In this document: positions 1 to 64,000 of the stretch, piece by piece
How the letters are laid out: the number at the start of each line of letters is the position of its first letter
Numbering within the stretch: the stretch's first letter is position 1
NCBI RefSeq assembly: GCF_008389435.1
Contig: NZ_VUYS01000009.1
Coordinates: 62,001-126,000 of the forward strand
Reading direction: 5' to 3'
From: Candidatus Nitrosocosmicus agrestis
GTDB lineage: Archaea > Thermoproteota > Nitrososphaeria > Nitrososphaerales > Nitrososphaeraceae
Length of the DNA: 64,000 bases
Position numbers and translations under genes: made by a program
Notes under the pieces: generated by a model
What the model was told of the DNA's origin: nothing
The model's database searches: none
The model's input: only the letters and a program-made list of their open reading frames with translations

Positions 1-459
1 GGTAATCATTTCTTTGAATGTTACTAGGTCAACAAATCCGTTCCTGCTGGAGGGCACATAATCAATTACAAAACCCAGTTCATTTTGGATGTACTTTACC
101 GTTTCTAGTATCGATTCATGTTCAATTGCTGAGGTCAAAAGTCTATTACATTTTGGATTCTCTTTTCTAATTTTTTTTGCACTTCCAATAATTGAAAGAT
201 TATTAGATTCTGTCCCTCCAGATGTAAAGTATATTTCAGATGGGTCTGCATTGATCAACTTTGCTATGCGCATTCTCGACTTGGAAATGGCCAAGGCAGC
301 TTGTCTTCCCATCCTGTGAAGTGAAGAAGGATTACCGTAATGCTCAAATAAATATGGCATCATGTCATTGATTACCTCTGAATTAACTGGCGTTGAGGCA
401 GCGTTATCCATATAAATACTGTTATTTGATTGTGATTTGGACTCTAGTTTATCTTTCAT
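1..459 (-). CDS. Cysteine desulfurase (IscS/NifS family), N-terminal part
   Basis: This is the first 153 codons of a PLP-dependent class V aminotransferase-fold cysteine desulfurase; the gene runs off the left edge. The translated start shows the family opening YMDNAASTP (near residue 16), NPSSLHRMGR, then EIYFTSGGTESNN and SAIEHES, the last two being PLP-binding-site signatures. The enzyme takes sulfur from L-cysteine and passes a persulfide to Fe-S, thiolation or other sulfur-transfer acceptors. ATG at 459 is preferred because a TATA-like stretch lies about 20-25 bp upstream (467-485), which would give a nearly leaderless transcript. It lies 39 bp downstream of larE on the same strand, so it may feed sulfur to LarE; that role is an inference. 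Confidence 0.93.
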   Translation of the reverse strand, partial: MKDKLESKSQSNNSIYMDNAASTPVNSEVINDMMPYLFEHYGNPSSLHRMGRQAALAISKSRMRIAKLINADPSEIYFTSGGTESNNLSIIGSAKKIRKENPKCNRLLTSAIEHESILETVKYIQNELGFVIDYVPSSRNGFVDLVTFKEMIT

Positions 460-498
460 GCTTTATCATTATTTATTTATATTTTGAAAGTTCCAGAC

Positions 499-1332
499 TT
501 ATTCTTGATTACTTCTATAACCTTCTAGATCCAAAGTTATAAATTTAAAGCCATACTGGTGCATAATTTTTAGGACTCTACTTAATTCTTCTTGGGAACC
601 AAACAATTTCGTAAAATCTTTTTTATTTAATTCAATCCTGGCAATGTCACCATGGTCTCTTACCCTAATATGATTTAACCCTATCTCTTTTTTTATGACT
701 AATTCTGATTTTTCTATTCTACTTAATTTAAAATGGGTAACTTCAGAGCCGTGAGGTATCCGTGATGCAAGACACGAATTCGATGGTTTGTCGTAAATAG
801 ATATATTATTTGATTTGGCCAAAAATCTTACTTCTTTCTTATTTAGACCATTTTCTATCAGCGGACTCTTTATTCCTTTTTTCTTAAGTGCTATCATCCC
901 TGGCCTGTATTCACTAAGATCATCCATATGGCTGCCGTCAACAACCATATCAAATTTTTTAATTTCAGCCAATTCCAAAAGATGATCTGCCAGTTCATTT
1001 CTACAGTGGTAGCATCTAGACATATCATTTTTTACAAATTGAGGATTTTCTAACTCATTATATTGTATCATTAAATGCTTTACGTCAATCTCGCCTGCCA
1101 CTTTTATGGCACTATCTAGTTCCTCTGCTGCAAGGGTTTTGTAGTTTGCTGTAATTGCTAAAACTCGATCTTTGCCAAGGGCTTGTCTGGCTGCAAAAGC
1201 GACTAATGCACTGTCAACTCCTCCAGATAGAGCAACGATTACTTTACTATTTTTTTCTTCAAACCATGAGATTAGATTTGCATATTTCTTACTACTTGAC
1301 TCAATTATATCTTCAATACCTTTGGTCGACAT
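499..1332 (-). CDS. larE: LarE, ATP-dependent sulfur transferase for nickel-pincer cofactor
   Basis: The product is a 277-residue PP-loop ATP pyrophosphatase of the LarE family, which adenylates the carboxylates of the P2CMN precursor and replaces their oxygen with sulfur during nickel-pincer nucleotide synthesis. The PP-loop SGGVDS is at residues 36-41 and the family motif NSCLASRIPHG at 185-195. Besides Cys187, which corresponds to the sacrificial cysteine of the Lactobacillus enzyme, there is a CxxC pair at Cys107 and Cys110. From memory, three-cysteine LarE proteins hold a [4Fe-4S] cluster and can turn over catalytically, so a cluster is a reasonable prediction here. The start is 2 nt after the larC stop, implying translational coupling. 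Confidence 0.93.
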   Translation of the reverse strand: MSTKGIEDIIESSSKKYANLISWFEEKNSKVIVALSGGVDSALVAFAARQALGKDRVLAITANYKTLAAEELDSAIKVAGEIDVKHLMIQYNELENPQFVKNDMSRCYHCRNELADHLLELAEIKKFDMVVDGSHMDDLSEYRPGMIALKKKGIKSPLIENGLNKKEVRFLAKSNNISIYDKPSNSCLASRIPHGSEVTHFKLSRIEKSELVIKKEIGLNHIRVRDHGDIARIELNKKDFTKLFGSQEELSRVLKIMHQYGFKFITLDLEGYRSNQE

Positions 1333-1334
1333 TG

Positions 1335-2600
1335 CTACGACTTTATATCATTTAGTCTCTTTTGGAATATTAAACTATTGACCTTACTTTGGGTTTCCTT
1401 AAAGGAAATTCCTGCCTTTATTGATAATTTCTTTATATCTTCGTACTCTGGTTTAATGCCCATAAAATTACCATTCGAATCCTTGGCAACTTTGATACTA
1501 ATGGTTTGTTTAACATTGTTTAGTTTCACCGGCATAGACAGACTATACCTATCAAGTTTGAATCTCTCACATAACATTCTTCTTATCCCGAGCGAGCCGG
1601 TTTCTACGAATATTAAATTCACAACCTTCATTTCGATTTCAACCGAACAAATTATCTTTAAGATATGGACTGGTCTATTTTTCTTCGTTAGTCCATTGAC
1701 AATGGTAACGTCTTTCACTTGATCGCCATATTTGGCAATCTTTTCTATCAAATAACCCATTACCTCCCCAGTCATATCATCGATATTGGTTTCAAGAACA
1801 GATACTAAATCTTTTGAGACCATTTCTCTTAGCGGTGAATTTCCTATGCAGATTCTTAAAATGTTGGGAACTTTTTCAAAAACCTTCGTCCCAGTACCAC
1901 ATCCAATATTTGTAATGATAAATTCTGGATAATATTTTGTGCTTTTTGCCCCAAGTCCAAAGAGTATTGCAGCACCAGTCGGAGTGGTAATTTCTGAAGG
2001 AACTGGACCTCCTATTATTGGAATTTTCATGATTCTTAGAATCTCTAGAACTGCACTTGTGGGATTTGAAACGATACCATGTGAAAATTCAGTAACTCCT
2101 CCGCCTATCGCTACACCGGATACAAAGAATTCTGCGTCGTCTAACAATCCTAAATCCTCCAATGCAATGGCACACCCTATCAAATCAATACCAGTGTCTA
2201 TACTACCTGATTCATGCAAATGTAGTTCTTTGGGCTTCAAACCGTGGACGTAACTTTCTGCTCTAATAATTGCTTTGAGGGAATTAGTTACAAGTTCAGT
2301 GCCCCTCGTTGACATTTCTACTTTTTTACAACAATTATTTAATATCCTGAGCATCTCTAGCGCATTACGTTCTCTTGTTTCCTCTTCTACCCTAACATAC
2401 AGTCTTGTGGCTTGGATACCATTGACCTTTACATTCTTAAAAGATATTTTCCTTATGTTTGAGCCTGGAAACTCTTTTTCAATGAGGTTAATTTTCTTAA
2501 TTATTTTATCTTTGTTTGCTCCAGCGTTTACTAGAGATGATAGAAACATATCCCCTGAAATGCCGCAAATATGGGTATCCACACAGACGAGTTTACTCAC
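1335..2600 (-). CDS. larC: LarC, nickel insertion protein for nickel-pincer cofactor
   Basis: This 421-residue protein matches the LarC family, which uses CTP to insert nickel into the pincer nucleotide. It carries the family opening CVDTHICGISGDMFLS near its N-terminus, a His-containing LHLHESGSIDTG segment, and TPTGAAILF and LETNIDDMTGE motifs. The frame is open without interruption, whereas the Lactobacillus gene is split and joined by ribosomal frameshifting. GTG at 2600 is chosen over a TTG at 2621 because a TATA box (2624-2632) lies about 26 bp upstream, fitting a leaderless transcript that begins at the GTG. It heads the larC-larE unit and diverges from the malate dehydrogenase gene. 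Confidence 0.93.
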   Translation of the reverse strand: MSKLVCVDTHICGISGDMFLSSLVNAGANKDKIIKKINLIEKEFPGSNIRKISFKNVKVNGIQATRLYVRVEEETRERNALEMLRILNNCCKKVEMSTRGTELVTNSLKAIIRAESYVHGLKPKELHLHESGSIDTGIDLIGCAIALEDLGLLDDAEFFVSGVAIGGGVTEFSHGIVSNPTSAVLEILRIMKIPIIGGPVPSEITTPTGAAILFGLGAKSTKYYPEFIITNIGCGTGTKVFEKVPNILRICIGNSPLREMVSKDLVSVLETNIDDMTGEVMGYLIEKIAKYGDQVKDVTIVNGLTKKNRPVHILKIICSVEIEMKVVNLIFVETGSLGIRRMLCERFKLDRYSLSMPVKLNNVKQTISIKVAKDSNGNFMGIKPEYEDIKKLSIKAGISFKETQSKVNSLIFQKRLNDIKS

Positions 2601-2731
2601 AATATATACTTGGACATTCAATTCTATATATTGAGTTTTTCATCTCGTAAATCTTTAATATGCAAATATGTTAGCCATGGGATGGCTCTATATTTTAAAA
2701 CTATAAATAAAAAATACAAATTCACAACTGT
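2601..2731. promoter_or_regulatory. Divergent promoter region, larC / mdh
   Basis: This 131-bp gap separates two leaderless-looking genes. For larC (minus strand) a TATA element, ctatatatt at 2624-2632, sits 26 bp from the GTG start. For mdh (plus strand) ctataaataa at about 2701-2710 sits about 25 bp from the ATG at 2732. No shared operator palindrome was seen. Confidence 0.6.
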
Positions 2732-3649
2732 ATGACAATATCAATTATTGGTTCTGGGAAAGTGGGTGCTTCGGTAGCTCTAAATTGTGGATTGAGGGAA
2801 TTAGATCCAAAAATTAACCTTATAGACATTATTGAGGGTCTTCCACAAGGCGAAGCAATGGATATCAATCATCAATTATCAGTCCAGGGATTGGATAGTT
2901 TCGTGACTGGTACCAATGATTTTTCATCAATAACCGATTCCGAAATAGTCATTCTTGTTGCAGGTGTTGGCAGGAAGCCCGGTATGACTCGTATGGATTT
3001 GCTAAAAACAAATGCCACTATTGTAAAGGATGTCGCTTCAAAGATTTCGCAATACAATCAAAACTGTCACTTGATAGTTGTGACCAATCCATTGGATCCT
3101 ATGACTTACCTAGCATTAAAAACTACAAAATATGCCCGCAGCAAGGTTATGGGTATGGGTGGAATGTTAGATTTGTCTAGATTTACCAGTTTCATACACG
3201 AATATACCCGATTTTCGAGAGATTCGATATCTGCAATGGTAATAAGTGAACATGGTGAAAAGATGTTGCCTTTGATCAGATTTTCATCAATTTCTGGTAT
3301 ACCTCTCAGTAACTTCATTAACGAAAATCAATCAAATGAAATTTATGAAAAAACCAAACAAGTCGCTGCTGAGGTTATTAAGCTCAAAGGAGCAACGGTA
3401 TATGCACCTGGCAATGCGGTTTCAATAATGGCAGAGTCTATAATCAAGGATAAAAAAAGGATAATTCCTTTGTCTGCTTATCTTGACGGTGAGTATGGAG
3501 TAAAAGATATCTGCATAGGTGTCCCCGCAGTTGTTGGCGCAAAAGGTGTTGAAAAGATAGTTGAATTAAATCTAAACGATTTTGAACGAAGTGAGTTTGA
3601 TGCTGGAGTTAAAAATGTCCGTGAAGCCATCTCCAACCTGCCTATTTAA
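2732..3649 (+). CDS. mdh: Malate dehydrogenase (LDH/MDH superfamily)
   Basis: A 305-residue NAD(P)-dependent dehydrogenase interconverting malate and oxaloacetate. The Rossmann motif GSGKVGAS lies at residues 7-14. The substrate loop reads GRKPGMTRMDL, with arginine at the position that separates malate (Arg) from lactate (Gln) specificity, and the catalytic histidine lies in ISEHGEKM. A TATA box about 25 bp upstream supports the ATG. The stop codon lies inside a short TTTAA tandem repeat. In the cell it probably serves the TCA and 3-hydroxypropionate/4-hydroxybutyrate-linked carbon flow; its place between larC and larB is noted in the findings. Confidence 0.94.
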   Translation: MTISIIGSGKVGASVALNCGLRELDPKINLIDIIEGLPQGEAMDINHQLSVQGLDSFVTGTNDFSSITDSEIVILVAGVGRKPGMTRMDLLKTNATIVKDVASKISQYNQNCHLIVVTNPLDPMTYLALKTTKYARSKVMGMGGMLDLSRFTSFIHEYTRFSRDSISAMVISEHGEKMLPLIRFSSISGIPLSNFINENQSNEIYEKTKQVAAEVIKLKGATVYAPGNAVSIMAESIIKDKKRIIPLSAYLDGEYGVKDICIGVPAVVGAKGVEKIVELNLNDFERSEFDAGVKNVREAISNLPI

Positions 3650-3671
3650 TTTAATTTAATTTAATTTAATT
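3645..3671. repeat. Short tandem repeat (TTTAA)n
   Basis: About five head-to-tail copies of TTTAA span the mdh stop codon and the start of the gap before larB. A slippage-prone microsatellite without evident function. Confidence 0.8.
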
Positions 3672-3682
3672 AAGTTTGATAT

Positions 3683-4462
3683 ATGGATTTAAGGGAAATA
3701 TTAATAGAATATAAAAAAAATAGGAAAAGTTTGGAGGATGTAGTGCAATATTTATCTCTCTTTTCCGTTAAATACATTGGGGATCAAATAGCTCAGATTG
3801 ATATTGATAGATCTAGACGAAAAAATGTCCCTGAAATTGTACTGGGATCACACAAGAAGCTTAATGATTTGATACTCATTTTAAATGAGATCTTAAAAAA
3901 TAATGGTTATGTATTAGCAAGCAAAATTAAACCGAGTATGATGGACAAAATTCTAAAATACTATGGTGGGAAAAAATTAAAAATCGATAGAGGAATCAAT
4001 AGCACCTCTTTACTTATTTACGATAATGAGACCTCGCTTCCAAAAGATAGGGGTGGGAAAGTCGGAATTATTTGTGCAGGAACCTCTGACATAGGTATAG
4101 CTGAGGAAGCTCGGCTAGCCACCCGAACAATGGGGTGTACATGTCACCTGGCATATGATGTGGGCATTGCAGGTATCCATAGATTATTAAATTCAATCGT
4201 AAAAATGACAGCAGAAAAAGTTGACTCAATTGTTACTGTAGCTGGAATGGAAGGGGCTTTACCCGCCGTAACTGCATCGTTGGTTAACGTCCCTGTCATA
4301 GGTGTACCTGTCTCTGTCGGCTATGGCTATGGTTCTAATGGAAGGGGGGCCCTAGCATCCATGCTACAAACATGTTCTTTTGGACTGGTCGCGGTAAATA
4401 TTGACAACGGAGTTGGTGGTGGGATTTTTGCTAGTATGATTGCAAATAAAGGAAGGAGTTAA
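3683..4462 (+). CDS. larB: LarB, carboxylase/hydrolase for nickel-pincer cofactor
   Basis: This 259-residue protein belongs to the LarB family, related to PurE-type AIR carboxylase. LarB carboxylates and hydrolyses nicotinic acid adenine dinucleotide to give P2CMN, the substrate of LarE. The C-terminal half holds the family motifs: ICAGTSDIGIAEEA, a YDVGIAGIHR segment, VAGMEGALPAV and a Gly-rich GVPVSVGYGYGSNGRGAL. It lies 33 bp after mdh on the same strand, with larC and larE diverging on the other side of mdh. LarB, LarC and LarE are thus all encoded within 4 kb, but no LarA racemase is in the window. Confidence 0.93.
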   Translation: MDLREILIEYKKNRKSLEDVVQYLSLFSVKYIGDQIAQIDIDRSRRKNVPEIVLGSHKKLNDLILILNEILKNNGYVLASKIKPSMMDKILKYYGGKKLKIDRGINSTSLLIYDNETSLPKDRGGKVGIICAGTSDIGIAEEARLATRTMGCTCHLAYDVGIAGIHRLLNSIVKMTAEKVDSIVTVAGMEGALPAVTASLVNVPVIGVPVSVGYGYGSNGRGALASMLQTCSFGLVAVNIDNGVGGGIFASMIANKGRS

Positions 4463-4759
4463 ACGATTCCAGTTAAACCCATTGATCCTCTCAACTAGGG
4501 TTAAACGGAGATTATAAACCCTTTGGGCCGAACAAAATATGGGTCTTTTTCAACCTACTTGTTTTTTTTAATAATCGAGCGTCACTATAAATGAGATATA
4601 TTACTTAAACTGCTATAAGATTTGCCAACTAACTATCGATTTTCGTTCTACTTGCTTGTAATTGAGAATAAATTTGACTCTGGGTCTTTTTTTCAAACGT
4701 TTATAAGAGATTTAAAAGTGTTTTTTTGATTGTAATAAATAAAGGAGAAAAGATAGTGG

Positions 4760-5332
4760 ATGTCTTATGTTAAAACTCTTAAGAGAATAAGAAACAATAA
4801 AACAAATTATAGAAAGAGGAAAGCTGTATTAATCAGCAAACGAGATTTTATAACAGTCAAACTGAGTAACCAGAATATTCACTGCCAACTAATAAAACCC
4901 TCTATCAAAGGAGATCTTGTTTTGGCTCACGCAAGCAGCAAAGAATTAGAAAAACATTCCTGGAAAGGATCTACAAACAATATGTCTGCTTGCTATTTAG
5001 TCGGGTACATACTAGGAAAGAAAATATTATCTAAAAAATTAGATTCTGCAATTCTATATACTGGAAAAACCTCATTTACAAGCAAAGTCGCCTCATGCCT
5101 GAAGGGTATTGCTGCTGCTGGGGTTAATATACCCCTGTCTGAGGATTCATTACCTGATGAGAATCGTGTAAATGGTGGCCATATCTCTCAAATTGCTTCG
5201 AGTTTGAAAAATGATCATGATAAGTATGAAAAGAGATTTTCAAAACTAATTGAAAATCAAATTGATCCAGAACAATATTCCAAACATTTTGATGAAGTAA
5301 AAAATAATATTACTAACTTTAATTTTGTCTGA
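4760..5332 (+). CDS. rpl18: 50S ribosomal protein L18 (uL18)
   Basis: A 190-residue archaeal uL18, which binds 5S rRNA in the large-subunit central protuberance. It begins with a basic segment (KTLKRIRNNKTNYRKRKAVL), has the conserved GYILGKK and a GIAAAGVNIP segment, and ends with an archaeal-type C-terminal extension. The 297-bp gap upstream has TATA-like elements at about 4699-4707 and 4711-4718, so transcription of this ribosomal block may restart here. It is followed by uS5, uL30, uL15 and SecY in standard spc-operon order. Confidence 0.93.
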   Translation: MSYVKTLKRIRNNKTNYRKRKAVLISKRDFITVKLSNQNIHCQLIKPSIKGDLVLAHASSKELEKHSWKGSTNNMSACYLVGYILGKKILSKKLDSAILYTGKTSFTSKVASCLKGIAAAGVNIPLSEDSLPDENRVNGGHISQIASSLKNDHDKYEKRFSKLIENQIDPEQYSKHFDEVKNNITNFNFV

Positions 5333-5455
5333 ATGAATATGTTGGGATTTTACCGAAAGAATAATAAACAAAATTATATTGAAGTTTATAAGGTTATGAT
5401 GAACTAGGAATGAAAGTTTTGTTATTATTAGAATTAATAAATCTAAAACAAGAGG

Positions 5456-6085
5456 GTGATAGTGTTGAGTAGAATGGCTAGACCTAGCGAATCGGAGATA
5501 GAGTGGAAACCCCGAACTACTTTAGGTATGATGGTTTCAAGCGGGAAAATTAACTCTATGGAACAGATTTTCGAAAACGGCATGAGGATTCAAGAGTCAG
5601 AAATCGTTAAACATCTATTACCTGATATTAAAACGCAGGTTGTAAGCGTAGAAATAGTTCAAAAACAAACAGATGCAGGTGAATTGACAAGATTCAATGC
5701 TCTTGTGGCAATAGGAAATGAAGCCGGTTGGTTTGGAATTGGAAAGGGTAAAGCATCACAAATGAGAAATGCAATTGATAAAGCAACCAATGCTTCATAT
5801 CTTAACGTAATTCCAGTCAAACTAGGATGTGGTAGTTGGGAATGCCGATGTCATCAATTTCATTCTGTTCCATTTAAGGTGAAGGGTAGAGGAGGAAGTG
5901 TAACTATTGAATTGATTCCGGGTCCTAGAGGGTTAGGTCTTGTAGCAGGTGAAAATATACGAAACTTGTTAAAATTAGCTGGATTAAAGGATTGCTGGAG
6001 TAGATCTTCTGGTTCTACTAACACCATGTCGTCTACCGCAAAGGCTATATTTAACGCTCTTAGGAGCACTTTCATTACGGGTTAG
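5456..6085 (+). CDS. rps5: 30S ribosomal protein S5 (uS5)
   Basis: This encodes archaeal/eukaryal-type uS5 of the small-subunit body and mRNA entry region. The double-stranded RNA-binding part reads FNALVAIGNEAGWFGIGKGKA, and the C-terminal domain has the glycine-rich segment KGRGGSVTIELIPGPRGLGL. The annotated GTG at 5456 overlaps a strong Shine-Dalgarno-like sequence (gagggtgat, 5452-5460), so the true start may be GTG 5462, TTG 5465 or ATG 5474; ATG 5474 gives 203 residues beginning MARPSESEIEW. The gap to uL18 is 123 bp. Confidence 0.94.
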   Translation: MIVLSRMARPSESEIEWKPRTTLGMMVSSGKINSMEQIFENGMRIQESEIVKHLLPDIKTQVVSVEIVQKQTDAGELTRFNALVAIGNEAGWFGIGKGKASQMRNAIDKATNASYLNVIPVKLGCGSWECRCHQFHSVPFKVKGRGGSVTIELIPGPRGLGLVAGENIRNLLKLAGLKDCWSRSSGSTNTMSSTAKAIFNALRSTFITG

Positions 6086-6092
6086 ACTAAGA

Positions 6093-6563
6093 ATGGTATA
6101 TCTAGTAGTTCGAATGAAGGGAACTGTTAACATACCTAACTGGGCTGAGGTTACATTGGAAAATTTACATTTACAAAAGAAATTTCGTGCAACACTTGTT
6201 CCAGAAAATGCTCACACATTGGGTATGCTGAGAAAGATAAAGGAAATAGTGGCATGGACCTCGGTTGAAGAAGGTTTTATCAAAGAATTCATTGAGAAAA
6301 AAGGACGAGTTTCATACTCTAAATTACTATCTGCTCAAGAAACGGGTCCAGAAAATAAATCTACATCCGAAAGCATTAATACTATTGTTACAGAAATTCT
6401 CAAAAACGAGTCATTCTTAACAAAAATTGGAGGACTAAAACCATGGTTCGCATTAAATCCTCCAAAGGGTGGCTTTAAGAAAAAGTCAAAGCTATTGCAT
6501 TCTCAGAATGGAATATTGGGTGAGAATAAAGATTTGGTTGATATTGTGAGGAGAATGATGTGA
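6093..6563 (+). CDS. rpl30: 50S ribosomal protein L30 (uL30)
   Basis: A 156-residue archaeal uL30. The N-terminal core LVVRMKGTVNIP is followed by the TLGMLRKIKEIVAW helix, then the archaeal-specific extension with GLKPWFALNPPKGGFK near the C-terminus. It starts 7 nt after the uS5 stop, consistent with cotranscription and coupled translation. Confidence 0.93.
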   Translation: MVYLVVRMKGTVNIPNWAEVTLENLHLQKKFRATLVPENAHTLGMLRKIKEIVAWTSVEEGFIKEFIEKKGRVSYSKLLSAQETGPENKSTSESINTIVTEILKNESFLTKIGGLKPWFALNPPKGGFKKKSKLLHSQNGILGENKDLVDIVRRMM

Positions 6564-6662
6564 CGAAAATGTTTCTAAAGATTGACGTAGATTTTGTATT
6601 GCAAACTTTAATATTTACACCTAAGGTTGCTTATCACCTGTAGGTAAAATCGGTGAACATGG

Positions 6663-7100
6663 ATGGCTACTCGATTAAGAAAAAGTAGAAAGCAACGCGG
6701 AAGTCGTTTTTGCGGATGGGGTCAAATTGGTCAGCATAGGGCATCTGGAAGTCGTGGAGGAGTTGGCGGAGCCGGAAAGCATAAGCACTTTTATATTCGA
6801 ACTCTGAAAGAAGAACCTGATCATTTTGGTCATGAACAATTTCATGCTTTGAGACCTAGCGATATTAAGACGTGGGTAAACGTAAAGGACCTAAATGATT
6901 TGATCCGATTTTCGGAGACGACTAGCGATGGTAAGGTATTGCTAGATTTAGATAAACTAAAAATAGGCAAAGTATTGGGAACTGGTTCAATCAATTCTGC
7001 ACTTTCTATTAAAGTGAGTAAGATATCGGAATCAGCTAAAAATAAGATACTTGCCGCCGGTGGTGAGGTGCTATTATCAAATGAGCTCAATACAGAATGA
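6663..7100 (+). CDS. rpl15: 50S ribosomal protein L15 (uL15)
   Basis: A 145-residue archaeal uL15, whose flexible basic N-terminus reaches into 23S rRNA. The opening RLRKSRKQRGSRFCGWGQIG and the Gly/His-rich HRASGSRGGVGGAGKHKH are diagnostic. A GGTGA Shine-Dalgarno-like element lies just upstream of the ATG at 6663. A 99-bp gap with a weak TATA-like stretch near 6608 separates it from uL30. Its last 20 bp overlap the secY start. Confidence 0.94.
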   Translation: MATRLRKSRKQRGSRFCGWGQIGQHRASGSRGGVGGAGKHKHFYIRTLKEEPDHFGHEQFHALRPSDIKTWVNVKDLNDLIRFSETTSDGKVLLDLDKLKIGKVLGTGSINSALSIKVSKISESAKNKILAAGGEVLLSNELNTE

Positions 7101-8532
7101 TGGTCTTTTTAGAACAGTCGTAAAGACTATTTCTCCTTTTATACCTCAGGTTGAGAAACCAAAAAAGAAAATCACATTAACAAACAAGTTAATTTGGACT
7201 GGAATAGCTCTTCTTATTTATTTGGTGATGGGGCAGGTACCGTTATTTGGTGTTAATGTAGATCCTGCTACCGATCCACTAGCTTTTGCTAGGGTTATTT
7301 TTGCTGCACAACAAAGAACGTTATTAGAGCTTGGAATTGGTCCTATTGTTACTGCAGGATTGCTGATGCAGTTATTGAAGGGATCTGATATATTGAAATT
7401 AAACTTTAGAGATCCAAATGATCGATCTCTATTTACTTCTGCTACAAAGATAGTTACTATTATTGTAATTGTAGCTGAAACTGTTTTGTATGGAGTTAGT
7501 GTCTATGGAGGCGCGACGCCATCTGGCTATCATTTGTCAGTGCTAATAGCGCAGTTGGCGGCGGCGAGTATTGTAGTGATGTACCTGGATGAGCTGGTTC
7601 AAAAAGGGTGGGGGTTAGGATCAGGCATCAGTGTGTTCATTATGGCCGGTGTGGCACAGGCAATACTGTGGAGTATCTTCAATCCACTTCCGATACCAAA
7701 TGGTGTGGAGCCAAGTGGAATGATTCCTTTCATGATTACTAGCGGAATGGAAGGACATTTTGGTGACACTTTACTAAGATCTGCTCCTCCCGCCCCAGTT
7801 CCTAACATGCCGAGTCTATTTGGATTTGGAATTACCGCGGGAATATTGCTGCTGCTAGTATATGTGCAGGGGATTCATGTTGACATACCGATCGTATCGA
7901 CTCGGTATAGGGGATTTACTGCAACATACCCTATCAAGCTCTTGTACACTTCCAACATTCCTGTCATACTTGCGTCGGCGTTGATGGCGAATGCGCTATT
8001 CATTGGGCAGATGGTGTGGATTAATTATAATCCTAACAACGATAATCCTGCTTTTAATTGGATAGCGCAATATAACCCGCAGTCCCAGAACCCAACCGGA
8101 GGTTTGTTTTACTACCTAACTGCGCCAAGGTCATTTGATGCCACGATGCATGATCCCGTAAGAGCGGTAGTCTATGTACTGTTCTTGACGACCATCGTTA
8201 CGATATTTGGTCGGTTGTGGGTCGAGCTCGGAGGGCTGTCAGCGAAGGCTGCTGCAAAGAATCTTTTGGATGCAGACGTACAGGTTCCAGGATTTAGGCG
8301 GTCTGAAAGCTCCGTGGAATCCCTACTTAATCGATACATACCGTCTGTGACTATAATAGGAGGTGTAATAATCGGGTTATTGGCCTCTGTCTCAGACGTA
8401 TTCAGTGTATTCGGAACAGGCATCGGTATGCTATTGATGGTTGACATTTTGGTTAATTACTACAATCTGCTGGTAAGGGAACAAGTGGATGTCCATTTGC
8501 CAAAATTGGCGTCTTTGTTAGGACGTACTTAA
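7081..8532 (+). CDS. secY: Preprotein translocase subunit SecY
   Basis: A 483-residue, ten-helix protein, the central channel of the Sec translocon in the cytoplasmic membrane. The conserved plug/TM2 area (PLFGVN, then GIGPIVTAGLLMQLL), the GWGLGSGISVFI segment of TM5 and the RYRGFTATYPIKLLYTSNIP loop are all present. The frame is open from a TTG at 7051, but ATG 7081 is the better start: a Shine-Dalgarno-like ggtgaggtg at 7062-7070 precedes it by 10 bp. The gene overlaps the end of rpl15 by 20 bp, so translation is probably coupled. Confidence 0.95.
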   Translation: MSSIQNDGLFRTVVKTISPFIPQVEKPKKKITLTNKLIWTGIALLIYLVMGQVPLFGVNVDPATDPLAFARVIFAAQQRTLLELGIGPIVTAGLLMQLLKGSDILKLNFRDPNDRSLFTSATKIVTIIVIVAETVLYGVSVYGGATPSGYHLSVLIAQLAAASIVVMYLDELVQKGWGLGSGISVFIMAGVAQAILWSIFNPLPIPNGVEPSGMIPFMITSGMEGHFGDTLLRSAPPAPVPNMPSLFGFGITAGILLLLVYVQGIHVDIPIVSTRYRGFTATYPIKLLYTSNIPVILASALMANALFIGQMVWINYNPNNDNPAFNWIAQYNPQSQNPTGGLFYYLTAPRSFDATMHDPVRAVVYVLFLTTIVTIFGRLWVELGGLSAKAAAKNLLDADVQVPGFRRSESSVESLLNRYIPSVTIIGGVIIGLLASVSDVFSVFGTGIGMLLMVDILVNYYNLLVREQVDVHLPKLASLLGRT

Positions 8533-8683
8533 AAAATGGGTGCGGACCTAAGAAGCAAAACCGATCACAACCTAATTTTTTTTGATCTACTGCCAACCAT
8601 TAATGCACTTTTTATTTGTTTTTCAATGACATATCGAAATTCTAAAACTAGAAATACAGGTTTAAATCTTAAATTAAAATCGT

Positions 8684-9259
8684 ATGACTAAACGTGTTAT
8701 AATAGTTGGAATTCCTGGGGTGGGAAAATCTACTGTTATAACAAGAGTGTTTGAAATTTTATCTCAACAGGGTATAGACACACGGATTGCGGAATTCGGA
8801 AAGATTATGTTTGATCAGGCCAAACAATTAGATATTAATAATAGGGATCAACTTCGGAAGCTTTCCATTGACCAACAAAGAACACTTCAAGAAATGACTG
8901 CTAATTTTATAAATTCACTTGGCAACGACATTGTAATTATAGATACTCATCTGTTGATTAGCACCGAACATGGATTTTATCCTGGACTACCTATGAAGTT
9001 ACTAAATATAATAAACCCTACACATCTTGTACTAGTTACGGCCTCTCCTGAAGAAATTTTTAATCGGAGGGCAAGCGACAGTAGTAGACAAAGGGATTTA
9101 GTTTCTATAGAACAAATAAAATCGGATTTGAGAGTGTCCGAGAGCATGATCTCAACAAGCTCTATTATTACTGGAAGTCCTTTTTATTTAATTCATAACA
9201 ATACTGATCAAATAGAGGCCGCATCAAATTCGATAGTAAAGGTAATTTTGGGACGATAG
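8684..9259 (+). CDS. adkA: Archaeal adenylate kinase
   Basis: A 191-residue archaeal-type (AdkA) P-loop kinase converting ATP and AMP to two ADP. The Walker A motif GIPGVGKST is at residues 9-17, the AMP-binding region contains the conserved FGKIM segment, and the lid is short as in the archaeal trimeric enzymes (NRRASDSSRQRD). It follows secY as in the usual archaeal spc arrangement, but after a 151-bp gap with a TATA-like ggtttaaat about 25 bp before the ATG, suggesting its own promoter. Confidence 0.93.
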   Translation: MTKRVIIVGIPGVGKSTVITRVFEILSQQGIDTRIAEFGKIMFDQAKQLDINNRDQLRKLSIDQQRTLQEMTANFINSLGNDIVIIDTHLLISTEHGFYPGLPMKLLNIINPTHLVLVTASPEEIFNRRASDSSRQRDLVSIEQIKSDLRVSESMISTSSIITGSPFYLIHNNTDQIEAASNSIVKVILGR

Positions 9260-9329
9260 CCCTTTTTTTATTGATACCTTTATATACTCATAGGTAGCTA
9301 CTCACCAAAATCTAGTTTTAGTGTTTAAC

Positions 9330-9956
9330 ATGGGATCGAACCAAATCAATGATATAAAGAAAAATAATACTGCTGGTGAAGAAGACCAAAAGCTAAGTAT
9401 AGTAATTTCTGGCTGGCCAGCTGTAGGAAAAACTACAATTGCTGAAAACCTTGCTAGGGATTTTAATCTAAAACTATGGAATGGTGGGGATATATTAAAA
9501 ATGATGGCTTATGAACGCGGATACTCTTCGTCGTTGAATCATGATTGGTGGGATACCGAAGAAGCAGCAAGATTTATGAATGAACGGAATAATAATCCTA
9601 ATTTTGATAGAGAAGTTGATAACCGTTTAATTGAATTGCTAAATGAAGGCAACGTTATAATAACTAGTTATACTTTGCCCTGGATTGCTGATGCCCGAAT
9701 AAACTTTTGGTTGCAAGGTTCTGTAGACAATAGATCACGGCGTATGTCAATGCGTGACAACATCGATATACAGACAGCTAGGAACATTGTACAGAGAAGA
9801 GATGCCGAAAACAAACTAATCTACAGGAAATTATACCAGTTTGAATTTGGAGAACGACTTGATGTCTTTGATTTTGCGATGAATACCGACATATTGTCGC
9901 TAGAATCTCTCATTAAAATTTCCAAAAATATTGTAGAATATGTGCTATCTTCGTAA
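9330..9956 (+). CDS. cmk: Cytidylate kinase (archaeal type)
   Basis: This encodes a P-loop CMP/dCMP kinase of the short archaeal type (208 residues). Walker A is GWPAVGKTT, followed by the CMP-binding LWNGGDILKMMA and a substrate-lid region containing RRDAENKLIYRKLY, a hallmark of archaeal Cmk. The frame is open from GTG 9321, but ATG 9330 is favoured; a TATA box (tttatatac, near 9280) predicts transcription starting just upstream. It lies between adk and cbf5, its usual archaeal setting. Confidence 0.92.
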   Translation: MGSNQINDIKKNNTAGEEDQKLSIVISGWPAVGKTTIAENLARDFNLKLWNGGDILKMMAYERGYSSSLNHDWWDTEEAARFMNERNNNPNFDREVDNRLIELLNEGNVIITSYTLPWIADARINFWLQGSVDNRSRRMSMRDNIDIQTARNIVQRRDAENKLIYRKLYQFEFGERLDVFDFAMNTDILSLESLIKISKNIVEYVLSS

Positions 9957-9981
9957 TAATTATTGAGTAGGGATCAGGAAA

Positions 9982-11088
9982 ATGGATTCAAGGCTAACTC
10001 AATTCGATACCATGATAAAAGTTAATGATGGAACTACTAATAATGACTATGGCTATTATCCTGAAAACAGGCCCATTTCTCAACTATTAAATTATGGTTT
10101 AATCTTATTAGACAAACCCTCTGGAAATACTAGTCATGAAATAGTTTCTTATGTGAAAAAGATTTTACAATTAGAGAAGGCCGGACATAGTGGAACACTA
10201 GATCCCGGGACTACTGGTTTGTTACCAATAGGGCTAGAAGAAGGAACCAAAATTGTTCCAGTACTTCTTTTGGGGCCAAAGGAGTACGTGGCACTGGGTA
10301 GACTGCACAGCCATGTGTCGCATGAAAAAATGAATCAAATTGTTAGAGAATTTACCGGCACAATATATCAGAGACCTCCTCAACGATCCTCTGTAAAAAG
10401 ACAAACTCGAATTAGGTCTATTTATGAATTTGAGATTCTGGATCAATTTGATAGATTGTTATTATTTAGAATTTTATGCGAGTCAGGAACCTATATTAGA
10501 AAATTAATTTACGATATAGGGGAAGTATTGAGTGTTGGCGCCTCTATGATCGAGTTGCGTAGGACTCGAGTTAGTAACTTCGCCGATGAATCAATGTTTG
10601 TTAGACTTCATGACTTGGTCAATGCTTTTGAAACCTATAAGGAGACCGGACAGGAAGATAAACTAAGGAAAATTATTCATCCAATTGAAATTGCAATGAC
10701 TAACCTGCCAGCCGTTATGGTACGCGATACTGCTGTTGACGCTCTTTGTCATGGAGCACAATTAGCTCTACCTGGGATTGTATCCATCTCAAAGGGAATC
10801 AACAAAGGAGATTTGGTTGGAATTTATTCACTAAAGGGCGAAATAGTAGGGTTGGGTATATCATTACTTGATTTTAATGATTTTTTTCACATGAAGAAGG
10901 GAATATGTCTGGAAATCAAGCGAATTGTCATGAAGCCAAATACATATCCAAAGTTTTGGTCAAGTGGAGATTCAGCAGAGTTTAGAAAAAATGATGATGA
11001 TGATGATGGTAGTGTTGATGGAGTAGCCGAGATTGACCAAACGGATGATGATAGTATTGTTGTTGATGACGATAGTGTTGAGGATTAA
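9982..11088 (+). CDS. cbf5: Cbf5, RNA-guided tRNA/rRNA pseudouridine synthase
   Basis: A 368-residue archaeal Cbf5 (TruB/dyskerin family), catalytic subunit of H/ACA ribonucleoprotein and also able to modify tRNA U55. The active-site loop is AGHSGTLDPGTTGLLP with the catalytic Asp, preceded by the family motif LLDKPSGNTSHE and followed by RPPQRSSVKR and ESGTYIRKL. A PUA domain with LPGI and GDLVGIYSLKGEIVGLG follows. The last 42 residues (327-368) are an unusual Asp/Ser/Val-rich acidic tail built partly on GAT repeats. It lies 25 bp after cmk, likely in the same transcript. Confidence 0.95.
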   Translation: MDSRLTQFDTMIKVNDGTTNNDYGYYPENRPISQLLNYGLILLDKPSGNTSHEIVSYVKKILQLEKAGHSGTLDPGTTGLLPIGLEEGTKIVPVLLLGPKEYVALGRLHSHVSHEKMNQIVREFTGTIYQRPPQRSSVKRQTRIRSIYEFEILDQFDRLLLFRILCESGTYIRKLIYDIGEVLSVGASMIELRRTRVSNFADESMFVRLHDLVNAFETYKETGQEDKLRKIIHPIEIAMTNLPAVMVRDTAVDALCHGAQLALPGIVSISKGINKGDLVGIYSLKGEIVGLGISLLDFNDFFHMKKGICLEIKRIVMKPNTYPKFWSSGDSAEFRKNDDDDDGSVDGVAEIDQTDDDSIVVDDDSVED

Positions 11089-11152
11089 AAACATGAAAAT
11101 ATTCTAACAATAAATGTGTTAGTTAGTAAACTATTGTTACAAGTTTACATAA

Positions 11153-11311
11153 TCATATTGTTTCGCCAATACCTGGATTATTCTTGTCTAGCATCGAAAT
11201 TTTTCTTGCAAGGTTTTCCATGGTACCAGGTACATGACAATTACACATGCAGTCATCACATTCAACGTGTTTTTGATTCTTGCAGGAGTTAGATAGCTGT
11301 AATTTTTCCAT
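11153..11311 (-). CDS. Small Cys-rich putative zinc-binding protein (52 aa)
   Basis: This short frame lies in the 314-bp gap between cbf5 and priL, on the opposite strand. It encodes 52 residues with a compact metal-binding-looking centre HVECDDCMCNCHVPG (four Cys, two His) and a helical C-terminus ending NNPGIGETI. The density of ligand residues and normal codon usage make it more than a chance frame. I do not recognise the family. A structural zinc site or a small regulator of translation or replication are possibilities, but only the Cys/His cluster is seen. Confidence 0.6.
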   Translation of the reverse strand: MEKLQLSNSCKNQKHVECDDCMCNCHVPGTMENLARKISMLDKNNPGIGETI

Positions 11312-11402
11312 ATACCGAGTTTTATATGGGGATCTCTAAATTTAATTGTTTAATCAAAGGAAAATTTTAATTAATTAATGGACAATACTTTATTAACTTT
11401 AA

Positions 11403-12458
11403 TTGATCAGATTTGGTAATAAGGATTTTGCTAGATATCCATTCCTTAAGGAGGCATTAGCCTATGTGACAAGGAATGATTTTAGATTAGAAGATCTTGA
11501 TAATCCTGACTATCGCCATTTAATTAGGAAGGCAGAAAAAAAAATCCAAAACTTTGTTTTTGACGGAAAAATTGAATATTTCATAGATTATGAAAAAACT
11601 CACGATACAATAGTCCAAGAAGAGGTGATCGTATTTCTAATATCCCTATTAATAATAAGATCAATTTCTATAGAGCCCGTGACAAAGAAATACGCTCTTA
11701 ATGAGTCTATGAGATTTGAAAAGTATTTAATTGCTGATTTGAACAACGTCAACCAAAATGACAAGACCGTGAGAGATATCTTGTATAAAATTTTTAACGA
11801 GTTATTTGGGACTGAAATTTTATTAGAGCGCAACATATATAACTTTTTTAAAATTAGAATCGATGACTACCTGGATCACACTATTGCATATCAGGAACGG
11901 GAGTGGAATCTAATAAATAGAACTTTAGACAAGGGATTTGTTTATCTTGATGGGACAGAAATAGTAAGACTGTTTAGAAATGAATTAAACTTATTGATTA
12001 TAGACAGAATTAAAAAAATGAATCCAGAAAGGATACCAAGCACAATTGCATCCATTTCAAATTCCTTCAAATTACAATGGGAGAAACTGTATCCTTCCAT
12101 TAGAATAACTAACATGCATTCAATTACTCCGCCATGCATTGATCACATTTATGAGTTAATTAAAAAAGGTGAGAATCTTCCACATCCTGCTAGAGTACTG
12201 TTAGCTACTTTTCTGATTTATACTAACAAATCATTTGACGAGATGTTAAATTTGTTTAAAAGACTTCCTGATTACAATGAACAAATAACCCGATATCAAT
12301 TAGAACATCTGGCAGGCAAGAGGGGTCTTTCAAAACGATATTTTGTACCCTCATGTGAAAAAGTCAAGTTGAATAACCTTTGTTTTGAAACCAAAATATG
12401 TCAAGGTATTACAAACCCTTCTCAATTGGTGAACAGGAAAAAATATGAAACACTATGA
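11403..12458 (+). CDS. priL: DNA primase large subunit PriL
   Basis: A 351-residue archaeal/eukaryotic-type primase large subunit; with PriS it makes RNA primers, and its C-terminal domain helps initiation. The four cysteines expected to bind a [4Fe-4S] cluster are present: Cys245 (TPPCIDHI), Cys318 (FVPSCEK), Cys327 and Cys333. The helical core segment HPARVLLATFLIY is typical. The start is a TTG at 11403 with no Shine-Dalgarno sequence; an AT-rich TATA-like stretch near 11367-11377 would allow leaderless initiation. It overlaps priS by 4 nt (ATGA). Confidence 0.93.
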   Translation: MIRFGNKDFARYPFLKEALAYVTRNDFRLEDLDNPDYRHLIRKAEKKIQNFVFDGKIEYFIDYEKTHDTIVQEEVIVFLISLLIIRSISIEPVTKKYALNESMRFEKYLIADLNNVNQNDKTVRDILYKIFNELFGTEILLERNIYNFFKIRIDDYLDHTIAYQEREWNLINRTLDKGFVYLDGTEIVRLFRNELNLLIIDRIKKMNPERIPSTIASISNSFKLQWEKLYPSIRITNMHSITPPCIDHIYELIKKGENLPHPARVLLATFLIYTNKSFDEMLNLFKRLPDYNEQITRYQLEHLAGKRGLSKRYFVPSCEKVKLNNLCFETKICQGITNPSQLVNRKKYETL

Positions 12459-13708
12459 ATGGTCAAACAATACCGCCAATTGATACTAGTGATAATAATA
12501 GCAAAAATCATGATTTGACGAGCAAATCCGATGAAAATATGAAAGAAAATGGCAATGGCAGTACTAGACTATGGCTCGAAAACATGTTTAAAAAGTATTA
12601 TTTTAAATCCAATTCTAATATAGAAACAGACAGTTTTTTTTCTGAAAGGGAGTTTGGATTTAAATTATTTGATGGTAAAATTCGTCGCCACCTAACATTT
12701 AGGGATCATAAAGAATTATTTGCTAACATTATGAGATACGTTCCTTCCGATATTTATTGTTCTTCAGCTAGATATCAAAATCCAACTGCTAACATGGAGG
12801 ATAAGGGTTGGAAGGGATCTGATCTGATATTTGATATTGATGGTAAGGATTTGAATCTGGCTTGTGCAAAAGTCCATAATTTGACTCATTGTAAACAATG
12901 TAATGGATTCACAAACGGGATTTTATCAAAATGCAGTATTTGTGAATCCTCACTTGTTGAGATGATTGATTTGCCTTGTAAAAAGTGTATCAGTGCTCTC
13001 AAAGTCGAGGTAAATAAATTGGTTACTATATTACTGGATGATTTTGGCATTAAAAAGGATACTTTGTATATTTATTTTTCTGGAAACAATGGATTTCATA
13101 TCAAAGTTGTAGACGATGTGTTTTTTAACTCCTCTTCTCAGAAAAGACGTGCATATATTCAGTATTTACAAGGCAAGGATTTTATTATAGATAACTTGGG
13201 ATTCAAAATTAATAAAATCAACAATGAGGTAACGATATTACCCAATAAAACGCTTTTCAATAGTGGTTGGAGAGCTCGAATACTACATGAACTGGGTCTC
13301 AAAACACGTAACCATAAATTAGATGAGAGGTCATTTAATAAAATTATACATTTTAATAATACTCACGAAACAACGCTTTATCATTATATTTCAGAAAAGA
13401 TATCTAATTTCGCGGTTAGGATTGATCCAAGTGTTACTATGGATGTACACAGGATATTTAGACTTTCAGGGACCATTAATAGTAAAAGCGGATTGATAAA
13501 GACGGTTTGCAACAATATACAAACATTTGATCCTTTTGTGGATGCTTGTGTAGTTGGAGATTCTATTACAAAAGTAAACTCCAAAGTAAGCTTAAAGTTG
13601 TCATTAAATAACAGACGTTTTGAAATTAAGGTTGGAATTAACCGGGTTCCAGAATTTGTTGCTGTTTATTTGGTTTTAAAGCATTTAGGAGATTATATTG
13701 ATGCATGA
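12455..13708 (+). CDS. priS: DNA primase catalytic small subunit PriS
   Basis: A 417-residue AEP-fold primase. The catalytic acidic pair is in LIFDIDG (Asp127, Asp129), the phosphate-binding SGNNGFHIKV at 209-218, and the third acidic site in VTMDVHRIFRLSGTIN. Between the first two lies a Cys-rich module with three CxxC pairs (146/149, 160/163, 175/178), an expanded zinc-binding region. An Asn/Lys/Ser-rich N-terminal stretch of about 37 residues precedes the catalytic fold. The ATGA overlap with priL indicates coupled synthesis of the two subunits. Confidence 0.93.
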   Translation: MNGQTIPPIDTSDNNSKNHDLTSKSDENMKENGNGSTRLWLENMFKKYYFKSNSNIETDSFFSEREFGFKLFDGKIRRHLTFRDHKELFANIMRYVPSDIYCSSARYQNPTANMEDKGWKGSDLIFDIDGKDLNLACAKVHNLTHCKQCNGFTNGILSKCSICESSLVEMIDLPCKKCISALKVEVNKLVTILLDDFGIKKDTLYIYFSGNNGFHIKVVDDVFFNSSSQKRRAYIQYLQGKDFIIDNLGFKINKINNEVTILPNKTLFNSGWRARILHELGLKTRNHKLDERSFNKIIHFNNTHETTLYHYISEKISNFAVRIDPSVTMDVHRIFRLSGTINSKSGLIKTVCNNIQTFDPFVDACVVGDSITKVNSKVSLKLSLNNRRFEIKVGINRVPEFVAVYLVLKHLGDYIDA

Positions 13709-13743
13709 CATTGTAAAAATAGAGATTGTGGGGGTGTCACTCG

Positions 13744-14139
13744 ATGGAACAAGATAACGAAGACCACGGACTGATTTCCGAATATTGGATTTTAGCTTTT
13801 ACTAGTCCGACCAAAACAGAATCAGTTATTTATAGGCAATTTTTGGCGACCGATTACTATGATGCATACGACAAGGTTTTGACTTTCGCTGAAAAGACTT
13901 TTAATAAAGTGATTTGGTTTAAGGAAAAACGAAAGTGCGGGTTAGATTTGGGCAACAGGGTATTACCTGATCTTGAACACATTTGCACTTTCTGCAACAA
14001 AGAATTCAATCTATTAGAACCTGTCAGATGCGGCTATAATTCTAATCAAAAAACATGCAACGCGGAATTTTGTTCATTTAACTGTAAGGATGAACATTTT
14101 TACCTGATGCATATAAAGAGAAATTCTAATATTCTTTAG
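13744..14139 (+). CDS. Zinc-finger protein of unknown function
   Basis: A 131-residue protein whose N-terminal half (EYWILAFTSP..., FLATDYYDAYDKVLTFAEK) looks like a small alpha/beta domain, and whose C-terminus is Cys-rich: HICTFCNKEF, then CGYNSNQKTCNAEFCSFNCKDEH, six or more potential zinc ligands. I do not recognise the family. ATG 13744 is preferred over an upstream in-frame TTG at 13726, as a gggggtgtc Shine-Dalgarno-like sequence lies 6-14 bp before it. It follows priS by 35 bp and may be cotranscribed with the primase genes. Its stop overlaps the stop of the convergent gene by 4 bp. Confidence 0.75.
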   Translation: MEQDNEDHGLISEYWILAFTSPTKTESVIYRQFLATDYYDAYDKVLTFAEKTFNKVIWFKEKRKCGLDLGNRVLPDLEHICTFCNKEFNLLEPVRCGYNSNQKTCNAEFCSFNCKDEHFYLMHIKRNSNIL

Positions 14140-14534
14140 TTGTTTTTTTCCTTGGAAACAATGTCTAGATATGCCCTAATTAAATCGGGTTCAATTATTC
14201 CCTGAACCACATATACTTCGCCTGTAGGAAGTAGAATATCCATTGCAACAGCGCTGTAAGGGATTTCAAAATTTTGTATATTAGATTCGTCATTTGTGTC
14301 ATAAATCAATTCATCCCCGTTTGGAAAAATTCTGTAACCTTCTATTCTGGATATTTTCCTCATTCCTGACCCTCCTCCTCTTCCTCCAGCAGAACCTCTG
14401 GACTCTTGGACAAACAAGATAAATACAAAATTTTCAAAGATATCACCTTTATTTTTGGTTAAATCAATCTCTTGCATTGATACAATTAACTTTCTTTGTG
14501 GAAGCATGATTGATTCTGAAAGTGAATTACTCAT
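14136..14534 (-). CDS. Conserved-looking hypothetical protein (132 aa)
   Basis: A soluble 132-residue protein beginning MSNSLSESIMLPQRKL. It has an internal Gly/Arg-rich loop (SRGSAGGRGGGSGMRKI) followed by a likely beta-rich segment with GYRIFPNGDELIYDT and LPTGEVYVVQGIIEPDLIRAYL. The frame is open further upstream to 14744, but that part overlaps the divergent mtnA start, and ATG 14534 gives the sensible protein. I assign no function; the Gly-rich loop could contact nucleic acid, but that is speculative. Confidence 0.65.
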   Translation of the reverse strand: MSNSLSESIMLPQRKLIVSMQEIDLTKNKGDIFENFVFILFVQESRGSAGGRGGGSGMRKISRIEGYRIFPNGDELIYDTNDESNIQNFEIPYSAVAMDILLPTGEVYVVQGIIEPDLIRAYLDIVSKEKNN

Positions 14535-14631
14535 CTGACAGAATATTGTCCCTTGTTGTAAAAATGTGTATTGGATTTGTATGTGAATGGAGTAATAAAT
14601 AATAGTTGAGACGGTTTTCATAGAACTAACA

Positions 14632-15708
14632 ATGAGCAAAGAATCCACTATAAAGTCAGGAGAATTAACTACAATTTCTTGGGAAGAAGATGGTGTTAGA
14701 ATCATTGACCAAACAAAACTGCCCGAATCTCTTGAATTTATCACGTGCTCTACTTATTATGATATAGCCGATGCCATAAAGAAATTGGCAATTCGTGGTG
14801 CTCCGGCTATAGGAGTTGCTGCAGCTATGGGTCTGGCATTATGTGCAAAGAAAAGTACCGGACCTACGAAACCAACCCTGTTAAGTGATTTAAAGACTGC
14901 CTATCAAATTCTATTAAGTACTAGACCAACCGCAATTAATCTAAAATGGGGTTTGGATACGATTATGGAAGTTGCATTGAAATACGATAAAGTGGAGGAC
15001 ATCAAGGATGCAGTAATTCAATCGGCTATCAATCTTTCTCGAGAAGATATCGCTATTAACAAGAGGCTTGGTGGGTATGGATCAGAGTTAATCAAGGATG
15101 GCGAGGTAGTGATGACTCATTGTAATGCTGGAGCATTGGCAACTGTGTCTTATGGGACTGCGCTTGGAGTCATAAGATCTGTCAAGCAGTCTGGAAAAAA
15201 AATTAGTGTAATTGCTACTGAAACTAGGCCAGTGATGCAGGGTTCAAGACTTACGGCTTTTGAACTTGTTCATGATGATATTGATGTAAGTTTAATTCCT
15301 GATACAGCAGTAGGCCACTTGATGGCAAACAAGATGATCGACAAGGTCGTAGTCGGGGCAGATAGGATATTAAGTACTGGTCACGTTTACAATAAGATAG
15401 GAACCTATCAGGTAGCACTCCTTGCGAATTCTCACAAAATACCATTTTATGTTGCTGCTCCAATGTCTACATTTGATTTGAAAAACGAGATTAGTAGCAT
15501 AATTATAGAGGAAAGGTCAAAGGATGAAGTCATAAAAATTGGTGATAAGCGAATTGCACCTGCCGGTGTAAAAATATTCAATCCTGCATTTGATTTGACT
15601 CCTCCTGAATTGATTTCTGGGATTATAACAGAAAGAGGTGTTGTATACCCGCCGTTTAAGGAAAATATTGCAGCATTGTTTGAAGCTAAATCGAACATAG
15701 GCAACTGA
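14632..15708 (+). CDS. mtnA: S-methyl-5-thioribose-1-phosphate isomerase
   Basis: A 358-residue member of the eIF2B-like sugar phosphate isomerase family, matching MtnA of the methionine salvage pathway, which converts methylthioribose-1-phosphate to methylthioribulose-1-phosphate. Diagnostic segments are IRGAPAIG, MTHCNAGALAT (catalytic Cys), ATETRPVMQGSRLTAFEL, VGADRI (catalytic Asp) and NKIGTYQVALLA. The ribose-1,5-bisphosphate isomerase paralogue is the main alternative, but the full length and N-terminal domain favour MtnA. A TATA-like aataaataat lies about 30 bp upstream. Confidence 0.9.
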   Translation: MSKESTIKSGELTTISWEEDGVRIIDQTKLPESLEFITCSTYYDIADAIKKLAIRGAPAIGVAAAMGLALCAKKSTGPTKPTLLSDLKTAYQILLSTRPTAINLKWGLDTIMEVALKYDKVEDIKDAVIQSAINLSREDIAINKRLGGYGSELIKDGEVVMTHCNAGALATVSYGTALGVIRSVKQSGKKISVIATETRPVMQGSRLTAFELVHDDIDVSLIPDTAVGHLMANKMIDKVVVGADRILSTGHVYNKIGTYQVALLANSHKIPFYVAAPMSTFDLKNEISSIIIEERSKDEVIKIGDKRIAPAGVKIFNPAFDLTPPELISGIITERGVVYPPFKENIAALFEAKSNIGN

Positions 15709-15759
15709 GGGAGCAAACTAAGAAAAAAATTTAAAAAGCGTGTACGCTGAAAATCATTA

Positions 15760-16386
15760 GTGCATACTGAGCAAATCACAAAAGAACGAGTATTTTCCGA
15801 ATTACGAAAGTGTATGGATCCAGAAATTCCAGTCAATGTTGTAGACTTGGGGCTTATATATAATGTGGATGTGACTGAAAAAAACAACGTAGACATAAAA
15901 ATGACAATGACGACTCGTGGATGTCCATTGCACGATACTTTAGTGAATGATGTTAAAAAATACATAAACACAATCGAGGGTGTAGGACAAATAAACGTGG
16001 AAATTGTTTGGGATCCTCCTTGGTCAATTGAAAAAATGAATCCTACTGTAAGAGATAAGTTAGGTTTTGGAAAACCTGCTTTAAGATTCCAAATCGATTA
16101 CGATAAATTTATGGCTCAAAAAAGCGGTAGAGTCTTAAAACAAGAAGACGGATCACTAGCTCTTGTAAATGCAAAAGAGCAGGGCTTTATGGTAAATGAG
16201 AATATCATCCAATTTTGGGAGAGCTGTACAGGTAATCGTACGATTAGCCAATTAGCTGATGATTTTTCTCAAAAGTTAAATTTGCCACGACAACAAGTCG
16301 AACAAGAAGTAGTCCAACTAATTCAGCAATTACTTGAAGCAGAACTACTGGAGGCGCCAAAATCAGGGGCTGACTCTAAAACCTAG
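15760..16386 (+). CDS. MIP18/SufT-like (DUF59) protein with C-terminal PqqD-like domain
   Basis: This 208-residue protein has two parts. Residues 8-95 form a DUF59/MIP18 domain (MDPEIPVNVVDLGLIYNV, TTRGCPLHDT with the conserved Cys, VWDPPWS), a family involved in Fe-S cluster maturation. Residues about 120-205 (KQEDGSLALVN, QFWESCTGNRTISQLADDF, LIQQLLEAELLE) match the PqqD winged-helix fold, which in other systems binds peptide substrates. Translation starts at GTG 15760. It follows mtnA by 51 bp. A role in Fe-S assembly is likely; what the PqqD part recognises is unknown. Confidence 0.85.
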   Translation: MHTEQITKERVFSELRKCMDPEIPVNVVDLGLIYNVDVTEKNNVDIKMTMTTRGCPLHDTLVNDVKKYINTIEGVGQINVEIVWDPPWSIEKMNPTVRDKLGFGKPALRFQIDYDKFMAQKSGRVLKQEDGSLALVNAKEQGFMVNENIIQFWESCTGNRTISQLADDFSQKLNLPRQQVEQEVVQLIQQLLEAELLEAPKSGADSKT

Positions 16387-16406
16387 TCTCATATATAACG
16401 CTAAAT

Positions 16407-16817
16407 TCAATATTCCTTTTCCTTATCCTTTTCCTTATTGATTTTTAATTTCTGCGAAATTTTAGTCCTTAAATCGTCATCCAAAAGGTTTTCAAACTCT
16501 ATGCCGAGTGATTTTGCTATTATTTCTAACTTTTCTCTTTCTGACGAAATAGGGTGATAAACCTTGGGTCCGACGTATTTATTTTCGATTATTTCTCCTT
16601 TTTGGTCAGGAATGATCATATTTTTTTGATCCATTATCTTGCGCCTTGCTTTTTCGTATTCACCAATGACCTTACCCATTGTTTTGGAAAATCCGCTAAT
16701 ATTTTTGGGAAAGATGAATATTACTACAATGATAATTAAAATAAACCATTCAGTTCCAGCAATATTGAGTTCATATCCTGGAAATATCATATAGACCACT
16801 ATAATAATTGAAATCAT
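16407..16817 (-). CDS. tatA: TatA-like twin-arginine translocase subunit
   Basis: A 136-residue protein with an N-terminal hydrophobic helix and the TatA/TatB layout: a membrane helix with the pattern GTEWFILIIIVVIFIFPKN, an amphipathic helix (ISGFSKTMGKVIGEYEKAR), then a charged cytoplasmic tail ending in Lys/Glu repeats. It would form the pore-forming component for folded Tat substrates. An extra hydrophobic stretch before the Glu makes the N-terminus longer than usual, so translation may begin further in. No tatC gene is in the window. It is convergent with the DUF59 gene, with 20 bp between the stops. Confidence 0.8.
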   Translation of the reverse strand: MISIIIVVYMIFPGYELNIAGTEWFILIIIVVIFIFPKNISGFSKTMGKVIGEYEKARRKIMDQKNMIIPDQKGEIIENKYVGPKVYHPISSEREKLEIIAKSLGIEFENLLDDDLRTKISQKLKINKEKDKEKEY

Positions 16818-16939
16818 TCTATAAATAATCTTTTACAAAGATTGTAACCAAATTGTTACTTTCTAAGAAAACAAAATTAGGACTCATTTGCAATTTGATT
16901 TTCAAAAATATAATAAAGAGTTGATAAATTATTGACCTT

Positions 16940-18349
16940 GTGAACAAAGCAGGACTTGTAGGTAGCTCAGTTGGACAAACAGAAAACGACCTACAACGGG
17001 AGCCAATAGATTCGGTAATTAGCAAATTCAAAACTGGAGAATATGTTGTTGCCATCTATGGGCTGGGGCATGTAGGAGCACCACTTGCTTCAACATGGCT
17101 TCGCGCAGGGATTAAATTGATAGGCATTGACAAATCGCCAAAGGTTCTTGAAAATGCAAAAAAAGGGCTCACCCATATCCCAGAACCAAATGTAAACGAA
17201 TCATATGCTGAGGGAATTAAGGAAAATCGCTTTGTGATTTATGATGACCCAATAAAAGCCTCACAGGATTCTAAATTAAAAATGATGTGTGTACCTGTTT
17301 TGATGAATAGAAATAAGCCTGACTTTGCCGCTCTAAAAGAAGTCGCAATGGCTATTGGCAAAGGCCTGAAAAAACATGATATCGTTTCTGTGCATCCTTC
17401 CCTCCCACCAACAACGACAGAAAAATTTCTCATACCTTTATTAGAAAAGACCAGTGGATTGCATGCTGATTCAGACTTTTCTGTAATATACAATCCTGAG
17501 AGGATTTACGAAGGGAGGGCAATTTATGACATAGAAGAAGGTCATCCTGGAATAATATCTGCCAATAATGCCTACGACTTGCAATTAGGATCAGCCTTAT
17601 TTTCGCTAATTTTTAAAAAAGGTGTTGTCAAGATGTTTAGTATAAAGGCTGCTGAAGCCGAAAAACTGTTTGAAGGTGTTTACAGGGATGTGAATATTTC
17701 ATTGGCCAATGAACTTGCTAAATTATGTGATCGCTTGGGAATTGATTTTTGGGAAGCAAAGGAAGCAGCAAATTCGCAATCATATTGCCATATCCATGAT
17801 CCAGGTATAGGTGTTGGAGGTGCTTGTATTCCTATATATCCTCAATTTATAATTGATGTCGCGACAAAGAATAAGATCAGCTGCAAAATTACAAAGTTAG
17901 GTCGAACTGTAAATAATGAAATGCCTTCTTACACTCTAAGCAAAGCTCTAAAAATGCTAGGTAGAGGTCAATTGAGAAAATCAAAAATAACTATCCTAGG
18001 GCTTGCTTTTCGTGGAGGCGTATCTGACACCAGGTTGTCTCCAACTTATGATTTGTTAAGAGAGCTTGTCAAATTAAAGATTAAGGATGTTATAGTACAC
18101 GATCCTTTGGTGAAAGATGACGCTATGATAAAGAAATTCAAAAATGCTACATTAGTGTCTGATTTGAATTATGCAATTACCGGAAGAGATCTTATTATTT
18201 TAGCTACAAATCATAAGGAGTATTTAGAACTGAATTCTTCAGCTGTCGGATCAACGCCAATTTATGATGGAAGGGGGTATCTTGATAAGAGAAAGTTTGA
18301 GGATAGCTTTTTTGCTGGAATTGGGAGACCATCAATCACAAAAAAATAA
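16940..18349 (+). CDS. Nucleotide-sugar dehydrogenase (UDP-ManNAc/UDP-Glc dehydrogenase family)
   Basis: A 469-residue NAD-dependent four-electron dehydrogenase that oxidises a UDP-sugar to a UDP-uronic acid for surface glycans or N-glycans. The Rossmann motif is AIYGLGHVGAPLAS, the central domain has YNPERIYEGRA, and the catalytic cysteine lies in GVGGACIPIYPQF. The C-terminal domain contains GLAFRGGVSDTRLSP. The family pattern is closer to WecC-type UDP-N-acetylmannosamine dehydrogenase than to UDP-glucose dehydrogenase. It begins at GTG 16940. Exact substrate cannot be set from sequence alone. Confidence 0.88.
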   Translation: MNKAGLVGSSVGQTENDLQREPIDSVISKFKTGEYVVAIYGLGHVGAPLASTWLRAGIKLIGIDKSPKVLENAKKGLTHIPEPNVNESYAEGIKENRFVIYDDPIKASQDSKLKMMCVPVLMNRNKPDFAALKEVAMAIGKGLKKHDIVSVHPSLPPTTTEKFLIPLLEKTSGLHADSDFSVIYNPERIYEGRAIYDIEEGHPGIISANNAYDLQLGSALFSLIFKKGVVKMFSIKAAEAEKLFEGVYRDVNISLANELAKLCDRLGIDFWEAKEAANSQSYCHIHDPGIGVGGACIPIYPQFIIDVATKNKISCKITKLGRTVNNEMPSYTLSKALKMLGRGQLRKSKITILGLAFRGGVSDTRLSPTYDLLRELVKLKIKDVIVHDPLVKDDAMIKKFKNATLVSDLNYAITGRDLIILATNHKEYLELNSSAVGSTPIYDGRGYLDKRKFEDSFFAGIGRPSITKK

Positions 18350-18402
18350 AATCTTTTTTAAAGTAAATAACATTTTTATTTATTTTCGTAAGCATAGTGT
18401 TT

Positions 18403-18957
18403 ATGGCAAAAACACAGTCTTCTCAAAAATTAGTATCCGGTTCTCCTATGCCAAAATTTAACTTGAAAGGTGTAGATGGAAAAAATTATTCGTCAGATGA
18501 TATAAAGTCCAGATCAATTCTGGTTGTTTTTATTTGCAATCATTGCCCATACGTCAAAGCTAGGATTAATGACTTGGTTAATTTACAGGCAAAATTTAAT
18601 CCCAGTGACCTTCAGATCATAGGCATAAACAGCAATGATCCTGATTATGCTGACGAAGGATTTGAAAATATGAAAATTTTTTCAGACAAGTATTCACTTA
18701 ATTTCCCATATTTGATAGATGACACACAGAGGGTGGCAAAGGAATTTGGTGCTGTTTGTACACCTGATCCCTTCCTATTTGACGAAAACAAATTCCTTGT
18801 CTTTCATGGTAAAATTAACGATGCATTGGATCCCGATGCCATTCCCACAATTAATACTATGGAGGAAAACGTAAAAAAACTCTTGGATGGAAAGAAATCA
18901 TCAATTGAACCTTCTTTTGATCCTTCGATAGGATGTTCTATAAAATGGATTAGTTAA
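18403..18957 (+). CDS. Thioredoxin-like AhpC/TSA-fold redox protein
   Basis: This 184-residue protein has the peroxiredoxin/thioredoxin fold pattern: an opening SPMPKFNLKGVDGKNYSSDD, a redox CxxC in CNHCPYVKAR near residue 50, the cis-proline region GAVCTPDPFLFD, and a C-terminal SIGCSIKW tail typical of this cytosolic redoxin subgroup. It probably reduces disulfides or peroxides. ATG 18403 is chosen over GTG 18397. It starts 53 bp after the dehydrogenase, and a TATA-like tttttattt about 25-30 bp upstream suggests a separate promoter. Confidence 0.85.
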   Translation: MAKTQSSQKLVSGSPMPKFNLKGVDGKNYSSDDIKSRSILVVFICNHCPYVKARINDLVNLQAKFNPSDLQIIGINSNDPDYADEGFENMKIFSDKYSLNFPYLIDDTQRVAKEFGAVCTPDPFLFDENKFLVFHGKINDALDPDAIPTINTMEENVKKLLDGKKSSIEPSFDPSIGCSIKWIS

Positions 18958-18984
18958 TTTCCATTTTTAAATATTGTTTTAGAC

Positions 18985-19018
18985 CCGATAATAATAATAA
19001 TAATAAAAATAAAAATAA
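18985..19018. repeat. Short tandem repeat (ATA)n/(AAAAT)n
   Basis: A run of about seven ATA units followed by AAAAT units lies between the thioredoxin-like gene and the aminopeptidase gene. Probably just AT-rich spacer. Confidence 0.75.
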
Positions 19019-19078
19019 GAATATGTTATTTTATCATAATTTAGTTAAGTAATTATAAAATGCGATCCAAATATCGCT

Positions 19079-20608
19079 ATGGTAAAAATAACTATCAAAA
19101 ATATAGATGAAATTGAAATTGTTGCTAATCAATTGGTCGTTATTGGGTTATTTGAAGATAATTCGTACTCAGAGCATTTAAAGAATAATTCAAAGCTAAA
19201 TGTAGTAATTGATTATCTTGATTCGCTTGATAAGAAAAAATTGGATCAGATCAAAAAATACGGCAAAACTATTGCGTTAGGGCTATTTGCAGATAATAAT
19301 CCCATAAATACTCTTCTTATTGGTTTGGGAAATTCTCATGATTTTAACAAAGACAAAATGAGACATATTTCAGGTTTGATATCTTTAAGGGCCAAAGAGA
19401 TGGGATATAATGACATTGTAATTCCTAATTTGATTTCTGAAGAAGAATCAAAACTTGAACCATTAGTCGAAGGCATTGTTTTGTCGCTTTATGAATTTAA
19501 TAAATTTAAAACTGATATTGCAAATGAAAGCAGGAATCATCATCTTTCCTCCAATAATGAATACACTTTCACAGTGGGTTTAAATCATGCTGACTTTGAT
19601 AAGTGCAATGCTTTGGTCAAAACCGTAAAATCTGTTTGTGATGGGGTAATTTTTAGTAGAGATTTGGCAAATTCACCTCCCAATATCATCTATCCAGATA
19701 CCCTCGCTAAAGCTGCACAAACATTAGAGAGTAAAAATGACAAGATACACGTTGAAGTAATGGATTTAAAGAAAATAGAAGAGTTGGGATTAAATGGTAT
19801 TATTTCAGTCGGAAAGGGTAGTCAAAATGAACCGCGATTAATAATTGTCGAGTACAATAACTCTTCAACAAACGACAAACCGGTTCTTCTAGTTGGTAAA
19901 GCAGTAACGTTTGATACCGGTGGCATCTCAATTAAGCCTAGTGAACGAATGGATGAAATGAAATTTGACAAGAGTGGTGGCTGTACCGTATTAGGTATTA
20001 TGCATGCATTAAGTAGCTTAAATCTTCCAGTTAATGTAGTAGCTGTAATTCCGTCTGTTGAAAATATGCCTTCAGGAACCTCATATCGTCCTGGGGATAT
20101 CATTCGTATGTATAATGGAAAAACTGTAGAAGTATTAAATACTGATGCTGAAGGCCGTTTAATCTTGGCCGATGCGTTGGCCTATGGGATATCAAAGTAC
20201 TCGCCAAAGTCTGTCATCGATTTTGCTACCTTAACCGGTGCTTGTATTATAGCCTTAGGTACCAACGTAGCTGGTTTAATAGGAAACGATGAAAAATTGA
20301 TTCAGAAATTACTTTCGAGTTCTAAAAATACTGGAGAAAAGATTTGGCAACTTCCATTGTCCGACGAATTTCTTGACTTGATAAAGAGTAACGTTGCCAC
20401 AATAAAGAATATCGGAGGTAGAACAGGAGGGACCATAACTGCTGCTGCATTTCTTTCTCACTTTGTTCAAAATGTTCCATGGGCACATTTGGATATTGCT
20501 GGAACAGCCTGGACCCAAGACGGAACTGCTGATCGGAGTTATAATCCTAAGGGGTCAACTGGCTTTGGTGTAAGGTTCATAATGAAATTTCTTATGGACT
20601 CTCAATAG
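19079..20608 (+). CDS. pepA: Leucyl aminopeptidase (M17 family)
   Basis: A 509-residue cytosolic M17 metallopeptidase removing N-terminal residues from peptides. The C-terminal catalytic domain has the dinuclear zinc-site segments GKAVTFDTGGISIKP and NTDAEGRLILADAL, plus DFATLTGACI. The N-terminal macro-like domain is present (residues 1-170). Full family length, no damage. A TATA-like ttataaaa about 20-25 bp before the ATG supports leaderless expression. Confidence 0.94.
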   Translation: MVKITIKNIDEIEIVANQLVVIGLFEDNSYSEHLKNNSKLNVVIDYLDSLDKKKLDQIKKYGKTIALGLFADNNPINTLLIGLGNSHDFNKDKMRHISGLISLRAKEMGYNDIVIPNLISEEESKLEPLVEGIVLSLYEFNKFKTDIANESRNHHLSSNNEYTFTVGLNHADFDKCNALVKTVKSVCDGVIFSRDLANSPPNIIYPDTLAKAAQTLESKNDKIHVEVMDLKKIEELGLNGIISVGKGSQNEPRLIIVEYNNSSTNDKPVLLVGKAVTFDTGGISIKPSERMDEMKFDKSGGCTVLGIMHALSSLNLPVNVVAVIPSVENMPSGTSYRPGDIIRMYNGKTVEVLNTDAEGRLILADALAYGISKYSPKSVIDFATLTGACIIALGTNVAGLIGNDEKLIQKLLSSSKNTGEKIWQLPLSDEFLDLIKSNVATIKNIGGRTGGTITAAAFLSHFVQNVPWAHLDIAGTAWTQDGTADRSYNPKGSTGFGVRFIMKFLMDSQ

Positions 20609-20680
20609 ATTATCTTTATATTTTTTTACTTTCTGATTTAAAAGTTGCTGTAATAGATTTTTTTTAATTTTAAATTAAAA

Positions 20681-20800
20681 GGTGCCAGCACTGCTGTTTC
20701 CCAACGGCTCACGCACGTCAGTATCCAGCAGCGACATTAGGTTTGACTTCCGGGTTCGGAATGGGACCGGGTCGGGCCCTAACGCTGTGGCCGGCTACCT
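20681..20800 (-). rRNA. rrf: 5S ribosomal RNA
   Basis: Read on the minus strand, the 120-nt segment begins AGGTAGCCGGCCACAGCG and ends AGTGCTGGCACCT. It contains the conserved archaeal 5S elements CCCGACCCGGTCCCATTCCG and GAACCCGGAAGTCAAACC. The termini pair to form helix I with one bulged A. It is far richer in G+C than its surroundings. There is no 16S or 23S gene nearby, so the gene is unlinked from the rRNA operon and needs its own promoter, expected to the right of 20800. Confidence 0.95.
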
Positions 20801-21298
20801 TTATTAACAAATCTCGATAATTTAATCCTTACTAACCTAATTTTATTACCTCTGTTCGAATATTCATAAAAATTATTATTATTATTATTATTGTGCACAG
20901 AAAATCTAAAATTTGGGTTTGATTGACTGCCAAAAAAAGAAATTGACTAGATTACCGTGCTTTACATTATTCTGAATTAAAAGATTTACTGAAATCCGTA
21001 AGCCGGTTTTTTGGGTGACCGTACTTTTCATTTTAGGATTTTGAATAAAAATAATCCTCTGATGATTTTTGTTTTTTTTTGGTATAAACAAAACATCTTT
21101 ACTCTTTATGTAGATATCTTTTATCAAAAAGCCTTAGACTAAATATTTATCCTTTGAGATGTCAAAAGTACAAACAGGTCAAACGTGTATAAAAAGGGCA
21201 CAGATGCTTTGTAATGGATTTAGTACTATTGTTTTTTCTGTGAATTGTTAGAGTAATCCAGGATTTATATAAAAGAAATGGGCATATATTAACATCTA
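20801..21298. other. Intergenic region between 5S rRNA and ABCE1 genes
   Basis: This 498-bp gap should contain the 5S promoter (minus strand, AT-rich stretch next to 20801) and the ABCE1 promoter (TATA tttatataaa near 21264-21273). An (ATT)n microsatellite of about seven units lies near 20873-20893. I see no convincing protein or tRNA gene; the short minus-strand open frame at 20906-21127 has poor composition. Confidence 0.6.
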
Positions 21299-23107
21299 TT
21301 GGACAATCCAAAGAACTTTACGCATAGAGTAGCCGTACTCGACCAAGAGTTATGTCAGCCTCGAAAATGTGGCCTTGAATGCATAATTTATTGCCCTGTT
21401 AATAAAACTGGTGGGGAATGCATCACGCAGCGTCCAGAGGATAGCAAGGCTGTGATTTCTGAAGACCTTTGTACGGGATGTACTATTTGTATTAAAAAAT
21501 GTCCATTTGATGCGATTGTTATCGTAAACTTGGCACAAGAACTTAGTGTAGATAAGGTACATCAATATGGCATCAACAGTTTTAGATTATACAAAATTCC
21601 TATACCCAAAGAGGGAGTTGTCACTGGACTGGTGGGCAGAAATGGAATGGGCAAATCTACTATTATAAATCTGTTATCGGGAAATCTTAAACCAAATTTT
21701 GGAGAATTCGATCGTGAATTATCATGGGAGGAAATCTTTAAACGTACTAGCAATGTCGAGCTAAGAAAACATTTTGAGAAAATAGAAAACAAATCATTAA
21801 GAACTTCCATAAAACCACAACTAGTTTATCTTATCCCAAAAGTATTCAAAGGAACAGTCTCTGAGCTATTAAAAAAATATGATGAACGAAATGTTTCAGA
21901 TTCGCTTATAAAAGAACTAGGACTCGAAAAATCGTTAGATAAACAACTCACTGCGCTGAGCGGTGGAGAACTACAGAGAGTCGCCGTTGCCGTTGCTGCC
22001 GCAAAGGATGCAGATTATTACTTTTTTGATGAGCCTTCGTCGTTTAACGATATCTATCAAAGATTGGCAGTGGGTAGAGTAATCAGCAACTTGGCAAAAG
22101 AGGGCAAGAGCGTTATGATTGTAGAACATGATATGTCATTGTTGGATTATCTCTCAGATAATGTGTTTATTATGTACGGCGAACCCGGAGCATATGGTAT
22201 AGTGTCTTCTTTGCAAAGCACAAAAGTTGGAATTAATAATTTCCTCGAAGGCTTCATACCTACCGAAAATGTCAGATTTAGGGATAAAGCATACAAATTT
22301 GATATATCTGGCGTCACTGAAACAGTACTTTCTACAACTTCTATTGTTCAATATCCTGATATCTCAAAAACTTTGGGTCATTTTAATGTCAAAGTGGATT
22401 CTGGAACCATACAAAAAGGGGAGGTTATAGGAATAGTTGGAGCAAATGCCTTGGGCAAAACTACATTTATGAAAGTTCTTTCGGGAATTGAAAAAAATGA
22501 TGGGAATGTTTTGGACGAAAAAATCAAGATTTCTTATAAACCTCAATACTTGAACCAAGACATAGATGGTGATGTAAGAACTTTGATAGAAAGAGCTAAT
22601 AACGGTCCTTTTGAAGGAACTTTGATTGAAGACCAAATCTTTAATCCATTGGGGCTAAAAAAGTTATATGACAAATCTCTGAAAGGCTTGAGCGGAGGCG
22701 AACTTCAAAAAGTTGCAGTTTCATTATCTCTTATTAGGGAATCGGATATTTTTGCTCTTGACGAACCATCAGCTTTCCTTGATATTGAAGATAGAATTGC
22801 GCTTGCTAAATTTATACAAAGATACATTAAAGCTAGTGGTAAATCCGCTTTGATTATTGATCATGATATTCAGTTAATTGACTTGGTTTCTGACAGATTA
22901 ATTATTTTTGAGGGTATACCAGGTGTTGAGGGACGGGGTTCATCACCAGTCTTAAAGGAACTTGGGATGAATGATTTTCTGAAATCACTTTCGATTTCTT
23001 TCAGAAGGGATGAAACTACTGGAAGACCGCGGGTGAACAAAGAAAGTAGTCGTTTGGACCGACAGCAAAAATCAGAGGGTAATTATTACTATATTAAGAA
23101 CCCCTGA
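21299..23107 (+). CDS. ABCE1/Rli1 ribosome recycling ATPase
   Basis: A 602-residue soluble twin-ATPase that splits post-termination ribosomes. The N-terminal domain holds eight cysteines for two [4Fe-4S] clusters (CQPRKCGLECIIYCPV; CTGCTICIKKCPFDA). The first ATPase has Walker A GRNGMGKST, signature LSGGELQRVAVA and Walker B FFDEPSS. The second has GANALGKTT, LSGGELQKVAVS and ALDEPSA. A basic tail follows. Start is TTG 21299, about 30 bp after a TATA box, with no leader. The Trm5-like gene follows 20 bp after the stop. Confidence 0.95.
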   Translation: MDNPKNFTHRVAVLDQELCQPRKCGLECIIYCPVNKTGGECITQRPEDSKAVISEDLCTGCTICIKKCPFDAIVIVNLAQELSVDKVHQYGINSFRLYKIPIPKEGVVTGLVGRNGMGKSTIINLLSGNLKPNFGEFDRELSWEEIFKRTSNVELRKHFEKIENKSLRTSIKPQLVYLIPKVFKGTVSELLKKYDERNVSDSLIKELGLEKSLDKQLTALSGGELQRVAVAVAAAKDADYYFFDEPSSFNDIYQRLAVGRVISNLAKEGKSVMIVEHDMSLLDYLSDNVFIMYGEPGAYGIVSSLQSTKVGINNFLEGFIPTENVRFRDKAYKFDISGVTETVLSTTSIVQYPDISKTLGHFNVKVDSGTIQKGEVIGIVGANALGKTTFMKVLSGIEKNDGNVLDEKIKISYKPQYLNQDIDGDVRTLIERANNGPFEGTLIEDQIFNPLGLKKLYDKSLKGLSGGELQKVAVSLSLIRESDIFALDEPSAFLDIEDRIALAKFIQRYIKASGKSALIIDHDIQLIDLVSDRLIIFEGIPGVEGRGSSPVLKELGMNDFLKSLSISFRRDETTGRPRVNKESSRLDRQQKSEGNYYYIKNP

Positions 23108-23127
23108 TACTAAATCGATTAGAATTA

Positions 23128-23982
23128 ATGAGCAAATTTCTGAAATCTGTGTTAGCTGACAATCTCGCAGAAAATGAACTTCAATATCTTTATTCATCAT
23201 ATGATATTATTGGCGATATCGCGATAATCAAAATCCCAGACGTTCTTGTACACAAAAAGAAGGTAATTTGCGATGCTCTTCTCAAAAACGTAAAGAACTT
23301 GAAGGCAGTTTACATGCAAAGTGGTTCAGTAACTGGTGAATACCGTCTCAGAGACTTGGAATTTGTGTCCGGTATGGAAATATATCTTACAACCTATAAA
23401 GAATATGGATGCAAATTCTTGGTAAATGTCGCTACTTCTTATTTTTCGCCTAGGCTTTCAACTGAGAGGCGCCGCCTATCAAAGTTAGTCAAAGATGACG
23501 AAGCCGTTCTGAACATGTTTGCAGGTGTGGGAACCTTTTCGGTTATTATGGCAAAAGAGAAGAGAATAAAGATAACTAATTTTGATTCAAACCTTGATGC
23601 TTTTATTCTCAGTGTGATTAACTCAAAGATCAATAAGGTAGATGGTTCGATATCATCCGTTCACGGAGATGCTAAAATACTTCTTGAAAGTGATACATAC
23701 AAAGATAAATTCGATAGAATATTATTACCACTTCCAGAGAAAGCTCATGAATTTATTGATGTTTCTATCAAATGTTTAAAGCCTAAGGGGGGTTTTTTGC
23801 ATTTTTTTTCACATGTAAAAGGTGATGAAAAATCTAGTGTAATTGCAAATTCTGAAGCAAACATCCGCAAACTCTTTGGGAGGTATTCTTATCAAATAAC
23901 TCATACACAAATTGTAAGAGCTGTGGCGCCAAGGATTTATCAAACAGTTACTGACTTGTTTTTAGTAAAGGATTGTATCTGA
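23128..23982 (+). CDS. Trm5/Tyw2-family tRNA (guanine-N1)-methyltransferase-like protein
   Basis: A 284-residue class I SAM methyltransferase of the Trm5/Tyw2 group, acting at G37 or on the wyosine precursor next to the anticodon. Residues 1-110 form a D2-like RNA-binding part, followed by the SAM motif NMFAGVGTFSV and the catalytic loop ILLPLPEKAHEF in place of the usual NPPY. Trm5 (m1G37) and the Taw-type enzymes of wyosine synthesis cannot be separated here. It is 20 bp downstream of ABCE1, forming a translation-related pair. Confidence 0.85.
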   Translation: MSKFLKSVLADNLAENELQYLYSSYDIIGDIAIIKIPDVLVHKKKVICDALLKNVKNLKAVYMQSGSVTGEYRLRDLEFVSGMEIYLTTYKEYGCKFLVNVATSYFSPRLSTERRRLSKLVKDDEAVLNMFAGVGTFSVIMAKEKRIKITNFDSNLDAFILSVINSKINKVDGSISSVHGDAKILLESDTYKDKFDRILLPLPEKAHEFIDVSIKCLKPKGGFLHFFSHVKGDEKSSVIANSEANIRKLFGRYSYQITHTQIVRAVAPRIYQTVTDLFLVKDCI

Positions 23983-23986
23983 GAAG

Positions 23987-24199
23987 TTATGCTCCCTCTT
24001 CTTGCTCTTTTTCATTAATTGCAAGGGTAATTCCAATCCAGCCGACAACAAAGCATATTACGCCAACAATTACAGCAATGGTTAGTTTCAAAATAAGGAT
24101 TCCAAGACCTGTGGCAAATAACAAGTATGCATAGACAGAAAACAATGCTATGGCTATCAATACCATCGCCATTCCCTTGAATTTTTCTGTTCCTTTCAT
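23987..24199 (-). CDS. Small two-helix membrane protein
   Basis: A 70-residue protein with two predicted transmembrane helices (VLIAIALFSVYAYLLFATG and ILKLTIAVIVGVICFVVGW), a short basic N-terminus and an acidic C-terminal tail (NEKEQEEGA). I do not recognise the family. ATG 24199 is chosen over GTG 24220, because a TATA box at 24221-24233 places the expected transcript start at the ATG. Its stop is 4 bp from the stop of the convergent Trm5-like gene. Confidence 0.7.
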   Translation of the reverse strand: MKGTEKFKGMAMVLIAIALFSVYAYLLFATGLGILILKLTIAVIVGVICFVVGWIGITLAINEKEQEEGA

Positions 24200-24220
24200 A
24201 TCTTTTCCATTCCAAAACAC

Positions 24221-24233
24221 TATTTATAGTATT
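24221..24233 (-). promoter_or_regulatory. TATA box for small membrane protein gene
   Basis: On the minus strand the sequence reads aatactataaata, about 25 bp upstream of ATG 24199. This is the spacing for leaderless archaeal transcription and decides the start choice. Confidence 0.55.
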
Positions 24234-24267
24234 GAATTATCAAGCCAATACGGCAATAGACATCAAT

Positions 24268-25395
24268 TCAATTCTTTCCTGTTAATAGTAATCGAGGAGT
24301 CTCTATTGTTTCTTGATAATTATTTTCAATTTCTCGGAGAAATTCATTTGTGGACAAGGCTGGATTGTTTATGAAAGCCGCCAATGCCATGCCACCTGCC
24401 CCTGCCCCTTCTTTTACAAATCCTTGAGAATAGGCTCGTAATCCATCTTTTTTAGAATTTTCAAGGCCCAAGTTAACAAAATAAATTGGTAGGTCTTCAT
24501 CAACTTGGCCTGCTAAATCTGATATATCAGATGTTCTATCATTATGCACGTATGAGGTTGTTCCTATACAAACGTTGGTCTTTAAACTAACTTTTAAATT
24601 CTTTAAAATTGCAGCAATACAACACATTTGAGTTCCCCCTGCCAGGATGACTTTTTTACCCCTTGTCAACATCGATTCTGTTATTCCCGTAACGGTCGGC
24701 ATCATAGGATCGCCCAGATTTGATACCGCTTTGAAGGGGTCATTTTTATATTCTTCCACAGTCAAAGCAGACCTTGCTAGGGCTTGTTTCACAACCTTGT
24801 TTTTTAGGGTAACAGGGTTTTCTGGCATGCTGCTGCTGACTTTATTAAATGCATCTATCCCTAATGCCTGCAAGACTCCAAGTGCAGTGGTAGTACCACC
24901 TGGAATGCTTTCACCTATTACAATGGTGTCTTGATTTTTAGATAATTGTACTCCCAAAAGTTTTCCCATTTCATAATTATTGATTACGTCAGAATAATTG
25001 AGTCCAGCTTCGACCGAAATGTTGTTGCCTGGCTTGGAATTCACAGTTACATATGGTAAAATAGGTTTTATTTCTGATCCTGAATCAACTACAATCATTG
25101 GAAAATTAGTTGATTCAAGTGCTGTTTTGGTAATGATTGAAGGGGTAGGTTTACCGTCTGGAGTAGCGGGAATCATATCTATGCTTTTACAATTTCCGTA
25201 GAGGATAAATTCCGCATCAGCGGGAGGAGTGTATTTGACTAGTTCAGGATTAGCTCCTGCAACTGTGATACCTGGGATGGAAGATGTAAGTGTATGAGAA
25301 ATTACCAAAACAAATCCTGACTTTTCTGATTTGTATGACTCCAGATCAGCCAATCTGTTGCTTTGATTATCGCAAGAGATCCTATTATCCAACAA
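24268..25395 (-). CDS. cobT: CobT-like nicotinate-nucleotide:dimethylbenzimidazole phosphoribosyltransferase (archaeal)
   Basis: A 375-residue member of the archaeal CobT group. It would activate the lower-ligand base of cobalamin with nicotinate mononucleotide. Recognisable segments are GESIPGGTTTALGVLQALG, LGDPMMPTV, ILAGGTQM and KEGAGAGGMALAA. From general knowledge, Nitrososphaeria make cobalamin and need it for methylmalonyl-CoA mutase. The gene stands upstream-free of clear partners; the MBL-fold gene ends 95 bp to its right on the same strand. Confidence 0.85.
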   Translation of the reverse strand: MLDNRISCDNQSNRLADLESYKSEKSGFVLVISHTLTSSIPGITVAGANPELVKYTPPADAEFILYGNCKSIDMIPATPDGKPTPSIITKTALESTNFPMIVVDSGSEIKPILPYVTVNSKPGNNISVEAGLNYSDVINNYEMGKLLGVQLSKNQDTIVIGESIPGGTTTALGVLQALGIDAFNKVSSSMPENPVTLKNKVVKQALARSALTVEEYKNDPFKAVSNLGDPMMPTVTGITESMLTRGKKVILAGGTQMCCIAAILKNLKVSLKTNVCIGTTSYVHNDRTSDISDLAGQVDEDLPIYFVNLGLENSKKDGLRAYSQGFVKEGAGAGGMALAAFINNPALSTNEFLREIENNYQETIETPRLLLTGKN

Positions 25396-25489
25396 TGCTT
25401 CTATTAACTAAATTTGACCAACAAAAACCTTGCTTTGGTAAGTATGATGATTTATTCCCACCAATACTTACGGAAATTACAAGTACTTG

Positions 25490-26104
25490 TTATCTGTTCA
25501 TAAAGGCCACGAATTCGTCTTTATCTTTGAATTTAAAAACAAAATTGGTATCTATCTCTTTTTGCAATGTTGAAGTTTTACTTGAACCGTAATGATGACC
25601 AGGCAGAACTTTCAATTCACCTTTCATATTTATTAATTTTCCATATATGGAATCATACATCTCCTCAGCACTACCGCCAGGTAAATCCAAACGCCCACAG
25701 CTTCCTACAAAAATTGTATCCCCCGTAATTATGAATTCGTTGTCGACGACTAGGCAAATGCTGTCCTTTGAATGACCGGGCGTGTGCACTACTTTTATTG
25801 TAAATTTTCCAAAGGGGATTAAATCACCATCATGAAGTTCAACGTCTTTAGGCAGAGGTGATGAAGTATGTTGCATAACTTTTGCTCCTGTGTCTTTTGA
25901 GACAAAATCGTTTCCTACTACATGATCAAAATGGGAGTGAGTATTTATTATAAATCTGTTTTTCAATGAATTCTCTTTCATAAAGTTTGTAATGGTATCC
26001 AAATCCCACGAAGGATCAATCACAATCGCGCTTTGGTTTTCCTCGTCAATCATGATATAAGTAAAATTTTGCATATTGCCAACCAAGAATTGTTCTATTC
26101 TCAT
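25490..26104 (-). CDS. MBL-fold hydrolase (glyoxalase II-like)
   Basis: A 204-residue metallo-beta-lactamase-fold protein. The dinuclear metal-binding motif is NTHSHFDHVVGN, with further ligands in HTPGHSKDSIC, GDTIFVGSCGRLDL and LPGHHYG. The pattern and length are those of glyoxalase II and ETHE1-type persulfide dioxygenase proteins. The C-terminal substrate-binding domain of true glyoxalase II is shortened, so the substrate is open. It overlaps the NAD(P)HX epimerase gene by 4 bp (ATGA), implying coupling and a metabolite-repair context. Confidence 0.87.
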   Translation of the reverse strand: MRIEQFLVGNMQNFTYIMIDEENQSAIVIDPSWDLDTITNFMKENSLKNRFIINTHSHFDHVVGNDFVSKDTGAKVMQHTSSPLPKDVELHDGDLIPFGKFTIKVVHTPGHSKDSICLVVDNEFIITGDTIFVGSCGRLDLPGGSAEEMYDSIYGKLINMKGELKVLPGHHYGSSKTSTLQKEIDTNFVFKFKDKDEFVAFMNR

Positions 26105-26847
26105 TCTTGGATAACACCTCTCTCAGCCTCATAAGGGATGCCGATCTTATCTACTATTAATCTCCCAGGTGACTTTGATCCGATGGAGTGTCCCGATTTG
26201 AGCCGGTGAAATGTAATGGTTACATCAGCCATAACTGATTTTTCTGCAAGTAATCCTGTGTCCGGATCAGTTCCAGATGGAAAATCAATTGCCACTATGA
26301 ATGCTTTGCCTTTATTTTTGTTGATACATTCAATAACCATGGAATAAGGTTCACGCATCTTTCCCTTTATACCAGTTCCAAGAATTCCATCCAAAATTAT
26401 ATGGGATTCTTCAATCTTTTTTTCAATTTCATTTATGTTATCTTGATTATATACGAGAGTATTAATCGATTTCATCCTTTCTATTATATCCCAGTTTGAC
26501 TTTGCTTCAGTAGTTTTTAAATCTGTAGGGTTACATAGTAGAATAACAGTTAAGGAAGAGTTTGGCCCAATATCAATCATTGAGAACATGTATCCTTGCA
26601 AATGACGAATCGCGACCATTGCATCTCCGCCATTATTTCCCTTACCACATATTGCTACTATAGATTTGGTAGTAATATCGTTACCAAATTCAGAAATTAA
26701 AAAGTCTGCTACTCTGGATCCTGCATTTTCCATCATCAATATTTTGTTCATAGAACAAACTGTTTCACCATTATTCTCAATTCGATACATTTGTTCAGAA
26801 GTAATGGCTGTAAAGCCTTTAGGTACATGTGAATCTTTAATCTCCAT
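26101..26847 (-). CDS. nnrE: NAD(P)H-hydrate epimerase (YjeF N-terminal domain)
   Basis: A 248-residue YjeF-N/NnrE protein that epimerises damaged NAD(P)HX so that a dehydratase can repair it. Motifs include ICGKGNNGGDAMVAIRHL, LDGILGTGIKG and VAIDFPSGTDPDTG with the catalytic Asp. Many archaeal and bacterial versions are fused to the NnrD dehydratase; this one ends after the epimerase domain and no NnrD gene is in the window. ATGA overlap with the MBL-fold gene downstream. Confidence 0.9.
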   Translation of the reverse strand: MEIKDSHVPKGFTAITSEQMYRIENNGETVCSMNKILMMENAGSRVADFLISEFGNDITTKSIVAICGKGNNGGDAMVAIRHLQGYMFSMIDIGPNSSLTVILLCNPTDLKTTEAKSNWDIIERMKSINTLVYNQDNINEIEKKIEESHIILDGILGTGIKGKMREPYSMVIECINKNKGKAFIVAIDFPSGTDPDTGLLAEKSVMADVTITFHRLKSGHSIGSKSPGRLIVDKIGIPYEAERGVIQE

Positions 26848-26893
26848 TAATCAGATACCTCTTTGAATCTATTTAAAAAATTTCCAATAGTCT

Positions 26894-27139
26894 TCACTGA
26901 TATGAATGTAATCGTTTTTCCCTATGATCTGCCATCTTTGTCTCAAGTAGGTCTTGATGTTCTTCAATTATATGAGTATTACAGCAATTTTCATGAAAGA
27001 TACCTGCTTGACAAAATTCACATGAGGTCACAAAATCAAGTTCCTTAAACTCATTGTTACACTTTGCACATTTCTCGCTTGGTAGAGACTCTGTCAACAG
27101 GGGCTTTAGCCAGCCTTCTCTCCATAATACATTTACCAA
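26894..27139 (-). CDS. Small zinc-ribbon protein
   Basis: An 81-residue protein with a clustered metal-binding pattern: EKCAKCNNEF, then TSCEFCQAGIFHENCCNTHIIEEHQ, giving two CxxC pairs and several Cys/His that could build a treble-clef or double zinc site. I do not recognise the family. It lies between hjc and nnrE on the same strand with gaps of 26 and 46 bp, so these genes probably share a transcript. Confidence 0.7.
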   Translation of the reverse strand: MVNVLWREGWLKPLLTESLPSEKCAKCNNEFKELDFVTSCEFCQAGIFHENCCNTHIIEEHQDLLETKMADHREKRLHSYQ

Positions 27140-27165
27140 TTAATATCTTTGTCCCTTTCCTTCTT

Positions 27166-27690
27166 TTATAATTTCGTCAAGAAAAAAGGCATTTCATGAT
27201 TTTTTAATTTGACTTTCATGGCTTTGGTAGGATAAATGGCGAAGGTGTCCCCATCATAATTGCACTTTATGGTTGGAAAAATTCGAGGAGTTTTTTTGAA
27301 ACTAACTCTTTTAAAATACATCCTGCCTTTTCTGGGTAAATATTTCACTTCACCCCTAATTACTTGTCTTTTAAGTCTCATGAATTTAAATGCTAATATT
27401 ATATACCTTTCCTGGTAAATGCCAAACATTTTTGTAATGTCAAAACACCTTCCAATTTGATCAGGCGGTACATAAATACTGCTTCCAGTAGCAGATTTTG
27501 CCTCTATCGAAAGTAATACGGATTCTTTGTTGTTTACAGCTATGATATCTGGTAGCCCTGTGCTGGAGCCCCCTAATCTACGGGCAATCCAATCCCCGTT
27601 GCTTAATAATTTAACTAATTTATATTCAAAGCTATATCCCCTACTCCTTCGGATGTTGGTCAATACGAACATGACACAGATAATGTGCAT
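27166..27690 (-). CDS. hjc: Holliday junction resolvase Hjc
   Basis: An archaeal PD-(D/E)XK-fold resolvase. The catalytic residues are in RGYSFEYKLVKLL (Glu), GLPDIIAV (Asp) and LSIEAKS (Glu-x-Lys), the archaeal Hjc arrangement. It cuts four-way DNA junctions during recombination and fork restart. The C-terminal 40 residues (RMYFKRVSFKK onward) extend beyond the catalytic core. The start may be ATG 27690 or ATG 27672; the latter gives MFVLTNIRRSRGYSFE, closer to the usual length. It diverges from the translin gene with a 65-bp gap. Confidence 0.85.
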   Translation of the reverse strand: MHIICVMFVLTNIRRSRGYSFEYKLVKLLSNGDWIARRLGGSSTGLPDIIAVNNKESVLLSIEAKSATGSSIYVPPDQIGRCFDITKMFGIYQERYIILAFKFMRLKRQVIRGEVKYLPRKGRMYFKRVSFKKTPRIFPTIKCNYDGDTFAIYPTKAMKVKLKNHEMPFFLTKL

Positions 27691-27755
27691 TAAATCCTTT
27701 GTTTATTGTAGAGCAACTGTTAAACGACACAAGGTGTAAATGAAAATAAATTAAG

Positions 27756-28388
27756 ATGACAGACGAAGGAAAGTATTCGAGATTGCAAATTTCATTGAAT
27801 GAATTCACCAATAATTTGATACAGATTGAATCAAGTAGAGATAGATTATTGAAAGAAAACAGAGATATAATTGCTAATTGTAGCAAGGCAATCATATTGT
27901 TACATGGTAACAAAATAACTCAGGCCTCTGAAATATTAAAAAATACGTTCACATCATTGCAATCTCTAAAAAAATTGATTATCTCTGATCTGGATCGTTA
28001 TATTTGGCCAGCTGAGCAGGAATATGTTGAAGCCGTTATTCTCTTAGAAATTATTGAAAAAAAAGAAATCCTAAGCAATAACACCGATTTGAACATTTCT
28101 CACAATGCTTATCTGACGGGTTTACTAGATTGCATTGGGGAAATTAAGAGAATGATTTATGATAAACTTAGAATAAACGACTTTGAAACTTGTATTTCTC
28201 TTTTTGATATTATGCAATCGATTTTTGATCATGCATATCCTTTCGCTATATATGACAATATTGTTCCGGGGGTTAGAAAAAAGTTGGATGTTTCAAAGCG
28301 AATAATTGAAGATGTACGAATAACTATTACTGAGGAGGTAAGAAGGAAAGATTTCTTAACGAGACTTGAAAATAAAATTCAACAATAA
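27756..28388 (+). CDS. Translin-family RNA/ssDNA-binding protein
   Basis: A 210-residue, almost all-helical protein matching the translin/TRAX family. The N-terminal helix ends with SSRDRLLKENRDIIANCSKAI, the middle has WPAEQEYVEAVIL, and a helix with AYLTGLLDCIGEIKRMIYD matches the translin GDYLLGLAD-like signature. Archaeal translins form octamers, and some have RNase activity; the acidic residues for that cannot be set firmly here. It shares its promoter region with hjc in divergent orientation. Confidence 0.83.
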   Translation: MTDEGKYSRLQISLNEFTNNLIQIESSRDRLLKENRDIIANCSKAIILLHGNKITQASEILKNTFTSLQSLKKLIISDLDRYIWPAEQEYVEAVILLEIIEKKEILSNNTDLNISHNAYLTGLLDCIGEIKRMIYDKLRINDFETCISLFDIMQSIFDHAYPFAIYDNIVPGVRKKLDVSKRIIEDVRITITEEVRRKDFLTRLENKIQQ

Positions 28389-28410
28389 TAAAATAAAATA
28401 TTTTTTTATA

Positions 28411-29874
28411 TCAGCTTGAGAATCTAGCGAATGCCTCTGTTAAATATTTGTTTAGTTTAGAAGACCATTCTGGAAATCCTTCCGGTCCTTCAGGATAATT
28501 CCTATAATGAGTAACCAGTTCTTCATTCATTTTTGAGGTAAACTTTAAATCCTCTGCTAATTTTTTATTTAATGCTCCTCTGATCATCATGCCTAATTTG
28601 CTTACTGTACTAAATTCAGGATGTTCACCATTCGTAATTTTTTCGACGTCCATCTTTGATAAAAAGTGCTTCATCCCATAGTTTATCTGTTCGTTATCTA
28701 GCTGTTGTAACATTCTTCTAAAGACCTCTAATCCGGCAGTCTTGTAACCATACTCATTAATAAAATTCTTGTTATAGCTCCACAGACCTGACTCTGAAAC
28801 ATCATTTGATTCTATGGCTTGGACCAAATCCTTTCCTGCAATAGTGGCTGCAATAATAGCGGGTCCTATACCACCGGCATCTAGAGGTTTGGGCATCCAT
28901 GCAGAATCACCCACCATCATGTAACCATTTGCTACCATGCAATCATTTTGTCTCCTAACAGAAACTTGCCAAGTGCCCCATTCGTTTCCTATATCTTCTT
29001 CTCCAGTTGATAACCTAGGGTTACTAATAGCAGGATTTAAGTTTACATACTCATCTATCAATTTTTTTAAATCTCGTTTTTTTCCAATTTTTTTATTTGC
29101 TTTATCAAACAATCTTTGTTGTACTCCTAAACCAATATTGACCTTATTTTTCCCCTTTGGAAACACCCATCCATAACCCCCTGGTGCGAGGTTTTGATCC
29201 AAATGGATTATGCAGTAGTCAGGATCAAAGAATGTTTTGTCCTCTACGCCTTCATTATCAAAATCGTAGATATATCTGCCTGTTGCTTCCAAATCATTTC
29301 TATCTATTCTCCTTTGTATGAAAGATTTTATGGGAAGATTTGTCCGAAGTACCGAAGTAACACCAGTACAATCAACCACAACTTTTGCGGTTTTTTTGAA
29401 TATTTCTTTAGTATTAGAGTTCTCTCCTTCTATTCCTACTACATAATTGTTATCGGTGATTAATTGTCTGACTACTATGTTACTCATAGTCTCTACTCCT
29501 AACTTGTTTGCTTCTCTAATTTGCTTTTGAGGTAGTTGCTTTCTATTTAGAATGTAGCCTTCCCCATCAAACGAGACCTTTGTTTCATGATCGGGTGAAA
29601 ATGCCACCACGCCTTTTACAGGATGCTCTATTTCAGGCTGACCCCATGCTATTTTTATCCTTTCAGTCATATAATCAACAGTATTTTTTCCAACGGCGTC
29701 CCCACATATCCATCCTGAGATGGTTTTCCTGCCTTGGATCTCTATGGAATTCCTATCTACCACAAGAATCTTGAGTCGCTGGTTTGAATAGTAAGCCGCA
29801 GAGGAAGCTACTATCAATCCTGCTAACCCTCCACCAGCAACTATGATATCGTAATCAGTTTTTGACAGGCTCAT
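28411..29874 (-). CDS. Geranylgeranyl reductase family flavoprotein
   Basis: A 487-residue FAD-dependent reductase of the geranylgeranyl reductase family that saturates isoprenoid chains of archaeal membrane lipids. The dinucleotide motif is VAGGGLAGLIVASSAA, the middle part has GGYGWVFPKG (family signature), and VGDSAWMPKPLDAGGIGPA binds FAD. Full length and intact. It is the last core-like gene before coding density drops at about 30 kb. Confidence 0.9.
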   Translation of the reverse strand: MSLSKTDYDIIVAGGGLAGLIVASSAAYYSNQRLKILVVDRNSIEIQGRKTISGWICGDAVGKNTVDYMTERIKIAWGQPEIEHPVKGVVAFSPDHETKVSFDGEGYILNRKQLPQKQIREANKLGVETMSNIVVRQLITDNNYVVGIEGENSNTKEIFKKTAKVVVDCTGVTSVLRTNLPIKSFIQRRIDRNDLEATGRYIYDFDNEGVEDKTFFDPDYCIIHLDQNLAPGGYGWVFPKGKNKVNIGLGVQQRLFDKANKKIGKKRDLKKLIDEYVNLNPAISNPRLSTGEEDIGNEWGTWQVSVRRQNDCMVANGYMMVGDSAWMPKPLDAGGIGPAIIAATIAGKDLVQAIESNDVSESGLWSYNKNFINEYGYKTAGLEVFRRMLQQLDNEQINYGMKHFLSKMDVEKITNGEHPEFSTVSKLGMMIRGALNKKLAEDLKFTSKMNEELVTHYRNYPEGPEGFPEWSSKLNKYLTEAFARFSS

Positions 29875-30411
29875 CTTTTCCTATAAATACCAATAATAAA
29901 GGATAATTAAAGCTATGTTGTTATTATGTACGCATAAATATTATCCATTTTTTTAGAGAAAGGCAGCTTTAAATTTCCAAGTTTAAAAGCATTATGCCAC
30001 ATTCAGGCTGTTCGAATTTAATGTAGAATCTAGTCTAAGTATAATGTACAAACTCGTGAGATTAAGAAGTGCCTTCATATCCTATACATTCGAATTTGAT
30101 GGCTGTATTCAATTATACGATAGCTTAAACCAATTTAATCCAAAATCTATTGTTTCAATGAAAAACAAGTTGAATTCTTTTTTTTTGCAGTGATAACACC
30201 CCCGAAGCCTTTGCCCCATTAAGTGCCATAGTATTGCTTGGGACTAACTAATCAGTCCTTTTAATAAGTAAATCAAGTAATTTACATCTAAAAGGTAAAC
30301 TGTCCCAAGATAATACTAAACTCATATTATTTCTCCTAGGTTCAAATCCCTTCTTCTTTTTATTCAAGGTTAGTTTCATTACTTAATATTACTTTACCAT
30401 TTTACTCTTAC
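29875..30411. other. Intergenic region before the arsenic-responsive locus
   Basis: Here, in 537 bp without a convincing gene, I see a short hairpin GGACT-N8-AGTCC followed by TTTT (30241-30262) that could end transcription on the plus strand, and an 8-bp inverted pair CTTGGGAC (30237-30244) / GTCCCAAG (30302-30309). A GGTTCAAATCCC at about 30340 resembles a tRNA T-loop, but no tRNA folds around it. Confidence 0.4.
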
Positions 30412-30445
30412 TAATTTATATAGTTTACAAAGTAAACCAAAGGTA
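30412..30445 (+). promoter_or_regulatory. TATA box plus palindromic operator, copy 1
   Basis: aatttatata (30412-30421) is followed directly by the palindrome GTTTAC-AAA-GTAAAC (30423-30437), eight bases before the ATG. The operator lies between TATA and start, so a bound repressor would block the promoter. A nearly identical element precedes arsM (33083-33116). Confidence 0.8.
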
Positions 30446-30850
30446 ATGAGTAAACAAATCTACAATCAAAATGAGAATAAAACATCGACACCTGAAAAAG
30501 TCTTGGACGCAATAGTTGAAGGTATCAATTCCGGAAATTTGGAATCATTAATGACGCTCTATGAAGCAGAATCATGTTTTGCAACCCTTCCAGGACAGCT
30601 TGCAAAGAGCCCAGAATCCATCCGCGAAAGTCTACGTAGTTTCATAGATTTGAAAGGAAAATTAGATCTTAAAGTAAAGAGAGTTCTTCATGTAAGTGAT
30701 CTTGCATTAGTAACTACAGAATGGTCATATAGCGGAACAGGGCCTGATAACGAGCCTGTCAACCTTTTAGCAAAATCTGCAGATGTTCTCCGTTTACAAT
30801 CTGATGGAACATGGCGAATTGTCATAGATAATCCTTGGGGGACAGGCTAA
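30446..30850 (+). CDS. SnoaL-like / NTF2-fold protein under arsenic-type operator
   Basis: A 134-residue protein of the SnoaL/ketosteroid-isomerase-like (NTF2) fold. The pattern VLDAIVEGINSGNLESLMTLYE, ATLPGQLAKSPESIRESLRSF, VLHVSDLALVTTEWSYSG and SDGTWRIVIDNPWG is characteristic of the DUF4440/SnoaL-like group. The reaction is unknown. Its start codon and the promoter in front of it are almost the same as those of arsM 2.6 kb away (first four codons ATG AGT AAA CA-), so it is probably controlled by the same regulator. Confidence 0.85.
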   Translation: MSKQIYNQNENKTSTPEKVLDAIVEGINSGNLESLMTLYEAESCFATLPGQLAKSPESIRESLRSFIDLKGKLDLKVKRVLHVSDLALVTTEWSYSGTGPDNEPVNLLAKSADVLRLQSDGTWRIVIDNPWGTG

Positions 30851-31048
30851 AGAAGGCAGATTCACTACAAGTATAATTATTCTTTTGTATATCTATTCAT
30901 TTATCTTAGGATAAAAATTAGATGATGTATATATTGAGTAAAGACGGAACTAAAATCCAATTGATTGTTCTATGGATCATATTATTATAAGAATAAAATG
31001 AAAATATTGTAAATCGAGGTTTAATGTGCTTATCGCAATCAATTCAAT

Positions 31049-31745
31049 CTAACTATTAGCTATTTTCTTTCTATAAAGAAAAGCAATCAAAGATGTACCA
31101 ATAAATGTTGTCGTCCAGTATAACCATAGATCTGTCAATACCCCAGAGAATAAAGCAGGAGCCAGGGAACGTGCAGGATTCATGGATGCACCAGAAATAA
31201 AATCTATAAACAAATTGTCCAATCCAATAATGCCTCCAATAGCGATACTTCCAAATCCTTTCAAACCTTTTGTGTAAACTATTACCAGTATTACCGCCAT
31301 TAAAAGACCTGAAGCAAAAACTTCTATTCCAAATATTAAAGGTAATGGATATGAATAGTTAGGTGCATTGGCTCCCAAGTTTGCCTCATTACCTATTACT
31401 ATACTCACAAAAAGATTTACTAGTAAAGAGCCGAAAATCTCTGCTAAAAGATATAAACCTAATAATTATTTCGTGATGTGCTTAGTTATCGAGAATCCCA
31501 CTGAAACAGCCGGATTGAAATGAGCCATAGAAATTTTACCAAATAGATAAACACCTATTGCAACACCTATGAAGTGAGCAAATGCAATAAAAGGTTAGCC
31601 CAAAATACTATTTAATTTTGCATCAGCAACCACTGAACCTGTTGCTAAAACTACAACAATAAATGTACCTGAGTTCTACGAGAAATCTTTTTTGATTTAC
31701 AGTCAGTTTGTCAACTACAGACTCAGATGCAGAATCCTTTAACAT
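31049..31745 (-). pseudogene. Aquaporin/glycerol-facilitator (AqpS-like) pseudogene
   Basis: The minus strand encodes a broken MIP channel. The first half has FIVVVLATGSVVADAKLNSILG and the first NPA box HFNPAVSVGFSITKH; the second half (intact frame 31049-31408) has SGASMNPARSLAPALF. The reading is interrupted by a frameshift near 31670, by TAA after SILG (near 31596) and by TAA after KHITK (near 31466). MIP channels in arsenic operons let arsenite or methylated arsenicals leave the cell. It follows the arsC remnant by 56 bp on the same strand, as the end of an arsM-arsC-aqpS unit. A functional channel is not expected. Confidence 0.85.
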
Positions 31746-31801
31746 GATTATTTGCTATTTAACTGAAATTATTTTCGATGGATTAAATGAGACTTATCGT
31801 C

Positions 31802-32262
31802 CTAAATTGGAATTTTATGGTCTTGGGTGGAATCAATTATTTCTAAAACTCTTTTTTCAATTTCATCTCTTATTTCTCCTACTTTCTCTATAGGCTTGTT
31901 TTTTGGGTCTTCAATACCCCAATCTATAACTTTTGGAACAAATAAAGCAGGACAGAACTTGTCATCCATACAGCCCATATTTACAATGGCTGTTGCATTT
32001 CGCATCATGTCTTCTGTCAAGTCTTTGAGTTTTTGTTTTCAAATATCTATTCCAACTTCTTTCATAACTTTTACTGCAATTGGATTAATTTGAGAAGTAG
32101 GAACCGTACCAGCACTACAGTTTCGTAGCCTTTTGAAGCATACTTTCTGAAGAAACCCTCAGCCATCTGACTTCTTCCAGCATTTTGAACACATACAAAG
32201 AGGATAATTTCTTTTCGTTTGCCCTGATCTAGTTTACCAAATGAAAATTTTATTTGTATCAC
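31802..32262 (-). pseudogene. arsC: Arsenate reductase (ArsC, LMW-phosphatase type) pseudogene
   Basis: The N-terminal part reads ILFVCVQNAGRSQMAEGFF with the CX5R phosphate loop of thioredoxin-coupled ArsC. One base is missing after YETV (near 32114), then the sequence continues in another frame as SAGTVPTSQINPIAVKVM. A TGA stands in place of a likely serine codon after GIDI (near 32040), after which the rest of the enzyme follows: MTEDMMRNATAIVNMGCMDD and DWGIEDPKNK. One frameshift and one stop make it nonfunctional as read. The GTG start is 17 bp after the arsM stop. Confidence 0.87.
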
Positions 32263-32278
32263 TCCTTTCTATAATCAA

Positions 32279-33082
32279 CTACTCTTTAACAGCCCTTATC
32301 GAAATACTACTAATTTGTCTTTTTTCTTGATCCCTTTCATCCTCTTCTAGTTCCATGTATAATTTTTCGTCAAGTATCTCGACGTTGGTAAATCCTGCTT
32401 TTTTAATACTGCCCATGTAATTTTCTTTTGTTAGTGTACCATCAATACAACTACACCAATTGTCTATATTGACAGAATCTGCATCTATTTCTTTAGAGGT
32501 GACCAAATCTGATATAATCATTTTTCCTTTGCCTTTTGGTTTCAAAATTCGGTAAATCTCTCTAAACGTTTTTTCCTTGTTTGTTGTCAAGTTGATAACA
32601 CAATTACTTGTAACTATATCAACTGAATTATCATCAACTGGAATTTTTTCTTCGATATCACCTTTTTTAAATTCTACATTGTGGTACCCATGAATTTCAG
32701 TGTACTTTCTCGCCTTGTCTAACATAGCATCTGTTATATCGACACCTATGACTTTTCCTGTCTCTTTGACGATGTTTGAAGCTATAAATACATCAATTCC
32801 GGCTCCAGAACCTAAATCTACCACTACATCACCCTCTTTTATATGAGCAAAGGTAGAAGGATTACCACAACCTAAACCAAGGATAGATGACTGTGGAATA
32901 GATTCTAGATTACTTTGATTGTATCCAACTGTTTTAGACGATTCTATTGGTGACACTACTGCTGTCTCAGCTGTACCACAACATCCGCCCGAAGAAGAGC
33001 AACAGGATAGTGAACCACCTGCCATTGCTATTTTTTCATATTGTTCTTGAATCTTGTTTTTTCTATTTAATTGTTTACTCAT
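32279..33082 (-). CDS. arsM: Arsenite methyltransferase ArsM
   Basis: A 267-residue SAM-dependent enzyme that methylates As(III). The Cys-rich N-terminus (SCCSSSGGCCG) is followed by SAM motif VVDLGSGAGIDVFIAS, then the catalytic-site cysteines in VTSNCVINL and WCSCIDGTL, as in other ArsM proteins. The frame is open to 33139, but ATG 33082 is the start: it matches the start context of the SnoaL-like gene (GGTAATGAGTAAACAA) and lies 9 bp after the palindromic operator. Unlike arsC and aqpS behind it, it is undamaged. Confidence 0.92.
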   Translation of the reverse strand: MSKQLNRKNKIQEQYEKIAMAGGSLSCCSSSGGCCGTAETAVVSPIESSKTVGYNQSNLESIPQSSILGLGCGNPSTFAHIKEGDVVVDLGSGAGIDVFIASNIVKETGKVIGVDITDAMLDKARKYTEIHGYHNVEFKKGDIEEKIPVDDNSVDIVTSNCVINLTTNKEKTFREIYRILKPKGKGKMIISDLVTSKEIDADSVNIDNWCSCIDGTLTKENYMGSIKKAGFTNVEILDEKLYMELEEDERDQEKRQISSISIRAVKE

Positions 33083-33116
33083 TACCTTTAGTTTACCAAG
33101 TAAACTATATAAATTG
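33083..33116. promoter_or_regulatory. TATA box plus palindromic operator, copy 2 (arsM / regulator)
   Basis: Palindrome GTTTAC-CAA-GTAAAC at 33091-33105 with tatataaatt at 33106-33115. Read on the minus strand the order TATA-operator-AAAGGTAATG equals that of copy 1. In the plus direction the same TATA lies about 30 bp before the GTG of the regulator gene, so one operator could control arsM and the regulator itself. Confidence 0.8.
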
Positions 33117-33139
33117 GTAAGAGCAAAATAGTAAAGCAA

Positions 33140-33565
33140 GTGAAATCACAGAAACCAAAAGAAAATGGAATTAATAAAACAATATCAAAACCATCGAAGC
33201 TACCAATACTCGAAGGCGATAATAATGCATGCAACTTCTATGGTTATGATATTGAGAGCTTAATGAAAGAAACGTCTCGATTAAGAAATATAATCACTAA
33301 AAGAGGAACTCTAGAAATATTGATACCACTTTGCTGTTCTACCGATCCTGTAAGATACGTTACTTTTAGAAAGTCAATGAAAGGTTTCAGCAGTAGAACC
33401 CTCACGATACGTTTAAAGGAATTGGAAAAGAGTGGTATTTTGAATAGACAATCCTTTCATGAGATTCCACCCAGGGTAGAATATAGACTTACTCCAAAGG
33501 GTCAAGAACTTGTTGGATCAATTATCAATCTGCTTCAGTGGATGAGAAAATGGTCAAACAAATAA
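33140..33565 (+). CDS. HxlR-type winged-helix regulator of the arsenic locus
   Basis: A 141-residue protein. The recognition part GFSSRTLTIRLKELEKSGIL and the wing EIPPRVEYRLTPKGQEL match HxlR/MarR-like winged helices. A neighbouring Cys-Cys pair (Cys65-Cys66, LIPLCCSTDP) just before the winged helix could bind trivalent arsenic, as ArsR cysteines do. The 40-residue N-terminal extension is Lys/Asn-rich. Translation starts at GTG 33140 without leader. Divergence from arsM with a palindromic operator between them suggests autoregulation and arsenic-responsive repression; this is inferred from position. Confidence 0.82.
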   Translation: MKSQKPKENGINKTISKPSKLPILEGDNNACNFYGYDIESLMKETSRLRNIITKRGTLEILIPLCCSTDPVRYVTFRKSMKGFSSRTLTIRLKELEKSGILNRQSFHEIPPRVEYRLTPKGQELVGSIINLLQWMRKWSNK

Positions 33566-34137
33566 TCACTTTTAATTAAAAATGTGCCCAATCTTATGGT
33601 TTTGGATTTTACTTGCGGTATAATCCTTATTCTTATTTATTGTATGGCGATATGAAATTAGCGGTGACTATCTTGCATGATTTTGTTAGAGTGTGAGAGA
33701 AAAGAGCATATAAAAAATAGTCTTCAACCACTTTATAATATGTTTATTCTGAAATCTTGATGTTTTGAATCTGGAATACTACACTATGAACCCGAGTCTT
33801 GATTCCATTAACTTTGGCTAGTCAAATATTATTTAACCCATATGTAAGTCTAAACCCATGACTTCCTGACATGTGAACAAATCCTATTTCCTTCATTATG
33901 GGACTATCGGTGTTTAAAAATAAAACACAATCGCTTTATTTTCAATGAAAATTAATTATCTGAATGAAATGCAGTCTGTGAATCCTTTTTAAGTATTAAT
34001 GGAACAACACAAACTTTTGGCCCGCATCCGACCTCACAATATTTAGACTTGTTCATTTTTGGAAAATAAAAAATACTGTCAAATGACTCTATCTACGATA
34101 CATAATACTTTTCTAATTGCTCCTTCTTTGAATCTCA
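33566..34137. other. Intergenic region, no gene seen
   Basis: The 572 bp hold AT-rich sequence with stops in all frames. It must contain the promoter for the Acg-like gene at 34138; TATA candidates are weak (around 34100-34110). No repeats or RNA genes recognised. Confidence 0.5.
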
Positions 34138-35256
34138 TTGCCTTTATCAACAAAAAAAGACACGGATAATAAGGGTCTTGAACCTTGGAAGATATCTGAA
34201 ACTTTGTTTCCTAGTTATGATAAACCATTTGATAAGTTAAAATTTTTTCTCAATTATGCTATTTTGGCCCCATCAGGTCACAATACCCAACCTTGGGCAT
34301 TTAGAATATCTACTGATGATAACACAATTCATCTATATGCTGATAGAACCCGAGCATTATCTGTAGTAGATCCTGATGACCGGGAATTAATAATCAGTTG
34401 TGGGTCTGCCTTGTTTAATTTACAGTTAGCAATATCATATTTTGGCTATAGATTTGAAACTTCCATGTTACCACTACGACCAAAAGGAGAAGACACAGTA
34501 GATAATAGCCATGATTTATTGGCTACCGTTAGGATTATAGACATTCATAAAAAACCAGAGAAAACCAAAGATGAGGAAATAAAGAGAGTATTTAACTCAA
34601 TTACCCTGAGAAGAACTAACAGATTCAGATTTGATGAGGGTAAGGAAATCTCACAAGAGGTTCTGTCTAACCTCCAATCCATCGCTCATAAATACGACAG
34701 TGTCTGGCTTCATATTGAAAAGAACAAAGAGGAAAAAGAGCGAATTGCTAAACTGATTACAGAAGGAGATATTATTCAAATGTCCAACAAAAAGCTTAGA
34801 AGGGAGTTGGCTTCATGGGTCCACGCAAATAGAAATCATCTTAGAGATGGAATGCCTGGCTATGCGTTTGGATTTGGTGATATCCTGTCTTTAGTCGGAC
34901 CATTTGTGATACGAACATTTGACTTTGGTAAAGGGCAAGCCGCCAAGGACAAGGAACTTGCTACAGGTTCGCCTATTCTAATAGTGATAGGTACTAATTC
35001 AGATAATACTCATTCATGGATAAATACAGGACTAGCTATGTCAAACATACTTTTGTATCTAAAATCCGAGAATATATGGTCTTCTTACCTAAACCAGCCT
35101 ATAGAAGTTCCCCACTTGAGAAAAAGACTTGCCACTCTCATACGTGGTCATAGTGACAAAAATCCCCAATTACTTTTGCGAATAGGCTATTCGGATATAG
35201 AAGTACTGCCAACACCAAGAAGGTCGATTGAACAAACTATGCTTGGTGAAGAATGA
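34138..35256 (+). CDS. Acg-family nitroreductase-fold flavoprotein
   Basis: A 372-residue protein matching the Acg group of the nitroreductase superfamily (mycobacterial Rv2032-like), which have two tandem nitroreductase-like halves and bind FMN. Recognisable segments are NYAILAPSGHNTQPWAFRIS, DPDDRELIISCGSALFNLQLA, LRRTNRFRFDEG and, near the end, the dimerisation-type tail PRRSIEQTMLGEE. Function in redox or nitrosative stress is inferred from the family; the mycobacterial member is thought to sequester flavin. Start is TTG 34138. A DUF6544-like gene follows 56 bp downstream on the same strand. Confidence 0.85.
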   Translation: MPLSTKKDTDNKGLEPWKISETLFPSYDKPFDKLKFFLNYAILAPSGHNTQPWAFRISTDDNTIHLYADRTRALSVVDPDDRELIISCGSALFNLQLAISYFGYRFETSMLPLRPKGEDTVDNSHDLLATVRIIDIHKKPEKTKDEEIKRVFNSITLRRTNRFRFDEGKEISQEVLSNLQSIAHKYDSVWLHIEKNKEEKERIAKLITEGDIIQMSNKKLRRELASWVHANRNHLRDGMPGYAFGFGDILSLVGPFVIRTFDFGKGQAAKDKELATGSPILIVIGTNSDNTHSWINTGLAMSNILLYLKSENIWSSYLNQPIEVPHLRKRLATLIRGHSDKNPQLLLRIGYSDIEVLPTPRRSIEQTMLGEE

Positions 35257-35312
35257 TCGGTGAGAAAGAAAGTACTGGTTAGTGGGTAGTAAAGACAAGG
35301 CGATGTCAACCT

Positions 35313-36191
35313 GTGAATTTACAGCACAAGAAGAAAATCTTGATACTAGCGATAATAATGTCTTTTGTTGTCGTTTTTGCATACTTTGTTACTATTAGTC
35401 TTGGTGATATGTTATTTAAGCAACAAATCGAAAGAGAAATCAAAAGACTTTATTCTGCTTCAGGGGATATATCAAACAAAACCTTTTCGCCTGAGCAGAT
35501 AAAGGATCTTCCAGAGCCTGTCAAGAGATACTTCACACATTCCTTAGAGGAAGGTCAACATTATATCAGTTATGTTAAACTAAAGCATACGGGCGAGTTC
35601 CGTCAGGACGAAAACCAAAAATGGATGCCAATAGAAGGACACGAGTACTTTACCACTGAAATTCCTGGTTTTATTTGGATAGGAAAAATATCCTTATTGC
35701 CTTTGGTATGGATTACCGGTATTGACATGTATTTAGAAGGGAGGGGAGCATTTCAAATAAAAATCATGTCTATCTTTACAATATCTGATGCTCCCAGAGG
35801 TAAAGAGTTGGATGAGAGTGAGCTTATGAGATGGCTAGCAGAATCACCTTTATTTCCGACTGCATTATTACCCAGTAATTATTTACATTGGGAACCAGTG
35901 GATTCTGATTCTGCAAAGGCCATGATTAATTACTCTGGGACCAAAGTTGAGGCACTCTTTCATTTTAATAAAAAAGGTGAAATAATACAAATGAATGCTG
36001 ACAGATACCGTGCAGTAGATAATTCTTTTGTAAAGGAAAAATGGCTTGGTCATTACTCTAATTATGCTCCTGCTGAAAATATGGTGGTCCCCTGGAACAT
36101 CGAGGTATCATGGAATAGTGAAATCGGAAACTTTACCTATGCCAAATTCAAGATAAATGACATTAAATATGATGATCCTGTCAAATACTGA
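35313..36191 (+). CDS. DUF6544-like protein with N-terminal membrane anchor
   Basis: A 292-residue protein with one N-terminal transmembrane helix (ILILAIIMSFVVVFAYFVTI) and an extracytoplasmic or membrane-associated beta-rich domain. Segments LPEPVKRYFTHSL, VKLKHTGEFRQ, WMPIEGHEYFTT and GFIWIGKI resemble the DUF6544 family found in bacteria and archaea; assignment is from memory and moderate. The role is unknown. It starts at GTG 35313, 56 bp after the Acg-like gene, probably in one transcript. Confidence 0.72.
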   Translation: MNLQHKKKILILAIIMSFVVVFAYFVTISLGDMLFKQQIEREIKRLYSASGDISNKTFSPEQIKDLPEPVKRYFTHSLEEGQHYISYVKLKHTGEFRQDENQKWMPIEGHEYFTTEIPGFIWIGKISLLPLVWITGIDMYLEGRGAFQIKIMSIFTISDAPRGKELDESELMRWLAESPLFPTALLPSNYLHWEPVDSDSAKAMINYSGTKVEALFHFNKKGEIIQMNADRYRAVDNSFVKEKWLGHYSNYAPAENMVVPWNIEVSWNSEIGNFTYAKFKINDIKYDDPVKY

Positions 36192-36434
36192 CACCGAAAG
36201 TATTCATTGAAAAATGATTTTATTTATAATCTGTCAGTTTAGATCTATATTATAAATTACAATTACAATTGAGGAATTGTAGAGTTTCTGTAAGATGCAA
36301 AAATTATTACGAAAGTAATTAATCTGTAAAATGTATATTAACTTATTCTTTTTAGATCCACTGTTTGTGATACTAATATAACTTCATAGTATCTTAAAAA
36401 ATATCCGAGATGAAAAAAGAACAAAGGTTGAGAT

Positions 36435-37151
36435 ATGACCTCTCTAAATACTAATACACTGTGGCAGGACCTCCACAGGGTAGCATCTTTTTCTGCTGTA
36501 GCTATAGTTATATTGATTCCAGTTCAAATCCTTGTTTTTGTGATTAATCCTCCTCCGAGTACGGTAGAGGAGTTTTTTATGCTATTTCAGAATAACGCTC
36601 TTCTGGGCCTATTGAGTCTTGACCTTTTGCTTATGGTTGACTATATTCTCATGATTCCTATTTTTTTAGCACTATACATAATACTGAGAAATACAAATCA
36701 ATCCATTGCAGCAATTAGCGTTACAATGGGACTTTTAGGTATATTTGTATATTTTTCATCCAATACTGCTTTTGACATGCTGTACTTGTCTCAGCTGTAT
36801 GATATCACCAAAACTGACTTCCAACAATCTTTTATGTTACTGGCAGCAGGCCAGTCAAAGCTAGCTACATTTCAGGGAACAACCTTTTACATAAGCTATG
36901 TACTCTTGTCTATATCTACGCTCATACTGTCCATTCTAATGCTAAAAAACAAAGCGTTTGGTAAAGGTGCCAGCATCTCTGGAATTTTATTGGCCATAGT
37001 TGGATTGGGATTGTATCTGCCTAGTATAGGACTTTATCTATCTATAGTCTCGTTAATTCCAGCAATGGCTTGGTATCTGCTGATGGCCAGAAGCCTTCAT
37101 AAAACATCAAAACAAGCCGCAAATACAGGTTCTCAATCCGCGATAAAGTAA
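36435..37151 (+). CDS. DUF4386-like integral membrane protein
   Basis: A 238-residue membrane protein with six predicted helices. The arrangement, with ALYIILRNTNQSIAAISV, a FSSNTAFDMLYLSQLY segment, a AAGQSKLATFQGTTFYISY loop, and a last helix ending WYLLMARSLHK, resembles the DUF4386 family. Function unknown. It is in the same orientation as the two preceding genes but separated by 243 bp with its own TATA-like sequence. Confidence 0.75.
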   Translation: MTSLNTNTLWQDLHRVASFSAVAIVILIPVQILVFVINPPPSTVEEFFMLFQNNALLGLLSLDLLLMVDYILMIPIFLALYIILRNTNQSIAAISVTMGLLGIFVYFSSNTAFDMLYLSQLYDITKTDFQQSFMLLAAGQSKLATFQGTTFYISYVLLSISTLILSILMLKNKAFGKGASISGILLAIVGLGLYLPSIGLYLSIVSLIPAMAWYLLMARSLHKTSKQAANTGSQSAIK

Positions 37152-37309
37152 AAGGAGCAAGCAAGTTAAAAAAATATTTCTAAATTAATTGCTTAGTTCA
37201 TAAATCTCTACCAAATTGAATATTTGTAGATATAAAGAAATCTATGATCTGAGATTAGATAAACTATATATCTTGTGTTTGAATGAGCATACTGGTCGCA
37301 ATATATGTA

Positions 37310-37864
37310 CTACTTTTTGATAAATTCTATGATAAATACAATTCCTCCGCATATAGCTCCTAATGAAGATACAAGGAGCATGATTCCAATAGGAACAATA
37401 AAATGGTTCAACATATTTTGTGAGACTTCATCTGGACTCATACCAAAACCTGCTATGTCTTGAGAAAAGACAGCTGTATCGCCTAAATAACCTGCATAAA
37501 TCATAATTATGCTAACAGAGAAAACACCAATATTTGTTAGTATAAGATGACTAGATGCCAGAACTCCCGATAAGTTGTGGAAATTTTTCTTGAGAAGACT
37601 CTCAAAGTAATGATAAATAAATGCTAAAACTCCATTACCTAACACCCCTATTAAAAAATATACTCCTAGTCCTGCTAGGGCAGTTATTTCTATAAATCCT
37701 ATGGAGGGATCGTCTAAAAGTTTTGAAACTAAATGTTCTGCATAAGATGTAGATATTATAAAAAGAGCAAGTAAGATAGTGAGAAAGGTTGCGATAGCGC
37801 CTTGAATCACCGATACAATCAAGAATCTGTTAGTCCATTTTGCCTCATTTTGTACAATCGTCAT
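37310..37864 (-). CDS. Four-helix membrane protein of unknown function
   Basis: A 184-residue protein with four hydrophobic helices (around residues 15-40, 60-88, 104-128 and 155-182) and short loops. I recognise no catalytic motif. The last loop, MSPDEVSQNMLNHFIVPIG, precedes a Gly-rich helix. It stands alone, minus strand, convergent with the DUF4386-like gene and separated from it by 158 bp. Confidence 0.65.
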   Translation of the reverse strand: MTIVQNEAKWTNRFLIVSVIQGAIATFLTILLALFIISTSYAEHLVSKLLDDPSIGFIEITALAGLGVYFLIGVLGNGVLAFIYHYFESLLKKNFHNLSGVLASSHLILTNIGVFSVSIIMIYAGYLGDTAVFSQDIAGFGMSPDEVSQNMLNHFIVPIGIMLLVSSLGAICGGIVFIIEFIKK

Positions 37865-37902
37865 AAAATCTCTCTAAACAAAAAAATTATCATTCATAGA
37901 AT

Positions 37903-38058
37903 TCATTCATTATTTGTTATATCCTGTTCTTTCCATATTTTTGACCATGGGAGGAATAAAACCAAGGGCAATACAACAGGGATTCCTTGCAAAAATCCAA
38001 TTACATTATAGGTTTTAGAAGTATAATTATTGTCGTTACCTGAAAATGTATTTTGCTG
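37903..38058 (-). pseudogene. C-terminal fragment of a membrane protein, no start codon
   Basis: A 51-codon open stretch on the minus strand has protein-like content: a Ser/Asn-rich loop, then NVIGFLQGIPVVLPLVLFLP, a hydrophobic helix, then WSKIWKEQDITNNE and a stop. There is no ATG, GTG or TTG in frame before the upstream stop. It looks like the remaining tail of a lost membrane protein gene, just upstream of the four-helix protein. Confidence 0.4.
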
Positions 38059-38689
38059 TTAATTTTTGTTACGCTAAAAACAATATGATTTATTTATTAA
38101 CAATCTAACAATGAAATGATAATCTGGAAGAGAATGGTAACATCATTAAAATGTTTTCCTAAATTTAAGCAATTGCTAAGCTAATAATAAATGGTATTTA
38201 GGTAATTAAATAATTGTTCTCTGTTATATTTCCATTTTCACTATTAAAAAACTCATTTGAAACAAAATGTTCTTATTGATAGTGGGAGAAAAATTCTTAA
38301 TCTATTGAGATTTGTTGGAGTAGATTACACTTAGCTAATTTTAGGTTTATAACTCATGCCGAATACATGGTCAATTGAAAAAAGACAGATAACCTAGAAT
38401 ATTCATAAAAAAAAGGATCTGTTATTTCATTTATTATTATGTGGTATATTATTGATATTTATTTATAATATCAAAAACTTTAAAAAATAAATTAAAAATA
38501 TATTGTCTATCTATTCTTTATCAGTATTTGAATTTCTCAAATGCAATGTTCATTATACAATGAATAAAATAGTTATTATTCAGGTTATGATGTTAATTCA
38601 TGGTATTAGGTTCCAAATGGCTTGAAAGAAGTTACTCTACAGATAACATCCATTAAATAACTTTTGAATATAAATTAAGTTCTATGGCT
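38059..38689. other. Intergenic region, nothing recognised
   Basis: A 631-bp very AT-rich stretch with stops in every frame, poly-A and poly-T runs, no inverted repeat of note and no RNA gene that I can recognise. Confidence 0.5.
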
Positions 38690-39268
38690 TTAATAAGGAA
38701 GAGGTTGGAATAGTCTTTCAAAAAAACCTTGAGGTGACTGCGGATGGGGCACATCAATATCAAAAGCGGCAACGTTAAAAGCTGCATTATCCTTATAAAT
38801 TTGCAGAATAACACGATGCTGTCCATCATCTGGAAAAATATACGAAATGTTAAACCTTCCATCCATCACTTGTTGTTTTGGGAATTTAAAGAGTCTGCCA
38901 TCATGATCCGAAATTGTAGCATTAACCGTTAGAATATCATACTGAACTAGATTTCCAGAGCCTAACTCTTTAATTTCAAAATACATCTTTGTCCATTGAT
39001 CTATAATTGGAACTGTTGGTTCAAGTTTTATATTTATGCTAAGATTGTCTCTTTTGCTAATCCACGTGTCATTAACGAGTATTTTTGGTGAAATGTCATC
39101 GTTACCCGTCTGTTGAGCAAACACTGGATTGTTGTTACTGTAATCTTTATGAATATCTATTGACAAATTAGCAGGCAGAGACATGGATGTAGGTGAAAAA
39201 GAAAATGTCGTGATCATGGTGATAATCGAAAATACAATAACCAACTTGAAAAATCTGTTATAATTCAT
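38690..39268 (-). CDS. Secreted beta-rich protein of unknown function
   Basis: A 192-residue protein with an N-terminal signal or anchor helix (LVIVFSIITMITTFSF) and a probable cleavage or mature start near VFAQQTGNDD. The mature domain is beta-rich with an Ig/FixH-like feel: NLSINIKLEPTVPIIDQWTKM, TVNATISDHDGRLFKFP, and a FNISYIFPDDGQHRVILQIY strand pair. It ends in a Pro-rich tail. Function unknown; the segment order resembles small extracytoplasmic domains that modulate metal transport, but I cannot support a name. Confidence 0.65.
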   Translation of the reverse strand: MNYNRFFKLVIVFSIITMITTFSFSPTSMSLPANLSIDIHKDYSNNNPVFAQQTGNDDISPKILVNDTWISKRDNLSINIKLEPTVPIIDQWTKMYFEIKELGSGNLVQYDILTVNATISDHDGRLFKFPKQQVMDGRFNISYIFPDDGQHRVILQIYKDNAAFNVAAFDIDVPHPQSPQGFFERLFQPLPY

Positions 39269-40014
39269 AGTAAATAAAATGGTTTTTGATGTTTTAAAAC
39301 CTATGTATCCAAGTTAAATTGACATACAAGTAAAATAATATCTTCAGGGAATGGTTGCTTAATAGAGAAGAAAAATCAGTTTGTTGTACGGATTAATCTG
39401 ATATTTTGATTAAATTCGGATAGTGGGTTTTGACCTAAATATAAAACAATATTATTTGTTGTTGTAGATGTGGTGTTAGTAGTATTTTTTATGTTGTTGG
39501 ACGATGGTTCATTTACTTGTTTTTTGATTCTAATGTATGGGAGAATGTTTAGCTTGGATTTAATGAATGAGATGCCTATAAAGTTAATGTATTAGGTGGG
39601 ATATCTTCTATCTTAAACAATTGTCCATATAAAAAGAAGAAAATAAAATATAGTCTATAAACAAAAGATTCAATTGATCGTTTAATACTGATGATGATTC
39701 TAAATTTTTAGAAAATACGTAAAGAAGATTGTCCTATTTCGTAGAGTTCGAGGACATGGACTGCAAGAGGGAAACAGTTCTTTAGATTTTTTAATTATTA
39801 ACGCTATTAACATTTAGAAATTTAGTAGTGTTAAAATACATAAATTTTATCCATTTGTCTGTTTGAAAGTAAGGGAATAAAGTAAGCTGTGACTACTTTT
39901 AAATGACAGTGCGATACTCAACTACAGGTAATTTTTTCCTTAATTCATGATTTTCGAAGAATTAACAATAATACATTTAGTTTCATTTGTATTTCTAAAT
40001 ATATATAAAGGTAA
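39269..40014. other. Intergenic region with a start-less coding-like fragment
   Basis: Within these 746 bp, the minus strand has an open run of 71 codons (39376-39591) with no canonical start. It encodes a basic segment (IKSKLNILPYIRIKKQ), an Asn/Thr-rich linker (NTTNTTSTTTNN) and a tail ending IRLIRTTN. It may be a decayed gene tail. A promoter with tatatataaagg immediately precedes the gene at 40015. Confidence 0.4.
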
Positions 40015-41163
40015 ATGAACAACGATCAATTCTTAAAGATTATTAAAAAAACAAGAGATAGAAAAATCCGAAATGTTGTTTGTAATTTGATAATTTTTTT
40101 CTTTTCTATTTCTATTTTAACTGGCTTTACAACTCAAAATCTAATTGTATTTGGACAAAACAATATGACGGGTTCTTCAGCCGCAGATGACGTTGAAGTT
40201 ATTCAGTCTTTTCAATCGGAGATTCAAAAAGAATCGAACAATAATCAAGACTCTATGAAATTGACCACTGATAATACCACTGCATCCTCTAATTCTGTTA
40301 CAGATGGGTTAGCAAACAACGACGACGACGGCGATAACAACCAAGAACAAGACATAAATAATGATTCCGTTTCGTCAATGACCGTAAACCCTAGTCTTTC
40401 GAAGCCAGATCGAGATTGCTTATTTGATCCTTCTATGCCAAAGTGTGCTCAGGATGAAAACGGTCATTGTCCATCGGGCTTTGCGATGAATGAGGACGGC
40501 CAATGCTTTCCACGAGGTGGATGCCCTGACGGTTACTATAGGGCAGACGACGATGAAACTGGCCGCTGTATTCCAAATTCAGAGGGCTGTCCTTCTGATA
40601 TGATTTTTAGGCCGGACCATAAAAGTTGTGGGTATAAAGACGATGTCTGTGGTCAGTATCCTGAGTTGAAAGCATGTCAAACAAATGATGAAGGAAATGA
40701 GCAGTCTAAAAAAGCAGCAGCATTTGATTCAGGATATACTCACGGATGTTCGGATGCCAAAATTCCAATAGATTCTCAGAGATACTTAAGTCAACCTGGC
40801 AAAGGCCCTTCCTATCATACCTCTGATTTTATGGATGGATATTATCAGGGTTTTGACTATTGTTCTGCTACTGCTAACAGCAATAATATTCCCTACGACT
40901 CTGGTTATCAACACGGATGCAATGATGCCAAAATAAATGATGTTTCCAAAAGGTACATAAATCAACTGGGTACTGGGCCCGCTTATCATACAAATGAGTT
41001 CATGAGAGGCTATGACGATGGTTTTGATGTATGTTCTAATGGCAGTAGTAGTAGTGACGGCTCCTCAACTATCGCAAAAGGAACATTTAAGATCACTGTA
41101 GAAGTTACGAACAACTCCCCAAATGACCTGACTGGAGATATAACTGTTAGTGTAGACCATTAG
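40015..41163 (+). CDS. Secreted Cys-rich protein with two 50-residue repeats, cut by in-frame TAG
   Basis: A 382-residue protein starting with a basic N-terminus and membrane helix (about 23-45), then an Asn/Asp/Ser-rich linker, a Cys-rich central part (residues 135-222, with CPSGFAMNEDGQC and CPDGYYRADDDETGRC, resembling EGF-like spacing), and two tandem repeats (237-283 and 294-341) sharing DSGYxHGCxDAKI, GPxYHT and GFDxCS. A beta-sandwich domain (TFKITVEVTNNSPNDLTG) then begins but is cut by TAG at 41161. The same frame goes on for 75 codons to 41388 and completes the domain (see next entry). A TATA box precedes the ATG closely. Function unknown; surface-exposed. Confidence 0.8.
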   Translation: MNNDQFLKIIKKTRDRKIRNVVCNLIIFFFSISILTGFTTQNLIVFGQNNMTGSSAADDVEVIQSFQSEIQKESNNNQDSMKLTTDNTTASSNSVTDGLANNDDDGDNNQEQDINNDSVSSMTVNPSLSKPDRDCLFDPSMPKCAQDENGHCPSGFAMNEDGQCFPRGGCPDGYYRADDDETGRCIPNSEGCPSDMIFRPDHKSCGYKDDVCGQYPELKACQTNDEGNEQSKKAAAFDSGYTHGCSDAKIPIDSQRYLSQPGKGPSYHTSDFMDGYYQGFDYCSATANSNNIPYDSGYQHGCNDAKINDVSKRYINQLGTGPAYHTNEFMRGYDDGFDVCSNGSSSSDGSSTIAKGTFKITVEVTNNSPNDLTGDITVSVDH

Positions 41164-41388
41164 CCACAAAAGATAGTAAAAGATGCATATGGGCTTTACA
41201 TTCCTGGTAAAGGAAATGTGATATCAAAGACCTTTACATTCAAAGCAAGCGATGTTCCAGTAGGAACTGACTTTGAGGTAAATCTTAACTATTGGGATGG
41301 CAACAATAACAATAATCAGAAGAAATTTGGCGAAAACAGTCCTCAAATGAAAACAGAGGTAGCTCAATTCGTAATTCCTTATAGTTGA
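41164..41388 (+). pseudogene. Continuation of the repeat protein beyond the TAG
   Basis: After TAG the frame stays open for 74 codons plus TGA and is clearly coding: AYGLYIPGKGNVISKTFTFK, DVPVGTDFEVNLNYWDG and EVAQFVIPYS finish the beta-sandwich started before the stop. A single C-to-T change of CAG would give the TAG. It is either the separated end of a damaged gene or a read-through product. Confidence 0.75.
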
Positions 41389-42145
41389 TTTTGGTGAATT
41401 ATTAAGCAAAATTCAGTAAAAGATTTTACTTGTGAGGGAATAAGATTATTCGTATGACTGGGATACAGTAAGATCAAAACTTTTTAAACCCTCTTGACTT
41501 CATTTTATTCTTAGATTGTTTCAATTGTTTCTACTTAATCCACAATAAAACAATAAAAGATAAAATCTCATTGTCCACATTTCGACACCAATGAGAAAAT
41601 ACAAAAAATAATAGAATAAATATATTTTAATAAAGAGGAAATGGTGGGTTGTAATTCTCAGTATCGAAATTCGGTTATTCTAGATTTGTCCATGACAGAC
41701 TATTATATTCAATGACGTTAGGATTGGAGAAGATGAAAGTTAACCCCTTTTACCTACTGTTACGTATACACTTTTGAATCTATTTTACCGTGAATTAATG
41801 ATGGGATTGTGCTTTTATCCTCCCGTGTACAAAAAATTGATATTGCCGTAAGAAAATATTCAGGTAATAAAATAGTGGCAAATTGCAATATAATCACACT
41901 AACAATATAAAAGATTCAGCCAATACCGTAAGAATTACCAATAATTGATTATTGTAAGAAAGAAAAAGTATTTTTCAATATATTTTCGTTTTTGTCTCTA
42001 AAAATGACCTCATTAAGTAAAAGTATAGAAAACACTAGTTAATGGCATAAGTTGCAGGATTTGTGTTTCCTCGCATACCATTTATATAAAAACATAAGCT
42101 TAAACCATAAAACACATATGGAAGTGCCAATTGGCAGAATTTTAC
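41389..42145. other. Intergenic region, nothing recognised
   Basis: A 757-bp AT-rich stretch without a plausible gene. No clear repeats; both flanking genes point towards it, so transcription probably ends in it. Confidence 0.5.
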
Positions 42146-42577
42146 TTATGGTCTTGCTTCATCAATAATTTCGAGGGTTCGATTAAACTCTTGAGGAGTG
42201 ATTTTTCCATATTTTAGTTTGTTTATAATTTTAAAAATGGAAGGCATATAGTCTTTGTAACCGTTATAGGCCGATCCAAAAGATTTCATACCTTGAAGAT
42301 CCATATACTCAATGTAGTATTTCTTGACTTCTTCGTGTGTTAGGTCAAGTTTTATGGCCACTTGGACTGGGGTTTTACCCTTCAGAAATAGCGCATATGC
42401 TTTTGAAGAATCCAATTTGCAATAAATGGTAGTTTTTTCACCCGAGTATTCATTAATAATCCTTCCAATGTCTCTTGGAGAGATCCTTGCTATTGCTGCT
42501 ATTTCTTTATACTTCTTACCTTCTTTGTACAGTTTTATAACTAATAATTTCTTTTCATTCTTAGATAATATCTCCAT
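42146..42577 (-). CDS. Helix-turn-helix protein
   Basis: A 143-residue protein with two predicted helix-turn-helix-like segments: KLYKEGKKYKEIAAIARISP with RDIGRIINEY near the N-terminus, and LFLKGKTPVQVAIKLDLTHE with EVKKYYIEYMDL in the middle. Repeated Homeodomain-like HTH units of this kind recur in Nitrososphaeria genomes as proteins of unknown role. The C-terminal 40 residues (KIINKLKYGKITPQEFNRTL) are helical. ATG 42577 is preferred; GTG 42586 is possible. DNA binding is likely, target unknown. Confidence 0.72.
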   Translation of the reverse strand: MEILSKNEKKLLVIKLYKEGKKYKEIAAIARISPRDIGRIINEYSGEKTTIYCKLDSSKAYALFLKGKTPVQVAIKLDLTHEEVKKYYIEYMDLQGMKSFGSAYNGYKDYMPSIFKIINKLKYGKITPQEFNRTLEIIDEARP

Positions 42578-42901
42578 TGTGAGCACTCATGCAAATTATT
42601 TGCTTATAAGACTGTTATCCAAAATTATCTCTACTTTCATTTTGTTATCTTGTTATCACTAGGTTTGCTAGGTGTTCTGATATGAATAGACTAATTATGC
42701 TAAAGCCCTGAATTGTTCGCACTAGTTATTCTTATTTTTGTTTGATTCAGCGACTTGGATATTAATTAGTTTTTTCTAAATATATATATCGATTTAAAAT
42801 ACCAAAATGTAATCTTGTCTCATTACTGTCTTCACAAATTTATTGATTGTTCATCCAATTGACAAAATTACAATTTCTATAAGTGTTGGAAAAAGATAAA
42901 A
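42578..42901. other. Intergenic region, nothing recognised
   Basis: About 320 bp of AT-rich sequence between two minus-strand genes. It includes taaatatatatatcgattt near 42777, which resembles a TATA box for the HTH gene but lies too far from its start to be decisive. Confidence 0.4.
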
Positions 42902-43156
42902 TCATTTCCTATGGTCAAACGGCAATAGAATCAACGCACTTGTCAGGTATTCATAGCGCCTTGGTTTGTAAGTGATTACACTATGCTTTATTTTATGTAG
43001 CTTACATTCCAATTTTAATACTCCGTCCACCTCAAATATAAAATTCAAAACGAGGCGCCCTTCTATTTCATGACTGACGGTAACTTTGGCAAAACATAAC
43101 TGCGTCGTCATTATTGATGCTGGTGTTAATAAAACATCAACTTCTTTTGCAATCAA
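42902..43156 (-). CDS. Hypothetical protein, 84 aa, doubtful
   Basis: An open frame starting with TTG, with protein-like composition: LTPASIMTTQLCFAKVTVSH, LNFIFEVDGVLKLECKLHKI and a basic C-terminus. Alternating hydrophobic strands could suit a small beta-domain such as PilZ, but no motif supports it. It could be a fragment of a larger lost gene. Confidence 0.35.
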   Translation of the reverse strand: MIAKEVDVLLTPASIMTTQLCFAKVTVSHEIEGRLVLNFIFEVDGVLKLECKLHKIKHSVITYKPRRYEYLTSALILLPFDHRK

Positions 43157-43753
43157 CTACTTTTCATTATATTGATGTATCATTAACTTCATGTAAGGTT
43201 GGTAGGGCAATTCATAAACTAGGGGATTAAAGATCAACACAACATGAAATTTCAACACTTTTGACACATGTGATTGTTATTTTTGTATAACATCTTTGAA
43301 TTAGATTGACTTGTACTGACATTGTAGAGAGGTTTAAATAAAATGATCCATTTATTCATTTTACTGTGTTCTATTTATACGACATGGTAACAATCTTTGC
43401 TGCAAGGAGATTGGTTAAAGGGTCATATTTCATTGAATAAATACAAATTTTGTTCGTGCAATATGACCTTTTTGCTATGAGGTTATAATTTAAATGGTAA
43501 TAAAATTCTGTAATGCCTTATAAAATAAAGTCATATTCTTCTCGAATGAATCAGATAGGCCGGATGCTGATGGCTATTTTGGTTTTAGTTAGTTGCTAGT
43601 ATTTTGAGGAATGATTGCCTTCTCAATTGGGGTCTTCCTCTAAGCATCGAACAAAATATTAAACCAAAGTCAAGGACATTCAAGTGGGAAAATTGATAAC
43701 AACTAAAAGTTTGTCAAAATCAAAAATTGAAATAAAAAATCAAGAAAAAAATT
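43157..43753. other. Intergenic region, nothing recognised
   Basis: A 597-bp AT-rich stretch between two minus-strand genes. No repeat or RNA gene recognised; TATA-like gtttaaataaaa near 43331. Confidence 0.45.
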
Positions 43754-44362
43754 TTAGGTAGAAGTTGCGTTTGCTTGACTGCCATCACTACCTTCTGTTA
43801 TTGTTTTTACTACCCCAATCAATGGAAGATTCAAGAAGTGTCCCTCAGTCTTTGCTACATCAAATGATACATTAAGTATATGTCCGTTAATCAAATATAC
43901 TAGTATTGGAACATCTTTCCATACTTTACCCGTCTCTAAGGTCTGGATATCTGCTATTCCCTTGAATTGAGTGTTGTTACCGATCAAGACAATCTCATTT
44001 CCAGTATTGTTTGTTAGAGGAGCAGCATCAGTTAGCCCGTTTATCACATGGGTTTCAACTTCATGACCTGATAATGAATGTCTATTTAGTTCGACTTTGA
44101 AGTCTTGTAACTGTCCGTTTGCCACATCAAAGCTCCAATCTCCACCAAGTACAAAATTTAAGTTAGTATCTTGTGATGCATTCAATGCCTGTAAAGCTGC
44201 AGGAGAAAGTGCCAAGTTTCCCATATATCCATTGGCGCCAAAAGTATTTACCCCTTCAGTTGACTGGGCATTCACATAGTTGCCATTCATTGCTGCAACA
44301 AGAATTATTGCTGCAGTAAACATCACTGTGACTGCTATTAATGAGCGTGCAATTTTTGTCAT
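43754..44362 (-). CDS. Secreted protein of unknown function
   Basis: A 202-residue exported protein with a clean signal peptide (basic MTKIARS, hydrophobic AVTVMFTAAIILVAAM, cleavage likely after YVNAQS). The mature part has VLGGDWSFDVANGQLQDFKV, an amphipathic beta pattern, and a conserved-looking IGNNTQFKGIADI followed by PILVYLINGHILNVSFD. Paralogues with such GGxWSFxVxxG patterns occur, as I recall, in soil Nitrososphaeria, with no known function. A TATA-like element lies about 25 bp upstream. Confidence 0.72.
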   Translation of the reverse strand: MTKIARSLIAVTVMFTAAIILVAAMNGNYVNAQSTEGVNTFGANGYMGNLALSPAALQALNASQDTNLNFVLGGDWSFDVANGQLQDFKVELNRHSLSGHEVETHVINGLTDAAPLTNNTGNEIVLIGNNTQFKGIADIQTLETGKVWKDVPILVYLINGHILNVSFDVAKTEGHFLNLPLIGVVKTITEGSDGSQANATST

Positions 44363-44475
44363 TTATTTCCTTTAATCTTCAAATTATTTATTGTCTATGT
44401 ATTGGTTGCAATTATTAAATGCAAATAGATACATTGTACAACAGTTTTATACAAGAGATAACATAGTATATTTAT

Positions 44476-45036
44476 ATGCCCAAAACCGTCCCAAACGACG
44501 GTAATTCATATCACAAAAAGATGAGTGAGAGTATTACCTTGCGATTTGACAAGTTAATACTGGATGAATTACGTGAAGAATCAGAGTTAAAAATGGAGAG
44601 TATCAACACTCTTCTAAACCAAATAGTAAAATCATATATTAAATGGCACAAGCCGTCTGCAATTGCAGGCTTGATTTACATCAACAAGTTTTTATACAGA
44701 GACATTGTGGAACAACTTTCTAATGAATCGTTAAATCAAATAGTTGACAATTATGCACAACATCATTTTATGGATACTATTGAAATTTTTCATGGGAAGT
44801 CATCGGTCTCTATTTATCTTGACTATTTACTAACTTGGCTTAAAATATCAGGATTTCATTACCGGGTTGACGAAAATGAAGAAAATTACATTACCATCAA
44901 GATTCAAATTGATCTGGGCCTTAAATTTAGCAGATATATTTCAACTAAAATAAAGACAATACTTGAGACACTAAAACAACCTAAAGTGGATGTTAAGTTT
45001 ACGGAACATATTGTGGTAGTGCGTATTCCTTCTTAG
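44476..45036 (+). CDS. Ribbon-helix-helix-like protein
   Basis: A 186-residue protein. Residues 16-57 (MSESITLRFDKLILDELREE, INTLLNQIVKSYIKWHK) have the beta-helix-helix pattern of an RHH DNA-binding domain. The rest (60-186) is a mixed alpha/beta domain, ending VDVKFTEHIVVVRIPS, that I cannot name. The family pattern suggests a regulator with an attached sensor domain, but no ligand site is seen. A TATA-like gtatatttat stands unusually close (about 5-15 bp) to the ATG, so ATG 44521 (MSESITL) may be the true leaderless start. Confidence 0.68.
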   Translation: MPKTVPNDGNSYHKKMSESITLRFDKLILDELREESELKMESINTLLNQIVKSYIKWHKPSAIAGLIYINKFLYRDIVEQLSNESLNQIVDNYAQHHFMDTIEIFHGKSSVSIYLDYLLTWLKISGFHYRVDENEENYITIKIQIDLGLKFSRYISTKIKTILETLKQPKVDVKFTEHIVVVRIPS

Positions 45037-45495
45037 CTGTTTGATATTTCTTAATTTATTATTTTTTTTTGATCGTCCTCTAATTTCAAATTCCAAACTT
45101 CAAAAATTAAACAACACTGGGGTTATCCTCTTTTCAGTTGCCTATCTCACTCAATTATTATTTTGCAGATAGTAAATCAAACTGTAAAAAAATCGGATCA
45201 GTAGGTTCGAAATAATAGGGAGGTAAACTACCATGAATGCAAGATACTAGGCAAATTGATATTATATTTACATTTCAGCCATTAGTTTAATTATATCTTA
45301 TTCTTGTTCTTCGTCAGAAAAAAAACCTTGACTTTCCAAACCAAGTCATTTGATTCATTTTTTGCTAGGGTGGTTTTGCAGTATCATCTGCATATAGGTT
45401 ATATTTTCATAATCTTTACCAAGAGGAAAAGATAAAAATATGTGAGTCATTTGTTAATTTCTAAATCTTATTAATATCTCTAGAGTAGAAGTTCT
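45037..45495. other. Intergenic region, nothing recognised
   Basis: A 459-bp AT-rich gap between two plus-strand genes. An imperfect palindrome, TTGACTTTCCAAACCAAGTCA near 45330, could be an operator but is unsupported. Confidence 0.4.
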
Positions 45496-46599
45496 ATGAC
45501 AATTATTCGATCAAGTTCTGCGGTCTTAATTGTGGTTATGATTATATCAAGCCTTGCAAGTACTGTGGTTCTTTCGAACTTGATAACTAATCTGGTATAT
45601 GCAACAACATCTCTAAGCCAATCCATTCAACATAGTCAGGAAAAACTGCAATCAGAAATTGTTAATGAAGTCCAACAGACAATTAACCAAACTATAAACG
45701 ATATTAATAACAACAATTCGGGTGCTAATAATCAAACTAATGATAGTGAAATTCAAAATTCTAACACGCTGCCTAAATCTAATCAGACTTTATCAGTGTT
45801 AGACAATAAATCTTCTCAAAAGATAAGAGTCGGAGATATAGATATTGCGTACAAGCAGTTTGGGAAGGGGGATCCTATTTTGATGATTCCAGGTTTTTCA
45901 ATGACTATGGAAATGTGGGGATCAATTCTAAATGATTTGGCAAAGAATCATACCGTTGTTATATTCGACAATAGGGGAATCGGTGAAACAACATCCGGTA
46001 CCAAAACCTTCTCAATGAGTCAATTTGTTAATGATACAGTTGGATTAATAGACGTATTAGGGATAAAAAAACCAATTGACGTTTTGGGACTTTCCCTTGG
46101 TGGAATGATTGCACAGGAGTTGGCTTTGTCGAATCCTGAAAAGATAAATCATCTTGTTCTGGTTGCTTCTTCCTGTGGAGGGCCAAACTCTCTGCCCCCA
46201 CAACTGTCACCAATAGATCTGCAAAAGATGCAAACAGGAACTGCAAACAAAACTTTATTTCTACATGCTTTGTTCCCTGATGATTGGATAAGAGAAAATA
46301 TGGATCAAATAAACAGAACATTTGTGTTCCCTCAGGTTGCGCAAGAAAATTTGTTGAAATATGGTGAGGCTTTGAGTCACTGGGAAGGTACGTGTAATAG
46401 ATTGTCAAGTGTTGATAAGCCCGTGTTAGTTGTAACTGGAACCGAAGACATTACATCTCCTCCTATTAATTCATTAAAAATTGCAGAAAAGATACCTGGA
46501 GCATGGTTAATACAAATGCATGATGGAGGTCATGGAGTAATGCAGCAATATCCTGAAACCTTTAATAATATAATGGAGACATTTCTTTCCATTACATAA
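45496..46599 (+). CDS. Secreted alpha/beta hydrolase with Gln-rich leader helix
   Basis: A 367-residue exported alpha/beta hydrolase. An N-terminal signal/anchor ends near VYATTS; residues 39-70 form a Gln/Ser-rich helix (SLSQSIQHSQEKLQSEIV) and an Asn-rich linker follows. The hydrolase domain (from 109) has oxyanion segment MIPGFSMTMEMWG, nucleophile GLSLGGM, acid TGTEDITSPP and histidine DGGHGVM, so the triad is complete. Substrate unknown (esterase, peroxidase-like or homoserine-lactone-type activities occur in this fold). The leader helix resembles that of the Cache-domain protein at 56605. Confidence 0.88.
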   Translation: MTIIRSSSAVLIVVMIISSLASTVVLSNLITNLVYATTSLSQSIQHSQEKLQSEIVNEVQQTINQTINDINNNNSGANNQTNDSEIQNSNTLPKSNQTLSVLDNKSSQKIRVGDIDIAYKQFGKGDPILMIPGFSMTMEMWGSILNDLAKNHTVVIFDNRGIGETTSGTKTFSMSQFVNDTVGLIDVLGIKKPIDVLGLSLGGMIAQELALSNPEKINHLVLVASSCGGPNSLPPQLSPIDLQKMQTGTANKTLFLHALFPDDWIRENMDQINRTFVFPQVAQENLLKYGEALSHWEGTCNRLSSVDKPVLVVTGTEDITSPPINSLKIAEKIPGAWLIQMHDGGHGVMQQYPETFNNIMETFLSIT

Positions 46600-46827
46600 T
46601 GTTTTCAAAGCTAAATCTTTTTTTGAATATGATGTTGTAATGAATTAGTCTCTATTATTAGGGACGACTACTGAGTCCATATCTTTACAGAACATTAATG
46701 TATATCTCAAGGTTACATGCAGCTCTGACAAAGTATTTAGTTATTGTCAAAAGAATATTAATACTAATTAAAAGAGCTAACACTAATTCTTCTTTCATCA
46801 AAGAAGAAGGCCAGTAGAATTTTTACT

Positions 46828-47349
46828 CTAATAGTATGAATTAGATTTTTCATCATCTCCAAACTTTCCTGTAACCTCATTTACCTTGATTCTGTATACC
46901 ACCATTTCAAAAATTTCATTGTTTTTGCTGTGCAAAAAAGGTGATAAAAATGAGTGCAAAAATGCAAGATTTTCTCCTCCCAAGTTGCTATCACTAGATT
47001 CTTCTGTTGATAACGTTTTTCTATCTAATTTAGACATTATGGATTTCATCAAAATCTCTAATCCGTTCTTGGCATCAGATCCTGTTAGTTCCTCAAAAGT
47101 TCCAAAAGCGATCACGCTTTTCCAAGTGCTCATATTCTTCATCCAATCGATTTCAAAACATACTTTGGGATTCTTCCTCATTATACGAATTTTTAAACCA
47201 TCTTTTGTGTGCCCATAAATATATCCATTATCATAGGCATAAGTGATTGGAACAACATATACTTTATCTTCGTCAAAGCAACCTATTCTACCTATAGTTT
47301 CTGATTTTAAAAGAGATTCAATTTGAATTTTATCCATGTCTCCCCACAT
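46828..47349 (-). CDS. Pyridoxamine 5'-phosphate oxidase-like flavin-binding protein
   Basis: A 173-residue split-barrel protein of the PNPOx-like superfamily. The pattern LLKSETIGRIGCFDEDKVYVVPITYAY, IYGHTKDGLKIRIMRKNPKVCF and WKSVIAFGTFEELTG is that of FMN- or heme-binding general stress proteins. It may reduce a flavin- or F420-linked substrate; the exact reaction is unknown. ATG 47349 or ATG 47337 may be the start. It stands alone on the minus strand, next to the phosphoribosyltransferase gene. Confidence 0.83.
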   Translation of the reverse strand: MWGDMDKIQIESLLKSETIGRIGCFDEDKVYVVPITYAYDNGYIYGHTKDGLKIRIMRKNPKVCFEIDWMKNMSTWKSVIAFGTFEELTGSDAKNGLEILMKSIMSKLDRKTLSTEESSDSNLGGENLAFLHSFLSPFLHSKNNEIFEMVVYRIKVNEVTGKFGDDEKSNSYY

Positions 47350-47641
47350 AATTAGAGTATTTTATTCACAATGACAAAAAAACTTATACTCTATTAGACT
47401 TTTTACTTGCTTAGTTGTGATTTTAAATCAGATCAGATAAAGAAATAGGATACATGTATTCACCAAATAGATTGGATTCATATTTTAAATATTGTAATGC
47501 AAAAGTGATCAATCCTAAAGTCATATTATTAAAATTATATTAATTTTTTATTTGTCAAACTTGTGAAAGGGACGGGGTCTAACTATTTTTTTGATACTTG
47601 TGATATGATCAATTTTAATATATGTGCATTCTTTATCAAAC

Positions 47642-48331
47642 ATGCATGCATTGTTTCGCGATAGGATAGATGCAGGCCAGAAATTGGCAATTAGTATAGA
47701 GCAAGTTCTTAAAAACAAATTATCCGATGTTTCTATTACAAGGAATGAATTAATAGTCTTGGCTATTCCACGAGGAGGCATAATTCTTGCGGAAATTATT
47801 GCATCATATTTTAATTGTGACCTAGACATCTTAGTTACTAGAAAAATAAGGTATGAAATGAATGAGGAATTCGCAATAGGTGCAGTACTTCCTGATGGTT
47901 CCTACTTTTTAAATGACAATGTAGTCAAGTCCATTCCAATATCCCAAAGGTATTTGAATCAGGAAATTGAAATTCAAAAAAATGAAATTGAGAGGCGATT
48001 GCTAGAATTTAGAGGCACTATTTCTTATGATGACAAATTAAATAACAAAATTGTTGTTCTGGTAGATGACGGAATTGCGACAGGATCAACCATTGTTGCT
48101 GCGGCTAAGTGGCTCAAACACAATTATAACTACAAGAAACTCGTAATTGCGGTGCCAGTAGCCCCTGCGGAATCAGAAGTAATTAATAGACTAGATACCA
48201 TTGCCGATGCATTGATCATATTGTATTCTCCACGGCAATTTAGTGCAGTGGGACAATTTTATGAAGAGTTCGATCAGGTTAGTGATTCTGAGGTAAAAAA
48301 AATTATGAAAACATATGGTTATGATATCTGA
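47642..48331 (+). CDS. Phosphoribosyltransferase-domain protein
   Basis: A 229-residue type I phosphoribosyltransferase-fold protein. The PRPP loop is VVLVDDGIATGSTIVAA, and earlier LAIPRGGIILAEIIA matches stand-alone stress-linked PRTases (similar to the PRTase half of mycobacterial Rv2030c and Rv0571c, from memory). The base substrate is not known. ATG 47642 is preferred over GTG 47624 since a TATA box near 47608-47617 places the transcript start there. The erythromycin-esterase-like gene is the next large gene on the strand. Confidence 0.85.
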   Translation: MHALFRDRIDAGQKLAISIEQVLKNKLSDVSITRNELIVLAIPRGGIILAEIIASYFNCDLDILVTRKIRYEMNEEFAIGAVLPDGSYFLNDNVVKSIPISQRYLNQEIEIQKNEIERRLLEFRGTISYDDKLNNKIVVLVDDGIATGSTIVAAAKWLKHNYNYKKLVIAVPVAPAESEVINRLDTIADALIILYSPRQFSAVGQFYEEFDQVSDSEVKKIMKTYGYDI

Positions 48332-48538
48332 TATGTTGTTGTTTCTGTTTTAATATGTTCCTTAATTATAAGATAAGATAATGTCTCAGTCTTTTATCAT
48401 TCGCTCTTCTGGCAGGTTCTCTACACTTGTGGTGCATATTGGATAATAATATACATGTTGATTTTTTATCTAAATATATTAACAGCAATTGATAAGGAGT
48501 ATTAAAGTATAATTAAAGGGTAAAATATTCAGAATGAT

Positions 48539-48784
48539 ATGAGTGGGGACACTGTTAATGATAAAGCTTCTTCTAATATTTATTATTACTTACCGGGTAA
48601 GTGGGAGAAGTCGCCACCTAACAAGCATCAAAATAAAGAAATTGATACGTCCTCAGGGCAAGATAACAATGCAAGTTTGGATATTTGCTACAACCACTTG
48701 GACTTTGATAATGTATCCGAATATTTACAATCTATCGATATTGATTTGAAGAACTTGCATAGAAAATGGAGTAACATGGACTAA
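48539..48784 (+). CDS. Small hydrophilic hypothetical protein
   Basis: An 81-residue Asn/Asp/Ser-rich protein without hydrophobic helix; segments are YYYLPGKWEKSPPNKHQNK and YLQSIDIDLKNLHRKWSNMD. It lies between the PRTase and esterase-like genes on the same strand. I recognise no domain. Composition and length allow a real small protein, but evidence is limited. Confidence 0.4.
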   Translation: MSGDTVNDKASSNIYYYLPGKWEKSPPNKHQNKEIDTSSGQDNNASLDICYNHLDFDNVSEYLQSIDIDLKNLHRKWSNMD

Positions 48785-48984
48785 CCAAATTAAAAAGAAA
48801 CTGTTAATCAAATAATAACTTTGACTTTATGTAGGATATTGATCAAACAATATTATTTGTTTAAAGTGAATAATGCAAATTTTATCTATGAATTTAATAT
48901 AGCAACATGACTGGCTTTTAGTATGTGATTTGTTGCTATGCTTATAAAGTAGCTTTTGAATGTTAATAGCTGTGAGTATAATAG

Positions 48985-50343
48985 GTGAACTTGATTTATG
49001 ATCTAGATAACACCGATAAAATAGACATCATATTGGACAGGATTGGTGAAGCTAATTGTGTATTATTGGGTGAAGCCTCCCATGGTACTTCTGAATTTTA
49101 CCTGTGGCGTGCAGAAATATCAAAGCGACTCATATCCGAGAAAGGCTTTTCATTTGTAGCAGTAGAAGGGGATTGGCCAGATTGTTATAAAGTGAATCAA
49201 TATATAAAAGACAATCCTGAATCTTACAGCACAGCTTCTCAAGTTCTTTTTTCTTTTAATAGATGGCCGACCTGGATGTGGGCAAATAAAGAAATGATAG
49301 AGTTAGTAGAATGGTTAGAAGATTATAACAAACTCCTCACCGATGGAACGAAGGTTGGATTCTATGGGTTGGATCTTTACAGTTTATGGGAATCTATGGA
49401 GGAAATAATAAGATATGTGAAGAGAGTAGATCCAACCCTTTTGAGAAATGCAATAAGAGCTTACAACTGTTTTGAACCTTATAACAAAGAAGTGGAAGCA
49501 TATGCTCGAGCTACGGCATTTGTACCAAAAAACTGTGAACAAGAGGTCATTGAATTGCTTGTAGCATTGAGAAACAAATATTCTTTAGCAATTAACGAAA
49601 AATCAGTTAACACCGAGGATTACTTTAATGTCGAACAAAATGCAATTACAGTAGTAGATGCGGAGAATTACTATAGGACAATGATAAAGGGAGATGTCAA
49701 CTCATGGAATTTAAGAGATACACACATGACAAATACATTGCAACGTTTACTCAATTACTATGGCAATCAGAGTCGAGTTCAAAATCCAAAGGCCATCATT
49801 TGGGCACACAATACGCATGTTGGAGATGCTCGCTTTACAGATATGTCATTGTCGGGAATGACAAACATAGGACAAATGATGAGAGAAAGGAACGGGATTC
49901 ACAATACAGTACTGGTTGGATTCAGTACATATGAAGGTACTGTTATTGCTGCCGAAGAATGGGGTGCGAAAATGGAAATAATAAATGTACCTGCGGCCAG
50001 AGAAGGTAGTTGGGATTATATGTTACATCATGAATACGATGATTCAAAAAAAAATATTAAAAACAGACTATTGGTGTTTGAACGAAATGATGTTGTAAAC
50101 ACCATTTTAGACTCTAAAAAAGATGATTTTCTATATGATGAAAGTTTTGAAAATAGGGGTCAGAGAGCCATAGGGGTGGTTTACAATCCTAAATATGAAA
50201 GATTTGGTAACTATGTACCTACTGTACTGCCTTTGAGATATGATTTACTGTTATTTATCGATAGTACTAACGCACTTTATCCTCTCCACATAAAACAAGT
50301 CAAGGACAAAGATCTTCCTGATACATTCCCCCGCGGAGAATGA
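48985..50343 (+). CDS. Erythromycin-esterase family protein
   Basis: A 452-residue protein of the EreA-like family. The conserved acid/base residues appear in LLGEASHGTSEFYLWRA, VAVEGDWPD, FYGLDLYSLWES and IIWAHNTHVGDAR, and the C-terminal GVVYNPKYERFGNYVP is typical. The chromosomal members are usually not macrolide resistance enzymes but stress-linked proteins of unknown substrate, often fused to or beside a phosphoribosyltransferase, as here. TTG/GTG starts are possible upstream; the frame starts at GTG 48985. Confidence 0.88.
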   Translation: MNLIYDLDNTDKIDIILDRIGEANCVLLGEASHGTSEFYLWRAEISKRLISEKGFSFVAVEGDWPDCYKVNQYIKDNPESYSTASQVLFSFNRWPTWMWANKEMIELVEWLEDYNKLLTDGTKVGFYGLDLYSLWESMEEIIRYVKRVDPTLLRNAIRAYNCFEPYNKEVEAYARATAFVPKNCEQEVIELLVALRNKYSLAINEKSVNTEDYFNVEQNAITVVDAENYYRTMIKGDVNSWNLRDTHMTNTLQRLLNYYGNQSRVQNPKAIIWAHNTHVGDARFTDMSLSGMTNIGQMMRERNGIHNTVLVGFSTYEGTVIAAEEWGAKMEIINVPAAREGSWDYMLHHEYDDSKKNIKNRLLVFERNDVVNTILDSKKDDFLYDESFENRGQRAIGVVYNPKYERFGNYVPTVLPLRYDLLLFIDSTNALYPLHIKQVKDKDLPDTFPRGE

Positions 50344-50664
50344 CTATTTTTTAAATTTGGATAATGTGCTAATTGCTAAAGAAATTAATGTCATCTATTT
50401 AAATACCAATACAATGACAAAAACTACGTCAATATTTCCATTAAATTGATTTCGCCGGGATTGATGGTACAGCAAGATTAAATCCCCGTGTTTTTTCTTG
50501 AGATACATAATGCAAACAACATGGGCAGATTCAATAACACACAACACCGTATCAAAATAAGAGATCATATAAAAAACGTGTACACCGAAAAAGAAAGACT
50601 TGTGAAAAGGCAATTTTTAATCCACTAAAATCATATTCACCCTTTAGGTATGTTTGACAAAGCT
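50344..50664. other. Intergenic region, nothing recognised
   Basis: About 320 bp between the esterase-like gene and the APC remnant. The open frame at 50395-50613 on the minus strand lacks coding character (Phe/Val/His-rich, no motif). Confidence 0.45.
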
Positions 50665-51620
50665 TTACAATAGACAGTAAAAGAATTTCTGAAATAAAAA
50701 TAAATAATCATAATTAGTATTTCTTACCCTTTTATTGTTTAAACAATTTTTTGATTTTATGATAACAAATATCAATAAAAATATGGCTGCGATACAAATT
50801 GACGCATTTTTGATTATATCGTGATGAATCTGAATTGATATTGCTATCCAAAAAATAATCCTCAAACCCGGAATCAATGGAAATATTTCGATACTGATAG
50901 GTGAAACAAGATGTCTAACTTGAGCATTCTTCAGGTATCGGAGTGAAATCATTGTAGTATTTATTATTCTTCTGTAAACTATGAGCACACAGAAGACAGA
51001 TACACCTGCTATTAAAAATAGGCATGCTTCAAAGACCTGCACTATTATAATTGCAGCAAACATTGTAATAGCTATACAAACCCGTGGAGTTTTTCTTTTT
51101 ACATGCACTTTTGTCAAATATTTTGATAATTGCGATTTCATGGTATTTGAAATGCCAAATATCTCTCTAGAACCAGAAATTAGTATCATTAAAACAGTAT
51201 TTGCGGTTGCAAACAGACCTATAGCCGAGAGCAGAACTACCACTGCATTTCGACCCGCCTTTTTTGTGGCTGCTGCCAAAAGACCTGTGGATATGTACAG
51301 TTCATTCCACCCAACCAAGGAAATTGAAGTTACAGACACTAAAATATAGATAATAGTAGTTACTATATTTGATATTAATAGTGCTTTAGGTATGGTTTTA
51401 TGTGGAGATTTTGGTTCATCCGCTATATTTACTAGTTTTCGAATCCAAAGAAGACAAAAAACATAGGATAATGACCGAAAATATTAATCCCTAGGTAGGA
51501 AAGGTGTCAATCTGTAGAGATTCAAAAGGAATCAGTAAAAAATTTGTATTATACATATGACCATAAGCAAATGCATCTACAATGATAAACAACAGACCAA
51601 ATATTTCAATTAAAGTCTAA
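50665..51620 (-). pseudogene. APC-family amino acid permease pseudogene
   Basis: The minus strand carries fragments of an amino acid/polyamine permease in more than one frame. From upstream: IEIFGLLFIIVDAFAYGHMY, then after a stop GLIFSVII, MFFVFFGFE in a new frame, VNIADEPKSPHKTIPKALLI in another, then the longest open piece (50665-51339) with LFATANTVLMILISGSREIFG. The MFFVFFGFEN...ADEPKSPHKTIPKAL order is the family's TM6-loop signature. At least two frameshifts and a stop separate the pieces, and the N-terminal five helices are missing. It cannot encode a working transporter. Confidence 0.8.
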
Positions 51621-51648
51621 ATAATATTTGTATCAATCTCTTATTTAT

Positions 51649-52082
51649 ATGCCACACAATGAGGACCATACAATCATGTTAAATGCTTCACACGTTGCTA
51701 AACCGCTTGTGTCGTTAGAATCCAACAAAACTTTTCTTGATGCAAGGAACATGATGTTAAGTTACAATATAAAGATGGTAGTTATCACATCTCCAGATGA
51801 TAAAAAAAGCGATTGGTATAATTACTGAGAAAGATATTGGAAAGTTTTTGTCAAATCATATGCTTGATAAAAGGAATGTAGAAGAGGTAAAATTAAGTGA
51901 ATTTCTTGACAACAATTCCAAATTATATGCAGTAAGTAGGATGCTTCTTTGGGTATTTGTGTTCAGTTAATGTTAGGTAAGGACATTAGTTCACTCTTAA
52001 TTATGGGTGAGGATAATCAAGTAAACAAAATAATCACAAAGACGGTTTAATAGCATTAATTGCTTCTCGTCAATTTGATAAT
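51649..52082 (+). pseudogene. N-terminal half of a broken four-CBS-domain protein
   Basis: ATG 51649 begins MPHNEDHTIMLNASHVAKPL, a CBS domain reaching VVITSPDDKK at 51801. A run of seven A (51802-51808) then shifts the frame: with six A the protein would continue AIGIITEKDIGKFLSNHMLD, KLSEFLDNNSKLYAVS. A second shift near 51955 leads to VQLMLGKDISSLLIMGEDNQ and a third near 52047 leads into the C-terminal half at 52083. So the original gene had four CBS motifs (two Bateman modules). Confidence 0.75.
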
Positions 52083-52541
52083 TTGATTGTAAGTGGATAC
52101 ATGACCAAAAATGTTATTACCGTGAGTCCGGAAGAGGATATAGCCATAGTATTTGATCTATTGAATCGGTATAAAATTTCAAGAATAATTGTAATAAAAG
52201 AAAATAAACCTTTAGGGATAATAACAGGTAGAGACATTATTCCACAGAGGAACTTTTTAAATATTGACGGCCATGGAAGGGAAGTTGAAAATGAGGGGAA
52301 AAGGAATAGAAAATTGACTGTATCAAACTTTACAACACCAATGACGGTGAAGGATATAATGACGCCTAATCCTCTAATCATTGGAGAAGAATCCAGTATA
52401 GACGAGGCCGCCAAATTGATGATTGAGAATCGTATAAGTGGTATACCAGTAATTAACAAATTCCAGAATCTAGCAGGAATAATCACAAAAAAAGATATCA
52501 TAAGAGCAATCTTTGATGTGGGGAAGAAAGTAAAAATGTAA
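52083..52541 (+). CDS. Paired CBS-domain (Bateman) protein, C-terminal half of a broken gene
   Basis: A 152-residue open frame with two complete CBS motifs: YMTKNVITVSPEEDIAIVFD with GIITGRDII, and DIMTPNPLIIGEESSIDEAA with AGIITKKDII. Bateman modules bind adenine nucleotides. The frame starts at TTG 52083 (or ATG 52101) inside what was a longer gene, so independent expression is uncertain. It ends 15 bp before the convergent GAPDH stop. Confidence 0.75.
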   Translation: MIVSGYMTKNVITVSPEEDIAIVFDLLNRYKISRIIVIKENKPLGIITGRDIIPQRNFLNIDGHGREVENEGKRNRKLTVSNFTTPMTVKDIMTPNPLIIGEESSIDEAAKLMIENRISGIPVINKFQNLAGIITKKDIIRAIFDVGKKVKM

Positions 52542-52556
52542 AATATCCAAAAAAAA

Positions 52557-53585
52557 TTAATCCATTGTTTTTAAAATATGCTTAACCAGTTCCACCATTC
52601 TAAATGCGAATCCATATTCATTATCATACCAAGACAGAACTTTTACGACATTACCTTTTTCGCCTAGGACCATAGTACTTAGACCATCAACTATGGATGA
52701 ATGGGGGTCTCCAATAATATCAGATGAAACTATAGGATCCTCTGTAAAAGAAAGTATGTTTTTGAACTTGCCCTCAGACGATTGTTTAAAGGTGTTATTA
52801 AGTTCTGCATTAGTGACATCTCTTTTTAGTGTTACCACCAGATCAATAATAGAACCATCACTTATCGGAACTCTTAAAGCCATTCCATCTAATTTTCCTT
52901 TTAATTCAGGAATGACGTCGCCGATTGAACGGGCTGCCCCGGTAGTTGTTGGAATTATAGACTCTGTCGCTGATCTAGCTCTCCTTAGATCCCGGTGTGA
53001 CAGATCAAGCAAATTTTGATCGTTTGTAAAAGCATGCACTGTAGTCATGTATCCTTTCTCTATTCCAAAGTCATCGTTTAATATCTTCGCTACTGGAGCA
53101 AGTGCATTAGTCGTACATGAAGCCATTGAGATTATGTGATGTTCCTTAGGTTTGTATTTTTCATCATTAATTCCAAGAATCATTGTGATATCGGGATTTT
53201 TAGCTGGGGCTGAAATTACAACTTTGCTAGCCCCAGCGTGAATGTGTTTAATTGCTTTTTCTCTATCATTGAATTTGCCAGAAGATTCCAGAACCAGATC
53301 AACCTGCAATGATTTCCATGGCAACTTCTCCGGATCTTTTTCGGAAAATACTTTTATTTTGTGATTGTCTATAACTAATGAATTCTCGTTCTTGTCAATA
53401 GTAACCTGGCCATCGAACTTGCCATGCACGCTATCATATTTGAATAAGTGCGCAAGAGTGTTTGTATCTCCCAGGTCATTAATTGCAATTATGTTAGCTA
53501 GCGCTTCAAATTCCTTATCCTTTAAGGCTATTCGCAAAAAGATTCGTCCAATTCTTCCAAAACCATTAATTGCAATATTTCGCAT
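52557..53585 (-). CDS. gap: Glyceraldehyde-3-phosphate dehydrogenase, bacterial (type I) class
   Basis: A 342-residue phosphorylating NAD(P)-dependent GAPDH. Rossmann motif NGFGRIGRIFLR at 7-18, catalytic Cys157 in SMASCTTNALAPVAK, catalytic His in TTVHAFTNDQ, C-terminal WYDNEYGFAFRM. These are the bacterial/eukaryotic type I signatures, not the archaeal type II enzyme (about 340 residues but with different motifs). The usual second Cys (CTTNC) is replaced by Ala. It points to lateral transfer from bacteria. A TATA-like element lies upstream (53608-53618). Confidence 0.93.
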   Translation of the reverse strand: MRNIAINGFGRIGRIFLRIALKDKEFEALANIIAINDLGDTNTLAHLFKYDSVHGKFDGQVTIDKNENSLVIDNHKIKVFSEKDPEKLPWKSLQVDLVLESSGKFNDREKAIKHIHAGASKVVISAPAKNPDITMILGINDEKYKPKEHHIISMASCTTNALAPVAKILNDDFGIEKGYMTTVHAFTNDQNLLDLSHRDLRRARSATESIIPTTTGAARSIGDVIPELKGKLDGMALRVPISDGSIIDLVVTLKRDVTNAELNNTFKQSSEGKFKNILSFTEDPIVSSDIIGDPHSSIVDGLSTMVLGEKGNVVKVLSWYDNEYGFAFRMVELVKHILKTMD

Positions 53586-54194
53586 ACTCTGTAAAAGTAG
53601 ACAAATATATATTAAAATTTTTAGCCTTGTCTAAATGTTTTTAAATGATCGATTAATGTTCTTTAGGGACACAACTTTTCATCGTGAATGTTTTTTGCAA
53701 TTAAATCATTTTTTTTATATTTATATAATTACAACAAATTCATCTAGTTTTTATACGACGTAATTGCTATGTTGCGTGGAAAAAATAAATTTTGAATATT
53801 GAACATATCAAGATTTTTAAAAAGGCCAAAGCAAAAATGTTTATCCGCAGAGGAATATAACAGACATTAGAATGAAAAAGTATCGCAAAGACTTGTCTAG
53901 AATTTCCGATCAAATTTATAAAGAATTAATATCTCACCGAAATATCGGTGAGTGATTTACTAGGGTTTGTATAAGCATTAATGGTTATTTTCATATAAAA
54001 GACTAGTACATAGTTTGATTGCTAATTATATCAAATAGACAATTTAAATAGTTAGTATAAATCCCAGGAAACATATCATTGGTATCTAAAATTTCAATAA
54101 TAAATTACTAATTGCATTAGTTTTAAATAGTGGGAATTCAAAGATTTGATTTTTGTTAAAACTCATTTATATTGGTAATTTGAAATAGGCTCGT
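53586..54194. other. Intergenic region with hairpin
   Basis: 609 bp upstream of gap and of the CBS gene at 54195. It includes a short frame (53872-53958, 28 codons) that ends with the hairpin 53933-53952, and a TATA box near 54163-54171 that would start a leaderless transcript for the CBS gene. Confidence 0.45.
53933..53952. repeat. Perfect inverted repeat
   Basis: CTCACCGA-AATA-TCGGTGAG: an 8-bp perfect stem with a 4-nt loop, much more GC-rich than its surroundings. It could be an operator or RNA hairpin; no poly-T follows, so terminator function is unlikely. Confidence 0.7.
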
Positions 54195-54689
54195 ATGAGT
54201 CTTGATGCTGTTAGCATATCGCGTTTAATGAGTAAGAATGTCATCATCGCAGAACAAAACCAAAATGTATATTGGATTTGTAAATTATTATCTCAGAATA
54301 ATGTTGGATGCCTCATCGTAGTAAATGATTTAGATGAAAAAAAGCCGGTTGGAATAGTTACCGAAAGTGATATTGTGAAAACAATTGGAAAATTAGACCT
54401 ACATCAATTACAAGTTCCTATAAAAAACCATATGAGTCACCCCGTAATCACAATGCCTGTTAGTGGAACTGTTACTGATGCAATGAGAATAATGTGTGAA
54501 AAAAGGGTTAGAAGGATAGTCATTATAGAAAATGACAAAATGGTTGGAATAGTTACTGACAAAGATCTACTAAAATTCATGATTGACAATAAAGATGTGT
54601 TGTCGGAGTTTATGACCTTGTCTCCTAGAGAGAACATGCCTAAAGAAGATTCTTCTCACTTTTGGTTTTGTAATAGATACGTTGGGTGA
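54195..54689 (+). CDS. CBS-domain pair protein
   Basis: A 164-residue Bateman-module protein. First CBS: LMSKNVIIAEQNQNVYWICK with GIVTESDIVK; second: HMSHPVITMPVSGTVTDAMR with GIVTDKDLLK. After about residue 135 a short tail (EFMTLSPRENMPKEDSSHFW) may be a third element. Such stand-alone pairs (e.g. mycobacterial Hrp1, from memory) bind nucleotides and respond to stress or energy state. A TATA box about 25-30 bp upstream predicts a leaderless mRNA. Confidence 0.85.
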   Translation: MSLDAVSISRLMSKNVIIAEQNQNVYWICKLLSQNNVGCLIVVNDLDEKKPVGIVTESDIVKTIGKLDLHQLQVPIKNHMSHPVITMPVSGTVTDAMRIMCEKRVRRIVIIENDKMVGIVTDKDLLKFMIDNKDVLSEFMTLSPRENMPKEDSSHFWFCNRYVG

Positions 54690-55054
54690 TAAGTCATTCA
54701 CCGTGTCTTTAAATAAAGCCGGCTGACAAAGTGGAAAAATTGTAAAAATTTAATATCGTGTTAATAAGAAATTCTAACTGATTACACTAAAGTCATAGAG
54801 ATATGAATTTAAGATCATATGCCATATGACCTCGGAAAATATCGCAAAGAAAACAATTATTCGCAAAAAGTAAAATGTTCTTGTCGTCATTATAACTGAA
54901 ATGCTCTATTTCTATTTCCATGGTGATTTCTATACTTTAAATCCAGTTCAACAATGGGCATAATTGGAATAGTTCGTATTCAAGACCTGGTATGCTAACT
55001 ATTTTTTTATTTTCAGCTTCTCGTCAAAACAAATTGAGTTATTTTTTTGATAGA
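54690..55054. other. Intergenic region with possible micro-frame
   Basis: 365 bp with no clear gene. A 26-codon frame at 54819-54899 encodes a basic peptide ending KVKCSCRHYN; too short to call. Confidence 0.35.
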
Positions 55055-55265
55055 CTAGGTCTCATATAGCTTTAGAATGGAAAAATCCATGTAATCTTTT
55101 AGGATATAGACTTGACGTCGTCTGCCACTACCATGAGCAAAAATAACTACTTTGTTTAGGTGATTGGTGATTGGTGATTGTCAGATTACTTTCAATAAAT
55201 TCGGTGCTGCTTATAGGTATTCTTATTATATACTCTTCCTGTTTGAACTTGTCGGTATTATCCAT
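55055..55265 (-). pseudogene. Dienelactone-hydrolase-like alpha/beta hydrolase remnant
   Basis: ATG 55265 (TATA-like cctataaaat about 40 bp upstream) starts a peptide with EEYIIRIPISSTEFIESNLT. The frame then meets three copies of a 7-bp repeat (55159-55179) and stops shortly after. If one repeat copy is removed, the frame becomes TITNHLNKVVIFAHGSG, with the oxyanion segment VVIFAHGSG typical of dienelactone-hydrolase-like proteins. Even so the protein would end at 55055 (after LYET) long before a full domain, so this is a decayed gene end. Confidence 0.6.
55159..55179. repeat. 7-bp tandem repeat, three copies
   Basis: GGTGATT x3, perfect. As the unit is 7 bp, every copy gained or lost shifts the reading frame. 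Two copies restore the frame of the hydrolase remnant. Confidence 0.9.
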
Positions 55266-55485
55266 GAGGTTTAAATGAATTGGTAAGACTTATTTGATTT
55301 TGATTTTATAGGAGGATCTAGAAAGCATTTAGGAATTCTTCCCTATTTGGTGATGATTAAAAACTTTTTTTGAAACATGAAATATGAAACATGTAGTATG
55401 ACTGAGAGACATTATTTAGATATTAGTTGGTTGTATACAAACAAAGTATAGAGATCAATAATTACATTTATCTACCTGAAAATTG
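55266..55485. other. Intergenic, promoter side of the hydrolase remnant
   Basis: 220 bp of AT-rich sequence; it has cctataaaat on the minus strand near 55305-55315 (TATA for the remnant) and a direct pair of gaaacatgaa/gaaacatgta around 55370-55396. No gene. Confidence 0.35.
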
Positions 55486-55599
55486 TTAGACTAGTTTTGA
55501 TTCGAGTGGTCTTTCTTCTTTGATATAATATCTGATCCACTCATGTACTGTTTTATTTATCTCTATTCCATGTTCAATTAGGAAATTGTTTCTATGAAT
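55486..55599 (-). pseudogene. Unidentified coding-like fragment
   Basis: A 37-codon open stretch without a start has protein-like content: FLIEHGIEINKTVHEWIRYY then IKEERPLESKLV and a stop. A C-terminal helix of some lost protein; I cannot name the family. Confidence 0.35.
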
Positions 55600-55764
55600 T
55601 TACGGACACGTCATAGTCTTATATCAATCAGATTTATCTTTTGAGATAGTGTTGTAGGATGAACATTAAATAGATTTGATAATCCTTATCTAATGAACTA
55701 TTATGACAGGACACTTGGACGACTCAGAAACCTTCCTAGTAACACTTCCTAAAGTCCCTAATTT

Positions 55765-56151
55765 TTAAATTCCTGTCAAGCGTTTGCCTGGCCCCATTAC
55801 AATCATATCTATTTTATTATCTTCCGCGAATCTCAAAATTTCTTCAGAAGCATCTCCCCACCTACAGAACCTTTGTGCGGATTTTATCTTACCTTCCTTC
55901 TTTAATTTCTCAATTATAGTATCAGCTCTTTGATTCCAACCCTTTTCAATAGCTTCACCTATGGTGATTCTAGCTACTTCGATTGCAGGTTTGTCATTTC
56001 CCAAAATCAATGATGCAGGGACTCCAATATCATTAACTACATGCAATAGTATAAGTGAAACGTTCATTTGATTTGCAATCTCCGCAGCTTTGTAGATCGC
56101 CTTGTCTGAGGTTTCGGTTCCATCATCGGTCACTAGGATATTAGATATCAT
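55765..56151 (-). CDS. Universal stress protein, cut short by an in-frame stop
   Basis: The 128-residue frame has the UspA fold: ILVTDDGTETSDKAIYKAAE at the N-terminus, LILLHVVND, then CRWGDASEEILRFAEDNKID and VMGPGKRLTGI. A TAA at 55765-55767 ends it before the last strand, yet the same frame goes on for 24 codons (KLGTLGSVTRKVSE, KCPVIIVH) to TAG at 55690. These are precisely the missing USP ending (LGSVxxxV, CPVxIV). So a nonsense mutation has removed the final helix and strand; whether the shortened protein folds is unclear. Confidence 0.8.
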   Translation of the reverse strand: MISNILVTDDGTETSDKAIYKAAEIANQMNVSLILLHVVNDIGVPASLILGNDKPAIEVARITIGEAIEKGWNQRADTIIEKLKKEGKIKSAQRFCRWGDASEEILRFAEDNKIDMIVMGPGKRLTGI

Positions 56152-56604
56152 ACTATTCGTAGTGTGTTTGGATTTAATAACAGTATTTGATCAGGTGAAT
56201 TGAAGATTTATTAATTCTTTGGCATTTAAAATTGTTTCATTTAATAAATCAGATTTAGTCAATTGATCATGTTCATCGTTATATCATTTGTTTTCTCTAT
56301 TTTTCATAGTGGCAAACTAGTAAGGAAGACATTTGGACAAGCAGATCAGAATTAAAATTATGTGGATTAGTGGATCAAGGTCAAAAGGTATCACTAGTAG
56401 GAATTGTCATAACTGAAATTTTTACATTATCGCCAATAAAACTTTGAACACCTTTGTTTGTTGCTCATTGCTAAATCCAAGTTCGTCATTTTGTTCTTTA
56501 TTTTTTCAATTCCTTGTTTACTAAAAGATGACAAGATTATATAATGATTCATTGGATTCCCATGCGTTATGTGCTAATAGACCATCATACAAAATTAAAA
56601 TGAG
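56152..56604. other. Intergenic region, nothing recognised
   Basis: 453 bp, AT-rich, between the USP gene (promoter side) and the end of the Cache-domain gene. No gene, repeat or RNA recognised. Confidence 0.45.
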
Positions 56605-57747
56605 TCAATTAGACTTTGTATCATTGAAAGAATGTATGAGCAGGACAACAAAAGTATTGTGAAATACGTTTACAGGCTCATAGGTTACTACCATTTTTTC
56701 ATTCTCTATCGTATCAAAAGTCAAACCGGACTGTCCTTTCATGGCATTCTTAAAACTAGTGAGATTGGCAAAAGACTCTTGGATCGTGCTTTTGTCAACA
56801 TCAGAATCTGCAATTTTCTGTCCATTATGTCCCACATATACTACACGCGTAAATCCATCAGAAGAGGTAAAATTAAGTGATTGAAGTTCTTTATTCAAAG
56901 TCTTAAAATCAAGACCTCCTGCCCAGATTCCCACCATCGTAGAATTGCCTTCTAACGAAAAGACAGGAACGGCTATTACAGATTGTAACTGACCTGAAGA
57001 TACCGATAGGGAGGGGTCTCCAATGTAAATATTATTTAAGTCAGTTACACCGCTGAAGTAATCACGAAATCCAAGGTTGGTTACAGTGGAATTTGTCTGT
57101 CTGGCATACGGTTCTTCAAGATAGATATTGCCATTTGGCATAATAAAAATAATTATTTGAAAATCCTTATAACTGGATAAAATACTTTGAGCAACCATCC
57201 TCTTTTCAATATCTGCATCCTGAGGTATTCCATGTAAGGTAGTTAGAGTTTGATTAAGCATGTGGCCGAGAGGAATTTCTCTTACCTGAGGTAGTTGACT
57301 CGTCATGTTAAGAACTGCTCCTGCATTTTGAATAAAGTTATCAAGACTTTTTGCCAGAATTTTTGTTATAATTGAATTGTTCTGGTTACTCAGAGGTTCA
57401 ACATTAGTAATGGTGGTATTAGCTTGACCCTGATTCATGGTGTTTAAGGTATTGGTAAATGATTGTTGCACCTGATTCTCTATTGCTTTCTGTAGATCTT
57501 GTTGGCTCTGTTGGAGTGATTCGCCTAGTGAAGAAGTATTAGCACCAGAAGAAATACTAGTTGTTGCATTGGCATAAGGAACATTATCAAAATTTTGAAT
57601 ATACGATAGCGAAAACAATGAGGAGAACAAGAATGAAACCATAAAAATATATTTTACCTTATTTTGCGATGTAGTTGATGAACATAATATGGATAGTAAC
57701 GAATTCAAATCCCTTGTATCGCTTGCTATTTTCGTTTTGTTATTCAT
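56605..57747 (-). CDS. Secreted Cache-domain protein with Gln-rich leader helix
   Basis: A 380-residue protein with an N-terminal membrane helix (residues 33-53) and probable release near PYANATTS. Residues 72-105 form a Gln-rich helix (SLGESLQQSQQDLQKAIENQ), followed by an extracellular dCache-like sensor domain: IIIFIMPNGNIYLEEPYARQ, FRDYFSGV, IYIGDPSLSVSSGQLQSVIA, VPVFSLEGNSTMVGIWAGGLDF. Such domains usually sit before histidine kinases or chemoreceptors; here the protein ends after the domain with no second helix or cytoplasmic part, so it would be a free or anchored ligand-binding protein, or a shortened receptor. Confidence 0.83.
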   Translation of the reverse strand: MNNKTKIASDTRDLNSLLSILCSSTTSQNKVKYIFMVSFLFSSLFSLSYIQNFDNVPYANATTSISSGANTSSLGESLQQSQQDLQKAIENQVQQSFTNTLNTMNQGQANTTITNVEPLSNQNNSIITKILAKSLDNFIQNAGAVLNMTSQLPQVREIPLGHMLNQTLTTLHGIPQDADIEKRMVAQSILSSYKDFQIIIFIMPNGNIYLEEPYARQTNSTVTNLGFRDYFSGVTDLNNIYIGDPSLSVSSGQLQSVIAVPVFSLEGNSTMVGIWAGGLDFKTLNKELQSLNFTSSDGFTRVVYVGHNGQKIADSDVDKSTIQESFANLTSFKNAMKGQSGLTFDTIENEKMVVTYEPVNVFHNTFVVLLIHSFNDTKSN

Positions 57748-58046
57748 ACAAATACTACATAAACAAGGATTTACATATGTATTTTGGTGTAAGATAAATC
57801 CAAAACCGATAATAAACTTTGTTTCAATTACTATACCCTTTGGATCTGCTTCATAACTAATATTTAAAATAATATTATTAAGTAATGAATTAATTCAAAA
57901 CTTTATTTCTATGCTCGAAGGACCATATTTACTTTCATTATGTAAATTCAGTTGAATATCTTATAGCCGTTAATTAGTAATGATCCAACAAGTGAAATAA
58001 TAGTTAATATCATTTTATTATATCTTCAATATTTTTTGCGCATTTC

Positions 58047-58220
58047 TCAACCGTGAAACGACCTTTTATTTACCTTATAGTGACAACATGGACAATAGGT
58101 TTGATTCCATTTGATAATTAATTCGTAAGTAGTACACCTTTTCTGACCCTCTCTGTATCGAGATGGAATGTCATGGTTCCTTTTTGCTTTGAGCCTACAC
58201 CATACCCCATTGCAGTCCAT
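58047..58220 (-). CDS. Small zinc-ribbon protein typical of Nitrososphaeria
   Basis: A 57-residue protein, MDCNGVWCRLKAKRNHDIPS, then SRYREGQKRCTTYELIIKW and TYCPCCHYKVNKRS. The spacing Cx4C...C...CxxC builds one zinc ribbon. From memory, near-identical small proteins recur in many copies in soil Nitrososphaeria, usually with a CxxC after the RYxxGQKRC motif; here the second Cys of that pair is replaced (RCTTYEL), so the site may be altered. ATG 58220 is preferred over the upstream TTG at 58235. Function unknown. Confidence 0.75.
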   Translation of the reverse strand: MDCNGVWCRLKAKRNHDIPSRYREGQKRCTTYELIIKWNQTYCPCCHYKVNKRSFHG

Positions 58221-58694
58221 GTCTAGGTATAACAAAAAAAACTTTCAATTACATATTATTAAAAATATGATTTATAATTATTTGATAAGGTGTACAATAT
58301 ATAGGCGCTTTGTGGCAAGTCTAATATTCTGGTATATAGGTAATCGAGAAAAAATATTTCCTATGCTCCAAAGTCGATGGGAAGGATATGTGTAATATGA
58401 TACATTACTAACAATAAGAAATAATAGGATTAATTAATTTGCTTCATGAACCCAAAGATAGACAAACATTGGAAAAGTACTACAGTTACATTAAAAAAAT
58501 TAAGTATGCTACTAACACGTTATATGAATAAAGAATTTGTTTAGGTATTTAGACTATTTGAAGTATTTAGAGTATACTAACTATTTGTATTAATACAGCA
58601 AGGTAATAAAGCAATTAACAAATGTATGCACCTCTCTTATCCTATAAACCAGATATAGAATATAGAAATTCTGATTATATGAGGCTAATTTTAA
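58221..58694. other. Intergenic region with possible micro-frame
   Basis: 474 bp, AT-rich. A 32-codon frame at 58446-58544 (NPKIDKHWKSTTVTLKKLSM...) has protein-like basic helix content, but is too short to support. The promoter for the gene at 58695 lies near 58660. Confidence 0.4.
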
Positions 58695-59174
58695 ATGCAA
58701 CACAGTATTACTATTGGTAGACATAATTTGTTTACTGAAAAGGAAATTGATTATATCAAATCACAACGTCTTGCAAGAATAGCAACCTCTTGTTCGTTCT
58801 CTCCTTCTGACGTTGCAAGTTGCCAACCGGATGTTGTGCCTGTAGGATTTGGTTTTGATGGCCAGTATTTTTATGTAGGTGGAATAAATTTATTAAAATC
58901 TACAAAATACAAAAACATTTTAATAAATACAAAAGTCGCTCTAGTTATAGACGATTCAAAGAATATTCAACCCTGGAATCCCAGGGGTATTAGAATTTAT
59001 GGGATCGCAGACACAGTAGACCGCCAAGGAGGTTACATGTCTAACACAGATCATCCTCAATCCAAATATATTAGAATAAGACCAACCAAGAAATGGGCTT
59101 GGGGAATTGACGAACCGGTATTTGTCGAAGGAAAATTTAATGTGAAAAAGTCTATTTCCAGCACTGGAAATTAA
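58695..59174 (+). CDS. PPOX-class F420-dependent oxidoreductase-like protein
   Basis: A 159-residue split-barrel flavin/F420-binding protein. It begins LFTEKEIDYIKSQRLARIAT, then PDVVPVGFGFDGQYFYVGG, LLKSTKYKNILINTKVALVI and the RGIRIYGIAD strand, which is the pattern of the F420-dependent MSMEG_5819/OxyR subgroup. Nitrososphaeria make F420. Substrate unknown. It is the second split-barrel protein in the window beside 46828-47349, but of a distinct subgroup. Confidence 0.83.
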   Translation: MQHSITIGRHNLFTEKEIDYIKSQRLARIATSCSFSPSDVASCQPDVVPVGFGFDGQYFYVGGINLLKSTKYKNILINTKVALVIDDSKNIQPWNPRGIRIYGIADTVDRQGGYMSNTDHPQSKYIRIRPTKKWAWGIDEPVFVEGKFNVKKSISSTGN

Positions 59175-59575
59175 GACCATCGATATTAGACATTATTTGT
59201 TCCAACAAATCAAATCCTTCTAGCGATATCTTTGCAGCCATAAATATCGTGCTTACATATTCATATGATGAGGGGATCTCTATCTGCTGAATTTGCAACA
59301 TCAAGTTTATTGCTAGGCCACCAAGAATTTGGACTTCTTGCGTTATTTAATAAATGATAATACTTACAATATTTACTTTATTAGGTTGAAAAGATGGTAA
59401 AGGATCCTAAATTTTCCCATTTAAAACAACCGATCTCCCAATCTAGATTTTTTGATATTTTTCATGTGATGATATAACTAACTAATTCATTTGTAAGGCG
59501 CGGAATATTTCACCAGATATTAATTTTTGAATCTTAAAGAGGAAATTTTATTTATTTCAAAATACAAAATGATCT
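59175..59575. other. Intergenic region, nothing recognised
   Basis: 401 bp AT-rich without gene. It ends with ttttatttatttc near 59546-59558, a TATA-like element for the small frame at 59576. Confidence 0.4.
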
Positions 59576-59686
59576 ATGGGTGCTGTTTTTGGACCAAAGA
59601 AGTTATCTAAAAAATCTAGGAAAAAAATTTCCCATGAATCTGTAAAAGATATTCTTCCAGACACCTCTCAGAACTCAGAAAAATGA
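59576..59686 (+). CDS. Possible 36-residue basic microprotein
   Basis: The frame MGAVFGPKKLSKKSRKKISH, ESVKDILPDTSQNSEK is basic then acidic. It has a TATA-like sequence about 25 bp upstream, as expected for a leaderless gene. No family recognised; kept only as a candidate. Confidence 0.35.
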   Translation: MGAVFGPKKLSKKSRKKISHESVKDILPDTSQNSEK

Positions 59687-59713
59687 TAATAGTTAATCTT
59701 GATAAATATAAGC

Positions 59714-60046
59714 ATGAACAATGAAGAAATGAAAATCAAATGTCAGACCTTTGCACAAGCAGAAGATACAGAGGTTTTTGAAGTTACCTGGTCCCCAAAT
59801 AATAATACGAACCATGAAACTAAAAGTAATTGTGATTATGAAAGTGTACTCGATTTGGCAAACAAAACTTTACCTACCCTGATAGTCATAGATCCAGTAG
59901 ATATGAATTCTGTCACCTTGGTTAGGTTCTTACATGATTTGCTAGAGAAATATGATCCAAGTACAAGAATTGTGCAGAGAGGTGGAGAATTTGTGGAAAA
60001 ATATTCTTATTATGAACTAATTTTGCAACTTAAAACAATAATTTAA
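59714..60046 (+). CDS. Hypothetical alpha/beta protein
   Basis: A 110-residue protein of likely alpha/beta topology: MKIKCQTFAQAEDTEVFEVT, SVLDLANKTLPTLIVIDPVD, VTLVRFLHDLLEKYDPSTRI and a C-terminal helix YELILQLKTII. The order strand-helix-strand with PTLIVIDP recalls receiver-like or Rossmann-like small domains, without catalytic residues. ATG 59714 preferred over TTG 59699. Function unknown. Confidence 0.55.
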   Translation: MNNEEMKIKCQTFAQAEDTEVFEVTWSPNNNTNHETKSNCDYESVLDLANKTLPTLIVIDPVDMNSVTLVRFLHDLLEKYDPSTRIVQRGGEFVEKYSYYELILQLKTII

Positions 60047-60473
60047 AGAAAATCAAAATATTGGATAACGAAAGACTTCCTAAGATTATGATATTTTTGA
60101 AATGAGTGATTTAGTTGCTATATTGAATAACTTTTTACCGAACAATCTGATTACAGTTAGATATATCTAATATAACCATGCAATGACTCAATCTTCTTAA
60201 CAAATGCCAAGTAATGTCGATCTGCTAAATAGGTAATAAATTTTAAAGAAGAAGGCTTTGCTAAAGACAACTACTTCATAAAGTAAGATGAATTCGATAG
60301 GATATATCTGTCACTTGACTTTAGAATCTAGCAGTATTAAAATTTACAAGATATTTTGCAAAATTTTCTAATAAAGTGTATATAAAATATATCAAAAATA
60401 AATTATAGAATATCTTAGTTATGGATCAAGCAATAATACGTGATTCTTGAAGAGAAGATGCCTGAAGCGGTTC
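60047..60473. other. Intergenic region, nothing recognised
   Basis: 427 bp AT-rich between convergent genes. No repeats, hairpins or RNA genes recognised. Confidence 0.45.
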
Positions 60474-60911
60474 TTAAGATTGATTTATCTTTTTTTGCCT
60501 GAAGTAAAATAGCAAAATCACAGTCAAGATAGATATTGCTGCAGGCAAAACCATCACGATATAGAAGAAAGCAGAAGGTATCCTACAAGAGAGAGAACTT
60601 AAAATCAAAACTGCCGTTGTAATTATTAGTGCAAAGCCAATATTTGTAAACAGGCTTGCCATTCTAATATGTGAAACAATGAGTATCGAAGAAACTGAAA
60701 AAGGGATTAACAGTATCCCAACAGAAATTACAACAGAAATTTGAGCCTGTTCACTTGTAAGGTGAAATCCAAACGAGTATTTTTCTGAATCAATGTCAAA
60801 AATAGTTAAAGGAGGAAGCTGAACGGCAATTGCAAAATAGATAAAAAGTGATCCTATTATCCCGGCGTTGACTGCCAAAAGATGATAATCATTTGTTGTA
60901 AGTTTTGACAT
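60474..60911 (-). CDS. Four-helix membrane protein of unknown function
   Basis: A 145-residue membrane protein with four predicted helices: AVNAGIIGSLFIYFAIAVQL, a helix around ISVVISVGILLIPFSVSSIL, one at LFTNIGFALIITTAVLILSS and IVMVLPAAISILTVILLFYF. The loop after helix 1 is charged (FDIDSEKYSFGFHL). No functional motif recognised. Stands alone. Confidence 0.62.
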   Translation of the reverse strand: MSKLTTNDYHLLAVNAGIIGSLFIYFAIAVQLPPLTIFDIDSEKYSFGFHLTSEQAQISVVISVGILLIPFSVSSILIVSHIRMASLFTNIGFALIITTAVLILSSLSCRIPSAFFYIVMVLPAAISILTVILLFYFRQKKINQS

Positions 60912-61172
60912 TTAGATGACCCTGTTGTAAAATGAAAAATACTTTAATCCATGTATATCTTTCTTTTTATTTATGTTCTCAAGTTATGGTTATATTATTT
61001 CGTGTTTATAATAAGAAAAAAGGAACAGGTGGTTTATTCTAATTCATTAGATATTAGGTTCTCTGTGATTAACGCCTTGCTCAAAGAGACAATGATAAGA
61101 AATCTAATAATTACTAGCCTAATATTGTTATGGCCATATAGTAACCATTGAGCTTTCGTAACACTACACTAT

Positions 61173-62240
61173 TTAGGGTACTATTACACCTCTTCCGACA
61201 ATAGTCCCGTTCTTTAGCATTTCAATTGCTTCATTAATGTAATCAAGTTTGAAATTTCTAATATTGCTAATTATTTTTCCCTGAACTTGTAAATCGATTA
61301 CCTCCTTCAATTCATTGAAATTTCCCCATAAAGAACCAAACATCTTAACTTCATTGATTACAAATGGTGCTACTGGAATTTTTCCCATATTGCCCATCAA
61401 CCCTACAAGCACTATTGTACCTCCCTTTCCTATCATCCTAATTGCGTCAGTTATAGTGGATTCTGCACCTACTGTATCCAAAATCACATCCATTCCTTTA
61501 TTTGAGGTAATATTCATGATTTTTTCTTTGATACTCTCACCTGAGCTTAGATTAATCACGTGATCTGCACCACATCTTTGAGCGAGTTCTAATTTTTTAT
61601 CACTTCTATCTAACGCCACAACTTTCGATCCTGCTCCAAATAACTTTGCATATTGCACCCCATAGGAACCCAGACCACCTACACCAATGATGCCAATACT
61701 TTTTCCAGGCCCCAGATGATGCCTTACCTTTTTTATTGCTCTATAGGGGGTTAATCCCGCATCTGTAAGAGGCGCTATTTTTTCTGGCAATATGCTGGTG
61801 TCTTGTACTTTAACAAGAAACCTGAAAGAAGGGACCAAAATATATTCAGCAAAACCTCCATCATACGAAGATAAACCCGGCCATTTTGCTGATTCGCACA
61901 TCTGTTCATTGCCTTGCTTACAATAAAAGCAAATTCCACATCCCCAACCTCCAAATATTGCAACTAAATCTCCTGGGGTCAACAGATTGGTCGGCACCGA
62001 TTTACCGATCTCTTCGACCCAACCTGCAATTTCGTGACCAGGAGTTTTTGGCAGATCCAAGGGAATTATGCTTTTCCATTCTCCATTGAGAAGGTGAAGG
62101 TCACTATGACATAATCCTACTGCTCCAACTCTTACAATTACTTCTTCGTCACGACAAATGCGTGGTTTTGGAACTGAAACGAGTGATAACGGTTTTCCGT
62201 ATTCAAGAATTCTCGCTGCACGGATACTTTTTTCCACCAT
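61173..62240 (-). CDS. Zinc-dependent alcohol dehydrogenase (MDR family)
   Basis: A 355-residue medium-chain dehydrogenase. Catalytic zinc ligands are in GLCHSDLH and GHEIAG; the structural zinc has its four cysteines in GCGICFYCKQGNEQMC. The cofactor site is IIGVGGLGSYGVQYAKLFGA, with Asp after the strand (VVALDRS) suggesting NAD preference. Resembles archaeal NAD-dependent alcohol dehydrogenases. It diverges from the CoA-transferase gene, with 315 bp between; both may act on short-chain carbon, but the substrates are unknown. Confidence 0.9.
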   Translation of the reverse strand: MVEKSIRAARILEYGKPLSLVSVPKPRICRDEEVIVRVGAVGLCHSDLHLLNGEWKSIIPLDLPKTPGHEIAGWVEEIGKSVPTNLLTPGDLVAIFGGWGCGICFYCKQGNEQMCESAKWPGLSSYDGGFAEYILVPSFRFLVKVQDTSILPEKIAPLTDAGLTPYRAIKKVRHHLGPGKSIGIIGVGGLGSYGVQYAKLFGAGSKVVALDRSDKKLELAQRCGADHVINLSSGESIKEKIMNITSNKGMDVILDTVGAESTITDAIRMIGKGGTIVLVGLMGNMGKIPVAPFVINEVKMFGSLWGNFNELKEVIDLQVQGKIISNIRNFKLDYINEAIEMLKNGTIVGRGVIVP

Positions 62241-62555
62241 TTCTTTTTTATTCTATTATCTTAAAAATTTAATGCTGATTAAGTCCTCCATGTTAGAACC
62301 TTCTTTTTTAAGAAAATATGGAGAAGATTTTCAATAAGTGAAATGCAATTCAGAAAAGTTCATTTAGAATACTGAAACCAGAGAATAGGGGGTTTTCATA
62401 AAAATAATTTAAAAGATATGGACAATGACTTTGGCAAATAAAACACACGATTGTATTGGAATAGTAAGCATTAGACAATATAAAAAAATTTAATATTATT
62501 TACATTTTTTGAAACAAAATCCTTATGAATTCAAGACATTTAACTATGCATTAGA
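62241..62555. other. Divergent intergenic region, adh / CoA-transferase
   Basis: 315 bp of AT-rich sequence between divergent starts. TATA candidates: tcttaaaaatttaatg near 62256-62271 for adh (minus strand), and an AT-rich stretch before TTG 62556. No operator palindrome seen. Confidence 0.4.
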
Positions 62556-64000
62556 TTGTCTAACAGGGTTACTGACGCTTCTACTCTTCATAACATTGCC
62601 GATAATTCTGTGATTGCAATTTCTGGATTTAATATGGCAACTACTCCAGAATACTTGATTAATGAACTTTTAAAAGTATATCAGAGAACCGGTCATCCGA
62701 AAAATATTTTTATCATGTCCGATGCCCTGCCTGCTGTCCCCGGAAGGGCTTTGGACAAAGTGGGACAAACATTGTGTGAAAATTCTAATCAAGATTTTAT
62801 TAGAGGAATGTTAATGCCATTTTTGGGATTTTCACCTTGGCTTCAGAGGCTGGTTCTAGAAGATAGAATTGAAGCTTACGGCTGGCCAATTGGTATTACC
62901 GCATATTGGTTTCGAGAAATTGGCTCGGGTAGACCTGGCTTATTGACAAAGATTGGAATAAATACTTTTTTAGATCCGCGAAATGATACTGCTGCTTTAA
63001 ATCAGTCTGGAAAGAAAAACTTGACTTGTAAAGTGGAATTAGTACAACTTGATGGGGAGGATTATTTGTTTTATAAAGCTCCTAAACCTGATTGGGCATT
63101 CATTCGTGCTTCTATTGCTGACGAGATGGGAAATATGTCTTTAAGAGAAGAAACAATCAGAGGCACTGTTCTAAGCATTGCTCAAGCCACAAAAGCTTGT
63201 CCTAGGCGAGGTAAAGTAATATGTCAGGTTAGATGGTTAGGAAAATCAGGTACCTTAAATCCGAGAGAGGTAGACATACCATTTCCTCTAGTTGATCACA
63301 TCATAATTTCTCCTTTAGATTTTCATTGGCAAACAGGGTCAGTGGCTTATGATCCAAGGTTATCTCAGCAAGTAATGACTTCATTTTACTCTTATCCTGA
63401 CAGTAACATGAATCCATCACCACATGAAGACTATGAAATAATAATAGCCAAGAGGGTTGTTCTTGACTTTGCAGATCTTGTCAAAAAAAGGAATGGATCG
63501 CCCATTTTGATTAACTTAGGTATTGGCATACCTGCTTTGGTATCTAAAGTTATCGCTAATGAAGGACTAACAGATCTGGTGATCTCTGCAATTGAATCAG
63601 GACCTTGGGGAGGATTTGCTCTTACGGGAAATGATTTTGGCACTTCTGTAAGCCCATTTGCAATGTCTACGATTCCAGATATGTTTTCAAATTTCGAGGG
63701 GGGTATAGTGGATGCGGCATCCCTTGGATTTTTGGAAATAGATGAAATGGGAAATGTTAACCCTTCAATCCTACCTGGTCGCATTTTTGGAGCCGGCGGC
63801 TTCCCAGTTATCGCAGGAGGAATCTCTAAAATTTACTTTGCCGGTTCATTTACCGGGGGGAAGAAAACTATTCGGATTAAAGATGAGGTAATTAAAATCG
63901 TAAGCGATGGTTCAATAACTAAGTTTGTAAAAAATGTACACAAGATTTCATTTAGCGGAAAAGAGGCCACAAAATATGGACAAGAAATCTGTTATATCAC
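62556..64000 (+). CDS. Acetate/propionate CoA-transferase (YdiF/Pct type), C-terminus missing
   Basis: The open frame runs from TTG 62556 off the right edge (over 480 codons). It is a single-chain family I CoA-transferase: N-terminal half with VIAISGFNMATTPEYLINEL and IFIMSDALPAVPGRA, C-terminal half with NLGIGIPALVSKVI, the catalytic glutamate Glu347 in SAIESGPWGGF, and the family tail SLGFLEIDEMGNVN. It moves CoA between acyl-CoA and a free acid; in this lineage it may fit propionate, acetate or 4-hydroxybutyrate metabolism. No ATG is in frame near the start; the upstream stop at 62541 leaves TTG as the only early start. Confidence 0.88.
   Translation, partial: MSNRVTDASTLHNIADNSVIAISGFNMATTPEYLINELLKVYQRTGHPKNIFIMSDALPAVPGRALDKVGQTLCENSNQDFIRGMLMPFLGFSPWLQRLVLEDRIEAYGWPIGITAYWFREIGSGRPGLLTKIGINTFLDPRNDTAALNQSGKKNLTCKVELVQLDGEDYLFYKAPKPDWAFIRASIADEMGNMSLREETIRGTVLSIAQATKACPRRGKVICQVRWLGKSGTLNPREVDIPFPLVDHIIISPLDFHWQTGSVAYDPRLSQQVMTSFYSYPDSNMNPSPHEDYEIIIAKRVVLDFADLVKKRNGSPILINLGIGIPALVSKVIANEGLTDLVISAIESGPWGGFALTGNDFGTSVSPFAMSTIPDMFSNFEGGIVDAASLGFLEIDEMGNVNPSILPGRIFGAGGFPVIAGGISKIYFAGSFTGGKKTIRIKDEVIKIVSDGSITKFVKNVHKISFSGKEATKYGQEICYI

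Follow-up and report, generated by a model that had tools for sequence, protein, structure and literature searches.

Which protein controls the arsenic genes of an archaeon when the regulator that faces its arsM is not an ArsR? The question is raised by the window (the whole stretch of 64,000 nucleotides that we analyzed), which comes from Candidatus Nitrosocosmicus agrestis, Candidatus Nitrosocosmicus being ammonia-oxidizing archaea. Arsenic operons are commonly controlled by ArsR proteins, according to the sections of PMC11868830 on which we draw. In the window, the regulator (33140..33565, + strand, GTG start) is a protein of 141 aa that we assigned to the HxlR family using the list of ORFs, Pfam, and an alignment of its subfamily. 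More precisely, the HxlR domain (PF01638) covers residues 51-140 with 69.7 bits (E 2e-19, gathering cut-off 20.8), and the gene has a low dN/dS (0.06-0.10 against five relatives). The ArsR model (PF01022) gave no match at E 0.001 in the Pfam hmmscan, where only HxlR and PadR matched. The preliminary description had proposed a divergent HxlR-like winged-helix regulator that differs from the ArsR family; both points hold, and arsM indeed lies on the opposite strand. Among the best 80 of 82 related loci, the named relatives closest by the regulator gene are Candidatus Nitrosocosmicus assemblies, with 88-91% identity.

The AF2 monomer model of the regulator (pLDDT 78.4) predicts a winged-helix fold like that of the solved HxlR-family structures. 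The structures closest to the model are QsrR, HxlR, YodB, and HypR (Z between 13.4 and 15.3): the predicted fold aligns with QsrR 4hqm over 98 residues (Z 15.3, rmsd 1.9), with HxlR 7bze over 104 residues (Z 15.0, rmsd 2.4), and with YodB 5hs7 over 98 residues (Z 14.3, rmsd 2.1). The arm that carries Cys31 is poorly modeled, with a mean pLDDT of 53 over residues 21-30 and of 70 over residues 31-40, and we therefore make no claim on the geometry of the cysteine site.

The genes opposite the regulator form an arsenic operon. The arsenite methyltransferase gene arsM (32279..33082, - strand, ATG at 33082) matches NF008823 with 268.6 bits (cut-off 263). Behind it come an arsC-like arsenate reductase of the LMWPc type (31802..32262, - strand), broken by one frameshift and one in-frame stop, and then an aquaporin-family (MIP) gene (31064..31693, - strand), broken by in-frame stops, both identified by domain models and alignment to their paralogues. 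These paralogues lie in two further operons of the genome (G000:C18, which has two arsM genes, and G000:C28), where arsC and the aquaporin gene are near full length and free of stops. Another copy of the regulator is found at C11 of the same genome, beside a remnant of arsM. We found no ACR3 pump in this genome, and there is a weak match to the ArsB family (47.6 bits) elsewhere in it. The genome also has 13 hits to ArsR-type (PF01022) domains, and these ArsR-type proteins could act on the ars genes, which counts against a role of the HxlR protein. On the other side of the regulator lies a gene for an Acg-family FMN-binding oxidoreductase (34138-35256; NF047509, 283 bits).

The association between the regulator and arsenic genes extends far beyond this genome. 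A protein search covered 400 genomes of the order, 212 of which had some match at E 1e-8, and these matches split into the subfamily of our regulator (130 copies, fragments included, in 98 genomes) and the remaining, ordinary HxlR proteins. Hits were assigned to the subfamily down to E 7.5e-18, from matches listed down to E 8.8e-16, and the weaker ones, with 36-49% identity among the matches listed, were treated as other HxlR proteins. For arsM we kept hits down to E 1.3e-53, which excludes, for example, the split arsM of G200; that one is counted in the individual check below. A divergent arsM lies within 1.5 kb of 98 of the 130 copies, and in 86 of these the aligned segments are 58-138 bp apart. 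We inspected the 32 remaining copies individually: 10 lie opposite arsC and the aquaporin gene without arsM, 7 have an altered arsM (decayed, split, diverged, or cut by the contig end), 5 are too close to a contig end to be judged, and 10 have no ars neighbour. The last group comprises 4 intact copies and 6 that are fragments, decayed, or devoid of Cys31. Hence, ars genes lie opposite the regulator in 115 of 130 copies (115 of 125 when the five undecidable copies are set aside). Conversely, the regulator is found within 4 kb of 102 of 120 arsM copies. At these cut-offs, 82 genomes have both genes, 11 only arsM, and 16 only the regulator.

We scored the neighbours in 92 loci, a set in which some places are present from two collections and some sequences end near the gene: 60 have arsM, arsC, and the aquaporin gene, 10 arsM only, 8 arsC and the aquaporin gene, 5 arsM and arsC, 1 a distant aquaporin gene only, and 8 none. 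The link to arsM suggested by the preliminary description is thus borne out by the 98 divergent pairs, but the partners are the three genes arsM, arsC, and aquaporin, and a role restricted to arsM was dropped since some copies face arsC and the aquaporin gene. The 10 copies that do so without arsM imply that the inducer does not have to depend on methylation. The four intact, cysteine-bearing copies without ars neighbours (G140:C253, G110:C122, G205:C755, and G170:C28, corresponding to L066, L056, L081, and L199) count against a response to arsenic. In four loci, we also observed a small ORF of 132-143 aa after the aquaporin gene (L093 4186-4593, L096 4130-4549, L099 4307-4735, and L101 4205-4600).

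How could such a protein sense arsenic? The preliminary description had singled out a pair of adjacent cysteines, Cys65-Cys66, as a possible As(III) site conserved in relatives linked to arsM. The pair is indeed encoded at 33332..33337 (+ strand, in ILIPLCC), and all 112 distinct full-length proteins of the subfamily have both cysteines; their link with divergent arsM genes has been described above. These proteins were drawn from 231 sequences, window included, pooled from all searches. One scan for related loci (best 80 of 82 kept) used six peptide patterns, one of which contains Cys-Cys and thus favours the pair, while the order-wide and phylum-wide searches used the whole protein or a profile as the query. 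The pair does not lie just before the winged helix, as had been described, but inside the HxlR domain, where the model places it at the end of the second helix (predicted at 57-65). A third cysteine had been overlooked: Cys31 (33230..33232, + strand), in the motif C-x-F-x-G-Y, is present in 110 of the 112 proteins. The exceptions are L206, which has a tyrosine, and L205, a copy with stops that lacks the region, and neither has ars neighbours. Around this position, residues 20-30, 32, and 34 are variable, with insertions ahead of Cys31, and C31, F33, G35, and Y36 are kept in 92 of 92 sequences; in the larger set of 112, F33 is found in 108 and both G35 and Y36 in 110. With Cys31 conserved nearly as well as the pair, we no longer favoured a site consisting only of Cys65-Cys66. 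The pair stands as a part of the likely site, which is the triad Cys31, Cys65, and Cys66, and hence a possible three-thiolate As(III) site. In a phylum-wide search of 398 genomes, all matches better than E 1e-26 came from the same order, and the two best matches from outside it (L164 and L165) lack the Cys-Cys pair.

The comparison with ordinary HxlR proteins reveals what the subfamily has lost. This set includes 33 proteins from the same class and 2 from the phylum (35 of 36 loci, L188 being left out as an ArsR-domain locus); it contains some close relatives, and a smaller set of 22 agreed with it. The place of residue 43 is occupied by a cysteine in 35 of 35 ordinary proteins and in 0 of 111 members of the subfamily (one further member has a gap). 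In the structural alignment with the predicted model, the offset of 32 places HxlR Cys11 at this residue, so that the conserved helix-1 cysteine of the HxlR-type redox and electrophile sensors is absent from the 111 subfamily members. The pertinent part of PMC7835342 states that Cys11 of HxlR reacts with formaldehyde and calls it a conserved residue that senses electrophiles or oxidants in other members. Conversely, none of the 35 ordinary proteins has Cys-Cys at 65-66, where all are one residue shorter. Residue 56 differs as well: it is Trp (26) or Phe (9) in the 35 ordinary proteins and Gly (99), Ala (12), or Ser (1) in the 112 of the subfamily. Since residue 43 is a cysteine in the ordinary relatives and never in the subfamily, and the structural alignment places the ancestral cysteine there, the subfamily has exchanged this cysteine for three others.

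The spacer between the two divergent genes contains a palindrome, GTTTAC-CAA-GTAAAC (33091..33105), that is perfect to 33089-33107, where it reads TAGTTTACCAAGTAAACTA, its three central bases being free. The palindrome abuts a TATA-like box, TATATAAA (33106..33113), which we read as a promoter element based on the archaeal TATA spacing. The center of the box is about 27 bp from the ATG of arsM and about 30 bp from the GTG of hxlR; given these distances, the box may serve both divergent genes and both messages may be leaderless. The palindrome lies between the TATA box and the arsM start, which fits the expectation for a repressor. We searched for GTTTAC-N3-GTAAAC in 81 distinct intergenic regions and found it with 0, 1, 2, and 3 mismatches in 22, 17, 39, and 3 of them, respectively. 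Hence, 78 of 81 regions have at most 2 mismatches vs. 0.74 expected from shuffles, an expectation that is only a guide because the shuffles are mononucleotide and the regions are related. In many of these regions, the right half is weaker and reads GAAAC before TATTTAAG.

The specificity of this element depends on its form. The bare palindrome with at most one mismatch is not enriched in its own genome (9 places vs. 32 for the reversed control), where the exact palindrome occurs at three places: the hxlR-arsM promoter, the C18 copy, and 30423-30437. When the palindrome was searched together with the TATA box, again with at most one mismatch, we obtained 16 matches, spread over 9 of the 15 genus genomes, vs. 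2 for the reversed control; 14 of the 16 precede a gene of the subfamily and 2 precede other genes. The exact palindrome combined with a Nitrosotalea-type box occurs 13 times in 300 genomes of the order, and the reversed control never; each time, the aligned part of a gene from the subfamily lies 41-68 bp further on (the gene of G216:C86 being broken). There are no matches of palindrome and TATA box in 6 of the 15 genus genomes, and genomes bearing the gene often lack the exact operator. These strict patterns miss most subfamily genes, which have weaker operators. The half of the palindrome that adjoins the TATA box may be conserved as part of the promoter, which counts against its being an operator. 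We nevertheless propose, from these patterns of sequence, that the palindrome in the common promoter is a conserved operator, whose specificity shows when its exact form is combined with the TATA box.

The third exact copy in this genome, the second of the window (30423..30437), lies upstream of a SnoaL-like ORF of 134 aa (30446..30850, + strand), identified by a domain model and by the alignment of its promoter. The region 30389-30448 has 52 of 60 bases identical to the hxlR-arsM spacer read towards arsM (33139-33080), including the first codons, and the alignment scores 111 vs. at most 39 in 300 shuffles. Since its promoter, operator, and first codons nearly duplicate those of arsM, the SnoaL-like gene is likely under the same control as arsM and was probably brought into the arsenic regulon by promoter duplication. 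A similar copy of promoter, operator, and start occurs in another Nitrosocosmicus assembly (L042, 4061-4948), before a methyltransferase ORF that has no match to the arsM query at E 1e-15. New genes thus seem to have acquired copies of the arsM promoter and operator.

Taken with the known behavior of HxlR, we consider it probable that the regulator is an autoregulated repressor of arsM, arsC, and the aquaporin gene that is released when trivalent arsenic binds Cys31, Cys65, and Cys66. A dimer with the HxlR fold would occupy the palindrome in the promoter region common to its own gene and to the operon. Trivalent arsenic, produced by ArsC or taken up by the cell, would then be held by three thiolates: Cys31 would provide one from the arm that precedes helix 1, and Cys65-Cys66 the other two from where helix 2 ends, and the arm of one subunit may reach the pair of the other. 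Its binding would shift the arm and helix 1, which are coupled in HxlR to the DNA-binding helices, so that the dimer would leave the DNA and both divergent genes would be transcribed. In the part of PMC7835342 devoted to this coupling, a change at the N-terminal cysteine of HxlR displaces helix 1 together with the DNA-binding helices and the partner subunit's helix 2; a cysteine in the arm and a pair that closes helix 2 would therefore be well placed. In the account of As(III)-responsive ArsR proteins given by PMC11868830, three cysteines are used, and CgArsR combines a vicinal pair with one cysteine from the other subunit. The protein may instead be an activator, as HxlR itself is named in the portion of PMC7835342 cited here.

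An unlikely alternative is that the protein is a redox or electrophile sensor of the YodB, HypR, and QsrR kind, working through disulfides or adducts, with the ars genes included in a thiol-stress response. To our knowledge, the cysteine-based regulators of the HxlR family all sense electrophiles or oxidants, and QsrR, HxlR, YodB, and HypR are the solved structures nearest to our predicted model. Such a sensor would, however, have lost the canonical N-terminal cysteine (0/111 at residue 43, against 35/35 in ordinary relatives), and its recurring divergent neighbours would be arsM, arsC, and the aquaporin gene. The reaction of HxlR with formaldehyde is a precedent in its favour, as far as the relevant section of PMC7835342 goes.

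We regard as slightly less probable still that the vicinal pair alone senses methylarsenite, the toxic product of ArsM, with a structural role for Cys31. The commonest neighbour, arsM, agrees with this, as does SpArsR, which uses two cysteines to bind MAs(III) and is unresponsive to As(III) according to the corresponding passage of PMC11868830. The near-equal conservation of Cys31 (110 vs. 112 of 112) and the 10 copies opposite arsC and the aquaporin gene without arsM argue against it. Three thiolates bind many soft ions, and the regulator could thus respond to another thiophilic ion (for example, Cu(I), Hg(II), Sb(III), or Zn(II)), the ars genes being bystanders; given the ars genes opposite 115 of 130 copies, which is an argument from linkage only, we find this very improbable.

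The HxlR family is not known to sense arsenic, and in the open-licence literature we found neither a description of an HxlR-family arsenic regulator of this kind nor data on how any member responds to arsenic. On balance, the locus is rather likely to represent a second, independent solution for arsenic-responsive transcription outside the ArsR family, in which an HxlR redox regulator of ammonia-oxidizing archaea became a three-thiolate, probably inter-subunit, sensor of trivalent arsenic for arsM, arsC, and aquaporin, and in which promoter and operator were copied to further genes. One lineage among the widespread nitrifying archaea seemingly controls its arsenic genes with another protein family, which has a cysteine site and an operator of its own. 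If this is true, it explains the control of arsenic methylation in ammonia-oxidizing archaea and provides a new scaffold for arsenic sensing, as well as a clear-cut example of how a redox regulator can become a metalloid sensor through the relocation of its cysteines.

Among known systems, the ArsR proteins of the CgArsR type (type 3: Cys15-Cys16 and Cys55 of the other subunit, in the classification excerpted from PMC11868830) also control ars genes with a pair and a distant cysteine, although they belong to another family and fold and the positions of the cysteines are thus not comparable. In the ArarsRMC operon (arsR-arsM-arsC) of Arsenicibacter rosenii, the regulator likewise adjoins arsM and arsC, but it is an ArsR encoded in the same operon, whereas here it is a divergent HxlR protein and there is an additional aquaporin gene. 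The Sinorhizobium operon arsR-aqpS-arsC-arsH has, as here, an aquaporin-family channel beside arsC; unlike here, it is controlled by ArsR and is not known to include arsM. The HxlR/DUF24 regulators (HxlR, YodB, HypR, and QsrR) share with our protein the HxlR domain, the winged-helix fold (in the predicted model), and the nature of a small thiol-bearing regulator. What sets the subfamily apart from them is the lack of the canonical N-terminal cysteine and the new Cys31 in the N-terminal arm, and, relative to ordinary HxlR proteins, the replacement of Trp or Phe at position 56 by Gly, Ala, or Ser and the one extra residue that makes the Cys-Cys pair.
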